Assembly (NCBI RefSeq): GCF_013170825.1
Contig: NZ_CP033365.1
Span: 4,538,001-4,602,000, forward strand
DNA: 64,000 nt
Source of the DNA: Mesorhizobium sp. NZP2298
GTDB lineage: Bacteria > Pseudomonadota > Alphaproteobacteria > Rhizobiales > Rhizobiaceae
Reading direction: 5' to 3'
Shown: positions 1 to 64,000 of the stretch, piece by piece
Layout of the letters: the number at the start of each line of letters is the position of its first letter
Position numbering within the stretch: the first letter of the stretch is position 1
Position numbers and translations under genes: made by a program
The notes under the pieces: model-generated
Seen by the model: only the letters and a program-made list of their open reading frames with translations
The model's database searches: none
Told to the model about the DNA's origin: nothing

Positions 1-164
1 AGGACCCGTCGATCACCGAAGCCTTCGCCAAGACCTATGATCTTGCCAACAAGCTGTCGATCACCGGAACGCCGTCCTATGTGGTCGGCAACGAGGTTGT
101 GTTCGGGGCTCTCGGGCAGGAAGTGCTGGCGGAAAAGATCGAGGCGGCAAAGGCCGCGCTTTGA
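1..164 (+). CDS. DsbA-family thiol oxidoreductase, C-terminal fragment
   Basis: Only the last 53 codons are present; the reading frame enters at base 3 and stops with TGA at 162-164. The segment GTPSYVVGNEVVFGALG is the cis-proline and C-terminal strand region of the thioredoxin fold typical of DsbA-family proteins (the TP of TPSY is the cis-Pro). The CxxC active site would lie upstream, outside the window. Such proteins act in the periplasm in disulfide formation or isomerisation. The family call is good, but the exact member cannot be decided from this fragment. Confidence 0.75.
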   Translation, partial: DPSITEAFAKTYDLANKLSITGTPSYVVGNEVVFGALGQEVLAEKIEAAKAAL

Positions 165-270
165 TCGACCGGGAGTTTTCTTCACGGGCGCATTTCGGCC
201 TGTTGTGGACAGTGAAAGAACGCACTTGCGCTCTTTCCGCGGGCGACTATGCCCATTATAGAGAGCCAGC

Positions 271-291
271 GCGCCGGTTTGACACCGGCGC
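271..291. repeat. GC-rich inverted repeat upstream of aroQ
   Basis: Arms GCGCCGGT (271-278) and ACCGGCGC (284-291) flank a 5-base loop. It lies 19 bases before the TTG start of aroQ. No T-run follows, so an intrinsic terminator for the upstream dsbA-like gene is doubtful. It may be a leader hairpin or attenuating structure. Confidence 0.4.
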
Positions 292-309
292 CGGAAAAGG
301 TCGGCTTTT

Positions 310-744
310 TTGAAAACGGTTTTCGTCCTGAACGGTCCCAATCTCAACGCGCTTGGCAAGCGCGAGCCGGGGATCTATGGCGGCAAGACGCTTGCCGCCA
401 TCGCCGACGACTGCAAACAAGCGGGCACGTCGCTCGGGCTCGAGATCGATTTCCGCCAGTCGAACCACGAGGGCGACCTCGTCGACTGGATCCAGGAAGC
501 CGGCGACAAGGCCGCCGGCATCGTCATCAATCCAGGCGCCTACAGCCATACCTCGATCGCGATCCACGACGCCATCCGCTCGGTCGCGCCGCTGCCGGTC
601 GCCGAGGTTCATCTTTCCAACATCCATGCGCGGGAATCATTCCGCCACGTCTCCATGGTCGCGCCGGTCGCCGTCGGCATGATCTGTGGCTTTGGGCCGC
701 TCGGCTACACGCTGGCGCTACAGGCGCTGGCCGCACGCCTATGA
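310..744 (+). CDS. aroQ: 3-dehydroquinate dehydratase, type II
   Basis: 144 aa, the usual length for type II dehydroquinases, which convert 3-dehydroquinate to 3-dehydroshikimate in the cytosolic shikimate pathway. Visible signatures are the N-terminal [19 protein letters not shown] (catalytic Arg/Tyr loop), the [12 protein letters not shown] segment, and [15 protein letters not shown] with the catalytic His. The start is TTG at 310, directly before [12 protein letters not shown], with no better ATG in frame. The stop overlaps an ATG at 741 in the next frame, and accB follows closely, so aroQ-accB-accC is probably one transcript, an arrangement common in rhizobia. Confidence 0.95.
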
Positions 745-770
745 CCGGCCAACAAACAGAAGGCTCGAAA

Positions 771-1232
771 ATGTCGATAAAGAAGACCGGTGTTGACCAG
801 CAGCTGATCCGCGATCTGGCGGGCATACTGAACGACACCAACCTGACCGAGATCGAGGTCGAACTGGGTGACCTGAAGGTACGCGTGTCGCGGCAGGCAC
901 CCGCCGTCCATGCTATCGCCGCACCGCAGCCAGCCTATGCGCCGGCGGCTGGCGCCCAGCCTGCGGCGTCGGCCGCGCCGGCAGCGGTAGACGTCTCGAA
1001 GAACGCGGTGGCCTCGCCGATGGTCGGCACCGCCTATCTGGCGCCCTCGCCCGACGCCAAGCCGTTCATCGAGATCGGCCAGAAGGTCAAGGAAGGCCAG
1101 ACGTTGCTGATCATCGAGGCGATGAAGACGATGAACCAGATCCCGTCGCCCCGCGCCGGCACGGTGACGGCGATCCTGTTCGAGGACGCGACGCCGGTCG
1201 AATACGGCATGCCGCTCGTCGTGATCGAGTAG
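771..1232 (+). CDS. accB: Biotin carboxyl carrier protein of acetyl-CoA carboxylase
   Basis: 153 aa from the ATG at 771 ([17 protein letters not shown]), the typical AccB N terminus; an in-frame ATG at 741 would add ten residues. A mobile Ala/Pro-rich linker occupies residues of about 45-80. The biotinyl domain follows, with [10 protein letters not shown], whose Lys is the biotin attachment site. AccB carries the carboxyl group between biotin carboxylase (AccC, next gene) and carboxyltransferase in the first step of fatty-acid synthesis. accC begins 10 bases after the stop, so the two subunits are co-transcribed. Confidence 0.96.
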
Positions 1233-1242
1233 AGCTGGCAGG

Positions 1243-2586
1243 ATGTTCCAGAAGATCCTCATTGCCAATCGCGGCGAAATCGCGCTTCGGGTGCTGCGCG
1301 CCTGCAAGGAACTCGGCATCCAGACGGTGGTGGTGCATTCGACCGCCGACGCCGACGCCATGCATGTGCGGCTTGCCGACGAAAGCGTCTGCATCGGGCC
1401 GCCGCCATCGCGCGACAGCTATCTCAACATCCATCAGATCGTCGCGGCCTGCGAGATCACCGGCGCCGACGCCGTGCATCCAGGCTACGGCTTCCTGTCG
1501 GAGAACGCCAAGTTCGCCGACATATTGGCCGCGCACAACATCACCTTCATCGGCCCGTCAGGCGACCATATCCGCATCATGGGCGACAAGATCGAGGCCA
1601 AGCGCACCGCCAAGCGCCTTGGCATCCCCGTGGTGCCCGGTTCCGACGGCGCCGTCACCGATCAAAAGGAAGCCAGGCGCATTGCCGCCGAGATCGGCTA
1701 TCCCGTGATCATCAAGGCCTCGGCCGGTGGCGGCGGGCGCGGCATGAAGGTTGCCCTTACCGAGGCTGACCTCGAGATTGCCTTGCAGACAGCGAGCACG
1801 GAAGCCGGCGCGGCCTTCGGCGACGATGCCGTCTATATCGAGAAATACCTGGAGAAGCCGCGCCACATCGAAGTGCAGGTGTTCGGCGACGGCTTCGGCC
1901 GCGGTGTGCATTTCGGCGAGCGCGACTGTTCGCTGCAACGCCGCCATCAAAAAGTCTGGGAAGAGGCGCCCTCGCCGGCGCTCAACGCCGAGGAGCGGTC
2001 CCGCATCGGCGGCATCTGCGCCAAGGCCATTGCCGATCTCGGCTATTCCGGCGCCGGCACGATCGAGTTCCTGTACGAGAATGGCGAGTTCTACTTCATC
2101 GAGATGAACACGCGCCTGCAGGTCGAGCATCCGGTGACGGAAGCGATCACCGGCATCGATCTCGTCCACGAGCAGATCCGCGTCGCTTCCGGCGGCGGTC
2201 TTTCGGTCAGGCAGGAAGACATTAAGTTCAATGGCCACGCCATCGAATGCCGCATCAATGCCGAGGATCCGCGCACCTTCACCCCGTCGCCCGGCACAAT
2301 CACGCATTTCCACACGCCAGGCGGTCTCGGCATTCGCGTCGATTCGGGCGTCTATTCCGGCTACAAGATCCCGCCCTATTACGACAGCCTGATCGGCAAG
2401 CTGATCGTTCACGGGCGCAACCGCGTCGAGTGCATGATGCGGCTGCGGCGGGCACTGGATGAGTTCGTCGTCGACGGCATCAAGACGACTTTGCCGCTGT
2501 TTCGCGATCTCGTCGGCAACCCCGACATCGCCAATGGCGACTATGACATCCACTGGCTGGAAAAATACCTGGCCAAGGAAGAGTAG
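1243..2586 (+). CDS. accC: Biotin carboxylase subunit of acetyl-CoA carboxylase
   Basis: 447 aa, standard AccC length. It begins [20 protein letters not shown], the canonical N terminus of the biotin carboxylase fold. The ATP-grasp glycine-rich loop [13 protein letters not shown], the HIEVQV segment, the [11 protein letters not shown] catalytic loop and the metal/biotin site [16 protein letters not shown] are all present. It catalyses ATP-dependent carboxylation of AccB-bound biotin. Gene order accB-accC-aat, with only 12 bases between accC and aat, argues for one operon. Confidence 0.97.
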
Positions 2587-2598
2587 TCCGGGGACGCG

Positions 2599-3216
2599 AT
2601 GACCCGTCCCTATGCGCCCGGCTATCGCATCCCGACCGACCTCCTGCTCAAGGCATACGCTTCGGGCGTCTTCCCGATGGCCGAAAGCGCTGGGGATCCG
2701 GAGGTTTTCTGGGTGCGGCCGGAGACGCGCGGCATCATTCCACTCGATGATTTTCACACGCCCAAAAGCCTGAAGAAGACAATCCGCAAAAACCCATTCG
2801 ACATCCGTTTCGACTTCGATTTCGAAGCGACGATCGATGGCTGCGCCGAGAAGCGCGAGGAGCGGCGCTCGACCTGGATCAACGCGCCGATCCGAGAGGC
2901 CTACGTGCAGTTGCACCGCATGGGCCACTGCCATTCGGTCGAGGCCTGGCGCGAGAACCAGTTAGCCGGCGGCCTTTATGGCGTTTCGCTTGGACGGGTA
3001 TTCTTCGGCGAAAGCATGTTTTCCAAACAAACGGATGCTTCGAAGATCTGCCTAGTCCACCTCGTCGAGCGCCTGAAGGCGCGCGGCTTCGCGCTGCTCG
3101 ACACGCAATTCACCACCGAGCATCTGAAGCGTTTCGGCGCCGTCGACGTGCCACGCGGCAAATACGAGAAGATGCTGGCCGATGCACTGAAGGGCGAGGC
3201 GATCTTTTTTCCGTAG
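2599..3216 (+). CDS. aat: Leucyl/phenylalanyl-tRNA--protein transferase
   Basis: 205 aa, normal for alphaproteobacterial Aat. It transfers Leu or Phe from tRNA to proteins with N-terminal Arg or Lys, marking them for ClpS/ClpAP degradation (N-end rule). Recognisable elements are the N-terminal [11 protein letters not shown], the PETRGIIPL segment, [19 protein letters not shown] and [16 protein letters not shown]. It directly follows accC. The convergent gene on the other strand ends only 11 bases downstream, so no intrinsic terminator fits between them. Confidence 0.96.
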
Positions 3217-3227
3217 GAATCGAGACC

Positions 3228-3611
3228 CTATTTGGCCGCAACCTCGATCGGGGTCTGCGAATGGAACATCATCTTCCAGCCGTTGACGCGATGGACATAG
3301 CCGGTGCTGACCAATGCCGCATAGGGTTCGCCATTTTCCCGCGTCGCGTGCGCCTCGTAAGTCAGCATGATGATATCGCTGCCCGGCTCGATTATTCCCT
3401 TGAGGTCGATATCGAGATCACGCCAGCGGTTGGGTTTGGTCGCGGTCTTGGCGAGGTCTGCATTGTCCATCGCCCGCGCCATCTGCGGAAACGCCACCAG
3501 GCATTCCGTGTCGGCATTGGCGGCGTAGTAGGCTGCGTCCCCGGTCCAGAACCCTCTTTCGAGCTCAAGCAGCTCTTTCTTGCTGGCTGTGATCCGCTTG
3601 CTGTCCGACAT
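3228..3611 (-). CDS. NTF2-like (DUF4440/SnoaL-type) small protein
   Basis: 127 aa from ATG at 3611 (MSDSKRITASKKELLELE), chosen because GGAGG sits just upstream; an in-frame extension to 3671 lacks such a site. The pattern of an N-terminal helix with LLELERGFWTGDAAYYAANAD, followed by beta strands with IIMLTYEAHATRENGEPYAA and ending GYVHRVNGWKMMFHSQTP, is typical of cone-shaped NTF2-like proteins. Function is unknown; these folds serve as enzymes or ligand pockets. It is convergent with aat and close to the DUF2155 gene on the same strand. Confidence 0.7.
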   Translation of the reverse strand: MSDSKRITASKKELLELERGFWTGDAAYYAANADTECLVAFPQMARAMDNADLAKTATKPNRWRDLDIDLKGIIEPGSDIIMLTYEAHATRENGEPYAALVSTGYVHRVNGWKMMFHSQTPIEVAAK

Positions 3612-3686
3612 CGGTGTATCCTCCGGGCGCATCGATGCGCAATCGTCCGTGATCCAACGCATGATGGGCACGACGGTTCCGGGGGA

Positions 3687-4265
3687 TCAGTTGGTGTCGG
3701 ACGTATCCGGTTCCGTGGGGGCGGACTGTTCCACATCCGAGGTGGCGGCTGGCTTGGCTGCGGCAGGTTTCGAAGCGTCGGCCTTGGTCGCGTCAGCCTT
3801 GGTGGCGTCGGGCGCAGGGACATCCGACTTCTGCTTGCATTCCTTCAGCCAGACGTCATAGACGGCATGTTCGACAGCATTGAGGCCCGGGCTTTCGGCG
3901 AACATCCAGCCGGTGAAGATACGACGGATCTTGCGGTCGAGCGTTATCTCGTCGACCTCGACGAAGGAATCGGTCTTCGGTTCCTCTGTCTGCGGCCGGG
4001 AATAGCAGACGCGCGGCGTCACCTGCAAAGCGCCGAACTGCACCGTTTCATCGATATAGACATCGAAGGTGATGATGCGGCCGGTGATCTTGTCGATGCC
4101 GGCGAACTCGGCGACCGGGTTGCTGATGCGATCCGACCCCGCAGGAGCCGCCGGCGCGGCCGCGGGCGCGGCAGGTGCGGGCGAAGCAGCAAACGCCGCG
4201 GTGCTGACGGCGAGGCCGGCGGCTAACGTCAGACCGCCCGTCGATATCAGGTTGAAAAAGCTCAT
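3687..4265 (-). CDS. DUF2155 exported protein
   Basis: 192 aa. The N terminus (MSFFNLISTGGLTLAAGLAV, then AAFA) is a Sec signal peptide with probable cleavage after AFA. An Ala/Pro-rich linker precedes the conserved domain, which contains GRIITFDVYIDETVQFGAL and RVCYSRP. This matches DUF2155, a family of exported alphaproteobacterial proteins of unknown function that commonly sits beside accBC-aat and the NDUFA12 gene, as here. The C-terminal tail is low-complexity Lys/Ala/Thr-rich repeat (KADATKADATKADASKPAA), so its length probably varies between strains. Confidence 0.82.
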   Translation of the reverse strand: MSFFNLISTGGLTLAAGLAVSTAAFAASPAPAAPAAAPAAPAGSDRISNPVAEFAGIDKITGRIITFDVYIDETVQFGALQVTPRVCYSRPQTEEPKTDSFVEVDEITLDRKIRRIFTGWMFAESPGLNAVEHAVYDVWLKECKQKSDVPAPDATKADATKADASKPAAAKPAATSDVEQSAPTEPDTSDTN

Positions 4266-4406
4266 ATGGGGGTACCGGTGGTTCGCGCCCGGGTGATTCC
4301 GTCAATCACCAAGGCTAGTCGGCGTTTTCTGATCAGCAAGCAGCTAAACACCAATTGTGGCGATAAAGGACCGGCCAGCACCTTGCGCCGCCACAGACCG
4401 GGCCCG

Positions 4407-4805
4407 TTACGACCCGGGCGTCCAGGCGTCATAGTCACCCGTGACCTGCGGGCGGTGCTGGTTGGTCAGCACCGAGCCCTTCGGGCGATAGGCCGCCGGC
4501 GTGCCGGTCAGATTGGGCTGATGCGGCTTCTGCCAGTCGCGCGGCTTGTACTCGTCACCGGGCGGCGCGACGTCGACACGGTGATGGATCCAGCCGTGCC
4601 AGCCGGGCGGGATGGCAGAGGCTTCGGAATAGTTGCGATAGATGACCCAGCGGCGCGTGCGGCCTTCGGAATCGACACCGCCTTCGTAATAGACATTGCC
4701 CGCCTCGTCCTGGCCGACTCTCTTGCCGTACCGCCAGGTGTGCAGGCGTGTTCCCAGCGTCTGGCTGTTCCACCAGGTGAAAAACTGCGTCAGGAAAGTC
4801 TTCAT
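4407..4805 (-). CDS. NADH:ubiquinone oxidoreductase accessory subunit, NDUFA12 family
   Basis: 132 aa. The sequence resembles the mitochondrial 17.2-kDa (B17.2/NDUFA12) subunit: an N-terminal WWNSQTLGTRLHTWRYGKRVG, then DEAGNVYYEGG, RRWVIYRNYSEASAIPPGWHGWIHH and a Pro-rich C terminus with YKPRDWQKPHQPNLTGT. In alphaproteobacteria this is a supernumerary complex I subunit at the peripheral arm on the cytoplasmic side of the inner membrane. It lies apart from the nuo operon, next to the DUF2155 gene, which is usual in this group. Confidence 0.93.
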   Translation of the reverse strand: MKTFLTQFFTWWNSQTLGTRLHTWRYGKRVGQDEAGNVYYEGGVDSEGRTRRWVIYRNYSEASAIPPGWHGWIHHRVDVAPPGDEYKPRDWQKPHQPNLTGTPAAYRPKGSVLTNQHRPQVTGDYDAWTPGS

Positions 4806-5032
4806 CTCAGAACCCTCGCGCCGGCGGCGCCTGTTTCCTGCTTATGGCGTCAGGCCTTCGGGAAGGCAAGAGTTTTGCCGAGGGAGCGCGCAAATGGCGC
4901 GCCAGGGACCCGACACAAGCCTGTGATCTCAAGAGGTGGCAGGATGCACGCTTGCCAAGCCTTTCCGGTCTTTCTAAAGCTCAGCGCGCCCATACGGGTA
5001 TCAATCCGGCCATGGGCCGAAGGAGGTGATGA

Positions 5033-5881
5033 TTGGCCACGAAATTGCCGACCACCGACGTTCGGATCGACGCCGAGATGATTCGCCGCCGCAAGGGCGG
5101 CACGCCACTGGTCTGCCTCACGGCTTACACTTATCCCGTCGCTCGCCTGCTCGATCCCCATGTTGACCTGCTCCTCGTGGGCGACAGCGTCGCCATGGTC
5201 CTGCATGGTCACGAGACGACGCTGGGCGCATCGCTCGAGATGATGATCGCACATGGGCAAGCCGTGATGCGCGGCTCGGCCAGGGCCTGTGTTGTCGTCG
5301 ACATGCCGGCCGGCAGCTACGAGGACTCGGCGGCGCAGGCGGTGGCCTCGGCGCGACGCATCGTTGGCGAGACCGGCTGCCAGGCGGTGAAACTCGAAGG
5401 CGGCGTCGACATGGCCTTGCAGATCGCGGCGATCGTGGCGTCCGGCATTCCGGTCATGGGCCATATCGGCCTGCTGCCGCAATCGGTGGAGAAGGATGGC
5501 GGCTACAAGATCAAGGGCCGCACCGACGAGACGATCGCGGCGTTGATGGCTGATGCGCTCGCCGTCGAAAAGGCTGGCGCCTTCTCGACGGTGATCGAAG
5601 GCACGATCGAGGCGGTCGCCGCCGACATCAGCCACCGCATCGCCATTCCAACCATCGGCATCGGCGCCAGCGGCGACTGCGATGGTCAGATCCTGGTGAT
5701 CGACGACATGGTGGGACTGACCGTCGACCGTGTGCCGAAATTCGTCAAGGAATACGCCGACCTGCGCAGCTTGATCGCGCATGCCGCTGAGCGGTACGCT
5801 TCGGAGGTGCGAAATCGGACATTCCCCGGTCCTGCCCATGTTTTTTCCGGCTCAAACACCAATGGCGGAGACCGGGCATGA
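5033..5881 (+). CDS. panB: 3-methyl-2-oxobutanoate hydroxymethyltransferase
   Basis: 282 aa. It adds a hydroxymethyl group from methylene-THF to alpha-ketoisovalerate, giving ketopantoate, the first committed step to pantothenate and CoA. Diagnostic segments are TAYTYPVARLLDPHVDLLLVGDS (phosphate/Mg site), MVLHGHETTLGAS, VKLEGG, GHIGLLPQS and IPTIGIGAS. The start is TTG at 5033, preceded by a near-perfect anti-SD match AAGGAGGTGAT (5020-5030); the nearby ATGs are out of frame. It ends in an ATGA overlap with panC, so the two are translationally coupled. Confidence 0.96.
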   Translation: MATKLPTTDVRIDAEMIRRRKGGTPLVCLTAYTYPVARLLDPHVDLLLVGDSVAMVLHGHETTLGASLEMMIAHGQAVMRGSARACVVVDMPAGSYEDSAAQAVASARRIVGETGCQAVKLEGGVDMALQIAAIVASGIPVMGHIGLLPQSVEKDGGYKIKGRTDETIAALMADALAVEKAGAFSTVIEGTIEAVAADISHRIAIPTIGIGASGDCDGQILVIDDMVGLTVDRVPKFVKEYADLRSLIAHAAERYASEVRNRTFPGPAHVFSGSNTNGGDRA

Positions 5882-6729
5882 GCGGGCCTGATGTCGTCGA
5901 TAGTGTTGGCGCACTTCGCGCCAGGATTCGCGACTGGCGGCGCGACGGCTTGCGCGTCGCCATGGTTCCAACCATGGGCGCGTTGCATGAGGGGCATCTC
6001 TCCTTGATCAGGATCGCGCGCGAAAAAGCAGAGCGCTGTGTGGTGTCGATCTTCGTCAACCCAACGCAGTTCGCACCGAGCGAGGATCTCGACAAGTACC
6101 CGCGCCAGATTGCCCGTGACCTGGATCTGCTGGCGACGGTCAAGGCCGATCTTGCCTTCACGCCGACGGTTGGCGCGATGTATCCCGCCGGCTTTGCCAC
6201 CAGGATCTCGGTCGGCGGCCCATCCGCCGGGCTCGAATCGGATTTTCGCCCGACCTTTTTCGAAGGCGTCGCCACCGTGGTGGCCAAGCTCTTCCTCCAA
6301 GCAACGCCCGACTACGCGGTCTTCGGCGAAAAGGATTATCAGCAGCTTTGCGTCGTCAGGCAGCTCTGCCGCGACCTTGACCTGCCCGTCGAGATCATCG
6401 GTGCCCCAACCATACGCGACGCGCATGGCCTCGCCATGTCGTCGCGCAACGCCTATCTCGACGAGGGTGAACTGGCGGTCGCTCGCCAACTCAACGTGAT
6501 TCTGCGCAAGGCGGCAGCAGCGTTGGCGGCCGGCGCGCATCGAGACGACGCAACCGGTGAAGCCGGTCGTGCCCTGATCGCCGCCGGCTTCCAGAAGATC
6601 GACTATGTCGAGGCCCGCGAAAGCCTGACGCTTGCGCCCTGGCGTCGCGACCGCACGGGACGCCTGCTCGCTGCTGCCTGGCTCGGCAGGACGCGGCTGA
6701 TCGACAATGTGGAAGTTCCCACTGCCTAG
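5878..6729 (+). CDS. panC: Pantothenate synthetase
   Basis: 283 aa. It condenses pantoate with beta-alanine using ATP. Visible motifs are VPTMGALHEGHLSLIRIA (HIGH-like nucleotide site), SIFVNPTQFAPSEDLDKYPR, PDYAVFGEKDYQQL and the KMSKS-like region MSSRNAYLDEGE. The ATG overlaps the panB stop by four bases. Downstream, only about 40 bases separate it from the convergent VanZ-like gene. Confidence 0.97.
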   Translation: MSGPDVVDSVGALRARIRDWRRDGLRVAMVPTMGALHEGHLSLIRIAREKAERCVVSIFVNPTQFAPSEDLDKYPRQIARDLDLLATVKADLAFTPTVGAMYPAGFATRISVGGPSAGLESDFRPTFFEGVATVVAKLFLQATPDYAVFGEKDYQQLCVVRQLCRDLDLPVEIIGAPTIRDAHGLAMSSRNAYLDEGELAVARQLNVILRKAAAALAAGAHRDDATGEAGRALIAAGFQKIDYVEARESLTLAPWRRDRTGRLLAAAWLGRTRLIDNVEVPTA

Positions 6730-6769
6730 ACCAAAGAGACGATCGACTGCATTCGGCTTTCTGCCGCGC

Positions 6770-7114
6770 CTACCTCACGCCTATTCGCCCGCTGGTCCTC
6801 AGCAATAATTGCCCCACGAGGACCCCAATAATCCCAGCTGATGCTTTCACGAGTGCATCGGCAAGATGCGCGTGGCGGCCGGGATCGATGATCTGAAGCA
6901 ATTCCAGTATGCCGGCAGTCGCAACCACAAAGATCAAGGTCTGATACACTCTGTTGGGGAAGCTGAGCGCCAGGGCGAAGCCCAACAGCACATAGGCCAG
7001 GGCACGCTCGATATTCGCCTGGGCCATGTGCGGCCTCATCTGGATCGGCGACAAGGTCGCGAAAATGATGATGATAAGCAGCACCAGCGCCGCGATGCGG
7101 AACAGTTTGATCAT
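6770..7114 (-). CDS. VanZ-like small integral membrane protein
   Basis: 114 aa from ATG at 7114 (MIKLFRIAALVLLIIIIFAT); the reading frame stays open upstream to 7195, but that extension looks non-coding. Hydrophobicity suggests four membrane segments: residues 5-20, a short helix near 35-52 (ALAYVLLGFALALSF), 58-75 (TLIFVVATAGILELLQII) and 95-110. The TLSPIQMRP and ELLQIIDPGRHAHLADALVKASAG patterns match the VanZ-like family, where the conserved polar GR.....D..N/K segment follows TM3. Function is unknown outside glycopeptide resistance clusters. Confidence 0.7.
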   Translation of the reverse strand: MIKLFRIAALVLLIIIIFATLSPIQMRPHMAQANIERALAYVLLGFALALSFPNRVYQTLIFVVATAGILELLQIIDPGRHAHLADALVKASAGIIGVLVGQLLLRTSGRIGVR

Positions 7115-7238
7115 GACCCTGCATATCCGTCGTGAGCCGGCACAGCAAATGCTGGGATGACGCAGGAGCGGATTAGGAACCGATCGGCCGGCCATAGTGA
7201 AACCAATCCACAGATGCGTGGCGGCATCAATAAGTTAC

Positions 7239-7487
7239 ATGGCGACCCTAGCGTGCCATCCTACTCATTATTCTGTGGAACCTCGCACTTATTTTGGAGG
7301 CGGTCCGAGGGCCTATGTCCAGTTGGCGAATGCGATCGACCGCGCTCTGCCGCAGGTCGTCGAGGCCGTATACGATTCGGTTGCCGACGTCGGCCGCTGG
7401 CAATCGCCGCTAGACGCCATTCGGTGCGTGCCCCTCAGGCCGTCAAACGAAAACGGGGCGCATGCCGCGCCGCTCGCGAGAAGGTGA
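7239..7487 (+). CDS. Hypothetical small ORF, possibly a regulator remnant
   Basis: 82 aa in the 396-base gap between the VanZ-like gene and the acetyltransferase. The middle (LANAIDRALPQVVEAVYDSV, then ADVGRWQSPLDAI) looks protein-like and resembles the N-terminal helix of some rhizobial LuxR-type regulators. The C-terminal 25 residues look like noise. There is no clear ribosome binding site. It may be a decayed gene start. Apart from this ORF the gap 7115-7510 shows nothing recognisable. Confidence 0.25.
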   Translation: MATLACHPTHYSVEPRTYFGGGPRAYVQLANAIDRALPQVVEAVYDSVADVGRWQSPLDAIRCVPLRPSNENGAHAAPLARR

Positions 7488-7510
7488 TCTGGAGCGCCAG
7501 CAGATGGCGG

Positions 7511-8002
7511 TCAGCCGGCAAGCGGCCTGCGATAGACCAGTGTCGGTTCGCCAGAGGCACCCGTGTGCTCGCCGGCATCGCCGGATCGCACGAAGCCGTT
7601 CGCTTCGTAGAAGGCGATGGCACGCCTGTTCTGTTCTTCCACTTCCAGACGGATGGCGCGAGCCTCGGGGAAACTCTCGATGATCTCGTCGAGCAACATG
7701 CCGCCGATGCCCCTGCCCTGCAGGCCCGGAAGCACGTAGAGCTGTTTCAGGACAACCGTTTTGCCGCCGTCGATGCTTTCGGCAAAAGCCACGCCGCCAA
7801 TGCGCTTCCCGTCATCAGCAACAAGGAAGTCGCTGTTCGGCTTGATCAGCCGCGCCCTCAGTGAGGCGATCGAATGCCATTCGTCGGTGATCTCGGTGAC
7901 CTTGGCGGCGCCGTAGATGGCGTCATAGGTCGCATGCCAGGTTTCGACCAGCACTGCCCGAATTGCATCAAGGTCGCGCTCGCCTGCGGTGCGGACGAAC
8001 AT
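7511..8002 (-). CDS. GNAT-family N-acetyltransferase
   Basis: 163 aa. The fold is recognisable from N-terminal VRTAGERDLDAIRAVLVETW, the central strand GKRIGGVAFAE, the acetyl-CoA site motif QLYVLPGLQGRGIGGMLLDE (the R/Q-x-x-G-x-G/A signature is QGRGIG) and the C-terminal NRRAIAFYEANGFVRSGD. The substrate is not predictable. The ATG lies four bases after the gatB stop on the same strand, so it is the distal gene of a gatB transcript. Confidence 0.88.
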   Translation of the reverse strand: MFVRTAGERDLDAIRAVLVETWHATYDAIYGAAKVTEITDEWHSIASLRARLIKPNSDFLVADDGKRIGGVAFAESIDGGKTVVLKQLYVLPGLQGRGIGGMLLDEIIESFPEARAIRLEVEEQNRRAIAFYEANGFVRSGDAGEHTGASGEPTLVYRRPLAG

Positions 8003-8006
8003 GGCC

Positions 8007-9506
8007 TTACTCGATGCCGAGCTTGGCCTTGACGAGGTCGTTGACCGCCTGCGGATTAGCCTTGCCGCCGGTCGCCTTCATCACCTGCCCGACGAACCAG
8101 CCGGCCATGGTCGGCTTGGCGCGCGCCTGTTCGACCTTGTCCGGGTTGGCCGCGATCACCTCGTCGACCGCCTTTTCGATGGCGCCGGTATCGGTGACCT
8201 GCTTCAAGCCACGGCTTTCGACCAACTGGCGTGGATCGCCACCTTCGCTCCAGACGATCTCGAACAGGTCCTTGGCGATCTTGCCGGAGATGGTGCCATC
8301 CTTGATCAGGTCGATGATGGCGCCAAGCTGGTCGGGCGAAACCGGCGCATTTTCAATGCCCTTGCCCGCCTTGTTCAATTGACCGAGCAGGTCGTTGATG
8401 ACCCAGTTGGCGGCGAGCTTGCCGTCACGTCCGGCGGCCACCTTCTCGAAATAGTCGGCGATCGACTTTTCCGACACCAGGATCGAAGCATCGTAGGTCG
8501 AGAGACCCAGCGAGGTGATCAGCCGCGCCTTCTTGTCGTCGGGCAGTTCCGGCAGTCCTTTGGCCAAAGCATCGACATAGGCCTGATCGAATTCCAGCGG
8601 CAGAAGATCGGGATCGGGGAAGTAGCGGTAGTCGTGCGCTTCTTCCTTCGAGCGCATGGAGCGCGTCTCGCCCTTGACGGCATCGTACAGCCGCGTTTCC
8701 TGGTCGATCTTGCCGCCATCCTCCAGGATAGCGATCTGGCGGCGCGCCTCATAGTCGATGGCCTGGCCGATGAAGCGGATCGAGTTCATGTTCTTGATCT
8801 CGCAGCGCGTGCCGAACTCGCCACCGGGCCGGCGTACCGAGACGTTGACGTCGGCGCGCAGCGAGCCTTCATCCATATTGCCGTCGCAGGTGCCGAGATA
8901 GCGCATGATGGTGCGCAGCTTGGTGACATAGGCCTTGGCCTCATCGCCGGAACGCAGGTCAGGCTTGGAGACGATCTCCATCAGCGCCACGCCAGAGCGG
9001 TTGAGGTCGACATAGGACATGGTCGGATGCTGGTCGTGCATCGACTTGCCGGCATCCTGCTCCAGATGCAGCCGCTCGATGCCGACCTCGATGTCCTCGA
9101 ACTCGCCCTGTCGGTCCGGTCCGACCGAAACGATCACGGTGCCCTCGCCGACGATCGGCTGCTTGAACTGGGAGATCTGGTAGCCTTGCGGCAGGTCGGG
9201 ATAGAAATAGTTCTTCCGGTCGAAAACCGACTTGTGGTTGATCTGCGCCTTCAGGCCGAGGCCGGTACGGATCGCCTGCTTGACGCATTCCTCGTTGATG
9301 ACGGGCAGCATGCCCGGCATTGCGGCATCGACCAGGCTGACATTGGCATTGGGGGCCGCGCCGAAAGCGGTCGAGGCGCCGGAAAACAATTTTGCTTCCG
9401 AGATGACCTGCGCGTGCACTTCGAGACCAATGATGATTTCCCAGTCGCCGGTGGCGCCGGAGATCAGACGTTTTGCGTCGGGCGTGCGGGTATCGATCAG
9501 GGACAT
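8007..9506 (-). CDS. gatB: Asp/Glu-tRNA(Asn/Gln) amidotransferase subunit B
   Basis: 499 aa, standard length. GatB is the kinase/tRNA-binding subunit of GatCAB, which converts misacylated Glu-tRNA(Gln) and Asp-tRNA(Asn) to the correct amides. It opens with [12 protein letters not shown] and contains the conserved [48 protein letters not shown] and [15 protein letters not shown], plus the C-terminal YqeY-like helical domain ending [13 protein letters not shown]. No gatC or gatA is adjacent, as is common in alphaproteobacteria. Confidence 0.97.
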
Positions 9507-9639
9507 GGAGGCCTACAAATTGGAAACTGCGGAATATGCATAACGCATATTTTGATGTGCATTCTCGCTAGTGCAAACCGCCAAAAGAGACAAGCGCAAA
9601 GCCGCGGGCTGGCCTTTTCACCCGCTTTCGCCTATAGGA

Positions 9640-9770
9640 CGCCCATCCCAATGGAGAGTGGATGTCCACTTACGCTCAGTCCCGGTAAGGCCCTGACCTC
9701 GTAGCGAGGCAGGGCGACAAAACCTGAAACCCCGTGCCGCGAAGCTTCGCGGCGGCGGCATTTTTCGTTT
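9640..9770 (+). ncRNA. Candidate small RNA ending in an intrinsic terminator
   Basis: The 282-base gap between divergent gatB and yjhX-like genes contains an 18-base perfect palindrome GCCGCGAAGCTTCGCGGC (9736-9753), followed by GGCGGCA and a T-rich tract (9761-9770). This is a terminator in the plus direction located before the next gene. It therefore ends something transcribed from about 9640, where a TATAGG -10-like hexamer lies at 9633-9638, and no ORF of useful length is present. The exact 5' end is a guess. Confidence 0.35.
9736..9770 (+). terminator. Rho-independent terminator upstream of yjhX-like gene
   Basis: Nine-base-pair arms GCCGCGAAG / CTTCGCGGC, followed by a short GC spacer and TTTTTCGTTTT. 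It lies only 19-50 bases before the yjhX-like ATG, so it either ends an upstream small RNA or attenuates the toxin-like gene. Confidence 0.6.
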
Positions 9771-9788
9771 TCCCGGAAAACTCTCCAC

Positions 9789-10046
9789 ATGGATATTTCG
9801 CGCACTGAACAGCGCATCCTGCACCTGCTCGCGCAGGGCGGACGCATTGAAATCGAAAAGAACCAGAAGAAACGGATCGCCTCCGTCAAATGCCTGACCC
9901 GCGATGGCTGGCACTATCCGGGCGTCGATCTCGACCTGTTTCGAAAGCTGAAACGCAAGAAGGCGGTTTCGTCGTCGGGCGGCGGCCCCTACCGCATCAC
10001 AAGGCGCGGGCTCGAACTCGTCCGCTCCGAGCTCGATAACAGATAG
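9789..10046 (+). CDS. YjhX-family (UPF0386) toxin-like protein
   Basis: 85 aa. It aligns by eye to the YjhX family along its full length: MDISRTEQRILHLLAQGGRI, then KKRIASVKCLTRDGWHYPG and YRITRRGLELVRSELDNR. The overall form is a winged-helix-like basic protein. YjhX is listed as a toxin of the YjhX/YjhQ pair in E. coli; no YjhQ-like antitoxin flanks it here, so a toxin role is not shown. It is preceded by a strong terminator-like hairpin. Confidence 0.9.
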   Translation: MDISRTEQRILHLLAQGGRIEIEKNQKKRIASVKCLTRDGWHYPGVDLDLFRKLKRKKAVSSSGGGPYRITRRGLELVRSELDNR

Positions 10047-10094
10047 CATATGGTTCCGCCGGTCGGGCTTCCGGCCGGCGGCTCCGTTCACCGC

Positions 10095-10526
10095 TCAGGC
10101 GGTGGCGATATAGGCCCTGATCTCGTCGGCCTCGCGCTCGACATCCTCGATGCGGCGCTTGACCACGTCGCCGATGGAGACGATGCCATCAAGCAGGCCG
10201 TCCTTTTCCACCGGCAGATGGCGGAAACGACCCCTTGTCATGATCTCCATCACCTCGTTGACGGTGTGGTTCTCGTTGCAGATCTTCACCTTCGGCGTCA
10301 TTGCTGAACGCACGGCGATATCAAGCGCGGCGCCGCCTTCCTTGGCGACGACCCGCACGATGTCGCGCTCCGACAGAATGCCGACGATCTTGCGATCGCC
10401 ATTGGTGATGACCAGCGCGCCGATCTTGTGTTCGGCCAGGATGCGGATGGCTTCGCTGAGCTTCTCGTTCGGCCCGAGCGTCAACACGTCGTGGCCTTTT
10501 CTTTCCAGAATTGCCTTAACCGTCAT
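10095..10526 (-). CDS. Tandem CBS-domain protein
   Basis: 143 aa from ATG at 10526, with GAGGAGGA just upstream; the longer frame to 10748 overlaps the rhomboid gene and is not needed. Two CBS modules are visible: residues of about 8-60 (LSEAIRILAEHKIGALVITN, GILSERDIVR) and 73-130 (TVNEVMEIMTRGRFRHLPV, GIVSIGDVVKRRIED). Paired CBS domains bind adenine nucleotides and act as energy sensors. Stand-alone versions like this are common in rhizobia, with no assigned partner. Confidence 0.93.
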   Translation of the reverse strand: MTVKAILERKGHDVLTLGPNEKLSEAIRILAEHKIGALVITNGDRKIVGILSERDIVRVVAKEGGAALDIAVRSAMTPKVKICNENHTVNEVMEIMTRGRFRHLPVEKDGLLDGIVSIGDVVKRRIEDVEREADEIRAYIATA

Positions 10527-10614
10527 GGCGTCCTCCTCTGCTTCGCCTGCCGGCCCCCTGCCCAGACCGGCTTTCACGTAAGAGTGAACATCGTGCGCCG
10601 TGATCGGTTGCATT

Positions 10615-11373
10615 TCAAGTGCGGCGGTCGGCGGTCTCCCATTCGGGGGGCTGCCATCGCCGGTCGAACCAGCGCAGGCCGAAGAAGCCGGCGACGAAGC
10701 CGCCAATATGGGCCTCCCAAGCGATCTGTCCGTCCACTCCGGGCGCAAAGCCGAGCAAGCCGGTGGCGAGATTGATGATCATCCACACGGCGAGAAAGAT
10801 CACGACGCCGCGCAAGCGCAATACGACCGCGATCGGCAGCACGGGGCCAGCGAAGGCAGCCTTGCCGGCCGATCGGTCTGTGCGAAAACCGAAACGCGCC
10901 GCAGCCCCCATCATGCCTGATATGGCGCCGGATGCGCCGACCAGTGGTGCCTCGCCATATGGGTGCATGGCCCAGAAAAGCGCCACGGAAGCCAGTCCGG
11001 TGGCCGCAAAGAACAGGGCGAACCAGAACCCGCCGAGACGATTGGCCAGTGGCGAGCCAAAGGCGGCGAGCCAGACCATATTGATGGCGATATGCGCAAA
11101 ACCGCCATGCATGAAGGCATAGGTGAAGGGCCGCGTGAGCAGGAACCAGTCGAAGCCGTATTGGCCGGTGTAGAGGACGGGAATGAAGGCCCCGTCGTAC
11201 AACAGCGTCATCTGTTGCGCGTCGTTCAGCACATATTGCTGCAGCAGGAAAACGACCACGCAAATGCCGATCACCGCCAGCACGACGGGCGGCAGATTGA
11301 ACACCGGCTCGCGCCGGGGCTCCGGCATCGGTTCGGCGCGTTCGGCCTCGGAAGGATCTTGCGGTTCACTCAT
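10615..11373 (-). CDS. Rhomboid-family intramembrane serine protease
   Basis: 252 aa from ATG at 11373 (MSEPQDPSE). Six hydrophobic segments are visible, starting with FNLPPVVLAVIGICVVVFLL. The catalytic serine is in GASGAISGMMG (loop 4 of the rhomboid fold), and the catalytic His is in AHIGGFVAGFFG near the C terminus. HGGFAHIAINM supplies the conserved HxxxN of TM2. It acts within the inner membrane on transmembrane substrates that cannot be predicted here. Three direct repeats lie just upstream of the start. Confidence 0.92.
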   Translation of the reverse strand: MSEPQDPSEAERAEPMPEPRREPVFNLPPVVLAVIGICVVVFLLQQYVLNDAQQMTLLYDGAFIPVLYTGQYGFDWFLLTRPFTYAFMHGGFAHIAINMVWLAAFGSPLANRLGGFWFALFFAATGLASVALFWAMHPYGEAPLVGASGAISGMMGAAARFGFRTDRSAGKAAFAGPVLPIAVVLRLRGVVIFLAVWMIINLATGLLGFAPGVDGQIAWEAHIGGFVAGFFGLRWFDRRWQPPEWETADRRT

Positions 11374-11793
11374 CTGCAATCGCACTCTGCTGGTTCGATC
11401 TGGGGGCCGGTTCGATCTGGGCTGGTTCGATCTGGCCAGCATCTAGATCATGGTCAATGGAACCGCAAACAGCGAATCGCCCTGGTGCGAATCAAAAAAG
11501 AAGCCGTCCAAGGTTTCCCTTGAACGGCCTGTCGAGCCCCCTGCTCCCCTAAAACTCTTGACTGAAGTGCTGCCGATCGTCGCGAAACGACCGCTTCTGG
11601 AGTGGTTTTGGTGTGCCACAGGGCCTGCCTGGGCGCAACGTAAACCAGTTGTTAACCTTAACGGCCCCGACCCGTGAACAAGTGTTAACGACGCTGGCAC
11701 GCTTCCTGCTCCGCAACGCATGTAGGTCATCGGAGGGCGCCCTTCTGTTCACCGATGGGACATCAGACGACAGAATGCGCGGAGCAGCATACC
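11374..11793. other. Intergenic region with three direct repeats, divergent promoters
   Basis: This 420-base gap separates the rhomboid gene (leftward) from the PAS gene (rightward). It contains three copies of GGTTCGATCTGG (11392-11403, 11409-11420, 11424-11435). The rest shows no convincing gene; short frames on both strands have no ribosome binding site or recognisable protein pattern. Confidence 0.6.
11392..11435. repeat. Triple direct repeat GGTTCGATCTGG
   Basis: Three exact 12-base copies with start-to-start spacings of 17 and 15 bases, ending 19 bases before the rhomboid start codon on the minus strand. They could be a multi-site operator or a replication-slippage array. No spacer or repeat palindromy suggests CRISPR. 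Confidence 0.8.
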
Positions 11794-12426
11794 ATGAACC
11801 AAAACGGATCGATCACGCTGTTCCATTATTGGAACCGCCTGCGTGATGGACGCCCTGCCCCGAAGCGATCGGAAGTCGAACCGGCCGATATCAAGTCGCT
11901 GCTGGCCGATACGTTCATCCTGGAAAGGGACACCCGCGGGCAACCCGTGTTCCGCCTGGCTGGTACCAGGCTCTGCGCCTGCTATGGCCGCGAACTCAAG
12001 GGCTTTTCCTTCCCGTCACTGTGGCGCGAGAAGGACCAGCGCCTGGTTTCAAGGCTGATTCACGGGGTTTTCGATCAAAAATCGGTCGTGTTGATCATAT
12101 TCGAGGGCTTCAGCCGCAACGGCCGCTCGAACAAGTTCGAACTGCTTGCCTTGCCGCTCGACGGCGGCATCGAAAACCAGCGCTGCCTCGGCGTGGTCAG
12201 CGCCGTGGAAAAGCCATTCTGGCTTGGTGCCGACCCGATCACGGACGCACTGATCGATTCGATCCGTGTCATCGATCCGGAGAAAGAACTGCTCAACAAC
12301 CGTCCGGCAATCGACGTCCCCTCGCTTGTTCCAGCAGAACTCGATGCGCCCGATACGATCTCGGCGCTTGGCCGGGCGCGCCGCATCCGCCATCTCGTCG
12401 TCTTCGACGGCGGGCGCGAGGAATAG
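11794..12426 (+). CDS. PAS-domain (PAS_5-like) sensor protein
   Basis: 210 aa from ATG at 11794. The single recognisable domain (residues of about 5-130) follows the alphaproteobacterial PAS_5-like pattern: LFHYWNRLRDGRPAPKRSEV, IKSLLADTFILERD, PVFRLAGTRLCACYGRELKG and FELLALPLDGG. No kinase, GGDEF or HTH output is present, so it is probably a cytoplasmic adaptor or ligand sensor. A PilZ protein follows in the same direction, which suggests a link to c-di-GMP signalling, but this is inference. Confidence 0.8.
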   Translation: MNQNGSITLFHYWNRLRDGRPAPKRSEVEPADIKSLLADTFILERDTRGQPVFRLAGTRLCACYGRELKGFSFPSLWREKDQRLVSRLIHGVFDQKSVVLIIFEGFSRNGRSNKFELLALPLDGGIENQRCLGVVSAVEKPFWLGADPITDALIDSIRVIDPEKELLNNRPAIDVPSLVPAELDAPDTISALGRARRIRHLVVFDGGREE

Positions 12427-12546
12427 TTGATCATCCCACGGGTCCCGCAGGCTCGTTTTTCCCCTTTGTTAACCCGCTTTGTTGTAATTCTCCGATGAAG
12501 TCCTTCGCATCGACGCGCGGGAATGCCAAACGGGGTGTAGGCAGTC

Positions 12547-13164
12547 ATGAGGTCAGCGGCGGTCGATTACGCGCCGTCCCAAGCTGAAAGGCGCAACTTT
12601 CAGCGCGTCCGGGTCAAGATATACGGGCGATTCATGCTGGAAGACCGCACCGAGCATCCTTGCCAGGTCGTCGACATGTCGCCCGGCAACGTTGCGCTCC
12701 GCACCGATCGCGTCGGCATGCCCGGCGAAAAGGTGATCGCCTATATCGACCATATCGGCCGCATCGAAGGCGTCGTCACACGCACGCTGCAGGACGGCTT
12801 CGCGATGACGGTGATTGCGTCCGACCGCAAGAAGGACAAGCTGGCGGCGCAGTTGACCTGGCTTGCCAACAAACACGAACTCGACCTGCCGGAAGATCGT
12901 CGCCACGAGCGCGTCGCGCCGCGCAACCCGACCAGCGTGCTGCAGCTCACCGACGGCCGTCAATACCAGTGCCGGATCATCGATCTGTCGCTGTCGGGCG
13001 CGGCGATCGAGATCGACGTCAAGCCGGCGATCGGCGTCCAGGTCATGCTGGGCACCATGCGTGGCCAGATCGTTCGTCATTTCGAGGATGGCGTGGCCAT
13101 CGAATTCGCCGTCATTCAACGTCCTGAAACGCTCGATTCCGAATTCAACACGCCCCGCGCCTGA
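12547..13164 (+). CDS. Tandem PilZ-domain protein, probable c-di-GMP receptor
   Basis: 205 aa with two PilZ modules. The first begins AERRNFQRVRVKIYGRF and contains CQVVDMSPGNVALRTD. The second begins DRRHERVAPRNP and contains CRIIDLSLSGAAIEID. Both modules show the PilZ Arg-rich and (D/N)xSxxG signatures; the first has MSPGN rather than DxSxxG-A, so it may bind weakly. PilZ proteins bind c-di-GMP and regulate motility or exopolysaccharide. A strong terminator follows. Confidence 0.9.
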   Translation: MRSAAVDYAPSQAERRNFQRVRVKIYGRFMLEDRTEHPCQVVDMSPGNVALRTDRVGMPGEKVIAYIDHIGRIEGVVTRTLQDGFAMTVIASDRKKDKLAAQLTWLANKHELDLPEDRRHERVAPRNPTSVLQLTDGRQYQCRIIDLSLSGAAIEIDVKPAIGVQVMLGTMRGQIVRHFEDGVAIEFAVIQRPETLDSEFNTPRA

Positions 13165-13183
13165 CCGGCACGGACAGGCAATC

Positions 13184-13210
13184 AAACCGGCCCTTCGTGG
13201 CCGGTTTTTT
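13184..13210 (+). terminator. Rho-independent terminator after the PilZ gene
   Basis: Nine-base-pair stem AAACCGGCC (13184-13192) / GGCCGGTTT (13199-13207) with a CTTCGT-type loop, ending in six T residues. It lies 20 bases after the PilZ stop codon. Confidence 0.9.
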
Positions 13211-13319
13211 GTTGCGGCAAAGGCCTTGAAAACTCTCGGAAGCGGCTGAACCGCGCGGGCAGCGCGGGGCGGCCGTCCGCGCCCTCCTGGCGCAAAGGCC
13301 TCACGCTTTTGATAAGCCA

Positions 13320-13430
13320 GCAATCCAAACAATTAAATACTAAAATGATTCAAATTTTATGTTTATTCTACTGGCGTTTTACTTAAAGTCTGCTTCGCGC
13401 TTTTGCGTCAAATAAATCCACATGTGGCAA
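13320..13430 (+). promoter_or_regulatory. AT-rich upstream region of the BTLCP gene with a CCACATGTGG palindrome
   Basis: A markedly AT-rich tract (about 13322-13390) in otherwise GC-rich DNA precedes the peptidase gene. A 10-base palindrome CCACATGTGG (13418-13427) lies 30 bases before the start codon. AT-rich promoters in rhizobia are often targets of H-NS-like or MucR/Ros regulators; that is inference. Confidence 0.4.
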
Positions 13431-13457
13431 TGTCTCCTTCGAACGGGGAGACTAGAA

Positions 13458-14066
13458 ATGAAAAAAACGAGGGGCAAGCTGTTGCTGATGGCAATGGCGA
13501 TGCAGCTTTCCGCCTGGGGATCAGCATATGCCGCGGGACCGGCCTATATGCACACCGGCGGCCGTACCACGCAGCCTGTTGGCCATTACGAATTCTGCCA
13601 GCGCATCCCTGGCGAATGCAACGAGAAGACGCCCAAGGGCGCGCCGGTCGACCTGAGCCGCAAACTCTGGGCAACGATCGTCAGCATCAACAATTCGGTC
13701 AATACCCGCATCAAGCCGCGCACCGACATGGAAAATTACGGTGTCGAGGAGTACTGGGCCTATCCCGACAACGGCTATGGCGATTGCGAGGACTATGCGC
13801 TGGAGAAGCGCCGCGAACTGATCGACGCAGGCATGCCGGCGGGTGATCTGCTGATGACGGTTGCGCGCCAGCCCAATGGCGACGGCCACGCCGTACTGAC
13901 CGTACGCACCAGCCTCGGCGAGTTCATCCTCGACAATCTGGAAACCAAAGTGCTGTCCTGGACGGACACCGACTACACCTATCTCAAGCGTCAATCGACG
14001 GAAAATTCCGGCGTTTGGGTGACGATCAACGACGGTCGTTCCGACGCGGTCGCCAGCGTCCGCTAG
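13458..14066 (+). CDS. Transglutaminase-like cysteine peptidase (BTLCP family), exported
   Basis: 202 aa from ATG at 13458, with AGGGGAGA-like sequence upstream. A signal peptide is clear (KKTRGKLLLMAMAMQLSAWG, then SAYA). The catalytic triad is visible: Cys in GDCEDYALEK, His in GDGHAVLTV and Asp in FILDNLE. This is the bacterial transglutaminase-like cysteine peptidase family that includes LapG, the periplasmic protease that releases adhesins in response to c-di-GMP. The neighbouring PilZ gene makes a surface-protein processing role attractive but unproven. Confidence 0.92.
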   Translation: MKKTRGKLLLMAMAMQLSAWGSAYAAGPAYMHTGGRTTQPVGHYEFCQRIPGECNEKTPKGAPVDLSRKLWATIVSINNSVNTRIKPRTDMENYGVEEYWAYPDNGYGDCEDYALEKRRELIDAGMPAGDLLMTVARQPNGDGHAVLTVRTSLGEFILDNLETKVLSWTDTDYTYLKRQSTENSGVWVTINDGRSDAVASVR

Positions 14067-14150
14067 AGCGCCAGTGCATGTCGCCCAAAGGGGCAGCGGT
14101 TTTGCGGCATGCATGCAACAGAAATTAAGCGCGTCGCGACGCGCTTAAGG
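14066..14150. repeat. Rhizobial intergenic palindromic repeat, copy 1
   Basis: Contains GTGCATGTCGCCCAAA, then CAGCGGTTTTGCGGCATGCA, then a GCGCGTCGCGACGCGC palindrome. The same pattern in inverse orientation occurs at 33027-33123. Elements with these arms are interspersed between genes in many rhizobial genomes. Confidence 0.7.
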
Positions 14151-14199
14151 AGAAACCCGGTCGAGTCCCCACCCTCCCGTCCCCAACGACCGGGTCAAA

Positions 14200-14228
14200 G
14201 GAGCCGGCCCCGTCCCCGGGCCGGCTCC
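14200..14228. repeat. Strong GC hairpin before the NYN gene
   Basis: Eleven-base-pair perfect stem GGAGCCGGCCC (14200-14210) / GGGCCGGCTCC (14218-14228), with no T-run on the plus side. It may end transcription from the BTLCP gene in a Rho-assisted way, or act as a processing barrier upstream of the NYN gene. Confidence 0.6.
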
Positions 14229-14325
14229 GCCATTTCTGGGATGGCTGCTAAAATTGATCCAATTTCCATGGCATGGTGCATTCGCGCCGCCATATCTCCA
14301 GAAGATATCAGCAGCAGGAGGCCTT

Positions 14326-15078
14326 ATGCCGACCGAAGCTCGATCACCGCGCCTTGCGGTTCTTATCGACGCGGACAACACCTCCGCCAAGATTGCCGAC
14401 GGTTTGTTCGAGGAGATCGCAAAGATCGGCGAGGCCAGCGTGCGCCGTATATATGGCGACTTCTCCAGCACACGGTCCAAGAGTTGGGCAGACATATTGG
14501 CGAAGCACGCGATCATTCCGCAGCAGCAGTTCGCTTATACCACTGGCAAGAATGCTTCCGATATTACACTGGTGATCGACGCGATGGACCTGCTCCATAG
14601 CGGCCGTTTCGACGGTTTCTGCCTGGTTTCTTCCGACAGCGATTTCACGCGGCTTGCCGCGCGCATACGCGAACAGGGTGTCGATGTCTTCGGGTTCGGA
14701 GAGCAGAAAACCCCGGAGAGCTTTCGGCAAGCTTGCCGCCGGTTCATCTACACCGAAAACCTTCTGCGTGGCCCGGCGAACATCCCGGACGCCATGCCCG
14801 CATCGAAGCCGCTTCAATCATCCAGTGCCGCGCTGCCGATACTCAAGAAAGTCATCGGCCAGATGGACAGCGAAGATGGCTGGGTGCTGCTCGGCACGTT
14901 CGGAAAGCAGCTCTCGAACCTCTTCTCCGACTTTGACCCTCGCACCTATGGTTTCGGCAAGCTGAGTGACCTGGTGAGGAATACAGCCGAATTCGAAATC
15001 GAAGCGCCCAAAGGGGGAGCCATGCGCATTCGAATCAAGCCTGCGACCGTGAGGAAGGGAAAAAACAAATCCGCCTGA
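14326..15078 (+). CDS. NYN-domain ribonuclease-like protein with C-terminal OST-HTH/LOTUS domain
   Basis: 250 aa from ATG at 14326, preceded by GCAGGAGG. The N-terminal NYN (PIN-like) domain shows the acidic metal-binding residues in LAVLIDADNTSAK, ASDITLVIDAMDLLH and FCLVSSDSDFTRLAARIRE. The C-terminal 75 residues (ILKKVIGQMDSEDGWVLLG, then DPRTYGFGKLSDLVRNT) fit an OST-HTH/LOTUS RNA-binding fold. This is the MARF1/limkain-like architecture found in many bacteria. An RNA-cleaving role is expected, but targets are unknown. Confidence 0.9.
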   Translation: MPTEARSPRLAVLIDADNTSAKIADGLFEEIAKIGEASVRRIYGDFSSTRSKSWADILAKHAIIPQQQFAYTTGKNASDITLVIDAMDLLHSGRFDGFCLVSSDSDFTRLAARIREQGVDVFGFGEQKTPESFRQACRRFIYTENLLRGPANIPDAMPASKPLQSSSAALPILKKVIGQMDSEDGWVLLGTFGKQLSNLFSDFDPRTYGFGKLSDLVRNTAEFEIEAPKGGAMRIRIKPATVRKGKNKSA

Positions 15079-15124
15079 TCCATGGGGACTGCCGTCCTCG
15101 CAACCTGCCGGTTGGATCGTGACC

Positions 15125-15652
15125 TCAAAGCTTCTTCAGCCCCGCCATGAAGCGTTTGCCGTTGGCGACGTAGTGCGCGGCCGAGCCGCGCAGCCTGGCG
15201 ACGGCCGCGTCGTCCAGCACCCTGATCGCCTTGGCCGGCGAGCCGACGATCAGCGAATTGTCGGGAAATTCCTTGCCTTCGGTGACCAGCGCGCCGGCGC
15301 CAACGAGCGAATTCCTGCCGATCCTGGCGCCGTTCAGCACGATGGCGCCCATGCCGATCAGACTGTTGTCGCCGATGGTGCAGCCATGCAGCATGGCCCG
15401 ATGGCCGATCGTGCAGCCCTCGCCGATGGTGAGCGGGAAACCGGGATCGGTGTGCATGACCGTGTGTTCCTGCACATTGGTGTCGGCGCCGATGACGACA
15501 GGTTCGTTGTCGCCGCGAATGACGACGCCGAACCAGAAGCCGGCGTTGCGGCCGACCCTGATGTCACCGATCAGCGTCGCGTCGGGCGCGATCCAGTTCG
15601 ACCCCGCGTCTGCGAAGCTGGGCTCCGTTCCTTCGATCGCATAAAGCGGCAT
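15125..15652 (-). CDS. Gamma-class carbonic anhydrase-like hexapeptide protein
   Basis: 175 aa left-handed beta-helix protein with repeated hexapeptides (DATLIGDIRVGRNAGFWFGV, VIRGDNEPVVIGADTNVQE). The metal-binding histidines are in HTVMHTDPGFPL and CTIGHRAMLHGCTIG. This is the YrdA/gamma-CA-like family, usually trimeric and zinc- or iron-binding; catalytic activity is not proven for most members. It is convergent with the NYN gene. Confidence 0.93.
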   Translation of the reverse strand: MPLYAIEGTEPSFADAGSNWIAPDATLIGDIRVGRNAGFWFGVVIRGDNEPVVIGADTNVQEHTVMHTDPGFPLTIGEGCTIGHRAMLHGCTIGDNSLIGMGAIVLNGARIGRNSLVGAGALVTEGKEFPDNSLIVGSPAKAIRVLDDAAVARLRGSAAHYVANGKRFMAGLKKL

Positions 15653-15671
15653 TGTCGGTCTCCGAATCGTC

Positions 15672-16007
15672 TCAGATGCCGGACCCTAGGAGACGGATCG
15701 TCCATGAGGCAATGGCAAGCACGACGATGCCCAATGCCAAGGACCAGGCGATCGCCGTGCAGCCGCATGATAGGAGCGCGACTGTCGAAATACGGCCCTC
15801 ACGCCGGGCATCGAGGGCAGCGTTGACCAGCATGAACGGCCCGGCGCCAGCCGTAGCCGCCAGCGAGCGCAGCACATGCGAGGGCGACACATAGGGCTCG
15901 GCAAAGGCGACCTTGCGGCCTGACATAAGTTCCATCGCCGAGCCCGCCAGCCCGCAAACCGTCAACCCGACAAGAAATGCAAACAGGAGGAGTTCCATCT
16001 GGGCCAT
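15672..16007 (-). CDS. Small membrane protein of unknown function
   Basis: 111 aa from ATG at 16007 (MAQMELLLF); an alternative start is MELLLFAF at 15998. Three hydrophobic stretches are visible: residues 4-22 (LLLFAFLVGLTVCGLAG), about 50-65 (AATAGAGPFMLVNAAL) and 80-105 (ALLSCGCTAIAWSLALGIVV). Sequence style is like a conserved rhizobial membrane family, but I cannot name it. It lies 19 bases upstream of the gamma-CA gene on the same strand, so co-transcription is likely. Confidence 0.6.
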   Translation of the reverse strand: MAQMELLLFAFLVGLTVCGLAGSAMELMSGRKVAFAEPYVSPSHVLRSLAATAGAGPFMLVNAALDARREGRISTVALLSCGCTAIAWSLALGIVVLAIASWTIRLLGSGI

Positions 16008-16120
16008 CTTAACCTTGCATTTACCATGAAATCGCACAGTCGTTTCAGGAAGGCTGCAAGAGCCGTGCCGTGCGATGTGTGCCGCCGAGGCACAGGTGGG
16101 ATGGCGGACGGGCGGTTGGG

Positions 16121-16864
16121 ATGAGGACCGAGATGAAGCAGGCAGCGATCGCCGACGGCCCGGAACTCACCGTGGTCGATTCCATGCTGATGAAGCGGGT
16201 ATTCTACGCCTTCGCCGCACTTGCCTTGCTGTCCGTCGCGATCAGCCTTGGCGGCAAATGGTTCGGCCATTCGATCGCCATGGCCGGGTACACGGATGAT
16301 CCGACCATCCGCCAGGTCGTGATCGGCAACAATGTCATCGCGGTGCCGGCCAATTTCATCCGTTTCGCCCAGGCCCGGCGCGACGGCATCGCCACGCGTC
16401 TCGACCTTTATCTGCGTTATCCCCAGATGGACGGCTACAGCGAGGCGGCTCGCGACGATTTCAACCACTCGGAAGCCAACAGGAACATCGTCTTCCTTTC
16501 CTTCGAACAACAGATGATGTCGCGCGACATGAGTGGCCGATTCGCGCCGATCTACAGCGCGCTCATCGTCCAGCCCGGCATTCCGGGACCTGGCGGCACG
16601 ACGGTCTACGGTTTCAACGAGAAATCAGGCTATCTGAACGAGGTGCTGGTGGTCGGCAAGCGCCCGGGCAAGGATCCCTTCGTGGCCCGCTGCCTGAGCG
16701 GGCCGAGTGCCGATCAATCGCTGGCGCCTTGCGAGCGGGACGTCCATGTCGGCAACGATCTCAGCCTCACCTACCGTTTTCCCAAGGAATTCCTCGGCGA
16801 CTGGCAGACGCTCGACGCGGCGATCACGGCCGAGGCCGGGCGATTCCTGAAGACCGGACATTGA
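16121..16864 (+). CDS. Single-pass membrane-anchored protein of unknown function
   Basis: 247 aa from ATG at 16121 (MRTEMKQ); ATG at 16133 is an alternative. One transmembrane segment near residues 24-42 (VFYAFAALALLSVAISLGG) is followed by a periplasmic domain of about 200 residues. That domain includes NNVIAVPANFIRFAQARRDG and RLDLYLRYPQMDGYS. Two cysteines (ARCLSGP, APCERD) in the periplasmic part could form a disulfide. I do not recognise the family. It ends at a strong bidirectional terminator. Confidence 0.7.
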   Translation: MRTEMKQAAIADGPELTVVDSMLMKRVFYAFAALALLSVAISLGGKWFGHSIAMAGYTDDPTIRQVVIGNNVIAVPANFIRFAQARRDGIATRLDLYLRYPQMDGYSEAARDDFNHSEANRNIVFLSFEQQMMSRDMSGRFAPIYSALIVQPGIPGPGGTTVYGFNEKSGYLNEVLVVGKRPGKDPFVARCLSGPSADQSLAPCERDVHVGNDLSLTYRFPKEFLGDWQTLDAAITAEAGRFLKTGH

Positions 16865-16868
16865 CAGC

Positions 16869-16901
16869 AAAGACAGGCCACGCCCGGCGCGGCCTGTCTT
16901 T
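16869..16901. terminator. Bidirectional intrinsic terminator
   Basis: Perfect 11-base-pair stem AAAGACAGGCC (16869-16879) / GGCCTGTCTTT (16891-16901) between two convergent genes, with A and T ends on both sides. It serves the membrane-anchored protein gene and the DUF3126 gene. Confidence 0.85.
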
Positions 16902-16912
16902 GGATTGCGGGC

Positions 16913-17116
16913 TCAGCCCAGATCGATGTCGAGGATCGCCATCGAGAAATTGTAGTCGCCGTCATCCTCGTCCTTGAAGACGATGCCGAGGAACTCGTCG
17001 CCGACATAGACTTCGGCCGAATCTTCCTTGCGCGGCCGTGCCTTGACCTCAAGCTTGGGGTTCTGGAAGACGCGCTTGAAATAGGCGTCGAGCTTTCTGA
17101 TTTCGTCCGGCTTCAA
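16913..17116 (-). CDS. DUF3126 family protein
   Basis: 67 aa from a TTG start at 17116 (translated MKPDEIRKLDAYFKRVF), preceded by GGAGAAG. The conserved body is KLEVKARPRKEDSAEVYVGD, FLGIVFKDEDDGDYNFSMAI. DUF3126 is a small cytoplasmic alphaproteobacterial family of unknown function, commonly downstream of cysE as here. The frame remains open further upstream, but that part is non-coding in style. Confidence 0.85.
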   Translation of the reverse strand: MKPDEIRKLDAYFKRVFQNPKLEVKARPRKEDSAEVYVGDEFLGIVFKDEDDGDYNFSMAILDIDLG

Positions 17117-17270
17117 CAGTCTTCTCCGATCATCGGGCTTGCTGGTTTGAAGGGCGCTTCTGGCACGTCGACAATGGCGATGTAAAGGCAAGCCGGCCGT
17201 ATTGCACCGGGAGCGACAGCGCCACCGGTCAAATCGCAACAACGCCGGACAGCGCGCCGGCGCGGAAAAA

Positions 17271-18119
17271 TCAGATATCGAAGCTGACCACCTGGTCCAT
17301 GGACTGCGACGGCAGGAGTTGATCCATCTGGCGGGAAGGCTGGTCGCAACCGGTCTCGCCGACGACGCGGGCCGGCACGCCGGCAACCGTCTTGTTGTGC
17401 GGAACTGGCGAGAGCACCACCGAGCCCGCCGCGATCTTGGAGCAGTGACCGACTTCGATGTTGCCGAGAATCTTGGCGCCGGCGCCGATCAGCACGCCAC
17501 GGCGGATCTTTGGGTGGCGGTCGCCACCAGCCTTGCCGGTGCCACCAAGCGTCACGCCGTGCAGGATCGATACATCGTCCTCGATGACCGCGGTCTCGCC
17601 GACGACGAGGCCGGTGGCGTGATCGATGAAGATGCCCTTGCCGATGCGGGCGGCCGGATTGATGTCGGTCTGGAAGACCGAGGACGAGCGGCTCTGCAAA
17701 TAGAGCGCGAAGTCCTTGCGGCCCTGGTTCCACAGCCAATGCGCCAGCCGATGGGTCTGGATGGCGTGAAAGCCCTTGAAATACAGCACTGGCATGATGA
17801 AGCGGTCGCAGGCCGGATCGCGGTCGTAATAAGCCTGGATGTCGACGCGCACGGTCGTCGGCCAGTCCTTGTCGTCAGCCAGCATCGATTTGAAGGTCTG
17901 GCGGATGAGATCGGAGCCGATGTCCTGATGGGCAAGCCGCTCGGCGATCCGGTGGATGACGGCCTCTTCCAGGCTCTCCTGGTTCAGGATCGTCGAATAG
18001 AGGAACGCCGCGAGAAGCGGATCGCGGTTGACCGCGTCCATCGCCTCGTCGCGGATCGAACGCCAGATCGGATCCACCGGCTGCAACGCGCTGTGGCGGG
18101 AAATGCTGATGCTGTTCAT
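17271..18119 (-). CDS. cysE: Serine O-acetyltransferase
   Basis: 282 aa from ATG at 18119. CysE acetylates serine with acetyl-CoA, the first step of cysteine synthesis. The N-terminal helical domain (DPIWRSIRDEAMDAVNRDP) precedes the left-handed beta-helix with RIGKGIFIDHATGLVVGETA and HGVTLGGTGKAGGDRHPK. The catalytic Asp/His and CoA sites are intact, and the C-terminal tail ends in Ile, as needed for docking into CysK. DUF3126 lies downstream on the same strand. Confidence 0.97.
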   Translation of the reverse strand: MNSISISRHSALQPVDPIWRSIRDEAMDAVNRDPLLAAFLYSTILNQESLEEAVIHRIAERLAHQDIGSDLIRQTFKSMLADDKDWPTTVRVDIQAYYDRDPACDRFIMPVLYFKGFHAIQTHRLAHWLWNQGRKDFALYLQSRSSSVFQTDINPAARIGKGIFIDHATGLVVGETAVIEDDVSILHGVTLGGTGKAGGDRHPKIRRGVLIGAGAKILGNIEVGHCSKIAAGSVVLSPVPHNKTVAGVPARVVGETGCDQPSRQMDQLLPSQSMDQVVSFDI

Positions 18120-18264
18120 CGACGTCTCGTCCTGCGTCCTGCTGGCTTGCCTGTTGTGCTGCCTGCTGTCTGGCCGCACATATAAGTCAGATCATAGCAC
18201 GATTGAACTCAATTTTCCTTAGTGCTGTGTCAAATGGTTTTGGTTCGCAGGAATTCAAGCAGCC

Positions 18265-18870
18265 ATGGAAAACGAACCCTTGATCGACCCGGCTCTGAAA
18301 ACCGAGTTGTCAGTGCTCTATCGGGGCGAGGACCGCCACTACCACAACCTCACCCATATCGAGGCGATGCTGGCGCTGGCCGGCGACTATCGAGCGTCGC
18401 TGCAAGACCCCGAAGCCGTTGAAGCGGCAATCTGGTTCCACGACGCCATCTATGACAGCAAGGCCAAGGACAATGAGGCCAGAAGTGCCGCTCTTGCCGA
18501 GAAAAAGCTTGCGGGCAGCACCGATGCCGGGCGCCTGAACCGCATCAGTGCGATGATCCTCGCCACCGCCACGCACCAACTGCCTTTCTTCGACAACGCG
18601 GCGGCAACACGTGACGCGAGCCTCTTCCTCGACATGGACCTGTCGATCCTGGGTAGCGCGCCGGATGCTTTCGACGCCTATGAACGCGCGGTCCGCCGCG
18701 AATATGACTGGGTGGAGGAGCCGATGTGGCGTGCCGGACGGGGTGCCGTGCTGAAGGATTTCCTTGCCCGCCCACATATCTTCCACACGCAGGAATTTCG
18801 CCAGCGCTTCGAGCCTCAGGCCATGCTGAACATGGCGCGCTCGCTGGAGACCCTGCAAAAGCCGTCGTGA
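18265..18870 (+). CDS. HD-domain metal-dependent phosphohydrolase-like protein (COG4339 type)
   Basis: 201 aa. The motif sequence RHYHNLTHIEAML followed by AAIWFHDAIYDSKAKDNEA gives the H...HD metal ligands of this predicted phosphohydrolase family, and ATATHQ and FLDMDLSILG supply the later His and Asp. The substrate is unknown. It has sometimes been mis-annotated as an NMDA-receptor subunit. It is separated from cysE by a divergent promoter region of about 145 bases, and agmatinase follows in the same direction. Confidence 0.85.
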   Translation: MENEPLIDPALKTELSVLYRGEDRHYHNLTHIEAMLALAGDYRASLQDPEAVEAAIWFHDAIYDSKAKDNEARSAALAEKKLAGSTDAGRLNRISAMILATATHQLPFFDNAAATRDASLFLDMDLSILGSAPDAFDAYERAVRREYDWVEEPMWRAGRGAVLKDFLARPHIFHTQEFRQRFEPQAMLNMARSLETLQKPS

Positions 18871-18971
18871 TTTTTCGCGCTGGTTCTCCCGGCTTTCGCG
18901 TGCGGCGCAAGAAGGCAGAACTGCGAGATGCCGAATTCGTCAAACGTGGACTCTTCCGAGGTGCCAGCATC

Positions 18972-19937
18972 ATGAGCAGCAATTTCTTCCAGCCGGTCGA
19001 TGCCTCGGCCGTTCCCCGCTTTGCCGGGCTGTCGACCTTCATGCGGCTGCCGGCGGTGGCGAGCGCCGAAGGACTCGATATCGCTCTCCTCGGCATACCG
19101 TGGGATGGCGGCACGACCAACCGCGCCGGCGCCCGCCACGGACCGCGCGAGATCCGCAACCAGTCGAGCCTCATGCGGCGCGTCCACCATGTCTCGGGGA
19201 CCGAGCCGTTCAGCATCGCCAATGTCGCCGATGTCGGCGATCTCTCGGTCAATCCGATCAATCTCATGGACGGCTTGAAGCGCATTGAGGAAGGCATCGC
19301 TGCGATCGTGACGGCAGGCGCCATTCCGCTTGCCGCCGGCGGCGACCATCTGACCACACTGCCGGTGCTGCGCGCCGTTGCCAGGGAGCGTGCGGTCGGC
19401 ATGATCCATTTCGATGCGCATTCCGACACCAACGACCGTTATTTCGGTGACAACCCTTATACGCACGGCACGCCGTTCCGCCGCGCCATCGAGGAAGGCC
19501 TGCTCGACCCGAAACGGGTCGTGCAGATCGGCATCCGAGGCTCGATCTATGAACCGGGCGAGCACGACTGGGCGGTCGCCCAGGGTATTCGCATCATCTA
19601 CATGGAGGAATTCGTCAGGCGGGGTGCTGCCAGCGTCATGGAGGAAGCGCGCGCCATCGCCGGAACCGGCCCAACCTATGTGACCTTCGACATCGATTGC
19701 ATCGACCCGTCGATGGCGCCGGGAACAGGCACGCCCGAGCTCGGTGGCTTCACCACCCGCGAGGCGCAGGAAATGGTGCGCCTGCTCGACGGGCTGAACA
19801 TTGTAGGCGCCGATGTCGTGGAAGTGGCGCCGCCATTCGATCTCGCCGGCATGACGGCGCTGGCGGGTGCCACGATGATGTTCGAATTGCTGTGCGTGCT
19901 GGCGAAATCGGTCCAAGCAGCCAGAGCACCGGACTAA
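18972..19937 (+). CDS. speB: Agmatinase / ureohydrolase family
   Basis: 321 aa from ATG at 18972; the frame is open upstream over the HD gene but has no coding character. All manganese-binding ureohydrolase motifs are present: AAGGDHLTT, MIHFDAHSDTND and TFDIDCIDPSMAPGTGTPE. The form closely matches rhizobial agmatinases, giving putrescine and urea from agmatine. Related members hydrolyse guanidinobutyrate or similar, so substrate identity is likely but not certain. Confidence 0.9.
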   Translation: MSSNFFQPVDASAVPRFAGLSTFMRLPAVASAEGLDIALLGIPWDGGTTNRAGARHGPREIRNQSSLMRRVHHVSGTEPFSIANVADVGDLSVNPINLMDGLKRIEEGIAAIVTAGAIPLAAGGDHLTTLPVLRAVARERAVGMIHFDAHSDTNDRYFGDNPYTHGTPFRRAIEEGLLDPKRVVQIGIRGSIYEPGEHDWAVAQGIRIIYMEEFVRRGAASVMEEARAIAGTGPTYVTFDIDCIDPSMAPGTGTPELGGFTTREAQEMVRLLDGLNIVGADVVEVAPPFDLAGMTALAGATMMFELLCVLAKSVQAARAPD

Positions 19938-19959
19938 GCGGAAGCACCAGCGCGGCGGC

Positions 19960-20727
19960 TCACAGCGGATTTTCGGCGTAGAACTCCAGAACGCGTTGCT
20001 TGAAGGTCTTGTCCCCGACCGCCAGCATGTGGTCGCGGCCTTCGATGTGGAAAGCCCTGGCGTTCGGCATCAAGGCGGCAAGCTCGTCGGGCGAGCCGCC
20101 TATATCGTCTATCGTGCCGACGGCAACCAGTGTCGGCTGGGCGATGCGGGCAATATCCGCCTCATCAAGCAATTCCCGGGATTTGGCGATGCAGGCGGCA
20201 AGCGCCCGGCGATCACTGCGGGTCTGGTCGGCGAAGGCGCGAAAGGAGCGGCCGCGCGGATGGGTGGTCGCGGCTGGATCCTCGGCAATCAGGGCCGCGG
20301 CAATCGGATCCCAGTCGCCGACGCCGTCGATCATGCCGATGCCAAGGCCGCCAAAGACCAGCGTCGCCACCTTGTCCGGATCGGACAGGGCCAGGAACGC
20401 CGCGATGCGCGCGCCCATCGAATAGCCCATGACATGGGCCCGTTCGATGCCGAGATGGTCGAGCAAGGCGGCGGCATCGGACGCCATTTTCGCGGGTGTA
20501 TAATCGGCCTCGTCATAGCTCTTGGATGAAGAGCCATGGCCGCGATTGTCGAAGGCGATGGCGCGATAGCCGGCGTCGTTGAGCGTCTTGAACCAGCCGG
20601 GCGACACCCAGTTGACATAATGGCTCGAAGCGAAGCCGTGGATCATGAGCACGGGATCGCCCTCGCCCGACGCCGGCTGGCGGTCGAGGAAGGCAAGATC
20701 GAACCCGTCATGGGAAAAAAACTGCAT
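19960..20727 (-). CDS. Alpha/beta-hydrolase
   Basis: 255 aa. The oxyanion motif MIHGFASSHYVNW, the FDNRGHGSS segment, the nucleophile elbow VMGYSMGARIA (Ser in GYSMG), an acid in VGTIDDIGGS and a terminal His in EGRDHMLAVGD define a complete catalytic triad. The substrate is unknown. It is the third gene of a probable leftward operon csp-DUF192-hydrolase, 19 bases after the DUF192 stop. Confidence 0.9.
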   Translation of the reverse strand: MQFFSHDGFDLAFLDRQPASGEGDPVLMIHGFASSHYVNWVSPGWFKTLNDAGYRAIAFDNRGHGSSSKSYDEADYTPAKMASDAAALLDHLGIERAHVMGYSMGARIAAFLALSDPDKVATLVFGGLGIGMIDGVGDWDPIAAALIAEDPAATTHPRGRSFRAFADQTRSDRRALAACIAKSRELLDEADIARIAQPTLVAVGTIDDIGGSPDELAALMPNARAFHIEGRDHMLAVGDKTFKQRVLEFYAENPL

Positions 20728-20746
20728 CGGAAGGCGACCCCTGCTC

Positions 20747-21310
20747 TCAGTCGGAATCGACGTTCGGAGAATCGCCCTTGTCCGCCGGCGGCATGCTGGG
20801 CCCCGACGCGGTGCCGATCACGGGATGACGCAACAGATCGCCGTCCATGATGCCGTCCTTGGCGGCTGTACCGGCCTTGAGCTCAAGTACGAAACGGACC
20901 GGCTCACCGGGCGACACAATCGCCTCGGATTGCGGCTCCCCTTGCTTGATCGCGCGGATCCTGCCGTCCTGGCCGACAAAGATCAGGTCGAGCGGCATCG
21001 GCGTGTTCTTCATCCAGAAACTGACATCGCGTGTCTCGTCGAAGACGAACAGCATGCCATGATTGGCAGCCATGTCCTCTCGGAACATCAGGCCGGCCTC
21101 ACGCTCGGCCTCGGTGTCGGCGACTTCGATCGAGAAGGAGCGTTCGCCTTGTTTCGTCACCGCGACCAGCGGCGCCGGGTCGACCGGAAGGATCATCGCC
21201 CGGCCGTCGGCCGCGCTGGGGACCTGGAAATAGAAGAAGGCGCCTGCGGCGATGATGACGGCAGCAGCGGCGCACAACACGCCCGCCGTCAGCCAGTTCT
21301 TGTGAGTCAT
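20747..21310 (-). CDS. DUF192 exported or membrane-anchored protein
   Basis: 187 aa. An N-terminal hydrophobic segment (GVLCAAAAVIIAAGAFFYF) is a signal anchor. The DUF192 domain follows with REAGLMFREDMAANHGMLFV, VSFWMKNTPMPLDLIFV and IVSPGEPVRFVLEL. DUF192 is a widespread family of unknown function. The last 25 residues are low complexity. It lies 24 bases downstream of the cold-shock gene, consistent with an operon; such csp-DUF192 pairs recur in Rhizobiales. Confidence 0.9.
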   Translation of the reverse strand: MTHKNWLTAGVLCAAAAVIIAAGAFFYFQVPSAADGRAMILPVDPAPLVAVTKQGERSFSIEVADTEAEREAGLMFREDMAANHGMLFVFDETRDVSFWMKNTPMPLDLIFVGQDGRIRAIKQGEPQSEAIVSPGEPVRFVLELKAGTAAKDGIMDGDLLRHPVIGTASGPSMPPADKGDSPNVDSD

Positions 21311-21334
21311 ATGAAATCCTCGGCCGGGCCCGCC

Positions 21335-21931
21335 CTAGTGCGAGATCGGCAAGGTGCCCATATCGGGGTGAATTTCGGCGGCCATAAGGCCTTTGTCACC
21401 ACGACCGAAACGGACAAGCACAACCTGCCCCGGCCGAAGCTCGGTGATGCCGTAGCGGCGCAAGGTCTCCATATGGACAAAGATGTCCTCGGTGCCCTCG
21501 CCACGCGTCAGGAAGCCGAAACCCTTGGTGCGGTTAAACCACTTGACCAAAGCGCGTTCGAGCCCGCTCTCCGGCGTCACCGCGACATGGGTGCGCTGTT
21601 CCTGCATTTCGGCGGGATGGACGGCGGTGGTGACATCCATGGACAGCACGCGGAAGGCCTGCAGCCCGCGATCGCCCTGTTTGACCAGGCACACGACGCG
21701 CGCCCCTTCCAAGGCTGTCTGAAAACCGTCTTTTCGAAGGCATGTCACATGGAGGAGGATATCGCCCGAGACACCGTCATCGGGAAGGATGAACCCGTAG
21801 CCCTTGGCCACATCGAACCACTTGATGGCGCCGGCAATTTCGGTCAGGTCGGCGGCATCGCCGCCTTCATCGCGCTTCAAGGCGTCGCCAAGGGTTCCGG
21901 CCCGCCCCGTCAAAGAGGCCTTTTCCCCCAT
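21335..21931 (-). CDS. Double cold-shock-domain protein
   Basis: 198 aa from ATG at 21931 (MGEKASLTG). Two cold-shock domains are visible. The first has [20 protein letters not shown] and [13 protein letters not shown]; the second has [20 protein letters not shown] and [13 protein letters not shown]. Both keep the RNP1-like aromatic motif (KGYGFI, KGFGFL) that binds single-stranded RNA or DNA, while RNP2 is DILLHV / DIFVHM. This is a typical alphaproteobacterial two-domain CSP, longer than the 70-residue CspA. Confidence 0.95.
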
Positions 21932-22149
21932 AAGAATGCCCCCTTTTTTGCAACAACACCGCAACTGATTCTTGACACCAGATTAACACCGCGGCTTCCG
22001 GTGTGTGCAAGACCTGCCGTGCCTTTTTTCACGGTTCATTGCGCGAATACCGGATTTGTTCTTTGCCGGCATTGCCTGCGGCCGGCAGATTGCCCTTTGC
22101 GCGGGTCGACCCTATGTTGCGCCGCATCCCAACAGATCGAGGAAAACAC

Positions 22150-22590
22150 ATGCGCTATCTGCACACCATGGTCCGCGTCGCCGATGTCGATGCCTCGCTC
22201 GATTTCTACTGCAACAAGCTCGGGTTGAAGGAAGTCCGCCGCTATGAAAACGAACAGGGCCGCTTCACGCTGATCTTCCTAGCCGCCTCAGAGGACGAGC
22301 AGAGCGGCATCGACGAGAAGGCGCCGCTGATCGAACTCACCTACAACTGGGACCCCGAAGACTACAAGGGCGGGCGCAATTTCGGCCACCTCGCCTATGA
22401 GGTCGACGACATCTACGCCACCTGCCAGCACCTGATGGATAATGGCGTCATCATCAACCGGCCGCCGCGCGACGGCAACATGGCCTTCATCAAGTCGCCG
22501 GACGGCATCTCGATCGAGCTTTTGCAGAAAGGCCCGGCCAAGGCCAAGGCCGAACCCTGGGCTTCGATGCCGAACACCGGAAGCTGGTAG
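22150..22590 (+). CDS. gloA: Lactoylglutathione lyase (glyoxalase I)
   Basis: 146 aa from ATG at 22150 ([20 protein letters not shown]), preceded by GAGGAAA. Signatures are the metal-binding His in LHTMVRV, the first Glu in [22 protein letters not shown] with the second His, and SIELLQKG with the last Glu. It converts the hemithioacetal of methylglyoxal and glutathione to S-lactoylglutathione. It is divergent from the cold-shock operon over a 218-base gap. Confidence 0.95.
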
Positions 22591-22642
22591 GCGTTGACCG
22601 GACACCGGGAGGACACCGCCCGGCAGCCCTTTGGCGCTCGGC

Positions 22643-22688
22643 AAGATAATGCCTATCTTCGGGGTGTCGTGCCGGCGCCAGCGCCGGC
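22643..22688. repeat. Hairpins after gloA
   Basis: AAGATA (22643) pairs with TATCTT (22654), and GCCGGCGC (22671-22678) pairs with GCGCCGGC (22681-22688). There is no T-run. These may slow or end transcription between gloA and the DUF2218 gene. Confidence 0.4.
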
Positions 22689-22730
22689 CCATTGTCATGC
22701 GAACGGGCACCCGCCCGCGGAGAATTCCAC

Positions 22731-23021
22731 ATGCCGTCCAGCCATGCCGACGTCGCCACCGAACATGCCAGCCGCTACCTGCAGCAATTGTGCAAGCATT
22801 GGGCGCACAAATTCCCGGTCGAGTTCGATCCGCACCATGGCACGATCGATCTCTCGCTCGGTCGCACCGTCATGGATGCCGATGCGACCGCACTGCACAT
22901 CAAGGTGTCGACCGATGAGGCAGGATCGCTCGAGCGCCTGGAAAGCGTGGTCGCTGATCACATCAAGCGCTTCGCCTTCCGCGAAGAACTGACCTTCGAC
23001 TGGAAGCCGGCGGCGGCGTGA
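22731..23021 (+). CDS. DUF2218 family protein
   Basis: 96 aa from ATG at 22731. The pattern EHASRYLQQLCKHWAHKFPV, the central beta part (GTIDLSLGRTVMDADATALH) and a C-terminal VVADHIKRFAFREELTFDW match the DUF2218 family, which is small, cytoplasmic and of unknown role. It is the last core gene before the AT-richer islet that begins just after its stop. Confidence 0.88.
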   Translation: MPSSHADVATEHASRYLQQLCKHWAHKFPVEFDPHHGTIDLSLGRTVMDADATALHIKVSTDEAGSLERLESVVADHIKRFAFREELTFDWKPAAA

Positions 23022-23440
23022 TCTAGCTATGTCGAAAATGGCAGCTAACGAGTTAGGCTTCGATCTGCTTCAAAACTAAGGAGCTGTACGTTAGACGAGC
23101 ACGATCACGGCCACACGCGAAGGCACTTGCGTGAAGCGGGGCACCTACACACGGAGCCTCCGATCAACCGGCGCAATTCATCAGGGTCTCAGGTCATAAA
23201 CTGAGAGGATTGGACTCAGAAGAAGATCCAATCATTGCCGCCTGATGAACCTCAACAGCATCGGTTCGCCACGCTCTTTCGTGAGCTGAAATTTCAGGGA
23301 GTTCTACTCCGAATGTAGAACCTACAGTTCACTACGACTCCGGAAAAATAAATACATACGCAGGCGATGCCTTTAAATATTGTCAGTAAATATGGCGGGA
23401 TAAGGCACAAAATAAATCGGGCTCAACGCAGTGTTACAAA
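23022..23440. other. AT-richer non-coding stretch, left edge of islet
   Basis: Composition changes sharply after the DUF2218 stop, with many A/T runs from about 23290. No ORF above 20 residues with coding character is seen, and there is no tRNA or clear repeat. It probably marks the left junction of acquired DNA. Confidence 0.55.
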
Positions 23441-24112
23441 CTAAGTTGCTTTCCAGAGCTGGGGCGTTGCTAGACAATTAGCTAGCATCAAGCCAGTATG
23501 CGCAATGCTGTATCCGATAAGCCGCTCCTGATTTTGGCTGAGTGGCAACTCATCAATCAACTCATATAGATCAGCTTGGTGACCTGGATCCAATGCAGCA
23601 TGTATCCGATGAGTGCGAAAGAACTGCTCCGGAAGGCTAGTCCGCTGGACGATCTCATCGACGAGGTCCATTGAGGGAGCGTTGCTTTCTAACATAATCA
23701 TGTAGCCCATAAGCGCGACCGGATGGAAGTGGTAAATCCAATAGTATTGGGCTCCTACTAAAGCGGCCACATTTGCAGGCGGAGGCGCGGCGAGAACGCT
23801 AGCGCTGCTGACTCCGACCGCGTCCAAGTCCTCGAGGGTCCAATTGTCGTGATGCATCTCCTCCTCGATATGCTTGATAAGATACGGGCCTAAGAGGCGA
23901 CAGACTGGGTCACTTGCCGCGCGTTCCGTTTCGCGATGCGCCGCCACCATAAGGGGCACGCTTGCTCGCGTGATTTGGTGTAGGAGAACAAGGTGGTCAC
24001 AAATCAGCGTCGGCAACTCCGATCGCCCAATTAGAATTCTAGTGGTGGCGCTCAAGGGCGCGGAAAATAGTTTAACTCTCGTCCTGAGCGTTTCACTTTT
24101 GGAGCCATTCAT
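23441..24112 (-). CDS. Heme-oxygenase-like iron-containing redox enzyme (HDO/CADD-like)
   Basis: 223 aa, predicted all-helical. The metal-ligand pattern of heme-oxygenase-like diiron enzymes can be read: H81-IEEEMHH88-DNWTLEDL (E84xxxH88), E142 in YMIMLESNAP, and FFRTHRIHAALDPGHQADL with H171, D175 and H178. Relatives include UndA, SznF and CADD enzymes, which use O2 in natural-product tailoring. Codon use is AT-richer than that of its neighbours. An ISAs1 remnant and a small peptide gene lie just to the right. The family call is good; the substrate is unknown. Confidence 0.75.
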   Translation of the reverse strand: MNGSKSETLRTRVKLFSAPLSATTRILIGRSELPTLICDHLVLLHQITRASVPLMVAAHRETERAASDPVCRLLGPYLIKHIEEEMHHDNWTLEDLDAVGVSSASVLAAPPPANVAALVGAQYYWIYHFHPVALMGYMIMLESNAPSMDLVDEIVQRTSLPEQFFRTHRIHAALDPGHQADLYELIDELPLSQNQERLIGYSIAHTGLMLANCLATPQLWKAT

Positions 24113-24189
24113 GACATCCGACCTCGCTCATTACCCACCTTGAGACCTTAGGCGCGCGATGGAAAGGTGGCAAGGGTTCGCATCCAGGA

Positions 24190-24620
24190 GTGCCCCTGTT
24201 GCCGTAGACAAGTCCCGCCTATCCCATCCCATGCGGTGACCTTCGCTTCAACCGCAGCGCGTCCTCAACCGGGTGCGGCTGGGATGAGGTTGAGAGCCAT
24301 GTGTTGTGAAATTTGCAGGAGCGTGGTCGGTCCATAGTCGGCACTCATCGTCACGGAAGACCATGTCCAGCACCCAATGGACGTTATTCTCGACGGCCCA
24401 GCGATCGCGGACAAGCGGTGCGATCAGGCTTGCAGCGAGAGCCGGCGAAGTAATTTGGAAACGGTATCGAGACCCGGACGTCACCATCATCCACGCCGTC
24501 GACTGGTTGCAGGAGCGCCATCAATGGCTGGCCACGATATCGCCCAGATATCATGGGCGGGCACGCCGGCATGATAGGGACGAAACCGGCGCAGGAGATC
24601 GAGCTTCTTCAAGCTCACCC
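24190..24620 (-). mobile_element. Decayed ISAs1-family transposase
   Basis: Read leftward, an N-terminal piece (KLDLLRRFRPYHAGVPAHDI, about 24545-24612) is fused to a C-terminal piece with RDRWAVENNVHWVLDMVFRD and DECRLWTDHAPANFTT. These are the typical ISAs1 motifs (W.VEN.LHWVLDV.F.DD). The central part is deleted. After NFTT the frame shifts: HMALNLIPAAPG and then LRLKR are found in other frames. No intact terminal repeats were seen. It is certainly inactive. Confidence 0.8.
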
Positions 24621-24705
24621 GATTGCCCCGGGGGAGAACCCTCACTGGCTTGTGCAAGCGCACACGAAGGCCTAAACTTTGAAGGCAGCGTGCGAGGAGG
24701 TCGTT

Positions 24706-24912
24706 ATGAACAACGGTTTGACCAACGTTGAACGCCTGGTGAACGCGGGGGTGCTGGACGATACCGACCTGACAACTGAAGGTCGAGAAGCCATCAATGC
24801 GGTTCCTGATCTGAGCGATGAAGAGATTGAAGGCCTTGCGAGCGTGAAGGAGAAGCTTGGCCTTGATAAGCTTGATCTTCAAGGCAGAAGTGTAGGCATA
24901 TGGCGATTGTAG
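24706..24912 (+). CDS. Small acidic peptide, possible RiPP-precursor-like protein
   Basis: 68 aa from ATG at 24706, with GAGGAGG seven bases upstream. It reads MNNGLTNVERLVNAGVLDDT, then DLSDEEIEGLASVKEKLGLD, and ends GRSVGIWRL. The amphipathic acidic helix-rich body with a short C-terminal tail resembles leader/core layouts of the small domain NCBI calls aroma-sacti cluster domain; this is a resemblance from memory only. It lies 38 bases before the large cyclase-ATPase gene on the same strand and is likely co-transcribed with it. No radical SAM gene is near. Confidence 0.6.
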   Translation: MNNGLTNVERLVNAGVLDDTDLTTEGREAINAVPDLSDEEIEGLASVKEKLGLDKLDLQGRSVGIWRL

Positions 24913-24950
24913 CTCCCTAAAAATAAAAAACCACGTGAGGCGGTCGGCTT

Positions 24951-27671
24951 ATGTCATCTGCCAACGGTCAAAACTTTCACCTTGATATTCTCAAGGAACG
25001 AAAAAACGAAACGGGGCAAACACGTGCGGCTTCGTTTGATGAGCCAGCAACTGAATTAACATTTCTATTGACCGATATCGAAGGTTCCACAAAACTTGTG
25101 GAATCTTTAGGCAGCCGATATGCAGACCTTTTGAATCGCCACATCGAAATACTTCGAGAAGCTACAGCGGCGGAAGGCGGCTGCGTAATAGATTTTCATG
25201 CAGATTCTTTCTTTGCAATTTTTGATCGAGCTGCAGCCGCTATCGGGGCTGCGGTCAATGCGCAATGCCTCCTTTATGAAGAGCCTTGGCAAAATGGCAT
25301 CCAACTTAGGGTTAGAATGGGGTTGCACACTGGCACAGCAAATTTAAACTTGAACTCCCAAATCGGATATACTGGCTTTGACATTCACCGCACTGCTCGA
25401 ATTTGCGAGGCAGGGCATGGTGGGCAGATACTGCTGTCCGCAGCAACAGTGAAAGGAAACACGGAAAAACTCCCGCCACGCGCACACCTGCGAGAACTGG
25501 GAACGCACTCTCTCAAGGATATCCGTGCACCAGAGGCAATTTGGGAAGTTGTGGTGGATGGGTTGCAAAATCATTTTCCCCCAATTCGATCTCTCGACAA
25601 TCGCCCTAACAACCTGCCGAGTATTCTAACGCCTTTTGTTGGGAGAACGAAAGACAAGGCTATGGTTCGTTCGCTGCTTATCGACAAGAAGGTTCGACTC
25701 TTAACGCTGACTGGCGCGGGAGGAACTGGTAAGACGCGGCTCTCAATCGAGGTTGCGTCAGGCTTGCTTGATGAGTTCCCTGACGGCATATTCTTCGTGC
25801 AACTTTCTACCGTCTCAACCGCTCAATTGGTATTGCCGGAAATTGCCCAGGTTTTGGGAATTTACCAGTTTCCAGGACAATCGGCCTTCGAAACTGTCCG
25901 GCACGCGCTGAATGCACGGCGCGTACTACTCATTCTCGATAACTTCGAGCATGTGCAGCCAGCCGCGTCTATAGCTTTAGATCTTTTAAGGGGCTGTGCG
26001 CAGTTAAAAATCCTCGTAACTAGCCGCGAGTCTCTGGATATTTTTCTCGAACATGAATACCAACTGTCGCCATTGGCGGTGCCCAGCGAGGTTACCGCTA
26101 AAGACTCGTTCGCTTTATTCGACTCCGTCCAATTGTTCGCTGACCTCGTCCGTCGAGTTCGGCCGGACTTTGTCCTCACTACCGAATCTGCAACGACAAT
26201 CGGCGAAATTTGTCGTCGTCTTGACGGATTGCCATTGGCTATTGAGCTAGCTGCCTCGCGCCTCCGGCTCTTGGAGCCCTCAACGTTGTTGAAGCATCTA
26301 AATAACAACTTCAGTGCGCTTGGCTGGGACAGTTGGTCCCTCGGTGATAGGCACAGGACTCTCCGCAACGCCATTCAATGGAGTTACAATCTTCTGGATG
26401 ATATCGAACGCGATCTGTTTCGGAAACTATCAGTATTTTCAAGTCGCTTTAGCTTGGATCAAGCGGTTGAACTTTGCAGTACTGAGATTGGAGGGGAGCG
26501 CGCCGTTGACGTTTTGAATTCGCTATATCGTAAGAGTTTGCTCCAGCGCGACTCTTTTGGCGAGGAACCATATTTTCGCATGTTGGAGACAATCCGGGAG
26601 TACGGATTGGAGCAGTTGCGGGAAACCGGGAGGGAGGTCCACGTACGCGAGCTTCATATGTCACTGATGCTGAGCTTAGCGGAAAGGTGGGCTCCCGATC
26701 TTGTCCGTTCGAAGCGCCAAGAGATCCTGCCTCAGTTACTCGCCTGCTTGGATGACGTTCGCGCGGCGATGGAATTCGGTTTGCAACTAGGGGACACCCC
26801 TACCGTGAGTCGTTTCTTGGAAGCTCTTCTTTGGCTGTGGCTAACGCGAGGCCAGTTTACCGAAGGGGACACTTGGATAGCTCGAGCTTTGGAACTGACT
26901 GAGGGCGGCGACGCCACTATTGCGAACGCGAAAGTTCTCGAGGTTGCAGGCTGGTTACGCCTAATGTCAGGCGACTGGTCCAAGGCACAACCATTCTTTC
27001 AAGCCTCTCGTCGAATTTTTGAACACGTCCAAATGGCGGCTGAATCAACGATGTCGTTAATGACGGAAGGAATAACAAGAGCGTTTGCAACAAATGACGC
27101 CTCGGGCCTGGTGCAAGTAGAGGTTGCGCTGGAGGCTTTTCGGGATCAAAGAAATCTGTATGGAATGGGCCTAACCTTTACGGCGCTTGGTGAAGCAGCC
27201 CGGCTACGGCGTGAGTATGCATCGGCCAAAGTTTTTTTTGATGAAGCGTTGGTATGTATGCGAGCGATCGACAATACATATTGGACTGGTGTTTTGCTCC
27301 AGAACCTCGCACATGTGGTGCTACAGCTGAATGAGTGGAAAGCAGCCGCTACGTTGCTCGTTGAAACACTAGACCTTGCGAACGAATATGAAGATCCCTT
27401 GATGGTGACCTATTACCTGGCTGCCATGGGGCATGTGGCTTTGATACGATCCAGGTACCAAGAAGCTGCCAAATTGTTCGGGGCTACAGAGAGTTCTCTA
27501 AAGACGCTTGGAGTTAAATTCGAACCGGCTGATCAGATGGTATTTGAGAATAATCTGTTCGTTGTTAGATCATTTCTTGAGCCAGCAGTCTTTTCGTTGC
27601 AATTCAGTGAAGGCGCCAAATGGAGTCGGGCGGAAGCCCTCGCAGCGAGTCTCTCTCTCCACGATGAGTGA
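24951..27671 (+). CDS. Adenylate/guanylate cyclase-domain STAND ATPase with TPR-like repeats
   Basis: 906 aa. A class III cyclase domain (residues of about 33-190) has LTFLLTDIEGSTKL and ADSFFAIF with the two metal Asp, and YTGFDIHRTARICEAGHGGQ. A STAND/AAA ATPase follows: P-loop LTGAGGTGKTRL near 255, Walker B RVLLILDNFEHV near 323, and LDGLPLAIELAASRL near 425. Residues of about 600-890 form helical TPR-like repeats. No DNA-binding domain is seen. The gene is distinctly AT-rich compared with its surroundings, a sign of transfer. The family is common in rhizobia; signals are unknown. Confidence 0.9.
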   Translation: MSSANGQNFHLDILKERKNETGQTRAASFDEPATELTFLLTDIEGSTKLVESLGSRYADLLNRHIEILREATAAEGGCVIDFHADSFFAIFDRAAAAIGAAVNAQCLLYEEPWQNGIQLRVRMGLHTGTANLNLNSQIGYTGFDIHRTARICEAGHGGQILLSAATVKGNTEKLPPRAHLRELGTHSLKDIRAPEAIWEVVVDGLQNHFPPIRSLDNRPNNLPSILTPFVGRTKDKAMVRSLLIDKKVRLLTLTGAGGTGKTRLSIEVASGLLDEFPDGIFFVQLSTVSTAQLVLPEIAQVLGIYQFPGQSAFETVRHALNARRVLLILDNFEHVQPAASIALDLLRGCAQLKILVTSRESLDIFLEHEYQLSPLAVPSEVTAKDSFALFDSVQLFADLVRRVRPDFVLTTESATTIGEICRRLDGLPLAIELAASRLRLLEPSTLLKHLNNNFSALGWDSWSLGDRHRTLRNAIQWSYNLLDDIERDLFRKLSVFSSRFSLDQAVELCSTEIGGERAVDVLNSLYRKSLLQRDSFGEEPYFRMLETIREYGLEQLRETGREVHVRELHMSLMLSLAERWAPDLVRSKRQEILPQLLACLDDVRAAMEFGLQLGDTPTVSRFLEALLWLWLTRGQFTEGDTWIARALELTEGGDATIANAKVLEVAGWLRLMSGDWSKAQPFFQASRRIFEHVQMAAESTMSLMTEGITRAFATNDASGLVQVEVALEAFRDQRNLYGMGLTFTALGEAARLRREYASAKVFFDEALVCMRAIDNTYWTGVLLQNLAHVVLQLNEWKAAATLLVETLDLANEYEDPLMVTYYLAAMGHVALIRSRYQEAAKLFGATESSLKTLGVKFEPADQMVFENNLFVVRSFLEPAVFSLQFSEGAKWSRAEALAASLSLHDE

Positions 27672-27689
27672 ATTATTTCAATGACTACA

Positions 27690-27918
27690 GGCTCAACCAA
27701 GCTTCAGACCTGCTTTGTTGGCCGTCGGCTGGATGACGGCCATGGCGCCGATGATAAGCAGCCGTCGGATATCCCGCTGGCCCATTTTTCGAGGTGCGGC
27801 CGAGCCGTCGCTTTCCGCCTATCGAGTGCTGGATCGCCACACTGCCGTCAGCGCATGCACCATGAGCGTGCAAGACACGCTTCGCCAGATCGATGTCGAT
27901 GATGGTGGCATCGCGCAT
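27690..27918 (-). mobile_element. IS110-family transposase remnant
   Basis: Read leftward from 27918, MRDATIIDIDLAKRVLHAHG and ACADGSVAI is the N terminus of an IS110 DEDD transposase (first Asp in DIDLAK). It then jumps, in another frame at about 27715-27790, to RRLLIIGAMAVIQ, the C-terminal IS110 motif. The roughly 250 central residues are missing, so it is inactive. The ATG abuts the stop codon of the DUF1697 gene. Confidence 0.8.
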
Positions 27919-28473
27919 CTAGTTTTTGCCGGCCTGACCGGCCATCTCCAGCAGCGCCAGCACCGAGCGCCAGTTGCGCGCGGTGCCCGGCACCTTCAGA
28001 ACGCGCGGAATGAGGTTGGCAAACACGGATTTGCCGAGCCCATCGGGCGCGCTGAGGTAGAGTACGTCGCCCTTCACCTCGAAGCGTTCGGGGCCGGTGC
28101 ACTTTTCGGCCAGCCGCGCCACCTCCTCGACGGTCGGCTCACGCTCCAGCGCATAGGCATGGAGCTTGGTATGGTCGGCGGCCGCTTCCGGATAGGGATT
28201 TTCTCTCACCAGCCGTGCGAACCATGGGAGATCGCGCACCATGATGCGCGAATGAAAACCCCACTTTTTCTCGAAGGCCGTTTCGATCTGCTTGGTCAGC
28301 GCGGCCGCGTCGCCCTTGCCCGCCCGGAACACGGCATTGCCGCTCTGCACATAAGTAGCGACATCGGAAAAGCCGAGATCCTCGAAGAACGACCTGAGCT
28401 CCGCCATCTTGACGATGCGGTTGCCGCCGACATTGATGCCGGAAAACAGCGCGATGAAAACCTTCCCGCTCAT
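27919..28473 (-). CDS. DUF1697 family protein
   Basis: 184 aa. The DUF1697 pattern is clear: IALFSGINVGGNRIVKMAEL, FSDVATYVQSGNAVFRA and the C-terminal ARNWRSVLALLEMAG. Function is unknown; the fold resembles small ferredoxin-like domains. Its ATG overlaps the ilvA stop by four bases (ATGA), so the two are translationally coupled. The stop codon is directly followed by an IS110 remnant, so the last residues could have been altered by that insertion. Confidence 0.92.
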   Translation of the reverse strand: MSGKVFIALFSGINVGGNRIVKMAELRSFFEDLGFSDVATYVQSGNAVFRAGKGDAAALTKQIETAFEKKWGFHSRIMVRDLPWFARLVRENPYPEAAADHTKLHAYALEREPTVEEVARLAEKCTGPERFEVKGDVLYLSAPDGLGKSVFANLIPRVLKVPGTARNWRSVLALLEMAGQAGKN

Positions 28474-29726
28474 ATGATGAATCCCGCCAATGTCTCGTTG
28501 TCGGTGATATCCTGATACTGGACGCCCTCGGCCTCGAAGTTTGCCTTCAGCAGGTCGAAATTGCGGCGGTCCTTGGTTTCGATGCCGATCAGAACCGAGC
28601 CGAAATTTCGTGCCGACTTCTTCAGATATTCAAAGCGGGCGATGTCGTCGTCCGGGCCGAGCATTTCGAGGAAGTCGCGCAACGCGCCAGGGCGTTGCGG
28701 GAAGCGGATGATGAAGTACTTCTTCAGGCCCTCGAAGCGCAGCGCCCGCTCCTTGACGTCCGGCAGCCGCTCGAAATCGAAATTGCCGCCCGAGACCACG
28801 GCGACGATGGTCTTGCCGCGGATCTCCTTCCTGGAAAAATCCTTCAGCGCATCGATCGCCAGCGCACCGGCCGGCTCAAGCACGACGCCTTCGATATTGA
28901 GCATTTCGATCATGGTCGCGCAGAGCCGGTTTTCCGGGATCAACCGCACCGTTTCGGCGGCAAATTCCTTGAGATACCGCAAGGGTTCGCGGCCGATTTC
29001 GGCCACCGCCGCGCCATCGACGAAGTTGTCGACCTTGGCGAGCTTCAGCCGCTTTCCGGCCGCGAGGCTGTCGTGCAGGCTCGGCGCCCCGGCCGGCTCG
29101 CAGAAGACGAAACGCGCCTCCCTGCCCTGATCGGCGAAATAGTGGGTGACGCCGGCGGCAAGACCGCCGCCACCGACCGGCAGCATGATGATGTCAGGCA
29201 TACGCGCACCGGCCATCTGGTCCGCGATCTCATAGGCGACAGTCGCCTGCCCCTCGATGATGTCCTTGTGGTCGAAGGGCGGCACCATGTGGGCACCGGA
29301 GCTTTCGGTGAATTCGAAGGCGGCGCGATAGCAGTCGTCGAAAAAGTCGCCGACCAGCCTGATCTCGACGAAATCGCCGCCGAACAGCCTGGTCTTGTCG
29401 ATCTTTTGCTGCGGCGTCGTCACCGGCATGAACACCACGCCTTTTTTGCCGAAATGACGGCAGACGAACGCGAAACCCTGTGCATGGTTGCCGGCCGACG
29501 CGCAGACGAACAAGTCAGCCTGGTTGCCGGCGGCAAGCGCCTTGCGGAAGAAATTGAAGGCGCCGCGGATCTTGTAGGAGCGCACCGGGCTCAAATCCTC
29601 TCGCTTCAGCAGCACCCGAGCGCCGGTCTTTTTCGACAGGTAGTCGTTTTCCTGCAGCGGCGTTTCCGGAAAGATCTGACGGATGGACGCGGCGGCGACG
29701 GCGACGCGGGAGGAAAAACTGCTCAT
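28470..29726 (-). CDS. ilvA: Threonine ammonia-lyase (threonine dehydratase)
   Basis: 418 aa. PLP-dependent fold type II enzyme giving 2-oxobutanoate for isoleucine synthesis. Key residues: the Schiff-base Lys in VRSYKIRGAFNF, the SAGNHAQGFA substrate loop, PVGGGGLAAGV for phosphate binding, and VVSGGNFDF. The C-terminal 85 residues (LKKYFIIRFPQRPGALRDFL) form a single ACT-like regulatory domain, so feedback control by isoleucine is plausible. The length fits the shorter single-ACT IlvA type. Confidence 0.96.
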   Translation of the reverse strand: MSSFSSRVAVAAASIRQIFPETPLQENDYLSKKTGARVLLKREDLSPVRSYKIRGAFNFFRKALAAGNQADLFVCASAGNHAQGFAFVCRHFGKKGVVFMPVTTPQQKIDKTRLFGGDFVEIRLVGDFFDDCYRAAFEFTESSGAHMVPPFDHKDIIEGQATVAYEIADQMAGARMPDIIMLPVGGGGLAAGVTHYFADQGREARFVFCEPAGAPSLHDSLAAGKRLKLAKVDNFVDGAAVAEIGREPLRYLKEFAAETVRLIPENRLCATMIEMLNIEGVVLEPAGALAIDALKDFSRKEIRGKTIVAVVSGGNFDFERLPDVKERALRFEGLKKYFIIRFPQRPGALRDFLEMLGPDDDIARFEYLKKSARNFGSVLIGIETKDRRNFDLLKANFEAEGVQYQDITDNETLAGFII

Positions 29727-29956
29727 CGGAAAGCCACCTTGTGCCGCATGTTTCGTACAGGCATGTCATCGATCTGGCCGCACAGCGCCTCTCTGTTGCA
29801 CGCGGATCCGGCGCAGCCGATCCTGCCTATTGCATATCCAGCTTCGCAACGCCATTGTCCGGCCCTTCATGCCCTTGCGCAAAGGGCATTCCCAGAATCC
29901 TTGCAAGCACTTGTGGGCGTTTGTTCATGCCTGTTGCATCGGTCGGCCTGAAATCC

Positions 29957-30531
29957 ATGTCACTGCCGGAATTCGGCGAACCGACGGTGATGCCGCTGGT
30001 TGCCCGAAATACCTATGAGGCGCGCACCGATGCGCTGATGGCGCTCGGCGCCAAGGCCGGTTTCGATGCCTTCGCCGTCTATGGCGACCGCGAGCACGCC
30101 GCCAATGTCGCCAATCTCTCAGGCTACGATCCGCGCTTCGAGGAGACATTGCTGGTCATCGTTCCCGTCAAGCAGCCACGACTTCTCGTCGGCAATGAGG
30201 GCTGGGGCTACGCCGAAATCTGCGATGGGCCCTACGAGCGCGTTCTCTACCAGACCTTCTCACTGCCGGCGCAACCATCCCGGCGACCGGTAGCGACCAT
30301 TTCACCACCAACATCGAGGACGGCATCGCGCTCGCCGACGACGCGCTGCGCGAGGAGATCGCGGCGCGCTATCCCGAAGCCTGGAGCCGCATCGAAGCGC
30401 GGCGCGCCTTCATGTCGGATGTGCTCGGCATCCGCCTCAAGCCGGAGGTGCTGCCCTTCTCCAACATTCCGGCTTTCCTTCCGCCATTTTGGCTTTCGCG
30501 CAACACTGCGATGACTGTAACCAGCCGCTGA
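29957..30531 (+). pseudogene. M24 (Xaa-Pro aminopeptidase-like) peptidase, internally deleted
   Basis: The N-terminal part (MSLPEFGEPTVMPLVARNTY to about 30265, with DAFAVYGDREHAANVANLSG and EETLLVIVPVK) is in one frame. The C-terminal part, from about 30270 (ATGSDHFTTNIEDGIALADD, then LPFSNIPAFLPPFWLSRNT) to a TGA at 30529-30531, is in another. The metal-binding catalytic core between them, about 200 residues or more, is missing. The remaining pieces match the two ends of M24-family creatinase/prolidase-like proteins. No function is expected. Confidence 0.8.
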
Positions 30532-30631
30532 TCACATTTCGACGTGACACGACTTAGTTCTGCCGCACTCTCCCTGTCCGGGAGGTGTCGCGGGGGTGGA
30601 TGGGCCTTTTGGCCGGAGTGGAATTTCAGAC

Positions 30632-31705
30632 GTGCCTTTGAAGAAGATACTTACCGTTGTTCTCGCCTTGCTCGTCGCCGGCTGCGCCGGCCCGCAAACG
30701 CAGGAATTGCTTGGCAGCGCCATCGTCGCCGCGCCGGTGACAGAAATCGCCGGCAACCACTCCATCTTCATCGCCACAACGCGCAAGAAATCTGATGATC
30801 CCAACAAGGTTTTCGACGGTGAGCGCTCGGCGACGCTGAACTATGCGCGCGTGAATGTCACCGTCCCAGGGCTCCACAAGACTGGTCAGATCGAACGGCG
30901 CTCACGCGGCAAGTCGGATGATCCGGCCAAATATTTCATGGCTTCCGAGGTGGTCGGCTACGACGCGCAGCCGAAATTCTCCAGCGCGCTCAACGCCGAT
31001 ATCGCGGCGCGCGGCGGCCGCGTCATGGTCTTCGTCCACGGCTACAACACCGGCTTCGACGACGCGGTCTATCGCTTGACCCAGATCGTCCACGATTCCG
31101 GCTATCCGGGCACACCGGTGCTGTTTTCCTGGGCATCGGGCGCAAAGACCACCGACTATGTCTATGACAAGGAAAGTGCCAGCGCCGCACGCGACCAGCT
31201 CGAAGTGACATTGCGCATGCTGGAGCAGTCCGGCGCGCGGCGCATCGACATTGTCGCGCATTCGATGGGAACCTGGGTGACCATGGAAACGCTGCGTCAG
31301 ATGGCCATCAGCGGCGACCGTGATCTCGGGGGCAAGCTCGGCGACGTGGTGCTTGCCTCGCCCGACATCGATGTCGATGTGTTCAAGAGCCAGATGCGCC
31401 GCTATGGCAAGCCCGACAAGCCGTTCATCCTGCTGTTGTCCGACGACGACCGCGCGCTGAGACTCTCCGGCCTCATTGCCGGTTCGCGGCCGCGCGTCGG
31501 CGATTACAAGGATGCCGCCGATCTTGCCTCTTATGGCGTGACGGTCGTCGATCTCTCCAAGATCAAAGGCAGCGACAGCTTCAACCACACGAAATTCGCC
31601 GACAATCCGGCCTTGGTGAAGATGATCGGCCAGCGGCTGCGCGAGGATGACGGCTTTGCCAGCGACCGGGATGTGACCGACCGCATCAGCCTGCTAGGGC
31701 AATAG
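30632..31705 (+). CDS. Lipoprotein alpha/beta-hydrolase (DUF900-like), copy A
   Basis: 357 aa from a GTG at 30632 (translated MPLKKILTVVLALLVAGCAG). A type II signal peptide ends in VAGC, so the mature protein is a lipoprotein. The hydrolase domain has the oxyanion segment VMVFVHGYNTGFDDAV, the nucleophile IVAHSMGTWV, the acid-bearing LASPDIDVDVF and His in FNHTKFADNP. Enzymes of this type are esterase-like with unknown substrates. A close paralogue follows 141 bases downstream. Confidence 0.88.
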   Translation: MPLKKILTVVLALLVAGCAGPQTQELLGSAIVAAPVTEIAGNHSIFIATTRKKSDDPNKVFDGERSATLNYARVNVTVPGLHKTGQIERRSRGKSDDPAKYFMASEVVGYDAQPKFSSALNADIAARGGRVMVFVHGYNTGFDDAVYRLTQIVHDSGYPGTPVLFSWASGAKTTDYVYDKESASAARDQLEVTLRMLEQSGARRIDIVAHSMGTWVTMETLRQMAISGDRDLGGKLGDVVLASPDIDVDVFKSQMRRYGKPDKPFILLLSDDDRALRLSGLIAGSRPRVGDYKDAADLASYGVTVVDLSKIKGSDSFNHTKFADNPALVKMIGQRLREDDGFASDRDVTDRISLLGQ

Positions 31706-31846
31706 ATGCGGCGTCACTGTTTCGCCGTGTCAATCCAGCCTTACGAAGGTCCCGGCCACTTTGAACTGGACCAATCCCGTCTGTGGCCTTATCGGAATAG
31801 AAGGTGACGTCATGCGTTTGGCGTCGCCCTATGCGGGAGCCGGCGC

Positions 31847-33007
31847 GTGACTGTGCGGTTGAAGAGTTTCGTCGCGATAACCTTCGCGCTCATGGTCGCC
31901 GGCTGCGCCGGAAATACGCATGATCTGCTGAACAAGACGACGGTCGCGGTACCAGCGTCCGCCATCGCGGCCACGCATGAGATATTCGTCGCCACCACCC
32001 GCCGGAAGGCGACGAAAGACCCGCGGCAGGTGTTCGACGGCGATCGCTCGCCAACCACCAGCTTCGCGCGGGTCGATGTCACGGTTCCGGCGAGCCACCA
32101 GGTCGGCGCCATCGAGCGTGCCAAGGGTTCCGCCAGCAGCAATCCGGCCAACGATTTCACCGCCAAGGACGTCACCTACTACGAAGGCGCCCCGCAATTC
32201 GCCAAGGCGGTCGGCGCCGACATTGCCATGCGCGGCGACCGAGCGCTGGTTTTCGTGCATGGCTTCAACAACGGCTTCGACGATGGGATCTACCGGCTGA
32301 CGCAGATTGTCCATGACACCAAGTACCCGGGCACACCGGTCTTGTTCTCGTGGGCTTCGAGCGCCAAGACGACCGGCTACCTGTACGACAAGGATAGCGC
32401 CAACGCCGCGCGCGACGACCTGGAGGCGACACTGAGGATGCTTGCCAAGACAAAGGTAAAGAGCATCGACATCATCGCTCATTCGATGGGAACGTGGTTG
32501 ACGATGGAGGCATTGCGCCAACTCGCCATCACCGGAGACCGAGATCTTGACGGCAAGCTCGGCTACGTCATCCTTGCGTCCCCCGACATCGATGTCGACG
32601 TCTTCAAGAAACAGATGATTCGTTATGGCAAGCCAAACAAGCCGTTCGCCATCCTGCTGTCAGGCGACGACCGCGCCTTGAGGTTGTCGGGTTTTCTGTC
32701 CGGCGCCAAGCCACGTGTCGGCGACTACGGCAATGCAGCTGACCTCGCCAGCTACGGGGTATCGGTGGTCGACTTGAGCAAGCTCAAATCGGGTGACCGG
32801 CTGAACCATGCCAAATTCGCGGATAACCCCGTTCTGGTGCAACTGCTTGGTGACCGGCTACGGACACCCGCGGGCCTCGCCTCGGACGAGCCAAACCCGA
32901 CGCAGCTCAACAATCTCGGCGAGGGGCTAGGCAAGGCAGTCGGTTCGGTCGCGGAGATCGTCATCACCACACCGTTCAAGGTGCTGACCATCGCCACCGG
33001 CGGCTGA
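31847..33007 (+). CDS. Lipoprotein alpha/beta-hydrolase (DUF900-like), copy B
   Basis: 386 aa from GTG at 31847 preceded by GGGAG; GTG at 31853 is an alternative. The lipobox is MVAGC. The body parallels copy A throughout: ALVFVHGFNNGFDDGIYRLT, LFSWASSAKTTGYLYDKDSA, IIAHSMGTWLTME, SPDIDVDVFKKQM and NHAKFADNPVLV. The triad is intact. It carries an extra 35-residue C-terminal tail (NLGEGLGKAVGSVAEIVITT) absent from copy A. Tandem duplication is the simplest origin. Confidence 0.88.
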   Translation: MTVRLKSFVAITFALMVAGCAGNTHDLLNKTTVAVPASAIAATHEIFVATTRRKATKDPRQVFDGDRSPTTSFARVDVTVPASHQVGAIERAKGSASSNPANDFTAKDVTYYEGAPQFAKAVGADIAMRGDRALVFVHGFNNGFDDGIYRLTQIVHDTKYPGTPVLFSWASSAKTTGYLYDKDSANAARDDLEATLRMLAKTKVKSIDIIAHSMGTWLTMEALRQLAITGDRDLDGKLGYVILASPDIDVDVFKKQMIRYGKPNKPFAILLSGDDRALRLSGFLSGAKPRVGDYGNAADLASYGVSVVDLSKLKSGDRLNHAKFADNPVLVQLLGDRLRTPAGLASDEPNPTQLNNLGEGLGKAVGSVAEIVITTPFKVLTIATGG

Positions 33008-33026
33008 ACAGCAGGCAGCCGTTCCA

Positions 33027-33123
33027 AAGCGCGTCGCGTCCGAACGGATTCATGCAGCGCGCTTTAAATCTCCGTTGCATGTCTTTGTTCCAAAACCGGA
33101 GCCAGTTCTGGACGACATGCATT
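33027..33123. repeat. Rhizobial intergenic palindromic repeat, copy 2
   Basis: Contains AAAGCGCGTCGCGTCC, CAGCGCGCTTTAAA, then TTGCATGTCTTTGTTCCAAA and GGACGACATGCATT. It has the same building blocks as 14066-14150 in opposite order. It occupies the gap between copy B of the hydrolase pair and the adenine deaminase stop. Confidence 0.7.
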
Positions 33124-34939
33124 AGACGAACAGGTCGACTTTCTGGAACGTCGTCACGTCGATCAGGCCGACATCGGAAATCCTGAGCTCGGGAATGACC
33201 ACCAGCGCCAAAAGCGAATGCTGCATGTAGGCGTTGTTCAGGGAACAGCCCATCTTTCGCATCGCCTCGGTCAGTTTCTCCGCCTTTGCGGCGACGATCT
33301 CGGCGCGCTCGTCCGACATCAGCCCGGCGATCGGCATTTCGACCAGCGCCAGTTCCTTGCCCTTGGAAAACAGCACGACGCCGCCGCCGACTTCGCCCAG
33401 CCGGTTGACCGCCAGCGCCATGTCCCGCTTGTTGGTGCCGACGCAGATGATGTGATGGGCGTCATGCGCCACGCTCGAGGCCATGGCGCAATCACTCATA
33501 TAGCCGAAACCGGAGACGAAGGCGTTGGTGACGCCGCCCGTGCCCTTGTGGCGCTCGACCAGTGCGATCTGGCAGACGTCGTTGCGGCGATCCATGGCGA
33601 CCAACTCGTCCTCGACCGGTAGATCCGCTTCCAGCGCCCGCGTCGGCGCCTGGTTCTCGATGACGCCGATAACCCGCACTCGCACCTCGTTGGCGCCTTT
33701 GGGGGCGGCGATGTCGAAATCGCCGGCCTTCAGCTTCTTGCCCAACTTGACGGTGTTCTTCGCCGTCTTCGGGTAGTCGTAAGCCGGGATGTCGATGTCG
33801 AGCTTACCGCCCTTGGCCAGCCTGACGCCGCGCGCATAGACCTCGTCGATGGTCATTGCGGCGAGATCGGAGACAATCAGCAGGTCGCCCAACCGCCCCG
33901 GCGCGATCGAACCGATCTCGCGTTCCAGCCGGAAATGCTGGGCGGTGTTGATCGTCGCCATCTGGATCGCCGTCACCGGCTTCAGCCCTTGGCTGATGGC
34001 GTGGCGCACCACCCGATCCATATGACCTTCGTGCACCAGCGTGCCCGAATGGCTGTCGTCGGTGCACAGGATGAAGTTACGCGGATCGATGCCGCTCTCC
34101 GTCACCGCCTTGATCTGAGAGGCGACGTCGTACCAGGCCGAGCCCAGCCGCAGCATGGCCTTCATGCCCTGGCGCACGCGGGCAATGGCGTCCTCGGCGC
34201 GCGTGCCTTCGTGATCGTCCTCGGGGCCGCCGGCGACATAGCCGTGGAACGGCAGGCCGAGATCGCGCGAGGCGTAGTGGCCGCCGACCGTCTTGCCCGC
34301 ATGAACCGTCGCCGCGATCTCGCCCGACATGACAGGATCGTTGGCGGCGACGCCCGGAAAATTCATCACTTCGCCGAGCCCGATAATGTTTTCCCAGGTC
34401 ATCGCTTCCGCGACATCGGCGACCGTCAACTCGGCGCCGGCGTGCTCCAGCCCAGGCGCCGAAGGCACGCAGGACGGCATCTGCACATGCACGTTGATGG
34501 GCATCGCCACCGCCTCGTCATGCATCAGCCGCACGCCGGGCAAGCCGAGCACATTGGCGATCTCGTGCGGATCGATGAACATCGACGTCGTGCCGTGCGG
34601 GATGACGGCGCGGCAGAATTCGGTCACCGTCACCATGCCGCTCTCGACATGCATGTGCGCGTCGCAGAGGCCGGGAACCAGATAGCGCCCGCCGGCATCG
34701 ACCACCTTGGTGCCCTGGCCGATGGCGTGGCTGGCATTCGGCCCACAATAGGCGAAACGGCCGCCGGCGATGGCGATGTCGGTGCCGGCGATGATCTCGC
34801 CCGAGTGAACGTTCACCCAGCGGCCGTTGCGAATGACGAGGTCGGCGGGCTTGCGACCCATGGCAACGTCGACCAGATGCGTCGCCATCTCGGTCCAGGG
34901 CTTGGGTTTCGTCGCACGCACCGCTGGCTTCTTTGCCAT
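33122..34939 (-). CDS. ade: Adenine deaminase
   Basis: 605 aa amidohydrolase-superfamily enzyme converting adenine to hypoxanthine for purine salvage. Signature elements: LVIRNGRWVNVHSGEI, VPGLCDAHMHVESGMVTVTE (HxH metal site), FIDPHEIANVLG, ILCTDDSHSGTLVHEGHMD, and the C-terminal domain with VGTNKRDMALAVNRLGEVGG and GCSLNNAYMQHSLLALVVIP. The length is typical for the Ade family. It is divergent from the outer-membrane protein gene. Confidence 0.95.
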   Translation of the reverse strand: MAKKPAVRATKPKPWTEMATHLVDVAMGRKPADLVIRNGRWVNVHSGEIIAGTDIAIAGGRFAYCGPNASHAIGQGTKVVDAGGRYLVPGLCDAHMHVESGMVTVTEFCRAVIPHGTTSMFIDPHEIANVLGLPGVRLMHDEAVAMPINVHVQMPSCVPSAPGLEHAGAELTVADVAEAMTWENIIGLGEVMNFPGVAANDPVMSGEIAATVHAGKTVGGHYASRDLGLPFHGYVAGGPEDDHEGTRAEDAIARVRQGMKAMLRLGSAWYDVASQIKAVTESGIDPRNFILCTDDSHSGTLVHEGHMDRVVRHAISQGLKPVTAIQMATINTAQHFRLEREIGSIAPGRLGDLLIVSDLAAMTIDEVYARGVRLAKGGKLDIDIPAYDYPKTAKNTVKLGKKLKAGDFDIAAPKGANEVRVRVIGVIENQAPTRALEADLPVEDELVAMDRRNDVCQIALVERHKGTGGVTNAFVSGFGYMSDCAMASSVAHDAHHIICVGTNKRDMALAVNRLGEVGGGVVLFSKGKELALVEMPIAGLMSDERAEIVAAKAEKLTEAMRKMGCSLNNAYMQHSLLALVVIPELRISDVGLIDVTTFQKVDLFV

Positions 34940-35110
34940 GAAGGGACTCCTGTTTGCACGACTGTGCCAAGCCTACCTGGTTTTGACCAGCGCCAAACCG
35001 CGGGTCGGCGAGCCGCACCAGGCTGCAACCAGAAATAGGATTCCGTTTTGTCGTAAATCGGTCTACCCTGCCTGCCAAGGATCTTTCTGGCTCTTCATCC
35101 GGGGAGTTCG

Positions 35111-35776
35111 ATGTATCGCCTAGTGGTCGCAAGCGCCGGTCTTCTTGCCGCCCTGTCCATGCCGGCTTTCGCAGCCGACCCGACAGTCGACGTGCCGATG
35201 GCCGCGCCAGGCTTCGACTGGACCGGATACTACGCCGGCCTGCAGGCAGGCTATGGCTGGGGCCAATCCGACATCTCAGGGACGGAAGGCGAGCCGTTTT
35301 CCGTCTCGCCTGACGTCGATGGCGGTTTCGTCGGCGGGCATGTCGCCGGGCTTTGGCAGTTCGACCAGGCGGTGATCGGCGCGGAAGCCGACCTCAACTA
35401 TTCCGCCGTCGACGGCACGACCGAAGCGGAGCCAGGAAACAATTTCGGCACCGACATCAAATGGTTCGGCTCGGTCAACGCCAAGGCCGGCTACGCCATG
35501 GACAGGGTGCTGGTCTACGGCATAGGCGGCATCGCCTTTGCCGGTATCGAAACCTCGCAAGCCTCGGGCTCCGCCTTCTCCCAGACACGCACGAATGTCG
35601 GCTGGACCGTTGGTGCCGGCGTCGACTATGCGCTGACCGACAAGTTCGTCGTCGGCGCGCAGTATCGCTATTATGATTTCGGCTCCGAGCACTATGGTGG
35701 ATCCGCCGATTTCGTCGGCCGCGACCAGGATACGAAGCTGAACACCGTCGGGATCAATCTCAGCTACAAGTTCTGA
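35111..35776 (+). CDS. Outer-membrane beta-barrel protein, Omp25/Omp31-like
   Basis: 221 aa. A signal peptide (MYRLVVASAGLLAALSMPAF, cleaved after AFA) leads into alternating aromatic beta strands: FDWTGYYAGLQAGYGWGQSD, GHVAGLWQFDQAVIGAEADL and VGAQYRYYDFGSEHYG. It ends LNTVGINLSYKF, the terminal Phe needed for BAM-dependent insertion. The pattern is the rhizobial/Brucella Omp25-Omp31 porin-like family with an eight-stranded barrel. A role in envelope stability is usual for the family. Confidence 0.92.
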   Translation: MYRLVVASAGLLAALSMPAFAADPTVDVPMAAPGFDWTGYYAGLQAGYGWGQSDISGTEGEPFSVSPDVDGGFVGGHVAGLWQFDQAVIGAEADLNYSAVDGTTEAEPGNNFGTDIKWFGSVNAKAGYAMDRVLVYGIGGIAFAGIETSQASGSAFSQTRTNVGWTVGAGVDYALTDKFVVGAQYRYYDFGSEHYGGSADFVGRDQDTKLNTVGINLSYKF

Positions 35777-36058
35777 TCCCTACCGACGCCAATTGGCGCG
35801 CGAAGCCTGTGACGCAGTCAGCAATTTCGACGAGAGGGGCGGCCGGCGCCCCCAGTGGGCGGGGGAATGGGTTGGGCCTGGTAGACGCCGGCCTCGGCGG
35901 ATCAAGTCCACCGCCCAACCACCTTACTCATTGCGCGCGACGCGGATAATTCCGCGATCACACCAGTATCGCCATGCCTCCTCCTCTGGGGTGCGCATTC
36001 AGACAGCTCAAGAACACGACTTGACGGCCTGTGTCTGACATCTGAAAAGGGCGGGCCT

Positions 36059-36144
36059 GCGGACGTGGCGGAATTGGTAGACGCAAGGGACTTAAAATCC
36101 CTCGATCTCTGATCGTACGGGTTCGATTCCCGTCGTCCGCACCA
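36059..36144 (+). tRNA. tRNA-Leu (UAA)
   Basis: Acceptor arms GCGGACG (36059-36065) and CGTCCGC (36134-36140) pair perfectly. The D-arm region GGCGGAATTGGTAGACGC is the Leu class II type. The anticodon stem AGGGA / TCCCT encloses loop CTTAAAA with anticodon TAA (36093-36095). A variable arm follows, then the T arm CGGGTTCGATTCCCG. CCA is encoded (36142-36144). It is 86 bases in all. Confidence 0.97.
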
Positions 36145-36308
36145 CAATGAAATCATGCGACCGTTACAGGTGTCCTACCGCTTGGCCATGTAAGGGTTTT
36201 GTGGCTAGCGGCCTCGGTGATGACGCCATCACCTGGTAGCTACGTCGTCCCGCACAAGCGATAGGCGCTTCGTTTCCGCTGCCTTACGGTGACTTTCTTC
36301 CCTGTTTG

Positions 36309-36620
36309 CTAGATGCGCGTGGTGCCACTCTCTTGGCCACCAATACGTTGCATCGGCGACGGCTGATCGGCGCTTCGGCCATGGTCTGGTCCACGGCCCA
36401 CCTCAATGATTCCAACCAGTGCGCGAACAAACTCGACCATGTCGTTTGCCGTAATGGCTGCCTGGTCAGGACTCTGCCCAATGTGTTCGGCGGCCGCGCA
36501 ACATGACAGGCGGATGAGATCGTAGTGCGGATCCCTTTCATCCTCCGGCAACACAGCCAATTTCATGACTCGGCGATAAATCAACCGCAGCAATTGTTCG
36601 AGAGCTGCTCCGACACTCAT
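36309..36620 (-). CDS. Hypothetical small protein
   Basis: 103 aa from ATG at 36620 (MSVGAALEQLLRLIYRRVMK). It is predicted helical, with CCAAAEHIGQSPDQAAITAN and DMVEFVRALVGIIEVG; the C-terminal 25 residues look disordered. I do not recognise the family. Coding character is moderate. An AT-rich tract with TTAATATATCGTTTATTGCT at 36719-36738 lies upstream and may contain the promoter. Flanking gaps 36145-36308 and 36621-36806 show no genes. Confidence 0.5.
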   Translation of the reverse strand: MSVGAALEQLLRLIYRRVMKLAVLPEDERDPHYDLIRLSCCAAAEHIGQSPDQAAITANDMVEFVRALVGIIEVGRGPDHGRSADQPSPMQRIGGQESGTTRI

Positions 36621-36806
36621 GCACTTGCTCCGCATTGGTCAAGCGTCCCGGCGCTCCAAGGCGCTGGGAACGTCGATGAGGAGGTGTCCCATTCTGTGCC
36701 AAAGGCTGCATCATAGCCATTAATATATCGTTTATTGCTAATATACGCTTCGCGGGAGCGACCCTGTGGTCCCTCGTGAGGCCGTCTGTGGGCGCCAGAA
36801 CACTGG

Positions 36807-37385
36807 TCAAGCCGTCATCGGGTTCAGCTTCAGATGCTGGATCAAAATAATCGTCTTGGCATCGACGATGCGGCCGTCGGCGATGCCGGCCAGCGCCTCG
36901 TCGAGTGGCATTTCCAGAACCTCGATGTCCTCGCCCTCCTCCGGTGCGCCGCCGCCGGCCGAGATACGGTCGGCGGGCGAATAGCGCGCGACGAAGAACC
37001 AGAGCCGCTCGGTGACGCTGCCCGGGCTCATGTAAGGCGAGAACAGCCGTTCCACATGTTGCAGCCGGTAGCCGAGTTCTTCCTCGGCCTCCTTGCGGAT
37101 GGCGGTCTCCGGATCGTTTTCATCGAGCAGCCCGGCACAGGCCTCGATCAGCGGTTCGCGATGACCGGTGACGTAGGCGGGATAGCGGAACTGGCGTACC
37201 AGGAGAACCGTTGAGCGCTGAGGGTCGTATGGCAAGATCACCGCTCCATCGCCGCGATCATAGGTCTGTCGGACCTGCGTCTCCCACTGGCCGTCGCGTC
37301 GGCGGTAATCAAGGACAGTCTTCTTCAGGACAGCCCAGTCGTCGGAGAGGATTTCTTCCGAACGGATGCGGATGCGATCTTCCAT
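36807..37385 (-). CDS. nudK: Nudix hydrolase, GDP-mannose pyrophosphatase NudK-like
   Basis: 192 aa from ATG at 37385 (MEDRIRIR), with GGAG six bases before; two more in-frame ATGs lie at 37388 and 37397. The Nudix box reads GLLDENDPETAIRKEAEEEL, then G, fitting GX5EX7REUXEEXGU with K for the usual R-E spacing. ILPYDPQRSTVLLVRQFRYP and PYMSPGSVTERLWFFVARY are typical of the NudF/NudK (ADP-sugar or GDP-mannose) subgroup. Hydrolysis of nucleotide sugars is expected. Confidence 0.85.
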   Translation of the reverse strand: MEDRIRIRSEEILSDDWAVLKKTVLDYRRRDGQWETQVRQTYDRGDGAVILPYDPQRSTVLLVRQFRYPAYVTGHREPLIEACAGLLDENDPETAIRKEAEEELGYRLQHVERLFSPYMSPGSVTERLWFFVARYSPADRISAGGGAPEEGEDIEVLEMPLDEALAGIADGRIVDAKTIILIQHLKLNPMTA

Positions 37386-37539
37386 CATGATCTCCATGCA
37401 ATGGGGTCGAGGCGTAGCCGCCAACCGGTATTTGCGCAATGCAGGCGAATGGTTCAAAAATACGTTTCACCGTCTCGTGTCTGGCGCGCCCTCGATCCAT
37501 TGCCTAGACAGCTGCTTACCCCTCCTGGAGCCCCTTTTC

Positions 37540-38643
37540 ATGACAACATCGCTTTTCCAGCCAATCACGCTCGACGGCCTCGCCTTCCCCAATCGTATCG
37601 CTGTCGCTCCGATGTGCCAGTATTCCGCCGAGGACGGCTGCGCCAGCGACTGGCATCTCTACCATTGGATGAACCTGGCCATGTCCGGCGCTGGCATGGT
37701 CACGGTGGAGATGACCGATGTCGAGCGGCGCGGGCGGATCACGCATGGCTGCCTCGGGCTTTACTCCGACGACAATGAAGCCGCCGCGCGCCGCACACTG
37801 GACGCCGCCAGGCGCGTGGCCGCTCCGGGCACGAAGTTCGGCACGCAGCTGGCGCACGCCGGCCGCAAGGCCTCGAACCGCAAGCCGTGGGAGGGCGGCG
37901 GGCCGCTGCAGCCAAACGAGGATCCGTGGCAGACCGTATCGGCCTCGGCCATCGCCTACGATACCGGTTGGAATGTGCCGCGCGCGCTCGATGAGGAAGA
38001 GATTCTGCAGCTCATCGAACGGTTCACTCAAGCCGCAAGGCGGGCCGAACGCGCCGGCTTCGACTTCATCGAACTGCATGCCGCGCATGGCTACCTGATC
38101 TTCCAGTTCCTCTCGCCATTGTCCAATCAACGCACCGACCGCTGGGGCGGCTCGTTGGAAAACCGGATGCGCCTTGTCGTCGAAATCGCCAAGGCGGTGA
38201 AGAAAGCGGTTCCGAAGCTGATGCTCGGCGCGCGGTTGTCGGTGAAGGACTGGGTCGATGGCGGCTTCGAAGTCGAGGATGCGATCGAGGTGGCGAAGGC
38301 ACTGAAGGCCGAGGGCGTTGCCTATCTCTGCTGCTCCAGCGGCGGCAATTCGCCGCTGCAGAAATTGCCCACCGGCCCCGGCTATCAGGTGCACCTGGCG
38401 GAAGCGGTGCGCAAGGGGGCCGGCATCCCGACCCGCGCGGTCGGGCTGATCGACGATCCCAAGCAGGCCGAGGCAATTCTCGCCGAGGGCCGCGCCGACA
38501 TGGTGGCGCTGGCGCGCGCCTTCCTTGCCGATCCGCGCTGGGGATGGCGTGCGGCCGCCACATTCCGCGAAAAGATCCATCCGGCACCACAGCTCGCCCG
38601 CTCGGTGACGACGATGGAACACTGGATGAAGGCGGCCGGCTGA
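37540..38643 (+). CDS. Old-yellow-enzyme-family NADH:flavin oxidoreductase (YqjM-like)
   Basis: 367 aa from ATG at 37540; the frame is open upstream but overlaps the divergent nudK start. FMN-binding TIM-barrel protein: LFQPITLDGLAFPNRIAVAP with the short-form active-site region MCQYSAEDG (the Cys is typical of YqjM-type OYEs), QLAHAGRKAS, ELHAAHGYLIFQFLSPLSNQ, and RADMVALARAFLADPRW for phosphate binding. These reduce activated alkenes; the natural substrate is unknown. It converges on the iron alcohol dehydrogenase. Confidence 0.93.
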   Translation: MTTSLFQPITLDGLAFPNRIAVAPMCQYSAEDGCASDWHLYHWMNLAMSGAGMVTVEMTDVERRGRITHGCLGLYSDDNEAAARRTLDAARRVAAPGTKFGTQLAHAGRKASNRKPWEGGGPLQPNEDPWQTVSASAIAYDTGWNVPRALDEEEILQLIERFTQAARRAERAGFDFIELHAAHGYLIFQFLSPLSNQRTDRWGGSLENRMRLVVEIAKAVKKAVPKLMLGARLSVKDWVDGGFEVEDAIEVAKALKAEGVAYLCCSSGGNSPLQKLPTGPGYQVHLAEAVRKGAGIPTRAVGLIDDPKQAEAILAEGRADMVALARAFLADPRWGWRAAATFREKIHPAPQLARSVTTMEHWMKAAG

Positions 38644-38672
38644 CTTGCCTTTGCCGACAGGTGCCTTGCGGG

Positions 38673-39842
38673 CTAGCCTGAGATGGCGGCCCGCAGGATG
38701 GCCCGCAGTTTGTCGCGATCGAGCTTGATCGGGTTGCCGCCGGCACAAGGGTCGCTCTCGCCCATCGTGGCGACGCGTTCCTCGTCGATGTCGGTCAGCC
38801 CGATCCCCGGCAACGTGGCGGGGATGTGCAATCGGACCCGCAGTTCGATTATCCAGTCCACGACTGCTCGAGAATCGTGCGTCGGAAGGTCGAGGAAGCG
38901 CGCTAGCAGGCTGAGCTTCTCTTTCACCACCGGGGCGTTGAATTCGACGACATAGGGCATCAGCACAGCGTTGAGCAGGCCGTGATGGGTGTCATAGAGG
39001 GCTCCGAGCGGATGGGCGAGCGCATGGATCGCGCCAAGGCCCTTCTGCAGGGCCACGCAGCCCATACCGGACGCGATCAGCATCTGCGCACGGGCTTCTA
39101 TGTTCTGCCCATCCTCCACGGCGACCGGAAGCCAGGTCTTGATCAGCCGCAAGGCATTGAGCGCAATGCCTTCGGCCATGGGATGATAGCTCGGCGCGCA
39201 ATAGGCTTCCAGCGCATGCGAGAGCGCGTCCATGCCGGTGGCCGCCGTGATATGGGCGGGCAGTCCGGTGGTCAGCTCCGGGTCCATGAGCACCACATCC
39301 GGCATCATGCGCGGATGGAAGACGATGACCTTGCGCTTCTCAGTCTCGTTGGTGATGACCGAGGCGCGGCCGAGCTCGGAGCCGGTGCCGGCGGTCGTCG
39401 GTATGGCGATGACAGGAACGAGATGGGACGTGTCGGCACGCTTCCAGTTGTCGCCGATATCCTCGAGATCCCACATCGGGATGGATTGCGTCGCCATCAG
39501 CGCGATCGCCTTGGCGGCATCGAGCGCGCTGCCGCCGCCGATGGCGACGACGAGATCGTGCTGGCCCTGCTTCAGAACCGCCACGCCATCGGCGACATTG
39601 CCGCCGGTCGGGTTCGGCTTGACGTTGTGGAAGAAGCAGGTATCCAACCCGCTCCCCTTCAGCACTTCGAGCGTGCGCTGCACCGGAAAGAGCGCCTTCA
39701 GGCCATCATCGGTTACGACCAGCGGCCGCTTCGCGCCGAGTTCGCGAACGATACCGGCCAGTTCGGCGATCCGGCCGTTGCCGAAGCGCACGGAGGTCGG
39801 AAAGCTCCAGTTGCCGGAGACGGCCGGGGTGAAAGCGGTCAT
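38673..39842 (-). CDS. Iron-containing alcohol dehydrogenase
   Basis: 389 aa. NAD-binding and iron-site motifs of the Fe-ADH family are present: VAIGGGSALDAAKAIALMA, PTTAGTGSELGRASVI, ATGMDALSHALEAYCAPSYH and AHPLGALYDTHHGLLNAVLM (the Asp/His metal ligands). It is the last gene of the leftward operon that begins with the glutamine-synthetase-like gene at 45310, 40 bases after the second permease. An aldehyde or amino-alcohol from the imported amine is the likely substrate; this is inferred from context. Confidence 0.93.
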   Translation of the reverse strand: MTAFTPAVSGNWSFPTSVRFGNGRIAELAGIVRELGAKRPLVVTDDGLKALFPVQRTLEVLKGSGLDTCFFHNVKPNPTGGNVADGVAVLKQGQHDLVVAIGGGSALDAAKAIALMATQSIPMWDLEDIGDNWKRADTSHLVPVIAIPTTAGTGSELGRASVITNETEKRKVIVFHPRMMPDVVLMDPELTTGLPAHITAATGMDALSHALEAYCAPSYHPMAEGIALNALRLIKTWLPVAVEDGQNIEARAQMLIASGMGCVALQKGLGAIHALAHPLGALYDTHHGLLNAVLMPYVVEFNAPVVKEKLSLLARFLDLPTHDSRAVVDWIIELRVRLHIPATLPGIGLTDIDEERVATMGESDPCAGGNPIKLDRDKLRAILRAAISG

Positions 39843-39882
39843 GGGATCATTACCTTGAATTGGCTTGGGAATTGGCTTGAGG

Positions 39883-40713
39883 TCAGGCTGTCGCCAGCTT
39901 CTGTCGTTTGAGCGCCCGGCGTCGCAGGAAGTCGACCAGGAAAACCAGGATCAGGGCGGGGATGAAGTTGAGCGTGGCGAGCGCCGGATAGATCGGCGAG
40001 GAGCCGACGGCGATGCCGCTGTAGACGAAGATCGGCAGCGTGCGCGCCGTGCCTGCCAGCGAATAGGAAACGTAGAAATTTCCCCAGGAAAGGAGGAAGG
40101 CAAAGGTCGCGGCTGAAAGAATGCCGGGCCACAACAGCGGGAAAGTGATTTCGCGAAACACCTCCCAGCCGGTGGCGCCGGCATCGCGTGCGGCGTCCTC
40201 CAGCGTCTCGTCGAAGCCATGGACCTGCACGGCCACGATCACCAGCGCGAAGGGGGTGATGTAGACGATGTGGCCGATGATCACCGTCGCCAGCCCGGTC
40301 GAAAAACCCAGCCAGTTGCCGAGCACCGAGAACCACAGCAGCATCACCACGCCGAGCAACAGTTGCGGGAACAGCAACGGCAGGAAGCTGACGGCTCGGA
40401 AGATGTTCTGGAAGCGGAAGCGATAGCGGATCCACGCCACCGCGCCGGCCGAGCCGAGCACCGTGGCAAAGATCGTCGAGATCACCGCGACGATCGCTGA
40501 ATTCGCGACCGCCGTCAGGAAGTCGGGCTTGCGGAACAGTTCGCCATACCATTCGAGCGAGAAACCTTCGATCGGGAAGGTCAGCACGCGGCTGTTGGTG
40601 AAGGAAAACACCACCAGCGTGAGGATCGGCACGTAGAAGAACAGGATCAGCAGCGCCATGGTGCCGACGAGGAAAACGTCGACAACCCTGTCCTTCAGGC
40701 GTTCCGGGATCAT
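39883..40713 (-). CDS. ABC transporter permease, PotC-like
   Basis: 276 aa from ATG at 40713, which overlaps the stop of the upstream permease by four bases. Six membrane segments are suggested, beginning FLVGTMALLILFFYVPILTL. The BPD-transport EAA loop is ETLEDAARDAGATGWEVFRE, which contacts the ATPase. The form is PotC/PotI-type, one of two permeases of a polyamine/opine/HAAT-family importer in the inner membrane. Confidence 0.93.
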   Translation of the reverse strand: MIPERLKDRVVDVFLVGTMALLILFFYVPILTLVVFSFTNSRVLTFPIEGFSLEWYGELFRKPDFLTAVANSAIVAVISTIFATVLGSAGAVAWIRYRFRFQNIFRAVSFLPLLFPQLLLGVVMLLWFSVLGNWLGFSTGLATVIIGHIVYITPFALVIVAVQVHGFDETLEDAARDAGATGWEVFREITFPLLWPGILSAATFAFLLSWGNFYVSYSLAGTARTLPIFVYSGIAVGSSPIYPALATLNFIPALILVFLVDFLRRRALKRQKLATA

Positions 40714-41588
40714 CGGACAGACCTTTCGTGGTTGGCCGATCCACGCATCAGGACAAAGGCAGCGAGCGACAGCGACAGAGCGCCGATGACGATCAGCACC
40801 AGCGTCAGCGCCGCCCCGAGTGGCCAGTTGACCCGCGTCTCGAAGCTTTGGCGGATCAGCTCGGAAGCCAGTGGCGCGGTGCCACCGCCGAGCACCTTCG
40901 GTTCGAGGAAGGCGCCGAGGCTGAGCACGAAGACCAGCACGGCGCCGCAATAGAGCCCGGGACGGGCAAGCGGCAGCGTCACTTCGAAGAATGCGCGCAG
41001 CCGCGATGCGCCGGAATCATAGGCGGCCAGCACCAGGTCTCGGTCGATGCGTACCAGCGACAAATAGATGGTGAACATCGGATAGACGACGAGGCCATAG
41101 ACCATGCCGATCATCGTGCCGGTCGGCGTGAACAGGAGATTGAGCGCTTCGTGGCCGAGGCCGAGATGCGCCAGCAGCCAGTTGGCGACGCCGCTCTTGT
41201 CGAGCACGAGGATCCAGCCGAAGGTTTTCAGCACCGCGTCGGTCAGGAAGGCGAAGATGATCAGGATCTGGATCTGCGCATTGTAGGCCCTGAGCCGCGT
41301 CGCCAGCGCGTAGGCGGCGGGAAAGGCGATGAGCACGCAGACGACCACGCACACCAGCGCCATGGCGACGGTTCGCACCATGATAGTCCAGTAATGCGGC
41401 TTGGAGAACACTTCGGTCCAGACCTTGAGGTCCCAGGTCCAGGACAGGCGATAGAATTGCGTCGTCTGGAACGACAGCACCACCGTCATCAGCAACGGAA
41501 TGATGAAGAACAGCAGCATCACGACCGCGAGCGGCGCCACCGCCGCCACGAGAACCGGATCACCCCAGCGCTTGCTATCGGTCCGCAC
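40710..41588 (-). CDS. ABC transporter permease, PotB-like
   Basis: 292 aa. N-terminal VAAVAPLAVVMLLFFIIPLL starts the first of about six helices. The EAA loop LVLAAYDSGASRLRAFFEVT is present. It belongs to the PotB/PotH type and pairs with the following PotC-like permease, with which it overlaps. Its start lies four bases from the stop of the ATPase gene, so the three are strictly co-transcribed. Confidence 0.93.
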   Translation of the reverse strand: MRTDSKRWGDPVLVAAVAPLAVVMLLFFIIPLLMTVVLSFQTTQFYRLSWTWDLKVWTEVFSKPHYWTIMVRTVAMALVCVVVCVLIAFPAAYALATRLRAYNAQIQILIIFAFLTDAVLKTFGWILVLDKSGVANWLLAHLGLGHEALNLLFTPTGTMIGMVYGLVVYPMFTIYLSLVRIDRDLVLAAYDSGASRLRAFFEVTLPLARPGLYCGAVLVFVLSLGAFLEPKVLGGGTAPLASELIRQSFETRVNWPLGAALTLVLIVIGALSLSLAAFVLMRGSANHERSVR

Positions 41589-41591
41589 GGC

Positions 41592-42737
41592 TCACTCCGA
41601 AAGCAGGAAGCTGCGGGTCGGATGAAAGCCGATCCTGACGCTGTCGGAGACCTTGGCCGGGAGATCGAGCGAGCCGGCGAGATCCATGACCACGGCCTTC
41701 TCCAGGCCGGGGACGCGAACTCGATACTGCGTCGACGAACCCTTGATGAAATACTCCTCGACGGTGCCGTTCAGCACCCATTCGCCGGGTTCAGCCGCGC
41801 CGGTGACGAAACGGATGGTCTCGGGACGAACCAGCAGGGCTGTCGCCCCACTGCCCAGGAAGAGAGAAATCTGCTCCCCAGCGATCACGGCTGCGTTGTC
41901 GCCGACGAGCGGCGAAGTAACCTTTGCGCCATCACCGTCGCGCGAGACGGACACCGGCAAGAAGTTGGTTTCGCCGATGAAGCCGGCGACGAACATGTTG
42001 GCCGGGCGGTAGTAGATATCCGACGGCGTGCCCAGTTGCACGACTTCGCCGGCGCGCATGACGCAGATACGGTCGGCCAGCATCATGGCTTCTTCCAAAT
42101 CGTGGGTAACGAGGACGAAGCTGGTGCCGAGTTCGCGGTGCAGCTTCTTCAGCTCGGCCTGTAGCGATTTCTTCAGCTTGGCGTCGAGCGCGCTCATCGG
42201 CTCGTCGAGCAGAAGCACGCTCGGGCGCGAGATCAGCGCGCGGGCGAGCGCCACGCGCTGCTGTTCGCCGCCGGAAAGCTGGACGGGATAGCGTGTCAGG
42301 TACTCTCGCTTAAGATGCATGAGGTCGAGCATGGCGGCGATGCGCTGGTCCATCTCGGCTTTCGCCACCTTCTGCAGCTTGAGCGGAAAGCCGATATTGT
42401 CCGACACGGTCTTGTGCGGAAACAGCGCCAGCTTCTGGAAGACCATGCGCGTCGGCCGCTTCGCGGCCGGCACGCCCTGCATGTTCCGGCCCTGGATTTC
42501 CAGCACACCGGCGGTCGGGTCCTCGAAACCGGCAAGGATCTTCAGCAGCGTGGTCTTGCCACAACCGGAAGGGCCGACAAGCGCCATGAATTCGCCCGCG
42601 CCGATGTCGAGGGACACGCCATGCAAGGCTCGCATGGAGCCATAGTCCTTGACGATGCCAGACGCATTGATGATTGGCGCGTTGATGATTGCGGTTGTCA
42701 AAAATTCGCCCGCCCTGAATGTGGGTGAAAATATCAT
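41592..42737 (-). CDS. ABC transporter ATP-binding protein, PotA-like
   Basis: 381 aa if it starts at ATG 42737; a TTG at 42701 (LTTAIINAP) is an alternative nearer the conserved domain. Walker A is GPSGCGKTTLL, the signature is QLSGGEQQRVALARAL, Walker B is VLLLDEPMSALD, and the switch His is in VTHDLEEAM. A C-terminal TOBE domain (residues of about 280-370, LLVRPETIRFV) indicates the CUT1/polyamine class. It energises the two permeases downstream. Confidence 0.95.
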   Translation of the reverse strand: MIFSPTFRAGEFLTTAIINAPIINASGIVKDYGSMRALHGVSLDIGAGEFMALVGPSGCGKTTLLKILAGFEDPTAGVLEIQGRNMQGVPAAKRPTRMVFQKLALFPHKTVSDNIGFPLKLQKVAKAEMDQRIAAMLDLMHLKREYLTRYPVQLSGGEQQRVALARALISRPSVLLLDEPMSALDAKLKKSLQAELKKLHRELGTSFVLVTHDLEEAMMLADRICVMRAGEVVQLGTPSDIYYRPANMFVAGFIGETNFLPVSVSRDGDGAKVTSPLVGDNAAVIAGEQISLFLGSGATALLVRPETIRFVTGAAEPGEWVLNGTVEEYFIKGSSTQYRVRVPGLEKAVVMDLAGSLDLPAKVSDSVRIGFHPTRSFLLSE

Positions 42738-42784
42738 GGAGCCCGCGCGCCGTAACGCGCGGGCTTCAATTCAATAAGTGACGT

Positions 42785-43924
42785 TCAGCGCGCGGCCAGT
42801 TCTTCCTGCCAGATCGCCAGCATGTCGTCGATGTTCGGCGCGACGGTGTGGAAGTGGCTGTTGTCCCAGGCCGTCCACATATAATCCATCTGCAGCGCCT
42901 TCTTCTCGGCGTCCGAGAACAGCGCCTCCGTCTTGGCGTTCGGAACGAGATTGCAGGTCGCCTCGGTGATCGACAGCTGCTTGGCCACCTCCGGCGAGAC
43001 GATGTATTTCAGGAAGTCGGCGGCGACCTTGGAGTCGCGGTCGTTTGCGATCAGGCCCGTCGCCTCCATCCAGATGATGCCCTGCTTGAGCCCATTCTTC
43101 GGCTCGGGCACGATCGACTGGATGTAATCGTGGCCCTTCATGCGCAGCGACGAGGTGGCGTAGGTGCCGCCGCCGATCAGTGCCCGGAACGAGCCGTCGA
43201 TCAGGCCTTTCTGGGCGATCGCCAGGTCGGCGACGATGGCGCGGGTGTTCTTGAAGGCTGCACGCAGCACCTTGCGCACTTCATCGAGTGCTGGCTGGTC
43301 GAGTTCGACATAGGGATTGACGCCGGCGTAAAGGGCCAGCGGCATGATCGGCCAATCGCCCCAGTCCAGCAGGCAGATCTTGTCCTTGTAGGCGGCGTCG
43401 AAAACCGGCGCGTAGCTCGACCAGGTCTCGAGCTTGTCGAACTTGGTGTTGACCGTCGGTCCGACCCAGCCCCAGCGGGTCGGCAAGCCGGTCGCCTTGC
43501 CTTCGAATTGCAGCGGCGTGAAGGGCGCACGGAACTGCGGGTAGAATTCGGCGTATTGGTCGGCGAAATCCTTGTCGTCAATGTAGCGGCAGATGCCCGC
43601 CGGCCCCATGCGCGCGATCCAGGGACTGTCTGATGAAACGAGGTCGAAATCCTTCGACGCACCGGCGGCGAGTTTGGCGAAGCCGCCCGCGGAGTCAGTG
43701 ATCAGGTCGACGGAAATGGAGACGTCCTTCTGCTTCTGGAACGGGTCCAGGATAGACGGCGCGTTGTAGCCTTCCCAACACATGTAGTTGAGGGTTTCGG
43801 CGGCGGATGCGCCCCTCGGCATGCCGAGGATGCCGGCGCCCGCGACCGCCAGCCCGAGGCCGCCCATGCCCTTCAGCATCGCGCGGCGATCGACGCCCCC
43901 GATGCCCGATGTTCCCTTTTTCAT
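42785..43924 (-). CDS. ABC transporter substrate-binding protein, PotD-like, Tat-exported
   Basis: 379 aa. The N terminus carries a twin-arginine motif (VDRRAMLKGMGG), then a hydrophobic run ending GASA, so export by Tat is likely. The mature part has the type 2 periplasmic-binding fold with LNYMCWEGYN near the start (as in spermidine/putrescine binders) and LPTRWGWVGPTVNTKF. It probably captures a polyamine or related amine for the PotABC-like importer encoded downstream. The ligand cannot be fixed from sequence alone. Confidence 0.92.
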   Translation of the reverse strand: MKKGTSGIGGVDRRAMLKGMGGLGLAVAGAGILGMPRGASAAETLNYMCWEGYNAPSILDPFQKQKDVSISVDLITDSAGGFAKLAAGASKDFDLVSSDSPWIARMGPAGICRYIDDKDFADQYAEFYPQFRAPFTPLQFEGKATGLPTRWGWVGPTVNTKFDKLETWSSYAPVFDAAYKDKICLLDWGDWPIMPLALYAGVNPYVELDQPALDEVRKVLRAAFKNTRAIVADLAIAQKGLIDGSFRALIGGGTYATSSLRMKGHDYIQSIVPEPKNGLKQGIIWMEATGLIANDRDSKVAADFLKYIVSPEVAKQLSITEATCNLVPNAKTEALFSDAEKKALQMDYMWTAWDNSHFHTVAPNIDDMLAIWQEELAAR

Positions 43925-43966
43925 TTGCCTGTTCCCTTCCTTTGTTATCAGCCAAAAAATTCCCGA

Positions 43967-45310
43967 TCAGACGATGCCGAGGTACCGCCTGATCTCCCAT
44001 TCGCTTACCTGTTTCTGGTACTCGCCATATTCAAAGCGTCGTCCGGTCACGAAGCTATGGATGAAGTCCTCGCCGAAGATCTCGCGGGCGATTGTGCTTG
44101 CGTTGAGCCGCTCCGCCGCCTGGCCGAGATCTGACGGGAAGACGGCCTCCGGTGAAGGCGTCGCGGCATAGAAATTCTCGCCACTGCCGGCCGGCGGCTC
44201 GATCTCGTTGCGGATGCCGTAAAGGCCGGCGCCGATGCAGAGCGCCAGCGCCAGGTAGGGATTGGCGTCGGCCGAGGGCACGCGAAACTCGACGCGGGTG
44301 GATTCGGGCTCGTCATTGATGACGCGCACCGCCGCCGTGCGGTTCTGGACACCCCAGTTGGCCGAGGTCGGCGCCCAGGCGCCGGGCACCAGCCGCTTGT
44401 AGGCGTTGACGGTATGGGCGCACATGGCCAGCAGTTCCGGCATAAGCCTGACCAGGCCGCCGATGAAATGACGCCCGAGCCTGCTGATACCATCTTGCGC
44501 GCCAGGATCGGCGAACACCGCATTGCCCTGCGGGTCGCGCATCGAGACATGCAGGTGACCGGACTGGCCAGGCAGCGACGGCGAAAGCTTCGACATGAAG
44601 CCGGCGGTCAGGCCATGACGGGAGAAATAGGCCTTGGCGAAATTCTTGAACAGCGCCGCGTCGTCCGGGGATTTCATGCCCTTGGCATAAGTAAGCGGTG
44701 CTTCGAAGCATCCCGGCCCGAGTTCGGTGTGGATGGCGTCGAGGCCGATCCCCATCGTCGTCATCGTATCGTGCAGGCCCTGCAGGAGGTCGCCATGGAT
44801 GGCCGATGTCTGCAACGAATAGGTGCGGTTGCCCTGCGCGAAATAGGTGAGGTCGCGATAGTCCTTGGCACGCAGGCTCTCTGGCGTCTCGTCGAACAGG
44901 AAGAACTCGTATTCGAAGGCCGAGAACACGTCGAAGCCAAGTTCAGCGGCCTCCCCTACCAGCCTTTGGCAAAGATTGCGCGGCGAACGCTTGCCGAAAT
45001 CGCCCGAGAAATCGGCGATGCAGAGCGCGGCATCCTCCGCGAACGGATATTTGCGCAGGCTCGCTGCATCGAGGAATGCCGGCCGGTCGATGAAAGCACC
45101 GTCGATGAAGGTCTTCTCTGCGATATCCCAGAAATAGAGAACCTCGCAGAACGGATAGCCCCTGGCGGCCAGCTTGACTGCCTTGTCGACGGAGACCAGC
45201 TTGTCGCGAAATTCGCCTGCCGGGTCCATCATGCCGATGTGCACGGCCCTGGCGCCAAGCTTTTCAACACCAGACGCGAAGGCCGCACCGGCTTCATTGA
45301 CTGTCGACAT
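43967..45310 (-). CDS. Glutamine-synthetase-family ligase (gamma-glutamylputrescine synthetase-like)
   Basis: 447 aa. Glutamine synthetase fold with FEYEFFLFDETPESLRA (metal Glu), AIHGDLLQGLHDTMTTMGIG, LGPGCFEAPLTYAKG, SPSLPGQSGHLHVSMRD and NRTAAVRVINDEPES (ATP/substrate Arg). No Tyr-adenylylation signature of true GlnA is obvious. Members beside polyamine transporters act like PuuA, ligating glutamate to an amine. Here it heads the operon before potDABC-like genes and the Fe-ADH, so amine catabolism is the natural reading. Confidence 0.9.
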   Translation of the reverse strand: MSTVNEAGAAFASGVEKLGARAVHIGMMDPAGEFRDKLVSVDKAVKLAARGYPFCEVLYFWDIAEKTFIDGAFIDRPAFLDAASLRKYPFAEDAALCIADFSGDFGKRSPRNLCQRLVGEAAELGFDVFSAFEYEFFLFDETPESLRAKDYRDLTYFAQGNRTYSLQTSAIHGDLLQGLHDTMTTMGIGLDAIHTELGPGCFEAPLTYAKGMKSPDDAALFKNFAKAYFSRHGLTAGFMSKLSPSLPGQSGHLHVSMRDPQGNAVFADPGAQDGISRLGRHFIGGLVRLMPELLAMCAHTVNAYKRLVPGAWAPTSANWGVQNRTAAVRVINDEPESTRVEFRVPSADANPYLALALCIGAGLYGIRNEIEPPAGSGENFYAATPSPEAVFPSDLGQAAERLNASTIAREIFGEDFIHSFVTGRRFEYGEYQKQVSEWEIRRYLGIV

Positions 45311-45447
45311 ATATGCCCGCCTCGATATTTTCGTCCCGAGGCTAGGGTTGACCTTCTCGCAACTGAATATCCCGATAGGGATAGACGAGAAGAAAATTCG
45401 GGCAGCCTCGAACAGGCTCAGAAGCCCGGCCAGAGGACAACAAGATC

Positions 45448-46239
45448 GTGGTGATTGCAGGCTTTGCGCCGTGGAACCGAAAGATCGCCGCTGCGATCCA
45501 GGAGGTCGGCACGCCGGACTTCCCGCAGCGTATCGAAGAGGCGCTGAAGGCGGTCATCGACCTCGATATCGTGATGATCTTCGCCTATTCCGGCACGGAA
45601 AAGCCGATCTGCCTCTACCACAATATCGATCCCGTACGCGCGGCGACCGTGATCACCGCCTATGCAAACGGACCTTATCTGCTCGATCCCTTCTATCGCG
45701 CGGCGACGGACCCGAAGGCCATCGGGGTCAGGCAACTGAGAAGAATGGCGCCGGACCAGTTCTACAGTTCGGAGTATTTCCGCCAGCATTACGGCCTGAC
45801 AAAAATCCGCGACGAGGTCGGCATCGTCTGCCGGCCGGCGGGGAGCGCGGCCATCGTCATCAGTTTCACCCGCCCGATGGAATCACCGGCGTTCGGACGG
45901 CGCGACCTCAAGGTCATCCACGATGCCGAACCGGTGATCCGGCTTTTGATCGAACGGAACTGGAGCAACGCTCGCCTCAGTTCGAGGGGAACCGACGGCG
46001 AACCGGTCGATCCGATAAATGCGACTCTGAACCGGATGACAGGCGGCGTGCTGACGCCGCGCGAGATCGAGATCACCTCGCTGATCCTGCGTGGACATTC
46101 GAGCGCGGCTATCGCCGATGCGCTGAACATCGCCGAGGGGACGGTTAAAATCCATCGCAAGAATATTCACCAGAAGCTTGATATCTCTAGCCAATCCGAA
46201 TTGTTCTCAATGTTTATCTTTCATCTTTCAAAGCAATGA
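45448..46239 (+). CDS. LuxR-family transcriptional regulator
   Basis: 263 aa from GTG at 45448. The N-terminal 180 residues are a sensor domain without a recognised autoinducer signature (DIVMIFAYSGTEKPICLYHN). The C terminus has a classical LuxR HTH: LTPREIEITSLILRGHSSAA, IADALNIAEGTVKIHRKNIH, QKLDISSQSEL. It is divergent from the amine operon, with a 137-base gap between the two starts, so it probably controls that operon in response to the imported substrate or a derivative. Confidence 0.9.
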   Translation: MVIAGFAPWNRKIAAAIQEVGTPDFPQRIEEALKAVIDLDIVMIFAYSGTEKPICLYHNIDPVRAATVITAYANGPYLLDPFYRAATDPKAIGVRQLRRMAPDQFYSSEYFRQHYGLTKIRDEVGIVCRPAGSAAIVISFTRPMESPAFGRRDLKVIHDAEPVIRLLIERNWSNARLSSRGTDGEPVDPINATLNRMTGGVLTPREIEITSLILRGHSSAAIADALNIAEGTVKIHRKNIHQKLDISSQSELFSMFIFHLSKQ

Positions 46240-46458
46240 CGCCGCAATGGCGCGGAGCAGCGCTTCCAGCAAGCGTTGACACAGGTCGCGCCAAGCCACC
46301 GCGTGTCAATTATGGACGGCATGCGAACCGGCTGGCGTCGAAAAGGCTTGGGATTTAGTTGCTTTGCCGCGGGTGCCACGGGCCCGGCTGCAATTTCGTT
46401 CGCAAACTGTTACGTTGGGTGAGGCTGCGGTGGGCGCGGCCGGGCTTGGGAGGAAATC

Positions 46459-46776
46459 ATGTCGTTCAGGGCATTCTTGCCGGCTGCGATGCTTGTGGCC
46501 ATGGCCGGGTTTTGGCTCGGCGCATCAACGCCGAGCGTCGCGCAATATTGCGAAGGTACGGTGCATGGCCTGTCCGGGCGCTACAATCTGGCGACCGGCA
46601 GCGGCTTTCTCGCCGTGCGGGCGCGACCGAACTCGTCATCGCGGATGATCGGCCAGCTGTTCAACGGCGATCATACCGAAATCTTCGACCGGCGCGGCAA
46701 CTGGTACCAGGTCGAAATCGGCGGCACGACCGGCTGGGCAAACGCACGCTGGCTGCGCAACGATTGTGGCTACTGA
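46459..46776 (+). CDS. SH3b-domain exported protein
   Basis: 105 aa. The N-terminal signal peptide (MSFRAFLPAAMLVAMAGFWL, then VAQ) precedes a single bacterial SH3 domain: FLAVRARPNSSSRMIGQLFN, DRRGNWYQVEIGG and TTGWANARWL. SH3b domains bind peptidoglycan or other periplasmic partners. Cysteines at the start and end of the mature part (QYCEG, NDCGY) could pair. Preceded by a 219-base gap without features. Confidence 0.85.
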   Translation: MSFRAFLPAAMLVAMAGFWLGASTPSVAQYCEGTVHGLSGRYNLATGSGFLAVRARPNSSSRMIGQLFNGDHTEIFDRRGNWYQVEIGGTTGWANARWLRNDCGY

Positions 46777-46841
46777 GACGTTTGGGCGCAGGCTGAAAGC
46801 CACTTTTGCAACCAAATTGGCTGTTTTGCGTTGCGGCCATG

Positions 46842-47117
46842 ATGGACAACAAACCCTTTGAAACGCCGGTCGTGGTCGAACTCGGCCATGTCGGCAAGTA
46901 TCGCCATATCCGCAGCACCCAGGAAGCGGCGGAGTGTCTGATGACGGTGTGGCCGCTCAATCGCGGCCCGCGTCATCGTGATGCCCTCGACACTTGCCTC
47001 AAAGTGCTGGAAGGTTATCGTTCGACAGCGGATGCGCGACGGGCATTGATCGAGGCCGCCAGGGAATCGGAAGTGCTGGTGCCCGAAGACAAGCTGTCCG
47101 ACGACCGGCTGCATTGA
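46842..47117 (+). CDS. DUF982 family protein
   Basis: 91 aa from ATG at 46842 (MDNKPFETPVVVELGHVGKY); ATG at 46839 would add one Met. The DUF982 pattern continues IRSTQEAAECLMTVWPLNRG and HRDALDTCLKVLEGYRST. DUF982 proteins are small, expanded in Rhizobiales and of unknown function. A DUF2188 gene follows 29 bases later, so the two are likely co-transcribed. Confidence 0.88.
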   Translation: MDNKPFETPVVVELGHVGKYRHIRSTQEAAECLMTVWPLNRGPRHRDALDTCLKVLEGYRSTADARRALIEAARESEVLVPEDKLSDDRLH

Positions 47118-47146
47118 GCAGGCGGACCTTTCAACCGGAGGTTTTG

Positions 47147-47386
47147 ATGGCGAAGCTGACTTACAAGATCGTCGAGCATGACGGCGGCTGGGCCTACAAG
47201 GTCGGTTCGACCTTCTCGGAGACATTTCCCACCCATCAGGACGCACTGCGCGCCGCCGAGATCGCTTCGGCCGAGCAGCAGGTGGCAGGCGCAACGGACG
47301 GCATCCAGTATGAGGATGCCGACGGTAAATGGCACGAGGAATTGGCTGACGGCCGCGACCGGCCGCAGACCGAGGTGTCAGACTAA
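47147..47386 (+). CDS. DUF2188 family protein
   Basis: 79 aa from ATG at 47147, with CGGAGG upstream. The sequence LTYKIVEHDGGWAYKVGSTF, SETFPTHQDALRAAEIASAE matches the small two-strand/one-helix DUF2188 module that covers the whole protein. Function is unknown; family members are often stress-associated in rhizobia. Confidence 0.82.
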   Translation: MAKLTYKIVEHDGGWAYKVGSTFSETFPTHQDALRAAEIASAEQQVAGATDGIQYEDADGKWHEELADGRDRPQTEVSD

Positions 47387-47484
47387 GTTTTCTGAAGAGA
47401 GCTTGCCTGCGGGAAAAGGCAGGGCGCCGACCGCGGACGCCAGGAGAGACGGCGTCCTACGGTCGACGGCTGCCCAGCGGCTGA

Positions 47485-47769
47485 CTATTTGCCGCAGTAC
47501 TGGTCGTTCACGTTGCCCTGGGCATTCGCGTCGGGCCCAGACGTGTTGTAGGCACAGGGGCCGACCGCACCCGAATTGCCAAGGGTGTCCAGCCCCGACC
47601 GGTCGCCATTGATGCTTCCGGTCGTGTTCTGGTCAACGCCTGCAGACTCTTCGTTGCCGAACGGCCACCAGTTGTGATGATTGGAATATGCGCCCTCGGA
47701 TGACTGGGCCATCGCCGATGTGGCGAGACCGATCGTCAGAACCGATGCTGCGAGAAGTTTCGTGTACAT
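47485..47769 (-). CDS. Small exported protein of unknown function
   Basis: 94 aa. A clean signal peptide (MYTKLLAASVLTIGLATSAM, cleaved after AMA) is followed by a polar, Asn/Gly/Ser-rich mature part (HHNWWPFGNEESAGVDQNTT, GSINGDRSGLDTLGNSG) with two cysteines. It has a GGAGTAA-like RBS. Style matches small rhizobial periplasmic proteins; no family is recognised. Confidence 0.7.
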   Translation of the reverse strand: MYTKLLAASVLTIGLATSAMAQSSEGAYSNHHNWWPFGNEESAGVDQNTTGSINGDRSGLDTLGNSGAVGPCAYNTSGPDANAQGNVNDQYCGK

Positions 47770-47823
47770 TGAATTACTCCGTGTCTTGGTCGCCTTGGGT
47801 GCGACACGGGGTAAACCCGCCAG

Positions 47824-48828
47824 TCAGCCGGATGGTTCATTGAAATTGTCGTGAGGCAGAGGTGATGGAAACGCTCGGGCGCCGATCCGCTCGATGAAAC
47901 CGGTCACCTGCTTGGGCTCGACAAACTGCGGCATATGGCCAACGCCGTCGACAGGTTCGAAATCGAGCCCCTTGATCCTGCCTCGCATAGGCTCGCCGTG
48001 GACGCGGATATCGATGACGCGGTCGGCGGTTCCGAAGAGGATGCCGGCGGGCATGGCAATCTCGTCATAGCGTTGTTCGATACGACCGAGATCCCGTTCG
48101 ATGGCCACGATATCGGCTGATGTTGCCTGGAAATGGCCTGGCCGCAGCCCGAGCCATCCGCCGCCGGCGACCATGTAGTCCGCTGGAAAGGCCTGCGGCC
48201 CAAAGATGAATTCCATTGCCGGCCGCGCATAGCGCAAGCTCAGAGGTATCGCCACGGTATAGGCCATGATCCAGCGCAATAGACGTGAGGGAATGTAGAG
48301 CAAGTCAAATCGCTGGCGTGCCCGGGTTTCCAGATGCGTCAGCAGCGCCAGCAAGGCGATGCCCGAAATCGCCGTGGGATATTCCACGGCCAAGGTCAGC
48401 GCGATGGCGCCACCCAGCGAGTGGCCGACCACCAGCGGCCTTTCCAGCCCCAGTCTTTCGATGAAGCGCCGCACCAAGGCCGCCTGTTCGGGCAACCGGC
48501 CCGTGGCGCCATTGGCGCGAACCGAATAGCCCGACCCCGGACGATCGAGCGCGATCAGCCGGTAGCCCGGGCCAAAGTGTCCGAACAGCGTGTGCCGGAA
48601 GTGATGGAGTTGCGCGCCAAGCCCATGCAGGAAAACGATCGGCCGTCCCTCGCCCACATCGACATAGTGGATGCGGTTGCCATCGATCTCGACGAATTTT
48701 CCGATGGGCGGCACCAGTCTCTGCGCTTTCGCCGCGATCCACAGCGTCGCCAGCACCGGGCAGGCAATCCCCAGAACCGCCAGCAGGACCAGCACAGCCT
48801 GCAACCACGACAGGATCGATATCAGCAT
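47824..48828 (-). CDS. Membrane-anchored alpha/beta-hydrolase
   Basis: 334 aa. An N-terminal transmembrane segment (SWLQAVLVLLAVLGIACPVL) precedes the hydrolase fold: IVFLHGLGAQLHHFRHTLFG, LDRPGSGYSVRAN, nucleophile VVGHSLGGAIALTLA, acid in FGTADRVIDIRVH and His in VDGVGHMPQFVEP. The triad is complete. It is a generic alpha/beta-hydrolase; the substrate is unknown. Divergent from the MoCF/CinA-like gene. Confidence 0.9.
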   Translation of the reverse strand: MLISILSWLQAVLVLLAVLGIACPVLATLWIAAKAQRLVPPIGKFVEIDGNRIHYVDVGEGRPIVFLHGLGAQLHHFRHTLFGHFGPGYRLIALDRPGSGYSVRANGATGRLPEQAALVRRFIERLGLERPLVVGHSLGGAIALTLAVEYPTAISGIALLALLTHLETRARQRFDLLYIPSRLLRWIMAYTVAIPLSLRYARPAMEFIFGPQAFPADYMVAGGGWLGLRPGHFQATSADIVAIERDLGRIEQRYDEIAMPAGILFGTADRVIDIRVHGEPMRGRIKGLDFEPVDGVGHMPQFVEPKQVTGFIERIGARAFPSPLPHDNFNEPSG

Positions 48829-48990
48829 TGTTCACCAACCAGAACCTGTTTGAGCTTAACCGCATCCGGTCACGCCGCAACCTCGCGTCGAAGCGGGCGC
48901 GTCCAAGCATGGATTGTTCCCCGCTCGGTTGGCATTGCCGACAGCCACGCGCCGCGCTATCTCAGGCGACCCGTCCTGCCGGAGTCCTCC

Positions 48991-49734
48991 ATGACCGAAA
49001 TCGTTACCGCCGCCATGCTCGTCATCGGCGATGAAATCTTGTCCGGCCGCACCAAGGACAAGAATATCGGCCACCTCGCCGATATCATGACTGCGATCGG
49101 CATCGACCTGAAGGAGGTGCGCATTGTTCCCGACGAGGAAGACGAGATCATAGCCGCGGTGAATGCCGTGCGCGCGCGCTACACCTATGTGTTCACCACC
49201 GGCGGCATCGGCCCGACCCATGACGACATCACTGCCGATTCGATCGCCAAGGCGTTCGGTGTTCCCTGCGAATACGACGCCAAGGCCTATGCGATGCTGG
49301 AGGCGAGCTATGCCGCGCGCGGCATCGAGTACACAGAGGCGCGCAAGCGCATGGCGCGAATGCCGCGCGGGGCCGACCACATCGACAACCCAGTGTCCGT
49401 GGCGCCCGGCTTTCGCATCGGCAACGTCCACGTCATGGCCGGCGTGCCCTCGATCTTCCAGGCCATGCTCGACAATGTCGTGCCGACACTGAAGACCGGC
49501 ACGAAGATGCTGTCGGCGACGGTGCACTGTCCGTTCGGCGAGGGCCTCGTCGGAGGCCCATTGGGCGAGATCCAGAAAGCGCATCCGGACACGATTATCG
49601 GCTCCTATCCGAAATATGGCGATGGCAAATTCTGGACCGAACTGGTGGTTCGCGCCCGCAGCCAGGAGGCCCTCGACGCCGCGCGCGCCGATGTCGAGGC
49701 GATGGTGGCGGGTTTCGCCGCCAAGGCGAGCTGA
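48991..49734 (+). CDS. MoCF/CinA-N-like molybdopterin-binding-fold protein
   Basis: 247 aa from ATG at 48991, with GGAG upstream. The fold is the MoaB/MogA domain shared with the N terminus of CinA: TAAMLVIGDEILSGRTKDKN, VRARYTYVFTTGGIGPTHDD, ITADSIAKAFG. The CinA C-terminal deamidase domain is absent. Family members are called competence/damage-inducible protein A or molybdopterin-binding protein; the true role (for instance NMN/ADP-ribose hydrolysis in the CinA N domain) is unclear here. Confidence 0.9.
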   Translation: MTEIVTAAMLVIGDEILSGRTKDKNIGHLADIMTAIGIDLKEVRIVPDEEDEIIAAVNAVRARYTYVFTTGGIGPTHDDITADSIAKAFGVPCEYDAKAYAMLEASYAARGIEYTEARKRMARMPRGADHIDNPVSVAPGFRIGNVHVMAGVPSIFQAMLDNVVPTLKTGTKMLSATVHCPFGEGLVGGPLGEIQKAHPDTIIGSYPKYGDGKFWTELVVRARSQEALDAARADVEAMVAGFAAKAS

Positions 49735-49808
49735 GGCCGGAACCAAGCGCAGCGCAGCGGCGTTTCCCTGCACGCGAGTTCCGAGGCTCGCCAGATTGAG
49801 GGATCACC

Positions 49809-50642
49809 ATGCACTTCAAGACCATCGTTGCAATTCTGCAGAACGAGCAGGACGCGGAGCGCGTGCTCGACTGCGCCATTCCGCTCGCAAGCCGCTTCCA
49901 GAGCCATCTGATCGGCATCCATGCCGAGGCGCTTCCGGTGCCCTACACCTCGGCAACCGGTTTTCCCGACACGGAGTTCCTGCAGGTATCGGCCGATATG
50001 AGCCGCGAACGCGCCGAAAAGCTTCAGGCGGTTTTTCTCAAGCAAATCGAGGATTCAGGCCTGTCCTTCGAATGGCGCAGCCTGGAGAGCTTCTCCGGCG
50101 ACAGCGCCCTGAGCGGTATTTCGAGCGTGCGCGCCGCCGACCTGATCATCGCGGCGCAGAGTGAAACCGGCAGCGATCCGAGCGCGGATGTGGGCACGCT
50201 GGTCTATGATGCCGGCCGACCGGTGCTGGTGGTGCCGCCTCAGGGACCGTTGCTCACCACTTTCAAGCACGTGCTGCTCGTCTGGAACGGCAGCAAGGAG
50301 GCGGCGCGCGCCGCCTTTGACGCATTACCCTTCATCATCGAGGCCGAGAAGACCGAGATTTTGATCATCGACCCGCCCGATACGCTCGATGACAGCCCGG
50401 AGGCAGCCGGTACCGAAATCGCTTCGTCCCTTTCACGTCATGGTGCCAGCGTCGGCGTGTGCGTACAAAAATCGGGGGGCATCCCGGTCGAGGACATGAT
50501 CCAGACGAGGATCGTCGAGACCGGCGCCGATCTGCTCGTTCTTGGCGCCTATAGCCATTCGTGGCTGCGTCGGCTCCTGTTCGGCGGAGTGACACGCTCG
50601 GTGTTGCGCACCGCGCCGGTGGCGGCCTTCCTGTCGCGGTAA
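49809..50642 (+). CDS. Tandem universal stress protein
   Basis: 277 aa with two Usp-type Rossmann-like halves. The first begins [20 protein letters not shown] and the second begins [20 protein letters not shown]. The second ends [20 protein letters not shown], the nucleotide-binding Gly/Ser loop pattern; the first half has ADLIIAAQ in place of the full loop. It is cytoplasmic and probably binds ATP or AMP under stress. Confidence 0.9.
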
Positions 50643-50758
50643 GTCCACAGCGATCGTTTCCGGGCGCCCTTGCCAAGGCCAAGGGTTTCCGGTTAATTCC
50701 GCGCGCATTCCCCTGTTTTCTTGCACGCGGCCTTTGCGTGCTGCGGAGTGCGCGAGAC

Positions 50759-51259
50759 ATGTCCCTTCCCGAAAAAGCCTTCCCGGTCTCCTGGGACCAG
50801 TTCCATCGTGACGCCCGCGCGCTCGCCTGGCGGCTTGCCGGCGCCAACAAGGGTCAATGGAAGGCGATCGTGTGCATCACGCGCGGCGGGCTGGTTCCGG
50901 CCGCCATCATCTCGCGCGAACTCGGCATCCGCATCATCGAGACGGTATGCGTCGCCTCCTATCACGACTATTCCAGCCAGGGGCAGTTGCAGGTGCTGAA
51001 GGAAGTCACCCCCGCGCTGCTTGCCGAGGATGGCGCGGGCGTGCTGATCATCGATGACCTGACCGACACCGGCAAGACCGCGGGCATCGTTCGGGCGATG
51101 ATGCCCAAGGCCCACTTCGCCACTGTCTACGCCAAGCCCAAGGGCCGGCCGCTGGTCGATACTTTCGTCACCGAAGTCAGCCAGGACACCTGGATCTATT
51201 TCCCCTGGGACATGGGCTTCACCTACCAGAAGCCGATCGCCGACGATCACGTCGGCTGA
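50759..51259 (+). CDS. gpt: Xanthine(-guanine) phosphoribosyltransferase
   Basis: 166 aa from ATG at 50759. The PRPP-binding motif is [19 protein letters not shown], the N-terminal [19 protein letters not shown] is typical of Gpt, and [11 protein letters not shown] near the end closes the base pocket. It salvages xanthine and guanine to XMP and GMP, and complements the adenine deaminase elsewhere in the window. Length fits Gpt (152-170 aa). Confidence 0.94.
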
Positions 51260-51469
51260 TTCGTAACAAACCGCTTTTTCCAGTTAAGCCGTCATCGATG
51301 ACAATATTTGCTTCCGCGAAAGGCTCCGCGGGGCAGGATATCCTGTGAAATCGACGTCTATTGACGGGAATCGGCCAGCCTGACCAAAGTTTTTACTTTT
51401 ATTGGTGACAATTAGCCGTAAGATTCGTGAGGCGGCAAACGATTCTGGAGGCTGGGGCTAGCTTCTCCG

Positions 51470-51958
51470 ATGTTGACGAGGCCAACGACGCACAACCATT
51501 TGGCTGAAAGGGTCCGGCGACTCTTCGGCACCGCGCCGTGCCGCCTGCAGGTTGCCGCCCTCCCCTGGCGCGATACCGGGAACGGCGTCGAGATCATGCT
51601 CATTACCAGCCGTGATACCGGCCGCTGGGTGTTGCCGAAGGGCTGGCCGGAGGCCAAGGAGCCGCTTTGCGAAGCGGCGGCCCGGGAGGCCGGCGAGGAA
51701 GCCGGATTGCGCGGAAGCGTCTCCCATCTCGAAGCCGGCCGTTACTTCTATGCCAAGATGCTGGCTTCGGGTGAAGAGGTGCCTTGCGAGGTGCTGGTAT
51801 TCCCGCTGCACGTCGAAAAGATCGCCGATCGTTGGAAGGAAAAACACTCCCGCACCCGCAAATGGGTCAATTCCAGCGAAGCGGTGCGCATGGTCAATGA
51901 ACCCGACCTTTGCCAGATCATTGCCTATTTCTGCGCCGACCCGCACAGATTCTCCTAG
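51470..51958 (+). CDS. Nudix hydrolase (diphosphoinositol-polyphosphate-phosphohydrolase-like)
   Basis: 162 aa. The Nudix box is GWPEAKEPLCEAAAREAGEE, then AGL, complete. VEIMLITSRDTGRWVLPKGW is the hallmark of the DIPP/MutT-like subgroup acting on diadenosine or diphosphoinositol polyphosphates. The C-terminal EKHSRTRKWVNSSEAVRMV supports this. The preceding 210-base gap shows no gene. Confidence 0.88.
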   Translation: MLTRPTTHNHLAERVRRLFGTAPCRLQVAALPWRDTGNGVEIMLITSRDTGRWVLPKGWPEAKEPLCEAAAREAGEEAGLRGSVSHLEAGRYFYAKMLASGEEVPCEVLVFPLHVEKIADRWKEKHSRTRKWVNSSEAVRMVNEPDLCQIIAYFCADPHRFS

Positions 51959-52077
51959 AGCCGGCCGCCGACCTCTTCCGCGTGCGCCATGGCTGCCTCA
52001 CAACCCTGTGATGTGTGCAGCATGAATGGTTTGCTAATTTTTCTTCGCTAGAGAATGGCTAACCTGGCGTTTGATAG

Positions 52078-52389
52078 ATGGCGAACCCTGTAAACCCACT
52101 TCAGCAAGAACCCGGCGAGCCGAAGCGCGAGCACCGTCCCCGCGTGCTCAAGGGCGGTTCCGTCATCACCGGGATTCAAAACTCGGAAGTCGCCGTTATG
52201 CTGCGCAACCAGCATGCGAGCGGCGCAGAATTGAAAATACCGCTCGAGGCCCGGGTTCCCGATCGATTCCTTCTCTATGTGCCGCTCGACGGCGTGGCCT
52301 ACCGCTGCGAGGTCCGCTGGCGCCGCAATGACCGGATCGGCGTGCAGTTCACCGGCACCGAGCCGAAGCCGAAGCTGCATTACGGCTGA
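52078..52389 (+). CDS. PilZ-domain protein
   Basis: 103 aa. The Arg-rich start (REHRPRVLKGGSVITG) and the beta part (SGAELKIPLEARVPDRFLLY, CEVRWRRNDRIGVQF) fit a single PilZ-like barrel, as in short rhizobial PilZ proteins. The (D/N)xSxxG motif is replaced by NQHASGAEL, so c-di-GMP binding may be weak or lost. It is monocistronic, followed by the long nrdJ upstream region. Confidence 0.8.
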   Translation: MANPVNPLQQEPGEPKREHRPRVLKGGSVITGIQNSEVAVMLRNQHASGAELKIPLEARVPDRFLLYVPLDGVAYRCEVRWRRNDRIGVQFTGTEPKPKLHYG

Positions 52390-52509
52390 ACCGGATCTGC
52401 CAGCCTGGGGGCTTCGCAGCCGAGACGCATCCCAACGAGGGCCCATGCCTGTCGGCGGCGCGTAATCGCCGCCGGAAATGGCAATCGCAGCGGCGCGTTT
52501 CTATCCCCG

Positions 52510-52518
52510 TTATCCACA
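52510..52518 (+). promoter_or_regulatory. Consensus DnaA box upstream of nrdJ
   Basis: TTATCCACA is an exact match to the strong DnaA box. It lies about 540 bases before the nrdJ start and 254 bases before the NrdR box. DnaA-controlled ribonucleotide reductase expression is known in other bacteria; here it is inferred. Confidence 0.5.
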
Positions 52519-52771
52519 TGTGTGACACACAAGATGTTGGGGTCACAAAAGCTACGCAAACGAATCCTTGACGGCGCAAAACGAGTCGCCTTTTATAGGC
52601 CATGTGCTCCTGTTGAGAGTGCGACCGGAAAGTTCTGAGCCCGGTCTTTTTCCCGGATTATGTGTGTTTTTGCCCGCATTTCCGCCTGTTTACGAGGCGG
52701 CGGAAGCGTTGGGATTGTGGGTGGTGGGCGACGAAAGGGACAATTGTCGGTCTGGAAAAAATGATCTGTTA

Positions 52772-52787
52772 ACACTATATTTAGTGT
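52772..52787. promoter_or_regulatory. NrdR box
   Basis: ACACTATATTTAGTGT matches the palindromic NrdR consensus acaCwAtATaTwGtgt at 15 of 16 positions. NrdR represses ribonucleotide reductase genes when dATP is high. Its position upstream of nrdJ fits exactly. Confidence 0.88.
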
Positions 52788-52800
52788 TTGCAGGCAGGCT

Positions 52801-52816
52801 CGACGCTAGATAGTGT
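52801..52816. promoter_or_regulatory. Degenerate second NrdR box
   Basis: CGACGCTAGATAGTGT keeps the right half-site (TAGATAGTGT) and matches about 11 of 16 positions. Its start is 29 bases after the first box, close to the roughly three-turn spacing of paired NrdR boxes. Confidence 0.5.
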
Positions 52817-53049
52817 GACCTTCCCTCTACGGAGGGAATCGCAAAAGTTTCAGTTGAGGACCCGCGGGGTCGGTTTGCAGCTTGGGTAGGCGCCTGGGAA
52901 GGTGTTCGATTGCCGGTTGCTGCGGGCGCTTGCGACGAGGAGATGCCGGCATTGTTCGCGATGTCGGCAAACGGCGGACTGCGCTTTTCGCCCTGGGGGG
53001 CAGAAATCCCCTGACGAAAGCGCTATATATAGACAAAAGGACCGGATCA

Positions 53050-56000
53050 ATGCGCATCGAGCGTCGTTTCACCAAGCCAGGCCAATCAGCTTATGCGGAG
53101 ATCGAATTCCGCAAGGCTCTTTCCGAGATCAAGAATCCGGATGGCTCGGTGGTGTTCCGCTTGGACAATATCGATGTGCCGGCGCAGTTCTCGCAGGTTG
53201 CCGCCGACATCCTGGCGCAGAAATATTTCCGCAAGGCCGGCGTCCCCGCGCGCCTGAAGAAGGTCGAGGAGAACGATGTCCCCTCCTTCCTGTGGCGCTC
53301 CGTCGCCGACGAGGCCGAACTTGCCAAGCTGCCGGAAGCCGAGCGCTATGGTTCCGAGATCGACGCCCGCCAGGTCTTCGACCGGCTGGCCGGCACCTGG
53401 ACCTATTGGGGCTGGAAGGGCGGCTACTTCAAGTCGGAGGAAGACGCCCGCGCTTTCCGCGACGAGCTCGCCTATATGCTGGCCACCCAGCGCGTCGCAC
53501 CGAATTCGCCGCAATGGTTCAACACTGGGTTGCACTGGGCCTATGGCATTGACGGTCCGAGCCAGGGCCACTTCTATGTCGACCCCTTCACCGGCAAGCT
53601 GACCAAGTCGAAATCCTCCTACGAGCATCCGCAGCCGCATGCCTGCTTCATCCAGGGCGTGCAGGACGACCTCGTCAACGAGGGCGGCATCATGGATTTG
53701 TGGGTGCGTGAGGCGCGCCTGTTCAAATACGGCTCGGGCACCGGTTCGAACTTCTCGCTGCTGCGCGGCGAAGGCGAAAAACTGTCGGGCGGCGGCCGCT
53801 CGTCCGGCCTGATGAGCTTCCTCAAGATCGGCGACCGCGCCGCCGGCGCCATCAAGTCGGGCGGCACGACGCGCCGTGCGGCGAAAATGGTCATTGTCGA
53901 CGCCGATCACCCCGATATCGAGGAATTCATCGACTGGAAGGTCAATGAAGAGCAGAAGGTCGCCTCGCTGGTGACCGGCTCCAAGATCGTCAAGAAGCAC
54001 CTCGAAGCGATCATGAAGGCCTGCGTCAATTGCGAAGGCAATGGCGAGGACTGCTTCGATCCGGCCATCAACACGGCGCTGAAGCGCGAGATCAAGGCAG
54101 CCAAGAAGTCGGCCGTGCCGGAGAACTACATCTACCGCGTCATCCAGTTCGCCAAGCAGGGCTACACGTCGATGTCGTTCAAGACCTACGACACCGACTG
54201 GGATTCGGATGCCTACCTGACGGTCTCGGGCCAGAACTCCAACAATTCGGTGTCGTTGAAGGACAATTTCCTGCGCGCCGTCGAGGACGATGCCGACTGG
54301 CACCTGACCGCCCGCAAGGACGGCAAGGTACTGAAGACGCTGAAGGCCAGGGATCTATGGGAAAAGATCGGCTACGCCGCCTGGGCGTCGGCCGATCCGG
54401 GCCTGCATTTCAACACGACGATGAACGACTGGCATACCTGCGCTTCGGCCGGCGCGATCCGGGCCTCCAACCCGTGCTCGGAATACATGTTCCTCGACGA
54501 CACGGCCTGCAACCTCGCCTCGATCAATCTGCTGCCCTACCGCAACGCCGACGGCACGATTGACATCGCCGCCTACGAGCACACGGTGCGGCTGTGGACC
54601 ATCGTTCTCGAAATCTCGGTGATGATGGCACAGTTCCCGTCGAAGGAGATCGCCAAGCTCTCCTACGACTACCGCACGCTCGGCCTCGGCTACGCCAACA
54701 TTGGCGGCCTGCTGATGACCTCGGGCATTCCCTATGATTCCGACGAGGGCCGCGCCATCTGCGCCGCGCTCACCGCCATCATGACCGGCGTCGCCTACGC
54801 CACCTCGGCCGAGATGGCCTCCGAGCTCGGCGCGTTTCCCGACTATGACCGCAACGCCCAGAACATGCTGCGCGTCATGCGCAACCATCGCCGCGCCGCC
54901 TATGGCGACAAGGACGGCTATGAGAAGCTGGCCGTCAATCCGGTGCCGCTGGTCGCTTCCGACCTCAAGCAGCAGGCGCTCGCAGAGCATGCGAAAGCCG
55001 CCTGGGACCGCGCCATCGAGCTTGGCGAGGAGCATGGCTATCGCAATGCGCAGGCAACCGTCATCGCGCCGACCGGCACGATCGGCCTGGTCATGGATTG
55101 CGACACCACCGGCATCGAGCCCGACTTCGCGCTGGTGAAGTTCAAGAAGCTCGCCGGCGGCGGCTACTTCAAGATCATCAACCGCGCCGTGCCGGAAGCG
55201 CTGCGCACGCTCGGCTACTCCGAAGCCCAGATCGGCGAGATGGAGGCCTATGCGGTCGGCCACGGCAATCTCAACCAGGCGCCGGCCATCAACCCCGGCT
55301 CGCTGAAGGCAAAAGGTTTCACCGATGAGAAGATCGAGGCACTCAACGCAGCGTTGAAGTCGGCCTTCGACATCAAGTTCGTCTTCAATCAGTGGACGCT
55401 TGGCGCCGACTGGGTGAAGGAGACGTTTGGTTTCACCGACGAGCAGCTCAACGACTTCTCTTTCGAGATGCTGCCGGCGCTGGGCTTCTCCAGGAAGGAC
55501 ATCGAGGCCGCCAACATCCATGTCTGCGGTGCGATGACGCTGGAAGGCGCACCCTTCCTCAAGGCCGAACACCTCGCCGTGTTCGACTGCGCCAGCCCGT
55601 GCGGCAAGATCGGCAAGCGCTCGCTGTCGATCAACAGCCACATCCAGATGATGGCGGCGGCGCAGCCCTTCATCTCGGGCGCCATCTCCAAGACCATCAA
55701 CATGCCCAACGACGCGACGGTGGAGGACGCCAAGGGCGCCTACATGCTGTCGTGGAAGCTGGCGCTGAAGGCCAACGCGCTCTACCGCGACGGCTCGAAG
55801 CTGTCGCAGCCGCTCAACTCATCGCTGCTCGCCGATGGCGAGGACGATGAGGACGAAGCCCTCGAACAGCTGATCCAGGCTCCGGCGGCAGCGCGCGCGA
55901 CGCAGATCACCGAGCGGATCGTCGAGCGCATCATCGAACGCGTGTCGCGCGAGCAGGAAAAGCTGCCCGGCCGCCGCAAGGGCTATACGCAGAAGGCCAA

Positions 56001-56838
56001 GATCGGTGGCAACACCATCTTCCTGCGCACCGGCGAGTATGATGATGGCCGCCTCGGCGAGATCTTCATCGACATGAACAAGGAAGGCGCGACACTGCGT
56101 GGCCTTCTCAACAACTTCGCCATCGCGATTTCGCTCGGCCTGCAATACGGCGTGCCGCTCGACGAATATGTGCACGCCTTCACCTTCACCAAGTTCGAGC
56201 CGGCTGGCATGGTCATCGGCAACGATGCCATCAAGAGCGCGACGTCGATCCTCGACTACGTGTTCCGCGAACTGGCCATCTCCTATCTCGGCCGCAACGA
56301 CCTTGCCCATGTCGACCAGTCGGACTTCTCCAACACCGCGCTCGGCCGGGGCATCAGCGAAGGCAAGACCGACGCCGTCTCCAAGGGCCTGACCCGTGGT
56401 TCGCCGGTGAAGCTGGTGTCGAGGGCAATCGGCAGCGAGCCGAAGGGCTTTGCCGGCGGCTCGACCGGAACCCCTGCCCGCTCGGCGCCGACCGCCTTCT
56501 CCGGCTCCAACGTGCTGGCGTTGAAGCCAGCCAGCGACGAGGCGGTCGCCTACAAGCGCGACTATGAGGATCGGGCCAAGGAACTGGCGGAGGACATCGC
56601 CTTCGAGGAAGCGGCGGGCGCTGCTTCCGAGACTTCGGATGCCACGGCGGTGCTGTTCACCGACGCCGCGGCCAACGAGGCCGCCGAAGCCAAGAAACTC
56701 GCCGCCGACCGCCGCGCCAGGTCACTGCTGCAAGGCTACACCGGCAATTCCTGCTCCGAGTGCCAGAATTTTACGATGGTGCGGAACGGGACCTGTGAGA
56801 AGTGCGATACTTGCGGCGCAACGAGCGGGTGCAGCTGA
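53050..56838 (+). CDS. nrdJ: Adenosylcobalamin-dependent (class II) ribonucleoside-diphosphate reductase
   Basis: 1262 aa from ATG at 53050. Class II RNR converts ribonucleotides to deoxyribonucleotides with B12, and needs no small subunit. Core elements: [40 protein letters not shown], active-site region [20 protein letters not shown] (catalytic Cys, Asn and Glu) and [20 protein letters not shown]. The C-terminal tail [29 protein letters not shown] carries redox or zinc-binding cysteine pairs. The length is typical for rhizobial NrdJ. An NrdR box controls it. Confidence 0.97.
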
Positions 56839-57315
56839 GAAATCTGAAACGCTAAAACTAGATCGGCCCCGAAACTTTGTCCCTGAGCGTGTTAAACGCA
56901 AATTTCGCCCTGCTAGGTGAGTCCCTCCTGACCTGACGCGCCACCGCATCTTGCTCAACGTCAAGATAGATGGCTCGCCCGACACTCGAAATTGACTCAC
57001 CCTAGGAAAAAGAAGGCCCGGACGCTTTAGCGTCCGGGCCTTCGACTATTTGTGCCAATGCGAGGATACGAACCTCTCGAACGACGCGGGATGATCTCGG
57101 CTCAAAGGTCCGCTAAGCGCCAGGAGTGGTCATCTCAGCCCGCGCTAGGGAATGACCGGATTGGGGCCGATTGCGGACCATCAGCTTCTGGAGAGTGAGT
57201 CCGCGAAAACAGACTTGCTCAATACGTTAAAGCCACACCCTTGCGGTGCGAATCTCCCCCGGCAAATGGCTGGATATGATTCTGCGCCCTATAGCGGCGA
57301 TCAGGGAGGCTGTTC
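56839..57315. other. Region between nrdJ and accessory DNA, with a minus-strand terminator
   Basis: 477 bases without a supported ORF. A strong terminator for the minus strand is at 57012-57043, and a tRNA-T-arm-like sequence (GAGGTTCGTATCCTC on the minus strand) lies around 57068-57082. It looks like the left boundary of the accessory segment. Confidence 0.5.
57012..57043 (-). terminator. Strong intrinsic terminator (minus strand)
   Basis: Fourteen-base-pair perfect stem GAAGGCCCGGACGC / GCGTCCGGGCCTTC with a four-base loop. On the minus strand it is followed by TTTTTCC, so it ends leftward transcripts, probably from the 57316-58593 gene or from an RNA gene near 57060-57150. Confidence 0.85.
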
Positions 57316-58593
57316 TTAGCCTTGGCTACGGCGCGCTTTTGCGGCCGTGGCCCATAGATTGGTGAGAAAGTCTGGCATGACGATCCAATCACCTCCTTCT
57401 TCACTGCGGATCAAGGCATTGTTATCGCCGTTGGCATACATCAGCCGCATGCGTTGTGAGCCATTCCAGTTCTCTCCCAACAATGTTCCCGACATGTTGA
57501 CCATGACATTGGTCATGGCTGGGGCTGTGTCTTCAACTCCAGTCAGCTCCCAATCGACTATGATTATATCCTTCAGTTCATCCCGCAGCCGCCCTGCTCG
57601 ATAACCGATAGTCCGCTTGGGATAGTCGATGGTCGACTGTGCCAGCGCCCCGAAGTTCCGTTTAACGAGGCATTCTATATAAACTACCGCTGCCTTCTCA
57701 GGTGAGCCCTCTTCCAGGGTGCCAGCTGACATCGATGAGGTGATAATCGTATTAGCTATTGTGGGCCGTGCTTCCCACGCATCGAGTCGCTTCTTGGTGT
57801 CAGCATTCTTTAGGAGGCTGTGACCAAGCTCCTTCCAATCGACCGGCCTTTGCTCTTCGGCGGCCTTGGCGAGACGCTGAGCTTCGTCCCGTCTCCGATC
57901 GAAGTAGTCGACCATCGCTTGCAGTAGGTTGAACGCTTTTGCAGCGACGAGTGAATGGCCAAAATTGGGATTGAGGCCGTGAACAATTCCGTGGCGGAAA
58001 GGCAGTGTGATTGAGCTGCTATCCAACTTTCGGCGCGTCGAGCCGAAAAGGGCCAAGCCTTCTGACAGCCCGCCTGGGCCAGACGTTTGCGAGTCGAAGA
58101 CCGGCGCGTCAGCTCCACCGGAGAATGGGTGCTTGGCGGTCATCGTCGTGCAGATGCCGTCGATAACAATGAGGATCAACGGAATAGCGGACAGGTAATC
58201 CTCCACAGCGGTCCGTTCGACCGCGCGCTCATAGAGTTCGCCCCAACTTGCATAGTGAGACGTGTGAAAGCGGTATCCGAGGAAGCGAAGATTGTCCGGA
58301 TCAAGGTGGTAAGCGGTGAGAATAGCCTCGCCCTCATCAACTTCCGCTGCAAGCGCTTTGGCCACCGCATCGACGGACATCCGATCGTAGTTCACCCAAC
58401 CAAGAGGGCTGTAAATTTCGGCGAACCGATCCCTGTTGGCAAGCATCACCTTTACGCTCTCAACCTGTGCGTCAAGGTCCTGGAATTGCTTCCGCATATC
58501 CGGATTGAAGAATCCAATCAGCTTTGCAAGAGGCTTCAGCGCTTCGAACTGTTGAAGGGTGAAATCGCCGGGCGGTTTTGGCTTATCCGTCAC
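57316..58593 (-). CDS. Unknown protein with HEPN-like RX4H motif
   Basis: 425 aa. No family is recognised with certainty. Residues 195-225 read TLPFRHGIVHGLNPNFGHSL, then VAAKAFNLLQAMVDYF. This puts an RX4H motif (R200, H205) at the start of a helix, as in HEPN ribonucleases and Apea-type HEPN proteins (R-x-x-I-x-H-G). A long helical region surrounds it. The C-terminal third (residues 300-400) looks like a separate alpha/beta NTF2-like domain (VVYIECLVKRNFGALAQSTI). Set in an accessory region, it could be a toxin or defence effector. Confidence 0.65.
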   Translation of the reverse strand: MTDKPKPPGDFTLQQFEALKPLAKLIGFFNPDMRKQFQDLDAQVESVKVMLANRDRFAEIYSPLGWVNYDRMSVDAVAKALAAEVDEGEAILTAYHLDPDNLRFLGYRFHTSHYASWGELYERAVERTAVEDYLSAIPLILIVIDGICTTMTAKHPFSGGADAPVFDSQTSGPGGLSEGLALFGSTRRKLDSSSITLPFRHGIVHGLNPNFGHSLVAAKAFNLLQAMVDYFDRRRDEAQRLAKAAEEQRPVDWKELGHSLLKNADTKKRLDAWEARPTIANTIITSSMSAGTLEEGSPEKAAVVYIECLVKRNFGALAQSTIDYPKRTIGYRAGRLRDELKDIIIVDWELTGVEDTAPAMTNVMVNMSGTLLGENWNGSQRMRLMYANGDNNALIRSEEGGDWIVMPDFLTNLWATAAKARRSQG

Positions 58594-59141
58594 GAGTAGT
58601 TTCCCGCTTTTCTATAAGCCCCGGCGTCGCGTGAGGAAAAGACAGCAATGATGCTCCAAATTTTCGCCATGTAATGTCATCCTATCCGACTGTAGCCTAG
58701 GCGCGCCTTCAACGGTCGCCGACTCAGGCCTATGTTCGGCCCCATACGCGACGTAATGGCCAGCATTCGGACATGTCACAGGCAATGTCCGCTTTTGGCG
58801 GTCGGCCAACGTAGCTCTGACGACCGACATGCGGCGCGTTGCTGCTCGGCAGCTTGGGTGCCCAAAAGCAGACAGGCAGCTATTGTATATAGATGTTCAA
58901 TAAGCGGACTCCGAAGGGTTGCCAAGTTGCCGTTGTCGATGGGGCATCTCCTCACGGCAGTCTTTGCGCGACTTTGAAGCACAGAGAGGGAACATTGAGC
59001 TGGCGCCCCTCAATGGGATGGCCGGCGCCGCAGCGTAAAATTATCCAAACCGCTAACAAATCGGGCGCACCCGGCGAGACATATTGCTGCCGTATCCCGG
59101 CAATGCGATATCGGTCGCGATTGAATTGAGACCCTTTCGCT
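58594..59141. other. Accessory intergenic region
   Basis: 548 bases. Short frames have no coding style. A segment with CATTCGGACATGTCACAGGC and AATGTCCGCTTTTGGCGG (58763-58802) resembles common intergenic text in rhizobial accessory DNA; a similar GTCCGCTTTC occurs near 60668. No terminator or tRNA was seen. Confidence 0.45.
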
Positions 59142-60416
59142 ATGCAATTGACGCGCCTTGAGCTTTATAAACGGGTCTGCGACAGGCCGCTCAGTAAAGT
59201 CGCCCCGGAGCTCGGAATATCCGGCACAGCGCTCGCCTCCATCTGCAAACGGTATCAGATCCCCTATCCCGGATCCGGCTACTGGACCCGCAGATCCCTT
59301 GGGCTTGCGGCAGAGCTGCCATCACTACCGGAGGCATCGAATGAAACCATCGAGATCACCGCGTCGATCCCGAAGCCACGGCAGAAGAGAACGCCGGAAG
59401 AAATTGCGGCACGTAAGACCAAGCGCCTAGCGAGACCTGATCGTCCGGTACATCATCCGCTGTTGTTTGGTGTCGAAGAGCATTTGCGGAAAACACGGGA
59501 CGTGAAAGAGGGCGAATTCCTCAGGCCCTATAAGAGGATTCTGCCGGACTTGATTTCATCGGAAACCGCGCTGCTTCGCGCACTCTCGATCGCCAATGAC
59601 CTCTACCTCGCGCTGCACAAACAAGGATACCGGGTTCACATCGCTCAGGCCGCCGATGATCTTCATCGCATCCACGTCAAGGAACAGGAAGTGGAGCGAA
59701 AGGATCGCAAATACGGACGCTACCACTCCGGAAGCATCTGGGCGCCCGACCGGCCGACCGTCTTCTACGTTGACACGGTGCCAATAGGGCTCGCTCTCAC
59801 CGAGATGACGGAAAGAGTGACGATGCGATACCTCAACGGTGATTATCATCGTGAGGACAGCAGACTCATACGGTCAGCCAAGCCTTGGCAACTCACGCAC
59901 TCCTGGACAACAGAGCAGGATATGCCCTGCGGACGTTTTCGGGTGATTGCTTATTCCCCAAAAAAGGGCGTCGACTGGTCCGTCAGTTGGCAGGAGACCG
60001 AGCAGGAGGCGCTTGGCACGCTGATCCCAAAAATCGTCGAGACCTCAAAAGCGGCTAGGGACAATGTGCAACGCCTTATGGACGCCGAGGATGTGGCCGA
60101 GGCGAAAAGGAAAAAGGAGCGAGAGGAATGGTGGGCGCGCTACGAACGACAGGAGGATGCCCGCAAGACAGCGCAAGCTCTTGCTGATAGCCGTCAGCAA
60201 CTTGCGGAAATTATCGAGAGGTGGGGGAGAGCGATGACGGTAGAGCGCTTTTTCGCCGATGCGGAAGAGCGGTTGAAGAGCGCAAACGAAGAGCGTCGGC
60301 AACGGCTGGAGGAACGTCTGACGCTCGCGAGGGCAATGATGGAAAGCATAGATCCGCTGGATTTCATAGAAAGCTGGGTAGCCCCGGAGGAGAGGCACCG
60401 TTCAAAGTTCATCTAG
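59142..60416 (+). CDS. Unknown protein with N-terminal HTH and C-terminal coiled coil
   Basis: 424 aa. The first 50 residues are a helix-turn-helix type: LTRLELYKRVCDRPLSKVAP, ELGISGTALASICKRYQIPY, then PGSGYWTRR. This N-terminal module (LY..V...P...LA...G.S...L...CR...IP.P..GYW) is found in many proteins of genomic islands with no assigned function. A middle alpha/beta part (100-280) follows, then a long charged coiled coil (residues of about 310-405, KRKKEREEWWARYERQEDAR). It may bind DNA. Confidence 0.7.
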   Translation: MQLTRLELYKRVCDRPLSKVAPELGISGTALASICKRYQIPYPGSGYWTRRSLGLAAELPSLPEASNETIEITASIPKPRQKRTPEEIAARKTKRLARPDRPVHHPLLFGVEEHLRKTRDVKEGEFLRPYKRILPDLISSETALLRALSIANDLYLALHKQGYRVHIAQAADDLHRIHVKEQEVERKDRKYGRYHSGSIWAPDRPTVFYVDTVPIGLALTEMTERVTMRYLNGDYHREDSRLIRSAKPWQLTHSWTTEQDMPCGRFRVIAYSPKKGVDWSVSWQETEQEALGTLIPKIVETSKAARDNVQRLMDAEDVAEAKRKKEREEWWARYERQEDARKTAQALADSRQQLAEIIERWGRAMTVERFFADAEERLKSANEERRQRLEERLTLARAMMESIDPLDFIESWVAPEERHRSKFI

Positions 60417-60895
60417 ACAGTTTGGGTTGCAGGCATTGTGGGCGCGCACCAGAGAACAAAGGATGAAGAGCACCGGCGAAATCAGCATTGCGCCCGCTGC
60501 ATGGCATAGGTGGTCAAAACGATTTTATCTTGTGCGCCGGCGGCATTTATCCGAACTCACCGCTCAGGTCGTGCCGCAGTCAAAGGTGTATAGGCTTACA
60601 TAAGCAATCGTAGCGCGCCCTTGGCGGGTTCGGAATATTCGACGCAGCAACGGCGCCGTTAGCGGACTGTCCGCTTTCAGGTGCAATGAGCTGAGTTGCC
60701 GCCATATAGAACCGCCAGCAGAGCTCTTCCAGCCCGGGGCCTAGAAAGTTTTAGCGTCGGCAATTTGTGTACATCTGTGATGCCCTCTACTAAGCATTTT
60801 CGCATCAGCTATTACAGCTCAATCGCGCACGAGCATTCCGAACTAAAGCGTAAGCAGTCCTGGCATGCTCATCCAACGAAATTTCTTGCGCCTAA
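60417..60895. other. Intergenic region between convergent accessory genes
   Basis: 479 bases with lower GC. It shows no ORF with coding character, no tRNA and no clear hairpin with a T-run. GCGGACTGTCCGC (60662-60674) is a small palindrome. Confidence 0.45.
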
Positions 60896-63607
60896 TCATT
60901 GGCTGCCGGAGCGCACACCGTTAAGCTTTTGTTCCAACCGCGAGCGCTCGTTCTCCTTCTGACTCGCCGCCAATGCAGCTTCGAGATCGTCAACTGCTCC
61001 TTCCTCGTTGAGAGCCTGACGGATATCAAACCGCAACTCAAGAAACTCGCTGCGAAAGCGCTCCGCCTTAAGTTTAATAAGAGCTTTTTCGATCCATTCT
61101 TTGGCCTCCCCGGCATCGCCTTGGGCAAGTCGTGATCGGGCCATCAGACGCTCCAGCCATTCGGTGTCCAGAGAAGTAAGTTTCCTAAGAATGCCTTCTG
61201 CCGTTTCCGGCCGACCCATGTCGATTAGGAGCTCTGCATGCCGCTGATGGTGAAACGACATCGGCTTAACGATCGCCAGATAGTGGCAACGTGCCTTTTC
61301 CCGAAGTTCACCGGCCATTTCCGGTGAAAGCCGAGCCGCTTCACAATAGATCTCCGCCCGCGCGGCTCGCTCTCGGTCGGTTTGTAATCTTTCGAGCTCG
61401 ACCTCCGGCAAGCCCTTGAAAATTGCTCGAAACATATCCGGCCGCTCGACTGAGATGTACCGACCCAGAGCAGCGAACGCGTCGAATGCGTGCTGCGCTC
61501 CGGCGTTGGCCGCAGAGATAATGGTGCGTTCGATCGCGGCAGCGTGGCGATCGATGAGGCCTGAGCGCCACTGGCCGGACCCTGATGGAAGACGCTCGAT
61601 CACGCCGAGCAGAACCGAATAGGTCAAACCTTTGGAGTCGGCGCTCGGCCCAAGCATTTCGTCCACTAGCTGGGTCGCTCTCGCCTCTTTTTCAGAGTGT
61701 CCCTTGTACAGGTCTACGAGCTGAAGCCTCGCCTCATGCAGCGGCAACGGGCCTTTTAGCACCTCTTCAAAAAGCTCGGCCGCAGCTGGCAGATCACCTA
61801 TGCGTTTTAGTGCCTTGCCTTTGTGGTGCAGAAGTTCTGCGGTTTCTCTTGGCGTGAGCTCCGGTAAGCCTAGCATTTCATCGAACGCGACAAGACGTTC
61901 CCGCAGCCGGTCCTGGGCAGCTGGATCTTGTTGTTCCTTGTCGAACAGAAAGAGCTGCTCAATGGATTCGATCACCATGTTGACTTCAAGTGGTTCAGGC
62001 TTCCGCCCGGTCATCCGTTTGACGGCATCCAATGGATTGCCGACAAGCTCTGGCTTAGTCTCCAAGGCGTCCCAGGTGGTCAACAGGGCAAAAAGGAAGC
62101 TGGGCGGGGTGTCGCCTTTTGCCACCATGGCTTCGAGTTTCGGCAACAAAATGCGAGCATTGCGCCACAGATCAAGGCCTTCTCCACGTGACGCTTCAAC
62201 GAGATAGGTGTCCAAGAGACGATCGAGTTCAGCACTCCGCTCTGGCGTGCACCAGCTCTCGTCGAGGGCAGCATCTACAACGTCATGCAATCTGATGGCT
62301 CTATTCCGATCTGGAGCGGTCAGGCTATTAGTTTTCAGCTTGCGAATGCCGAGTGGTTTGATGGCAAAACTTAAGAAATCCTCATCGCAAACTGGCAAAC
62401 CCGACCACGCAAAAACTGACAGCTCGCGAGAAAGCGAAGCCCGCAGACGCTCCAGTAAAATATCGGTAAGGCGACGACCGCCGGTCTCCATTTCGCCAAT
62501 GGCCTGGCAGTCATCTAGGATGTCATCCCAGGTCGCCCCCTGATTGACGGCGGCGAGGATTAGCGAAAGGCTGAGCGGATGCCCTTTGACAGTTGCCCAG
62601 ATTGTTTCGAACACCTCCTCAGGGCATGGGGAGCCGGCCTGTCCTAATAGAGCTTGAGACTGCGGACGATCCAGCATTGGTAGGCTGTACGAGTGGGCCG
62701 CCGTCGACCGTTGGGTTAGAAGAATGTGAGAGCCATCTCCGCAGATTTTTTTTAGTGAAGCTATGTCCAAATCATCCGACGCATCATCGATAACGAGCAG
62801 GCATGGCAGCGTCTGCATCAGACCGACGATGTTCCGGCTTTCACCGGCACGAAGGAGTGGGAGCGCTTGCAGATCCTGCACGCGGCGTACCTCTTCGCCA
62901 TCCAGCCAGATCCGAAGGTGATACTCAGCCTGATGAAGATGAGCGAAGGCCTGTGCTGTTGCCGTTTTTCCTAGTCCCCCAACGCCGCTGATCGCAAGGA
63001 CTGGACTCTTATTTAATCGTGCAACGATCTCCTCATCGATGTCAGTTCTCTGTAGCCAGCCCTCTACTGGTTCGGGCACAATCCTACTTGCTGCCTCCTC
63101 CTCTCGAATGCGCTCCAGATCTGGCAGATAGGGGGCAAGTTTTCGAACAACCGCATCGCTGATAATTAGGTGATCGACCAGTTGGGTCGCGATCTCCACA
63201 GCACCCCACAGGTGAAGCGTTCTACCTCGCATCTCTGGCATGGCGAGAACCTCGCGCTCAAATTCCTGCGCGATCTGTGGCCGGCTCATCTGCCCAGACA
63301 AAAGGAAGACCTGTTCCGCTGTGGGCGCTCCCGCCAACGCGTGAGCAAGGTCGTCACGCGCCTTGCCCATGTCTCCACTGAAATATTTCTTCTGATCGGA
63401 ATACTCGACGACGATCTTGCCGTCGCCACTGGTCGTATCCACAACACCAGCAACCGGGTAACCGAGAAGGTTTATCCCCCGATGATCCAGAGGCAGATCC
63501 AAAATTGCTTGAATGAACTGGCCACCAAATTTTTCGAAGTCGGTGGCGATATAGCCAATACCATTTGCCAGACGCCCAATCAGAGCAGTGCGCCGCTTCG
63601 GATTCAT
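60896..63607 (-). CDS. STAND (NB-ARC) NTPase with N-terminal nuclease-like domain, Avs/NLR-like
   Basis: 903 aa from ATG at 63607 (MNPKRRTALIGRL); numbering below counts from an in-frame ATG at 63619. Residues of about 20-165 form an alpha/beta domain with conserved PVAGVVDTTSGDGKIVVEYS, then DQKKYFSGDMGKA: D61, E72 and K77/K78 suit a PD-(D/E)xK-like nuclease, though the ExK spacing is not exact. Residues 205-450 are a STAND ATPase: Walker A SGVGGLGKTATAQAF, Walker B CLLVIDDASDD, sensor HILLTQRS and GHPLSLSLILAAV. The C-terminal 400 residues are helical repeats. Effector-STAND-sensor order equals Avs antiphage proteins. Confidence 0.8.
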   Translation of the reverse strand: MNPKRRTALIGRLANGIGYIATDFEKFGGQFIQAILDLPLDHRGINLLGYPVAGVVDTTSGDGKIVVEYSDQKKYFSGDMGKARDDLAHALAGAPTAEQVFLLSGQMSRPQIAQEFEREVLAMPEMRGRTLHLWGAVEIATQLVDHLIISDAVVRKLAPYLPDLERIREEEAASRIVPEPVEGWLQRTDIDEEIVARLNKSPVLAISGVGGLGKTATAQAFAHLHQAEYHLRIWLDGEEVRRVQDLQALPLLRAGESRNIVGLMQTLPCLLVIDDASDDLDIASLKKICGDGSHILLTQRSTAAHSYSLPMLDRPQSQALLGQAGSPCPEEVFETIWATVKGHPLSLSLILAAVNQGATWDDILDDCQAIGEMETGGRRLTDILLERLRASLSRELSVFAWSGLPVCDEDFLSFAIKPLGIRKLKTNSLTAPDRNRAIRLHDVVDAALDESWCTPERSAELDRLLDTYLVEASRGEGLDLWRNARILLPKLEAMVAKGDTPPSFLFALLTTWDALETKPELVGNPLDAVKRMTGRKPEPLEVNMVIESIEQLFLFDKEQQDPAAQDRLRERLVAFDEMLGLPELTPRETAELLHHKGKALKRIGDLPAAAELFEEVLKGPLPLHEARLQLVDLYKGHSEKEARATQLVDEMLGPSADSKGLTYSVLLGVIERLPSGSGQWRSGLIDRHAAAIERTIISAANAGAQHAFDAFAALGRYISVERPDMFRAIFKGLPEVELERLQTDRERAARAEIYCEAARLSPEMAGELREKARCHYLAIVKPMSFHHQRHAELLIDMGRPETAEGILRKLTSLDTEWLERLMARSRLAQGDAGEAKEWIEKALIKLKAERFRSEFLELRFDIRQALNEEGAVDDLEAALAASQKENERSRLEQKLNGVRSGSQ

Positions 63608-63822
63608 GTATGCCCCCAAATAAAATCCAGAAAATCATCCCCTGGACATCAATATCTGCAGAATATCGACATGCTGCAAGATCGCCGCGGTCGTGATGGT
63701 AGGAAAGCCCTTTCCGTCCAAGCCGCGAAAAGGAGGATGTCGCTCTGCGTCGCCGTTGACTTCAATTACGAAGGTGATTGGAAGAGCGCGCCAAAGAAGT
63801 CCCGAGGATGAACGCTCGTTAG

Positions 63823-64000
63823 CTAAACGGTCGGTGCATCGGACTTAACCGTTTTACGAATTATGCGCTCGAACAGGTCGGAGCGGGCTAACGTGGGCGG
63901 TCCTTTTGCAAGAAGTGGCTTAATCGCATCCCACTGCTTGGTCCCTTGGAATGAGATTTCACGCCCCTGCCTGTGATCGGGACGACTGAAATGGGGCCGG
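63823..64000 (-). CDS. C-terminal fragment of an unknown protein
   Basis: A frame open to the right edge of the window, ending TAG at 63823-63825 on the minus strand. The last residues include GREISFQGTKQWDAIKPLLA, KGPPTLARSDLFERIIRKTV. It lies upstream of the STAND gene in the same direction, with a 215-base gap, so it could belong to the same locus. No family is recognised from 58 residues. Confidence 0.4.
   Translation of the reverse strand, partial: RPHFSRPDHRQGREISFQGTKQWDAIKPLLAKGPPTLARSDLFERIIRKTVKSDAPTV

Follow-up and report, generated by a model that had tools for sequence, protein, structure and literature searches.

A putative single-gene NLR-like defence protein with a nuclease fold and a divergent putative active site at the edge of an accessory island of Mesorhizobium

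The window analysed here, i.e. the whole stretch of 64,000 nucleotides from Mesorhizobium sp. NZP2298, contains a gene for a protein in which a predicted PD-(D/E)xK-type fold, an NB-ARC/STAND switch and a TPR-type helical array are joined in one chain. We consider it likely that this is a single-gene NLR-like (STAND) defence protein working by the mechanism proposed below; its probable role is to protect the cell from viruses or other DNA that invades it. The basis is its anatomy, predicted fold, conservation, patchy distribution and defence-island context, and the anatomy, fold, conservation and island context likewise support the sequence-only reading, made earlier, of a candidate NLR-like receptor whose effector is nuclease-like. 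The gene and its parts are as follows.

60896..63607 (-): 903-aa nuclease-fold/NB-ARC/TPR (STAND) protein; ATG start, 903 codons plus stop
63128..63607 (-): N-terminal PD-(D/E)xK-fold putative effector domain, residues 1-160, from predicted models and fold comparison
63533..63535 (-): E25, possible motif I glutamate; E in all 164 proteins (of 169) that have a residue there
63437..63439 (-): motif II aspartate D57, next to a strand of the core; D in 168/168
63398..63406 (-): E68-Y69-S70, motif III, E-x-S replacing E-x-K; from conservation in 168 proteins
63350..63364 (-): K82 to D86, motif IV helix; K in 168/168, D in 168/168
62042..63094 (-): NB-ARC/STAND switch, residues 172-522
62963..62986 (-): Walker A, GVGGLGKT, residues 208-215
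62780..62800 (-): Walker B, LLVIDDA, residues 270-276
62276..62296 (-): MHD-like motif, IRLHDVV, residues 438-444; H441 and D442 invariant in 24 rows
60899..62041 (-): C-terminal helical/TPR array, residues 523-903, presumed sensor; ~380 residues of helices in the model

The coordinates given for the gene by the sequence-only reading were borne out by ORF analysis. An alternative TTG start would extend the ORF to 60896-63619 (-), but the ATG start is favoured because relatives share the beginning MNPKR, with which 14 of the 24 aligned rows (own included) open. All three strings earlier picked out as switch motifs (SGVGGLGKT, LLVIDDASD and LLTQRS) are found in the protein, with LLTQR at residues 296-300, and two can be added that the earlier list did not have, namely GHPLSL at residues 342-347 and LHD, the core of the MHD-like motif, at residues 440-442. 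Within Walker A, G208, G211, G213 and K214 are invariant in the 24 rows. Walker A and B, together with a multi-subdomain fold that includes the MHD-like motif, identify the central region as a STAND/NB-ARC switch. In the case of the Pfam NB-ARC family the window protein itself scores 18.2 bits against a curated cut-off of 23.5, and 21 of 24 family members give a match at E<=0.1, the strongest at 2.9e-7. The best NCBIfam match, NF040586 (FxSxx-COOH system TPR protein; E 1.2e-10, residues 186-350), reaches 40.5 bits against a cut-off of 300 and concerns the NTPase alone. The C-terminal helices of the model agree with the roughly 400 residues of helical repeats that had been claimed. A hypervariable sensor was considered and rejected, the mean pairwise identity over the 24 rows being 0.525 for residues 641-903 versus 0.540 for residues 1-160.

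An island of genes of the antivirus type has the gene at its edge; the following part of it lies in the window.

56839..64000 (no strand): the share of a ~40 kb accessory island that falls in the window, from comparison with relatives
59142..60416 (+): neighbour of 424 aa with a sub-cut-off RWP-RK/HTH-like match at its N-terminus
57316..58593 (-): neighbour of 425 aa without a family match

The island runs on to host-genome position ~4634625, about 32.6 kb past the window's right end. The flanking gene at 52882-56838, which we take to be nrdJ, is present in 10/10 genomes tested, and in three of four relatives (G033, G009 and G029) shared sequence resumes 1.3-2.1 kb after that gene, and its counterpart in the host sits ~39.8-40.0 kb past the gene; the comparison covers matches of more than 200 bases, and the fourth relative (G021, locus L035) is without the shared block. 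That the gene stands in accessory DNA, as had been stated, thus holds: the ~40 kb island is absent from the site in these three relatives, and of 146 genomes of the genus just two have the gene, the host's being one of them and the other showing an open frame of no more than 411 aa. Right of the window, the adjoining gene pair encodes a metallophosphoesterase and a GHKL ATPase (their ORFs, at 10059-13912 of L021, overlap by 4 bases and possibly form a separate defence pair). It is followed by a protein with a partial PDC-M54A/LmuA match, an AAA-M41 peptidase, two unmatched proteins, Vsr and a cytosine methylase, and after the latter by MzaB/C/D-type proteins, a KwaB-like protein, GmrSD, Schlafen AlbA_2, one unmatched protein, TniB and TniQ. 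The TniB- and TniQ-type genes lie near the island's right end (347-3285 of L038) and are perhaps remnants of the element that delivered it. In PADLOC, nine of the ten island genes tested to the right of the window match at E<=1e-5, the GHKL ATPase reaching just 7e-5, and neither of the two neighbours in the window does (9/12 overall); among ten window ORFs outside the island, chosen by the analyst as a control, none matches. No fixed operon partner of the window copy was seen, Rfam gave no element at gathering score in 56500-64000, and L021 and L022 hold no tRNAs. Elsewhere in the window, in a lower-GC stretch, a gene at 24951-27671 (+) encodes a protein of 906 aa in which a guanylate cyclase-like region is combined with NB-ARC and TPR regions, i.e. 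a second, different kind of STAND protein.

The presence of TniB/TniQ-type genes in the island, and of homologues on plasmids, conjugative by type in 19 of 22 records, would fit a main target other than phages, i.e. plasmids, conjugative elements, transposons or rival elements in competition with each other. This possibility, which overlaps with the best explanation, strikes us as somewhat unlikely, since the neighbours are mostly systems catalogued as antiphage and such elements carry defence genes anyway.

A first homologue search yielded 49 proteins at E<=1e-3 (own included), well beyond what chance would give, ranging from 80% identity (Agrobacterium, Rhizobium, Mesorhizobium) down to 38%, a mixed-alignment search 309 at E<=1e-3, and one that took residues 1-178 of a relative as query 130. 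Lengths among 120 listed of those 130 are 907-990 aa except for three (859, 766 and 664 aa), and across the lengths that this search admitted the domain occurs in a single architecture. In a quick tree of 43 proteins the window protein belongs to clade A, beside which stands clade C (support 1.00 for the A+C node and 1.00 for clade C); the root of clade B was not relied on, its node having 0.29 after midpoint rooting. By name, the members among the matches listed come from many Pseudomonadota and also from Sulfurovum and Marinifilum, a clade B holder that belongs to the Bacteroidota. Beyond the genus, the family was found in at least 4 of 394 genomes of the host's taxonomic family (two of the three others being short frames of 476 and 359 aa), at least 3 of 385 of its class (one weak match with stops, one fragment) and at least 3 of 397 of its phylum, all tallies including the own genome and being lower bounds with at most eight candidates scored per genome. 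In a sample of the class of G300 (369 genomes), 35 genomes had matches at E<=1e-3 and none was judged to hold a member, because no listed match extends over more than ~180 of the 933 positions and all fall in the NTPase or the TPR part; with at most two candidates scored in each genome, members may have escaped. Two pattern-based viral-contig scans of limited reach found no relatives in viruses, phage records held no relative of P0149 (a clade B relative, not the window protein), and a search at the DNA level for an E. coli copy of the Enterobacter relative gave no match. Shortened relatives occur at L028 11598-12812 (404 aa), L041 10004-10786 (260 aa) and L066 9421-10443 (340 aa), and Sinorhizobium plasmids carry partial matches (H10-H20 and H22), the pieces falling between residues 411 and 747; decay of the gene seems to be frequent.

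Homologues, too, lie in defence islands, a point that the sequence-only reading had proposed to check: neighbours match PADLOC models in 8 of 11 loci, and none of the ten control ORFs does. As expected of an antiphage gene, then, this one is accessory and located in defence islands, with a control to compare. Of 20 neighbour proteins, picked by size and nearness, 14 match at E<=1e-5, including GajA/GajB in L005 and L016, a GajB-like protein in L001, HerA in L002, L003 and L007 (the last also with SIR2), LmuB and Ppl in L015, Mokosh MkoA/B in L016 and, weakly, PDC-S73 in L009; the six unmatched proteins include all those tested in L004, L008 and L028. L002, L003 and L007 count as one event because the HerA gene and the upstream set are common to all three. 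The Bradyrhizobium loci (L002, L003, L007 and L008) share a gene of 166-215 aa directly upstream of the STAND gene, with a 4-base overlap in L007 and L008 and no Pfam match for the L007 copy. In Sphingomonas dokdonensis (L004 12693-14108) a HEPN/RES-domain ORF begins inside the end of the clade A STAND ORF.

Relatives of the two other clades are found in other company. In two of the three clade B loci examined (L026 1226-12289 and L027 1667-12730, Magnetococcales by the names of proteins P0050 and P0051) the STAND gene lies between HsdM and HsdS and is followed, after HsdS, by DarT, with 4-base overlaps and HsdR nearby. All four clade C loci examined (L017 7885-12703, L018 7782-12706, L019 7909-12724 and L065 7071-11880; Sphingomonas, Burkholderia and Pseudomonas plasmids and one Rhizobiaceae genome) have the order radical SAM gene (divergent), thymidylate kinase, STAND gene; the row of a second B. 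glumae record (H6) also lists tmk. The L019 radical SAM protein has a sub-cut-off B12-binding match. A pairing of radical SAM protein and thymidylate kinase recalls viperin and CMPK2, and PrrC in type I restriction operons has a guard role. Such arrangements are consistent with a protein that guards other defence systems, i.e. keeps restriction enzymes or nucleotide pools under surveillance and is set off once an invader puts them out of action. We regard this reading, which also overlaps with the best explanation, as unlikely for the protein at hand: the loci are few, no hsd genes are annotated around the remaining clade B locus (Enterobacter, L020), and the window copy has no such partner, with neither hsd embedding nor the radical SAM-thymidylate kinase arrangement.

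The N-terminal domain was taken from the sequence alone to be possibly of PD-(D/E)xK type, on the strength of the segment DTTSGDGKIVVEYS, which is indeed present; ExK is absent and replaced by EYS, as was said at the time. The predicted model, the fold comparison and the conserved D, E and K positions bear this assignment out. Structure prediction, which had been proposed as a check, gives a PD-(D/E)xK-type N-terminal fold with helices over residues 3-36, short strands at 58-60 and 65-70, a helix at 81-93 and a strand at 99-104; restriction enzymes head the VIA list, and Foldseek support for the fold is weak. Among 169 collected proteins, of which 168 (own included) cover the D57-D86 segment, E68 is E in 164/168 and Q in 4/168, and S70 is S in 165/168. 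Just 14 of 160 domain columns are conserved at >=97% across all rows, and K82 is the sole lysine or arginine among these 14. The motif II aspartate and motif III glutamate of PD-(D/E)xK enzymes are thus present and the motif III lysine is missing, which rules out a plain ExK nuclease. By sequence, the domain has no convincing match in Pfam (18 members; seven families at E<=1, the best an I-HmuI NUMOD-like match of one member at E 0.0099, RPN13_C in four members) or among PDB chains (three matches, E 0.78-1.6). The available part of PMC1913061 describes DUF506, DUF790 and DUF1626 as PD-(D/E)xK families in which the motif III lysine is lost and a conserved basic residue occurs in the motif IV helix. 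Here too the lysine is lost and a conserved K stands in the motif IV helix, whereas the window protein differs in being without a Pfam sequence match to the domain and in its fusion to a STAND switch. Judged on the conserved columns, the domain looks like a migrated-lysine form of PD-(D/E)xK rather than a classical member.

The fold could instead be that of a pseudo-enzyme which binds nucleic acid or protein and signals via a partner or holds DNA. This is quite improbable, given that D57, K82 and D86 are invariant, and E68 kept in 164/168, over very divergent clades, and that a motif IV lysine is a replacement described in the same portion of PMC1913061. An ordinary STAND regulator of metabolism or development (MalT or AfsR type) is very improbable indeed, as no DNA-binding domain was recognised, a nuclease fold stands in its place, and the gene lies in an island and in two of 146 genomes of the genus.

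The effector-switch-sensor layout that the sequence-only reading likened to Avs proteins stands, but a match to the Avs models does not: Avs4 gives E 0.077 over 48 residues in PADLOC and 11.2 bits versus 1500 in NCBIfam, so that the Avs4 models match only at E 0.04-0.08 over ~40-48 residues. Avs4 (AVAST type 4) has ~1540 aa versus 903 here, where the NTPase is closest to NB-ARC/Apaf-1, and a PDB entry title gives Avs4 bound to a phage portal. The sensors of Avs1-4 bind phage terminase or portal, and the window protein may work like an Avs, though not classed as one. Avs5, according to the accessible part of PMC12931631, is likewise a STAND protein with TPR-type repeats at its C-terminus, and Foldseek gives a match to it (9nc9, E 5e-5), but it has a Sir2-like effector in place of the nuclease fold. 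LypB (CARD-NLR), as portrayed in the accessible section of PMC13236601, similarly has an NLR-like ATPase followed by TPR-like repeats; in the window protein the effector belongs to the same polypeptide, and the adjacent genes examined showed neither a trypsin-like protease nor a gasdermin. TgvAB, a defence gene embedded in a type I restriction (hsd) operon in the text available of PMC11411939, resembles in this the relatives in L026 and L027, but it is GmrSD-like rather than STAND, and no hsd operon encloses the window gene. In one open library, none of the titles and opening lines of abstracts found names a nuclease-fold STAND family; systems with PD-(D/E)XK and TPR parts validated in PMC13092281, as far as its available part tells, may overlap with it. 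The family, with what looks like a migrated-lysine nuclease site, is absent by name from the libraries searched.

For catalysis, trigger, oligomerisation and outcome we infer the following scheme. At rest the NB-ARC switch would be closed and nucleotide-bound. The C-terminal TPR array would bind a molecular sign of invasion, probably a protein of the invader, upon which nucleotide exchange and oligomerisation would bring the N-terminal PD-(D/E)xK domains together. The assembled domains would cut DNA (RNA less likely), by a putative active site of E25, D57, E68 and a K82 shifted from strand 3, where S70 now stands, to the next helix, so that invader or cell is stopped.

With such a protein, an NB-ARC (Apaf-1/plant-NLR-like) nuclease receptor would join the immune repertoire of bacteria, one whose divergent nuclease site escapes ExK motif searches. 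Tentatively, the relatives may constitute an uncatalogued cross-phylum family of NLR-like proteins of ~900-940 aa with a migrated-lysine nuclease, solitary in some hosts and part of fixed multi-gene modules in others (HsdM-HsdS-DarT operons; radical SAM plus thymidylate kinase), in which the TPR sensor watches the partner enzymes or their nucleotides. If this is true, one receptor chassis serves both pathogen sensing and guarding. The spread over many Pseudomonadota, Sulfurovum and Marinifilum makes trigger and cutting testable in many hosts, and the hsd- and tmk-linked relatives would render the idea of a bacterial NLR as guard testable.
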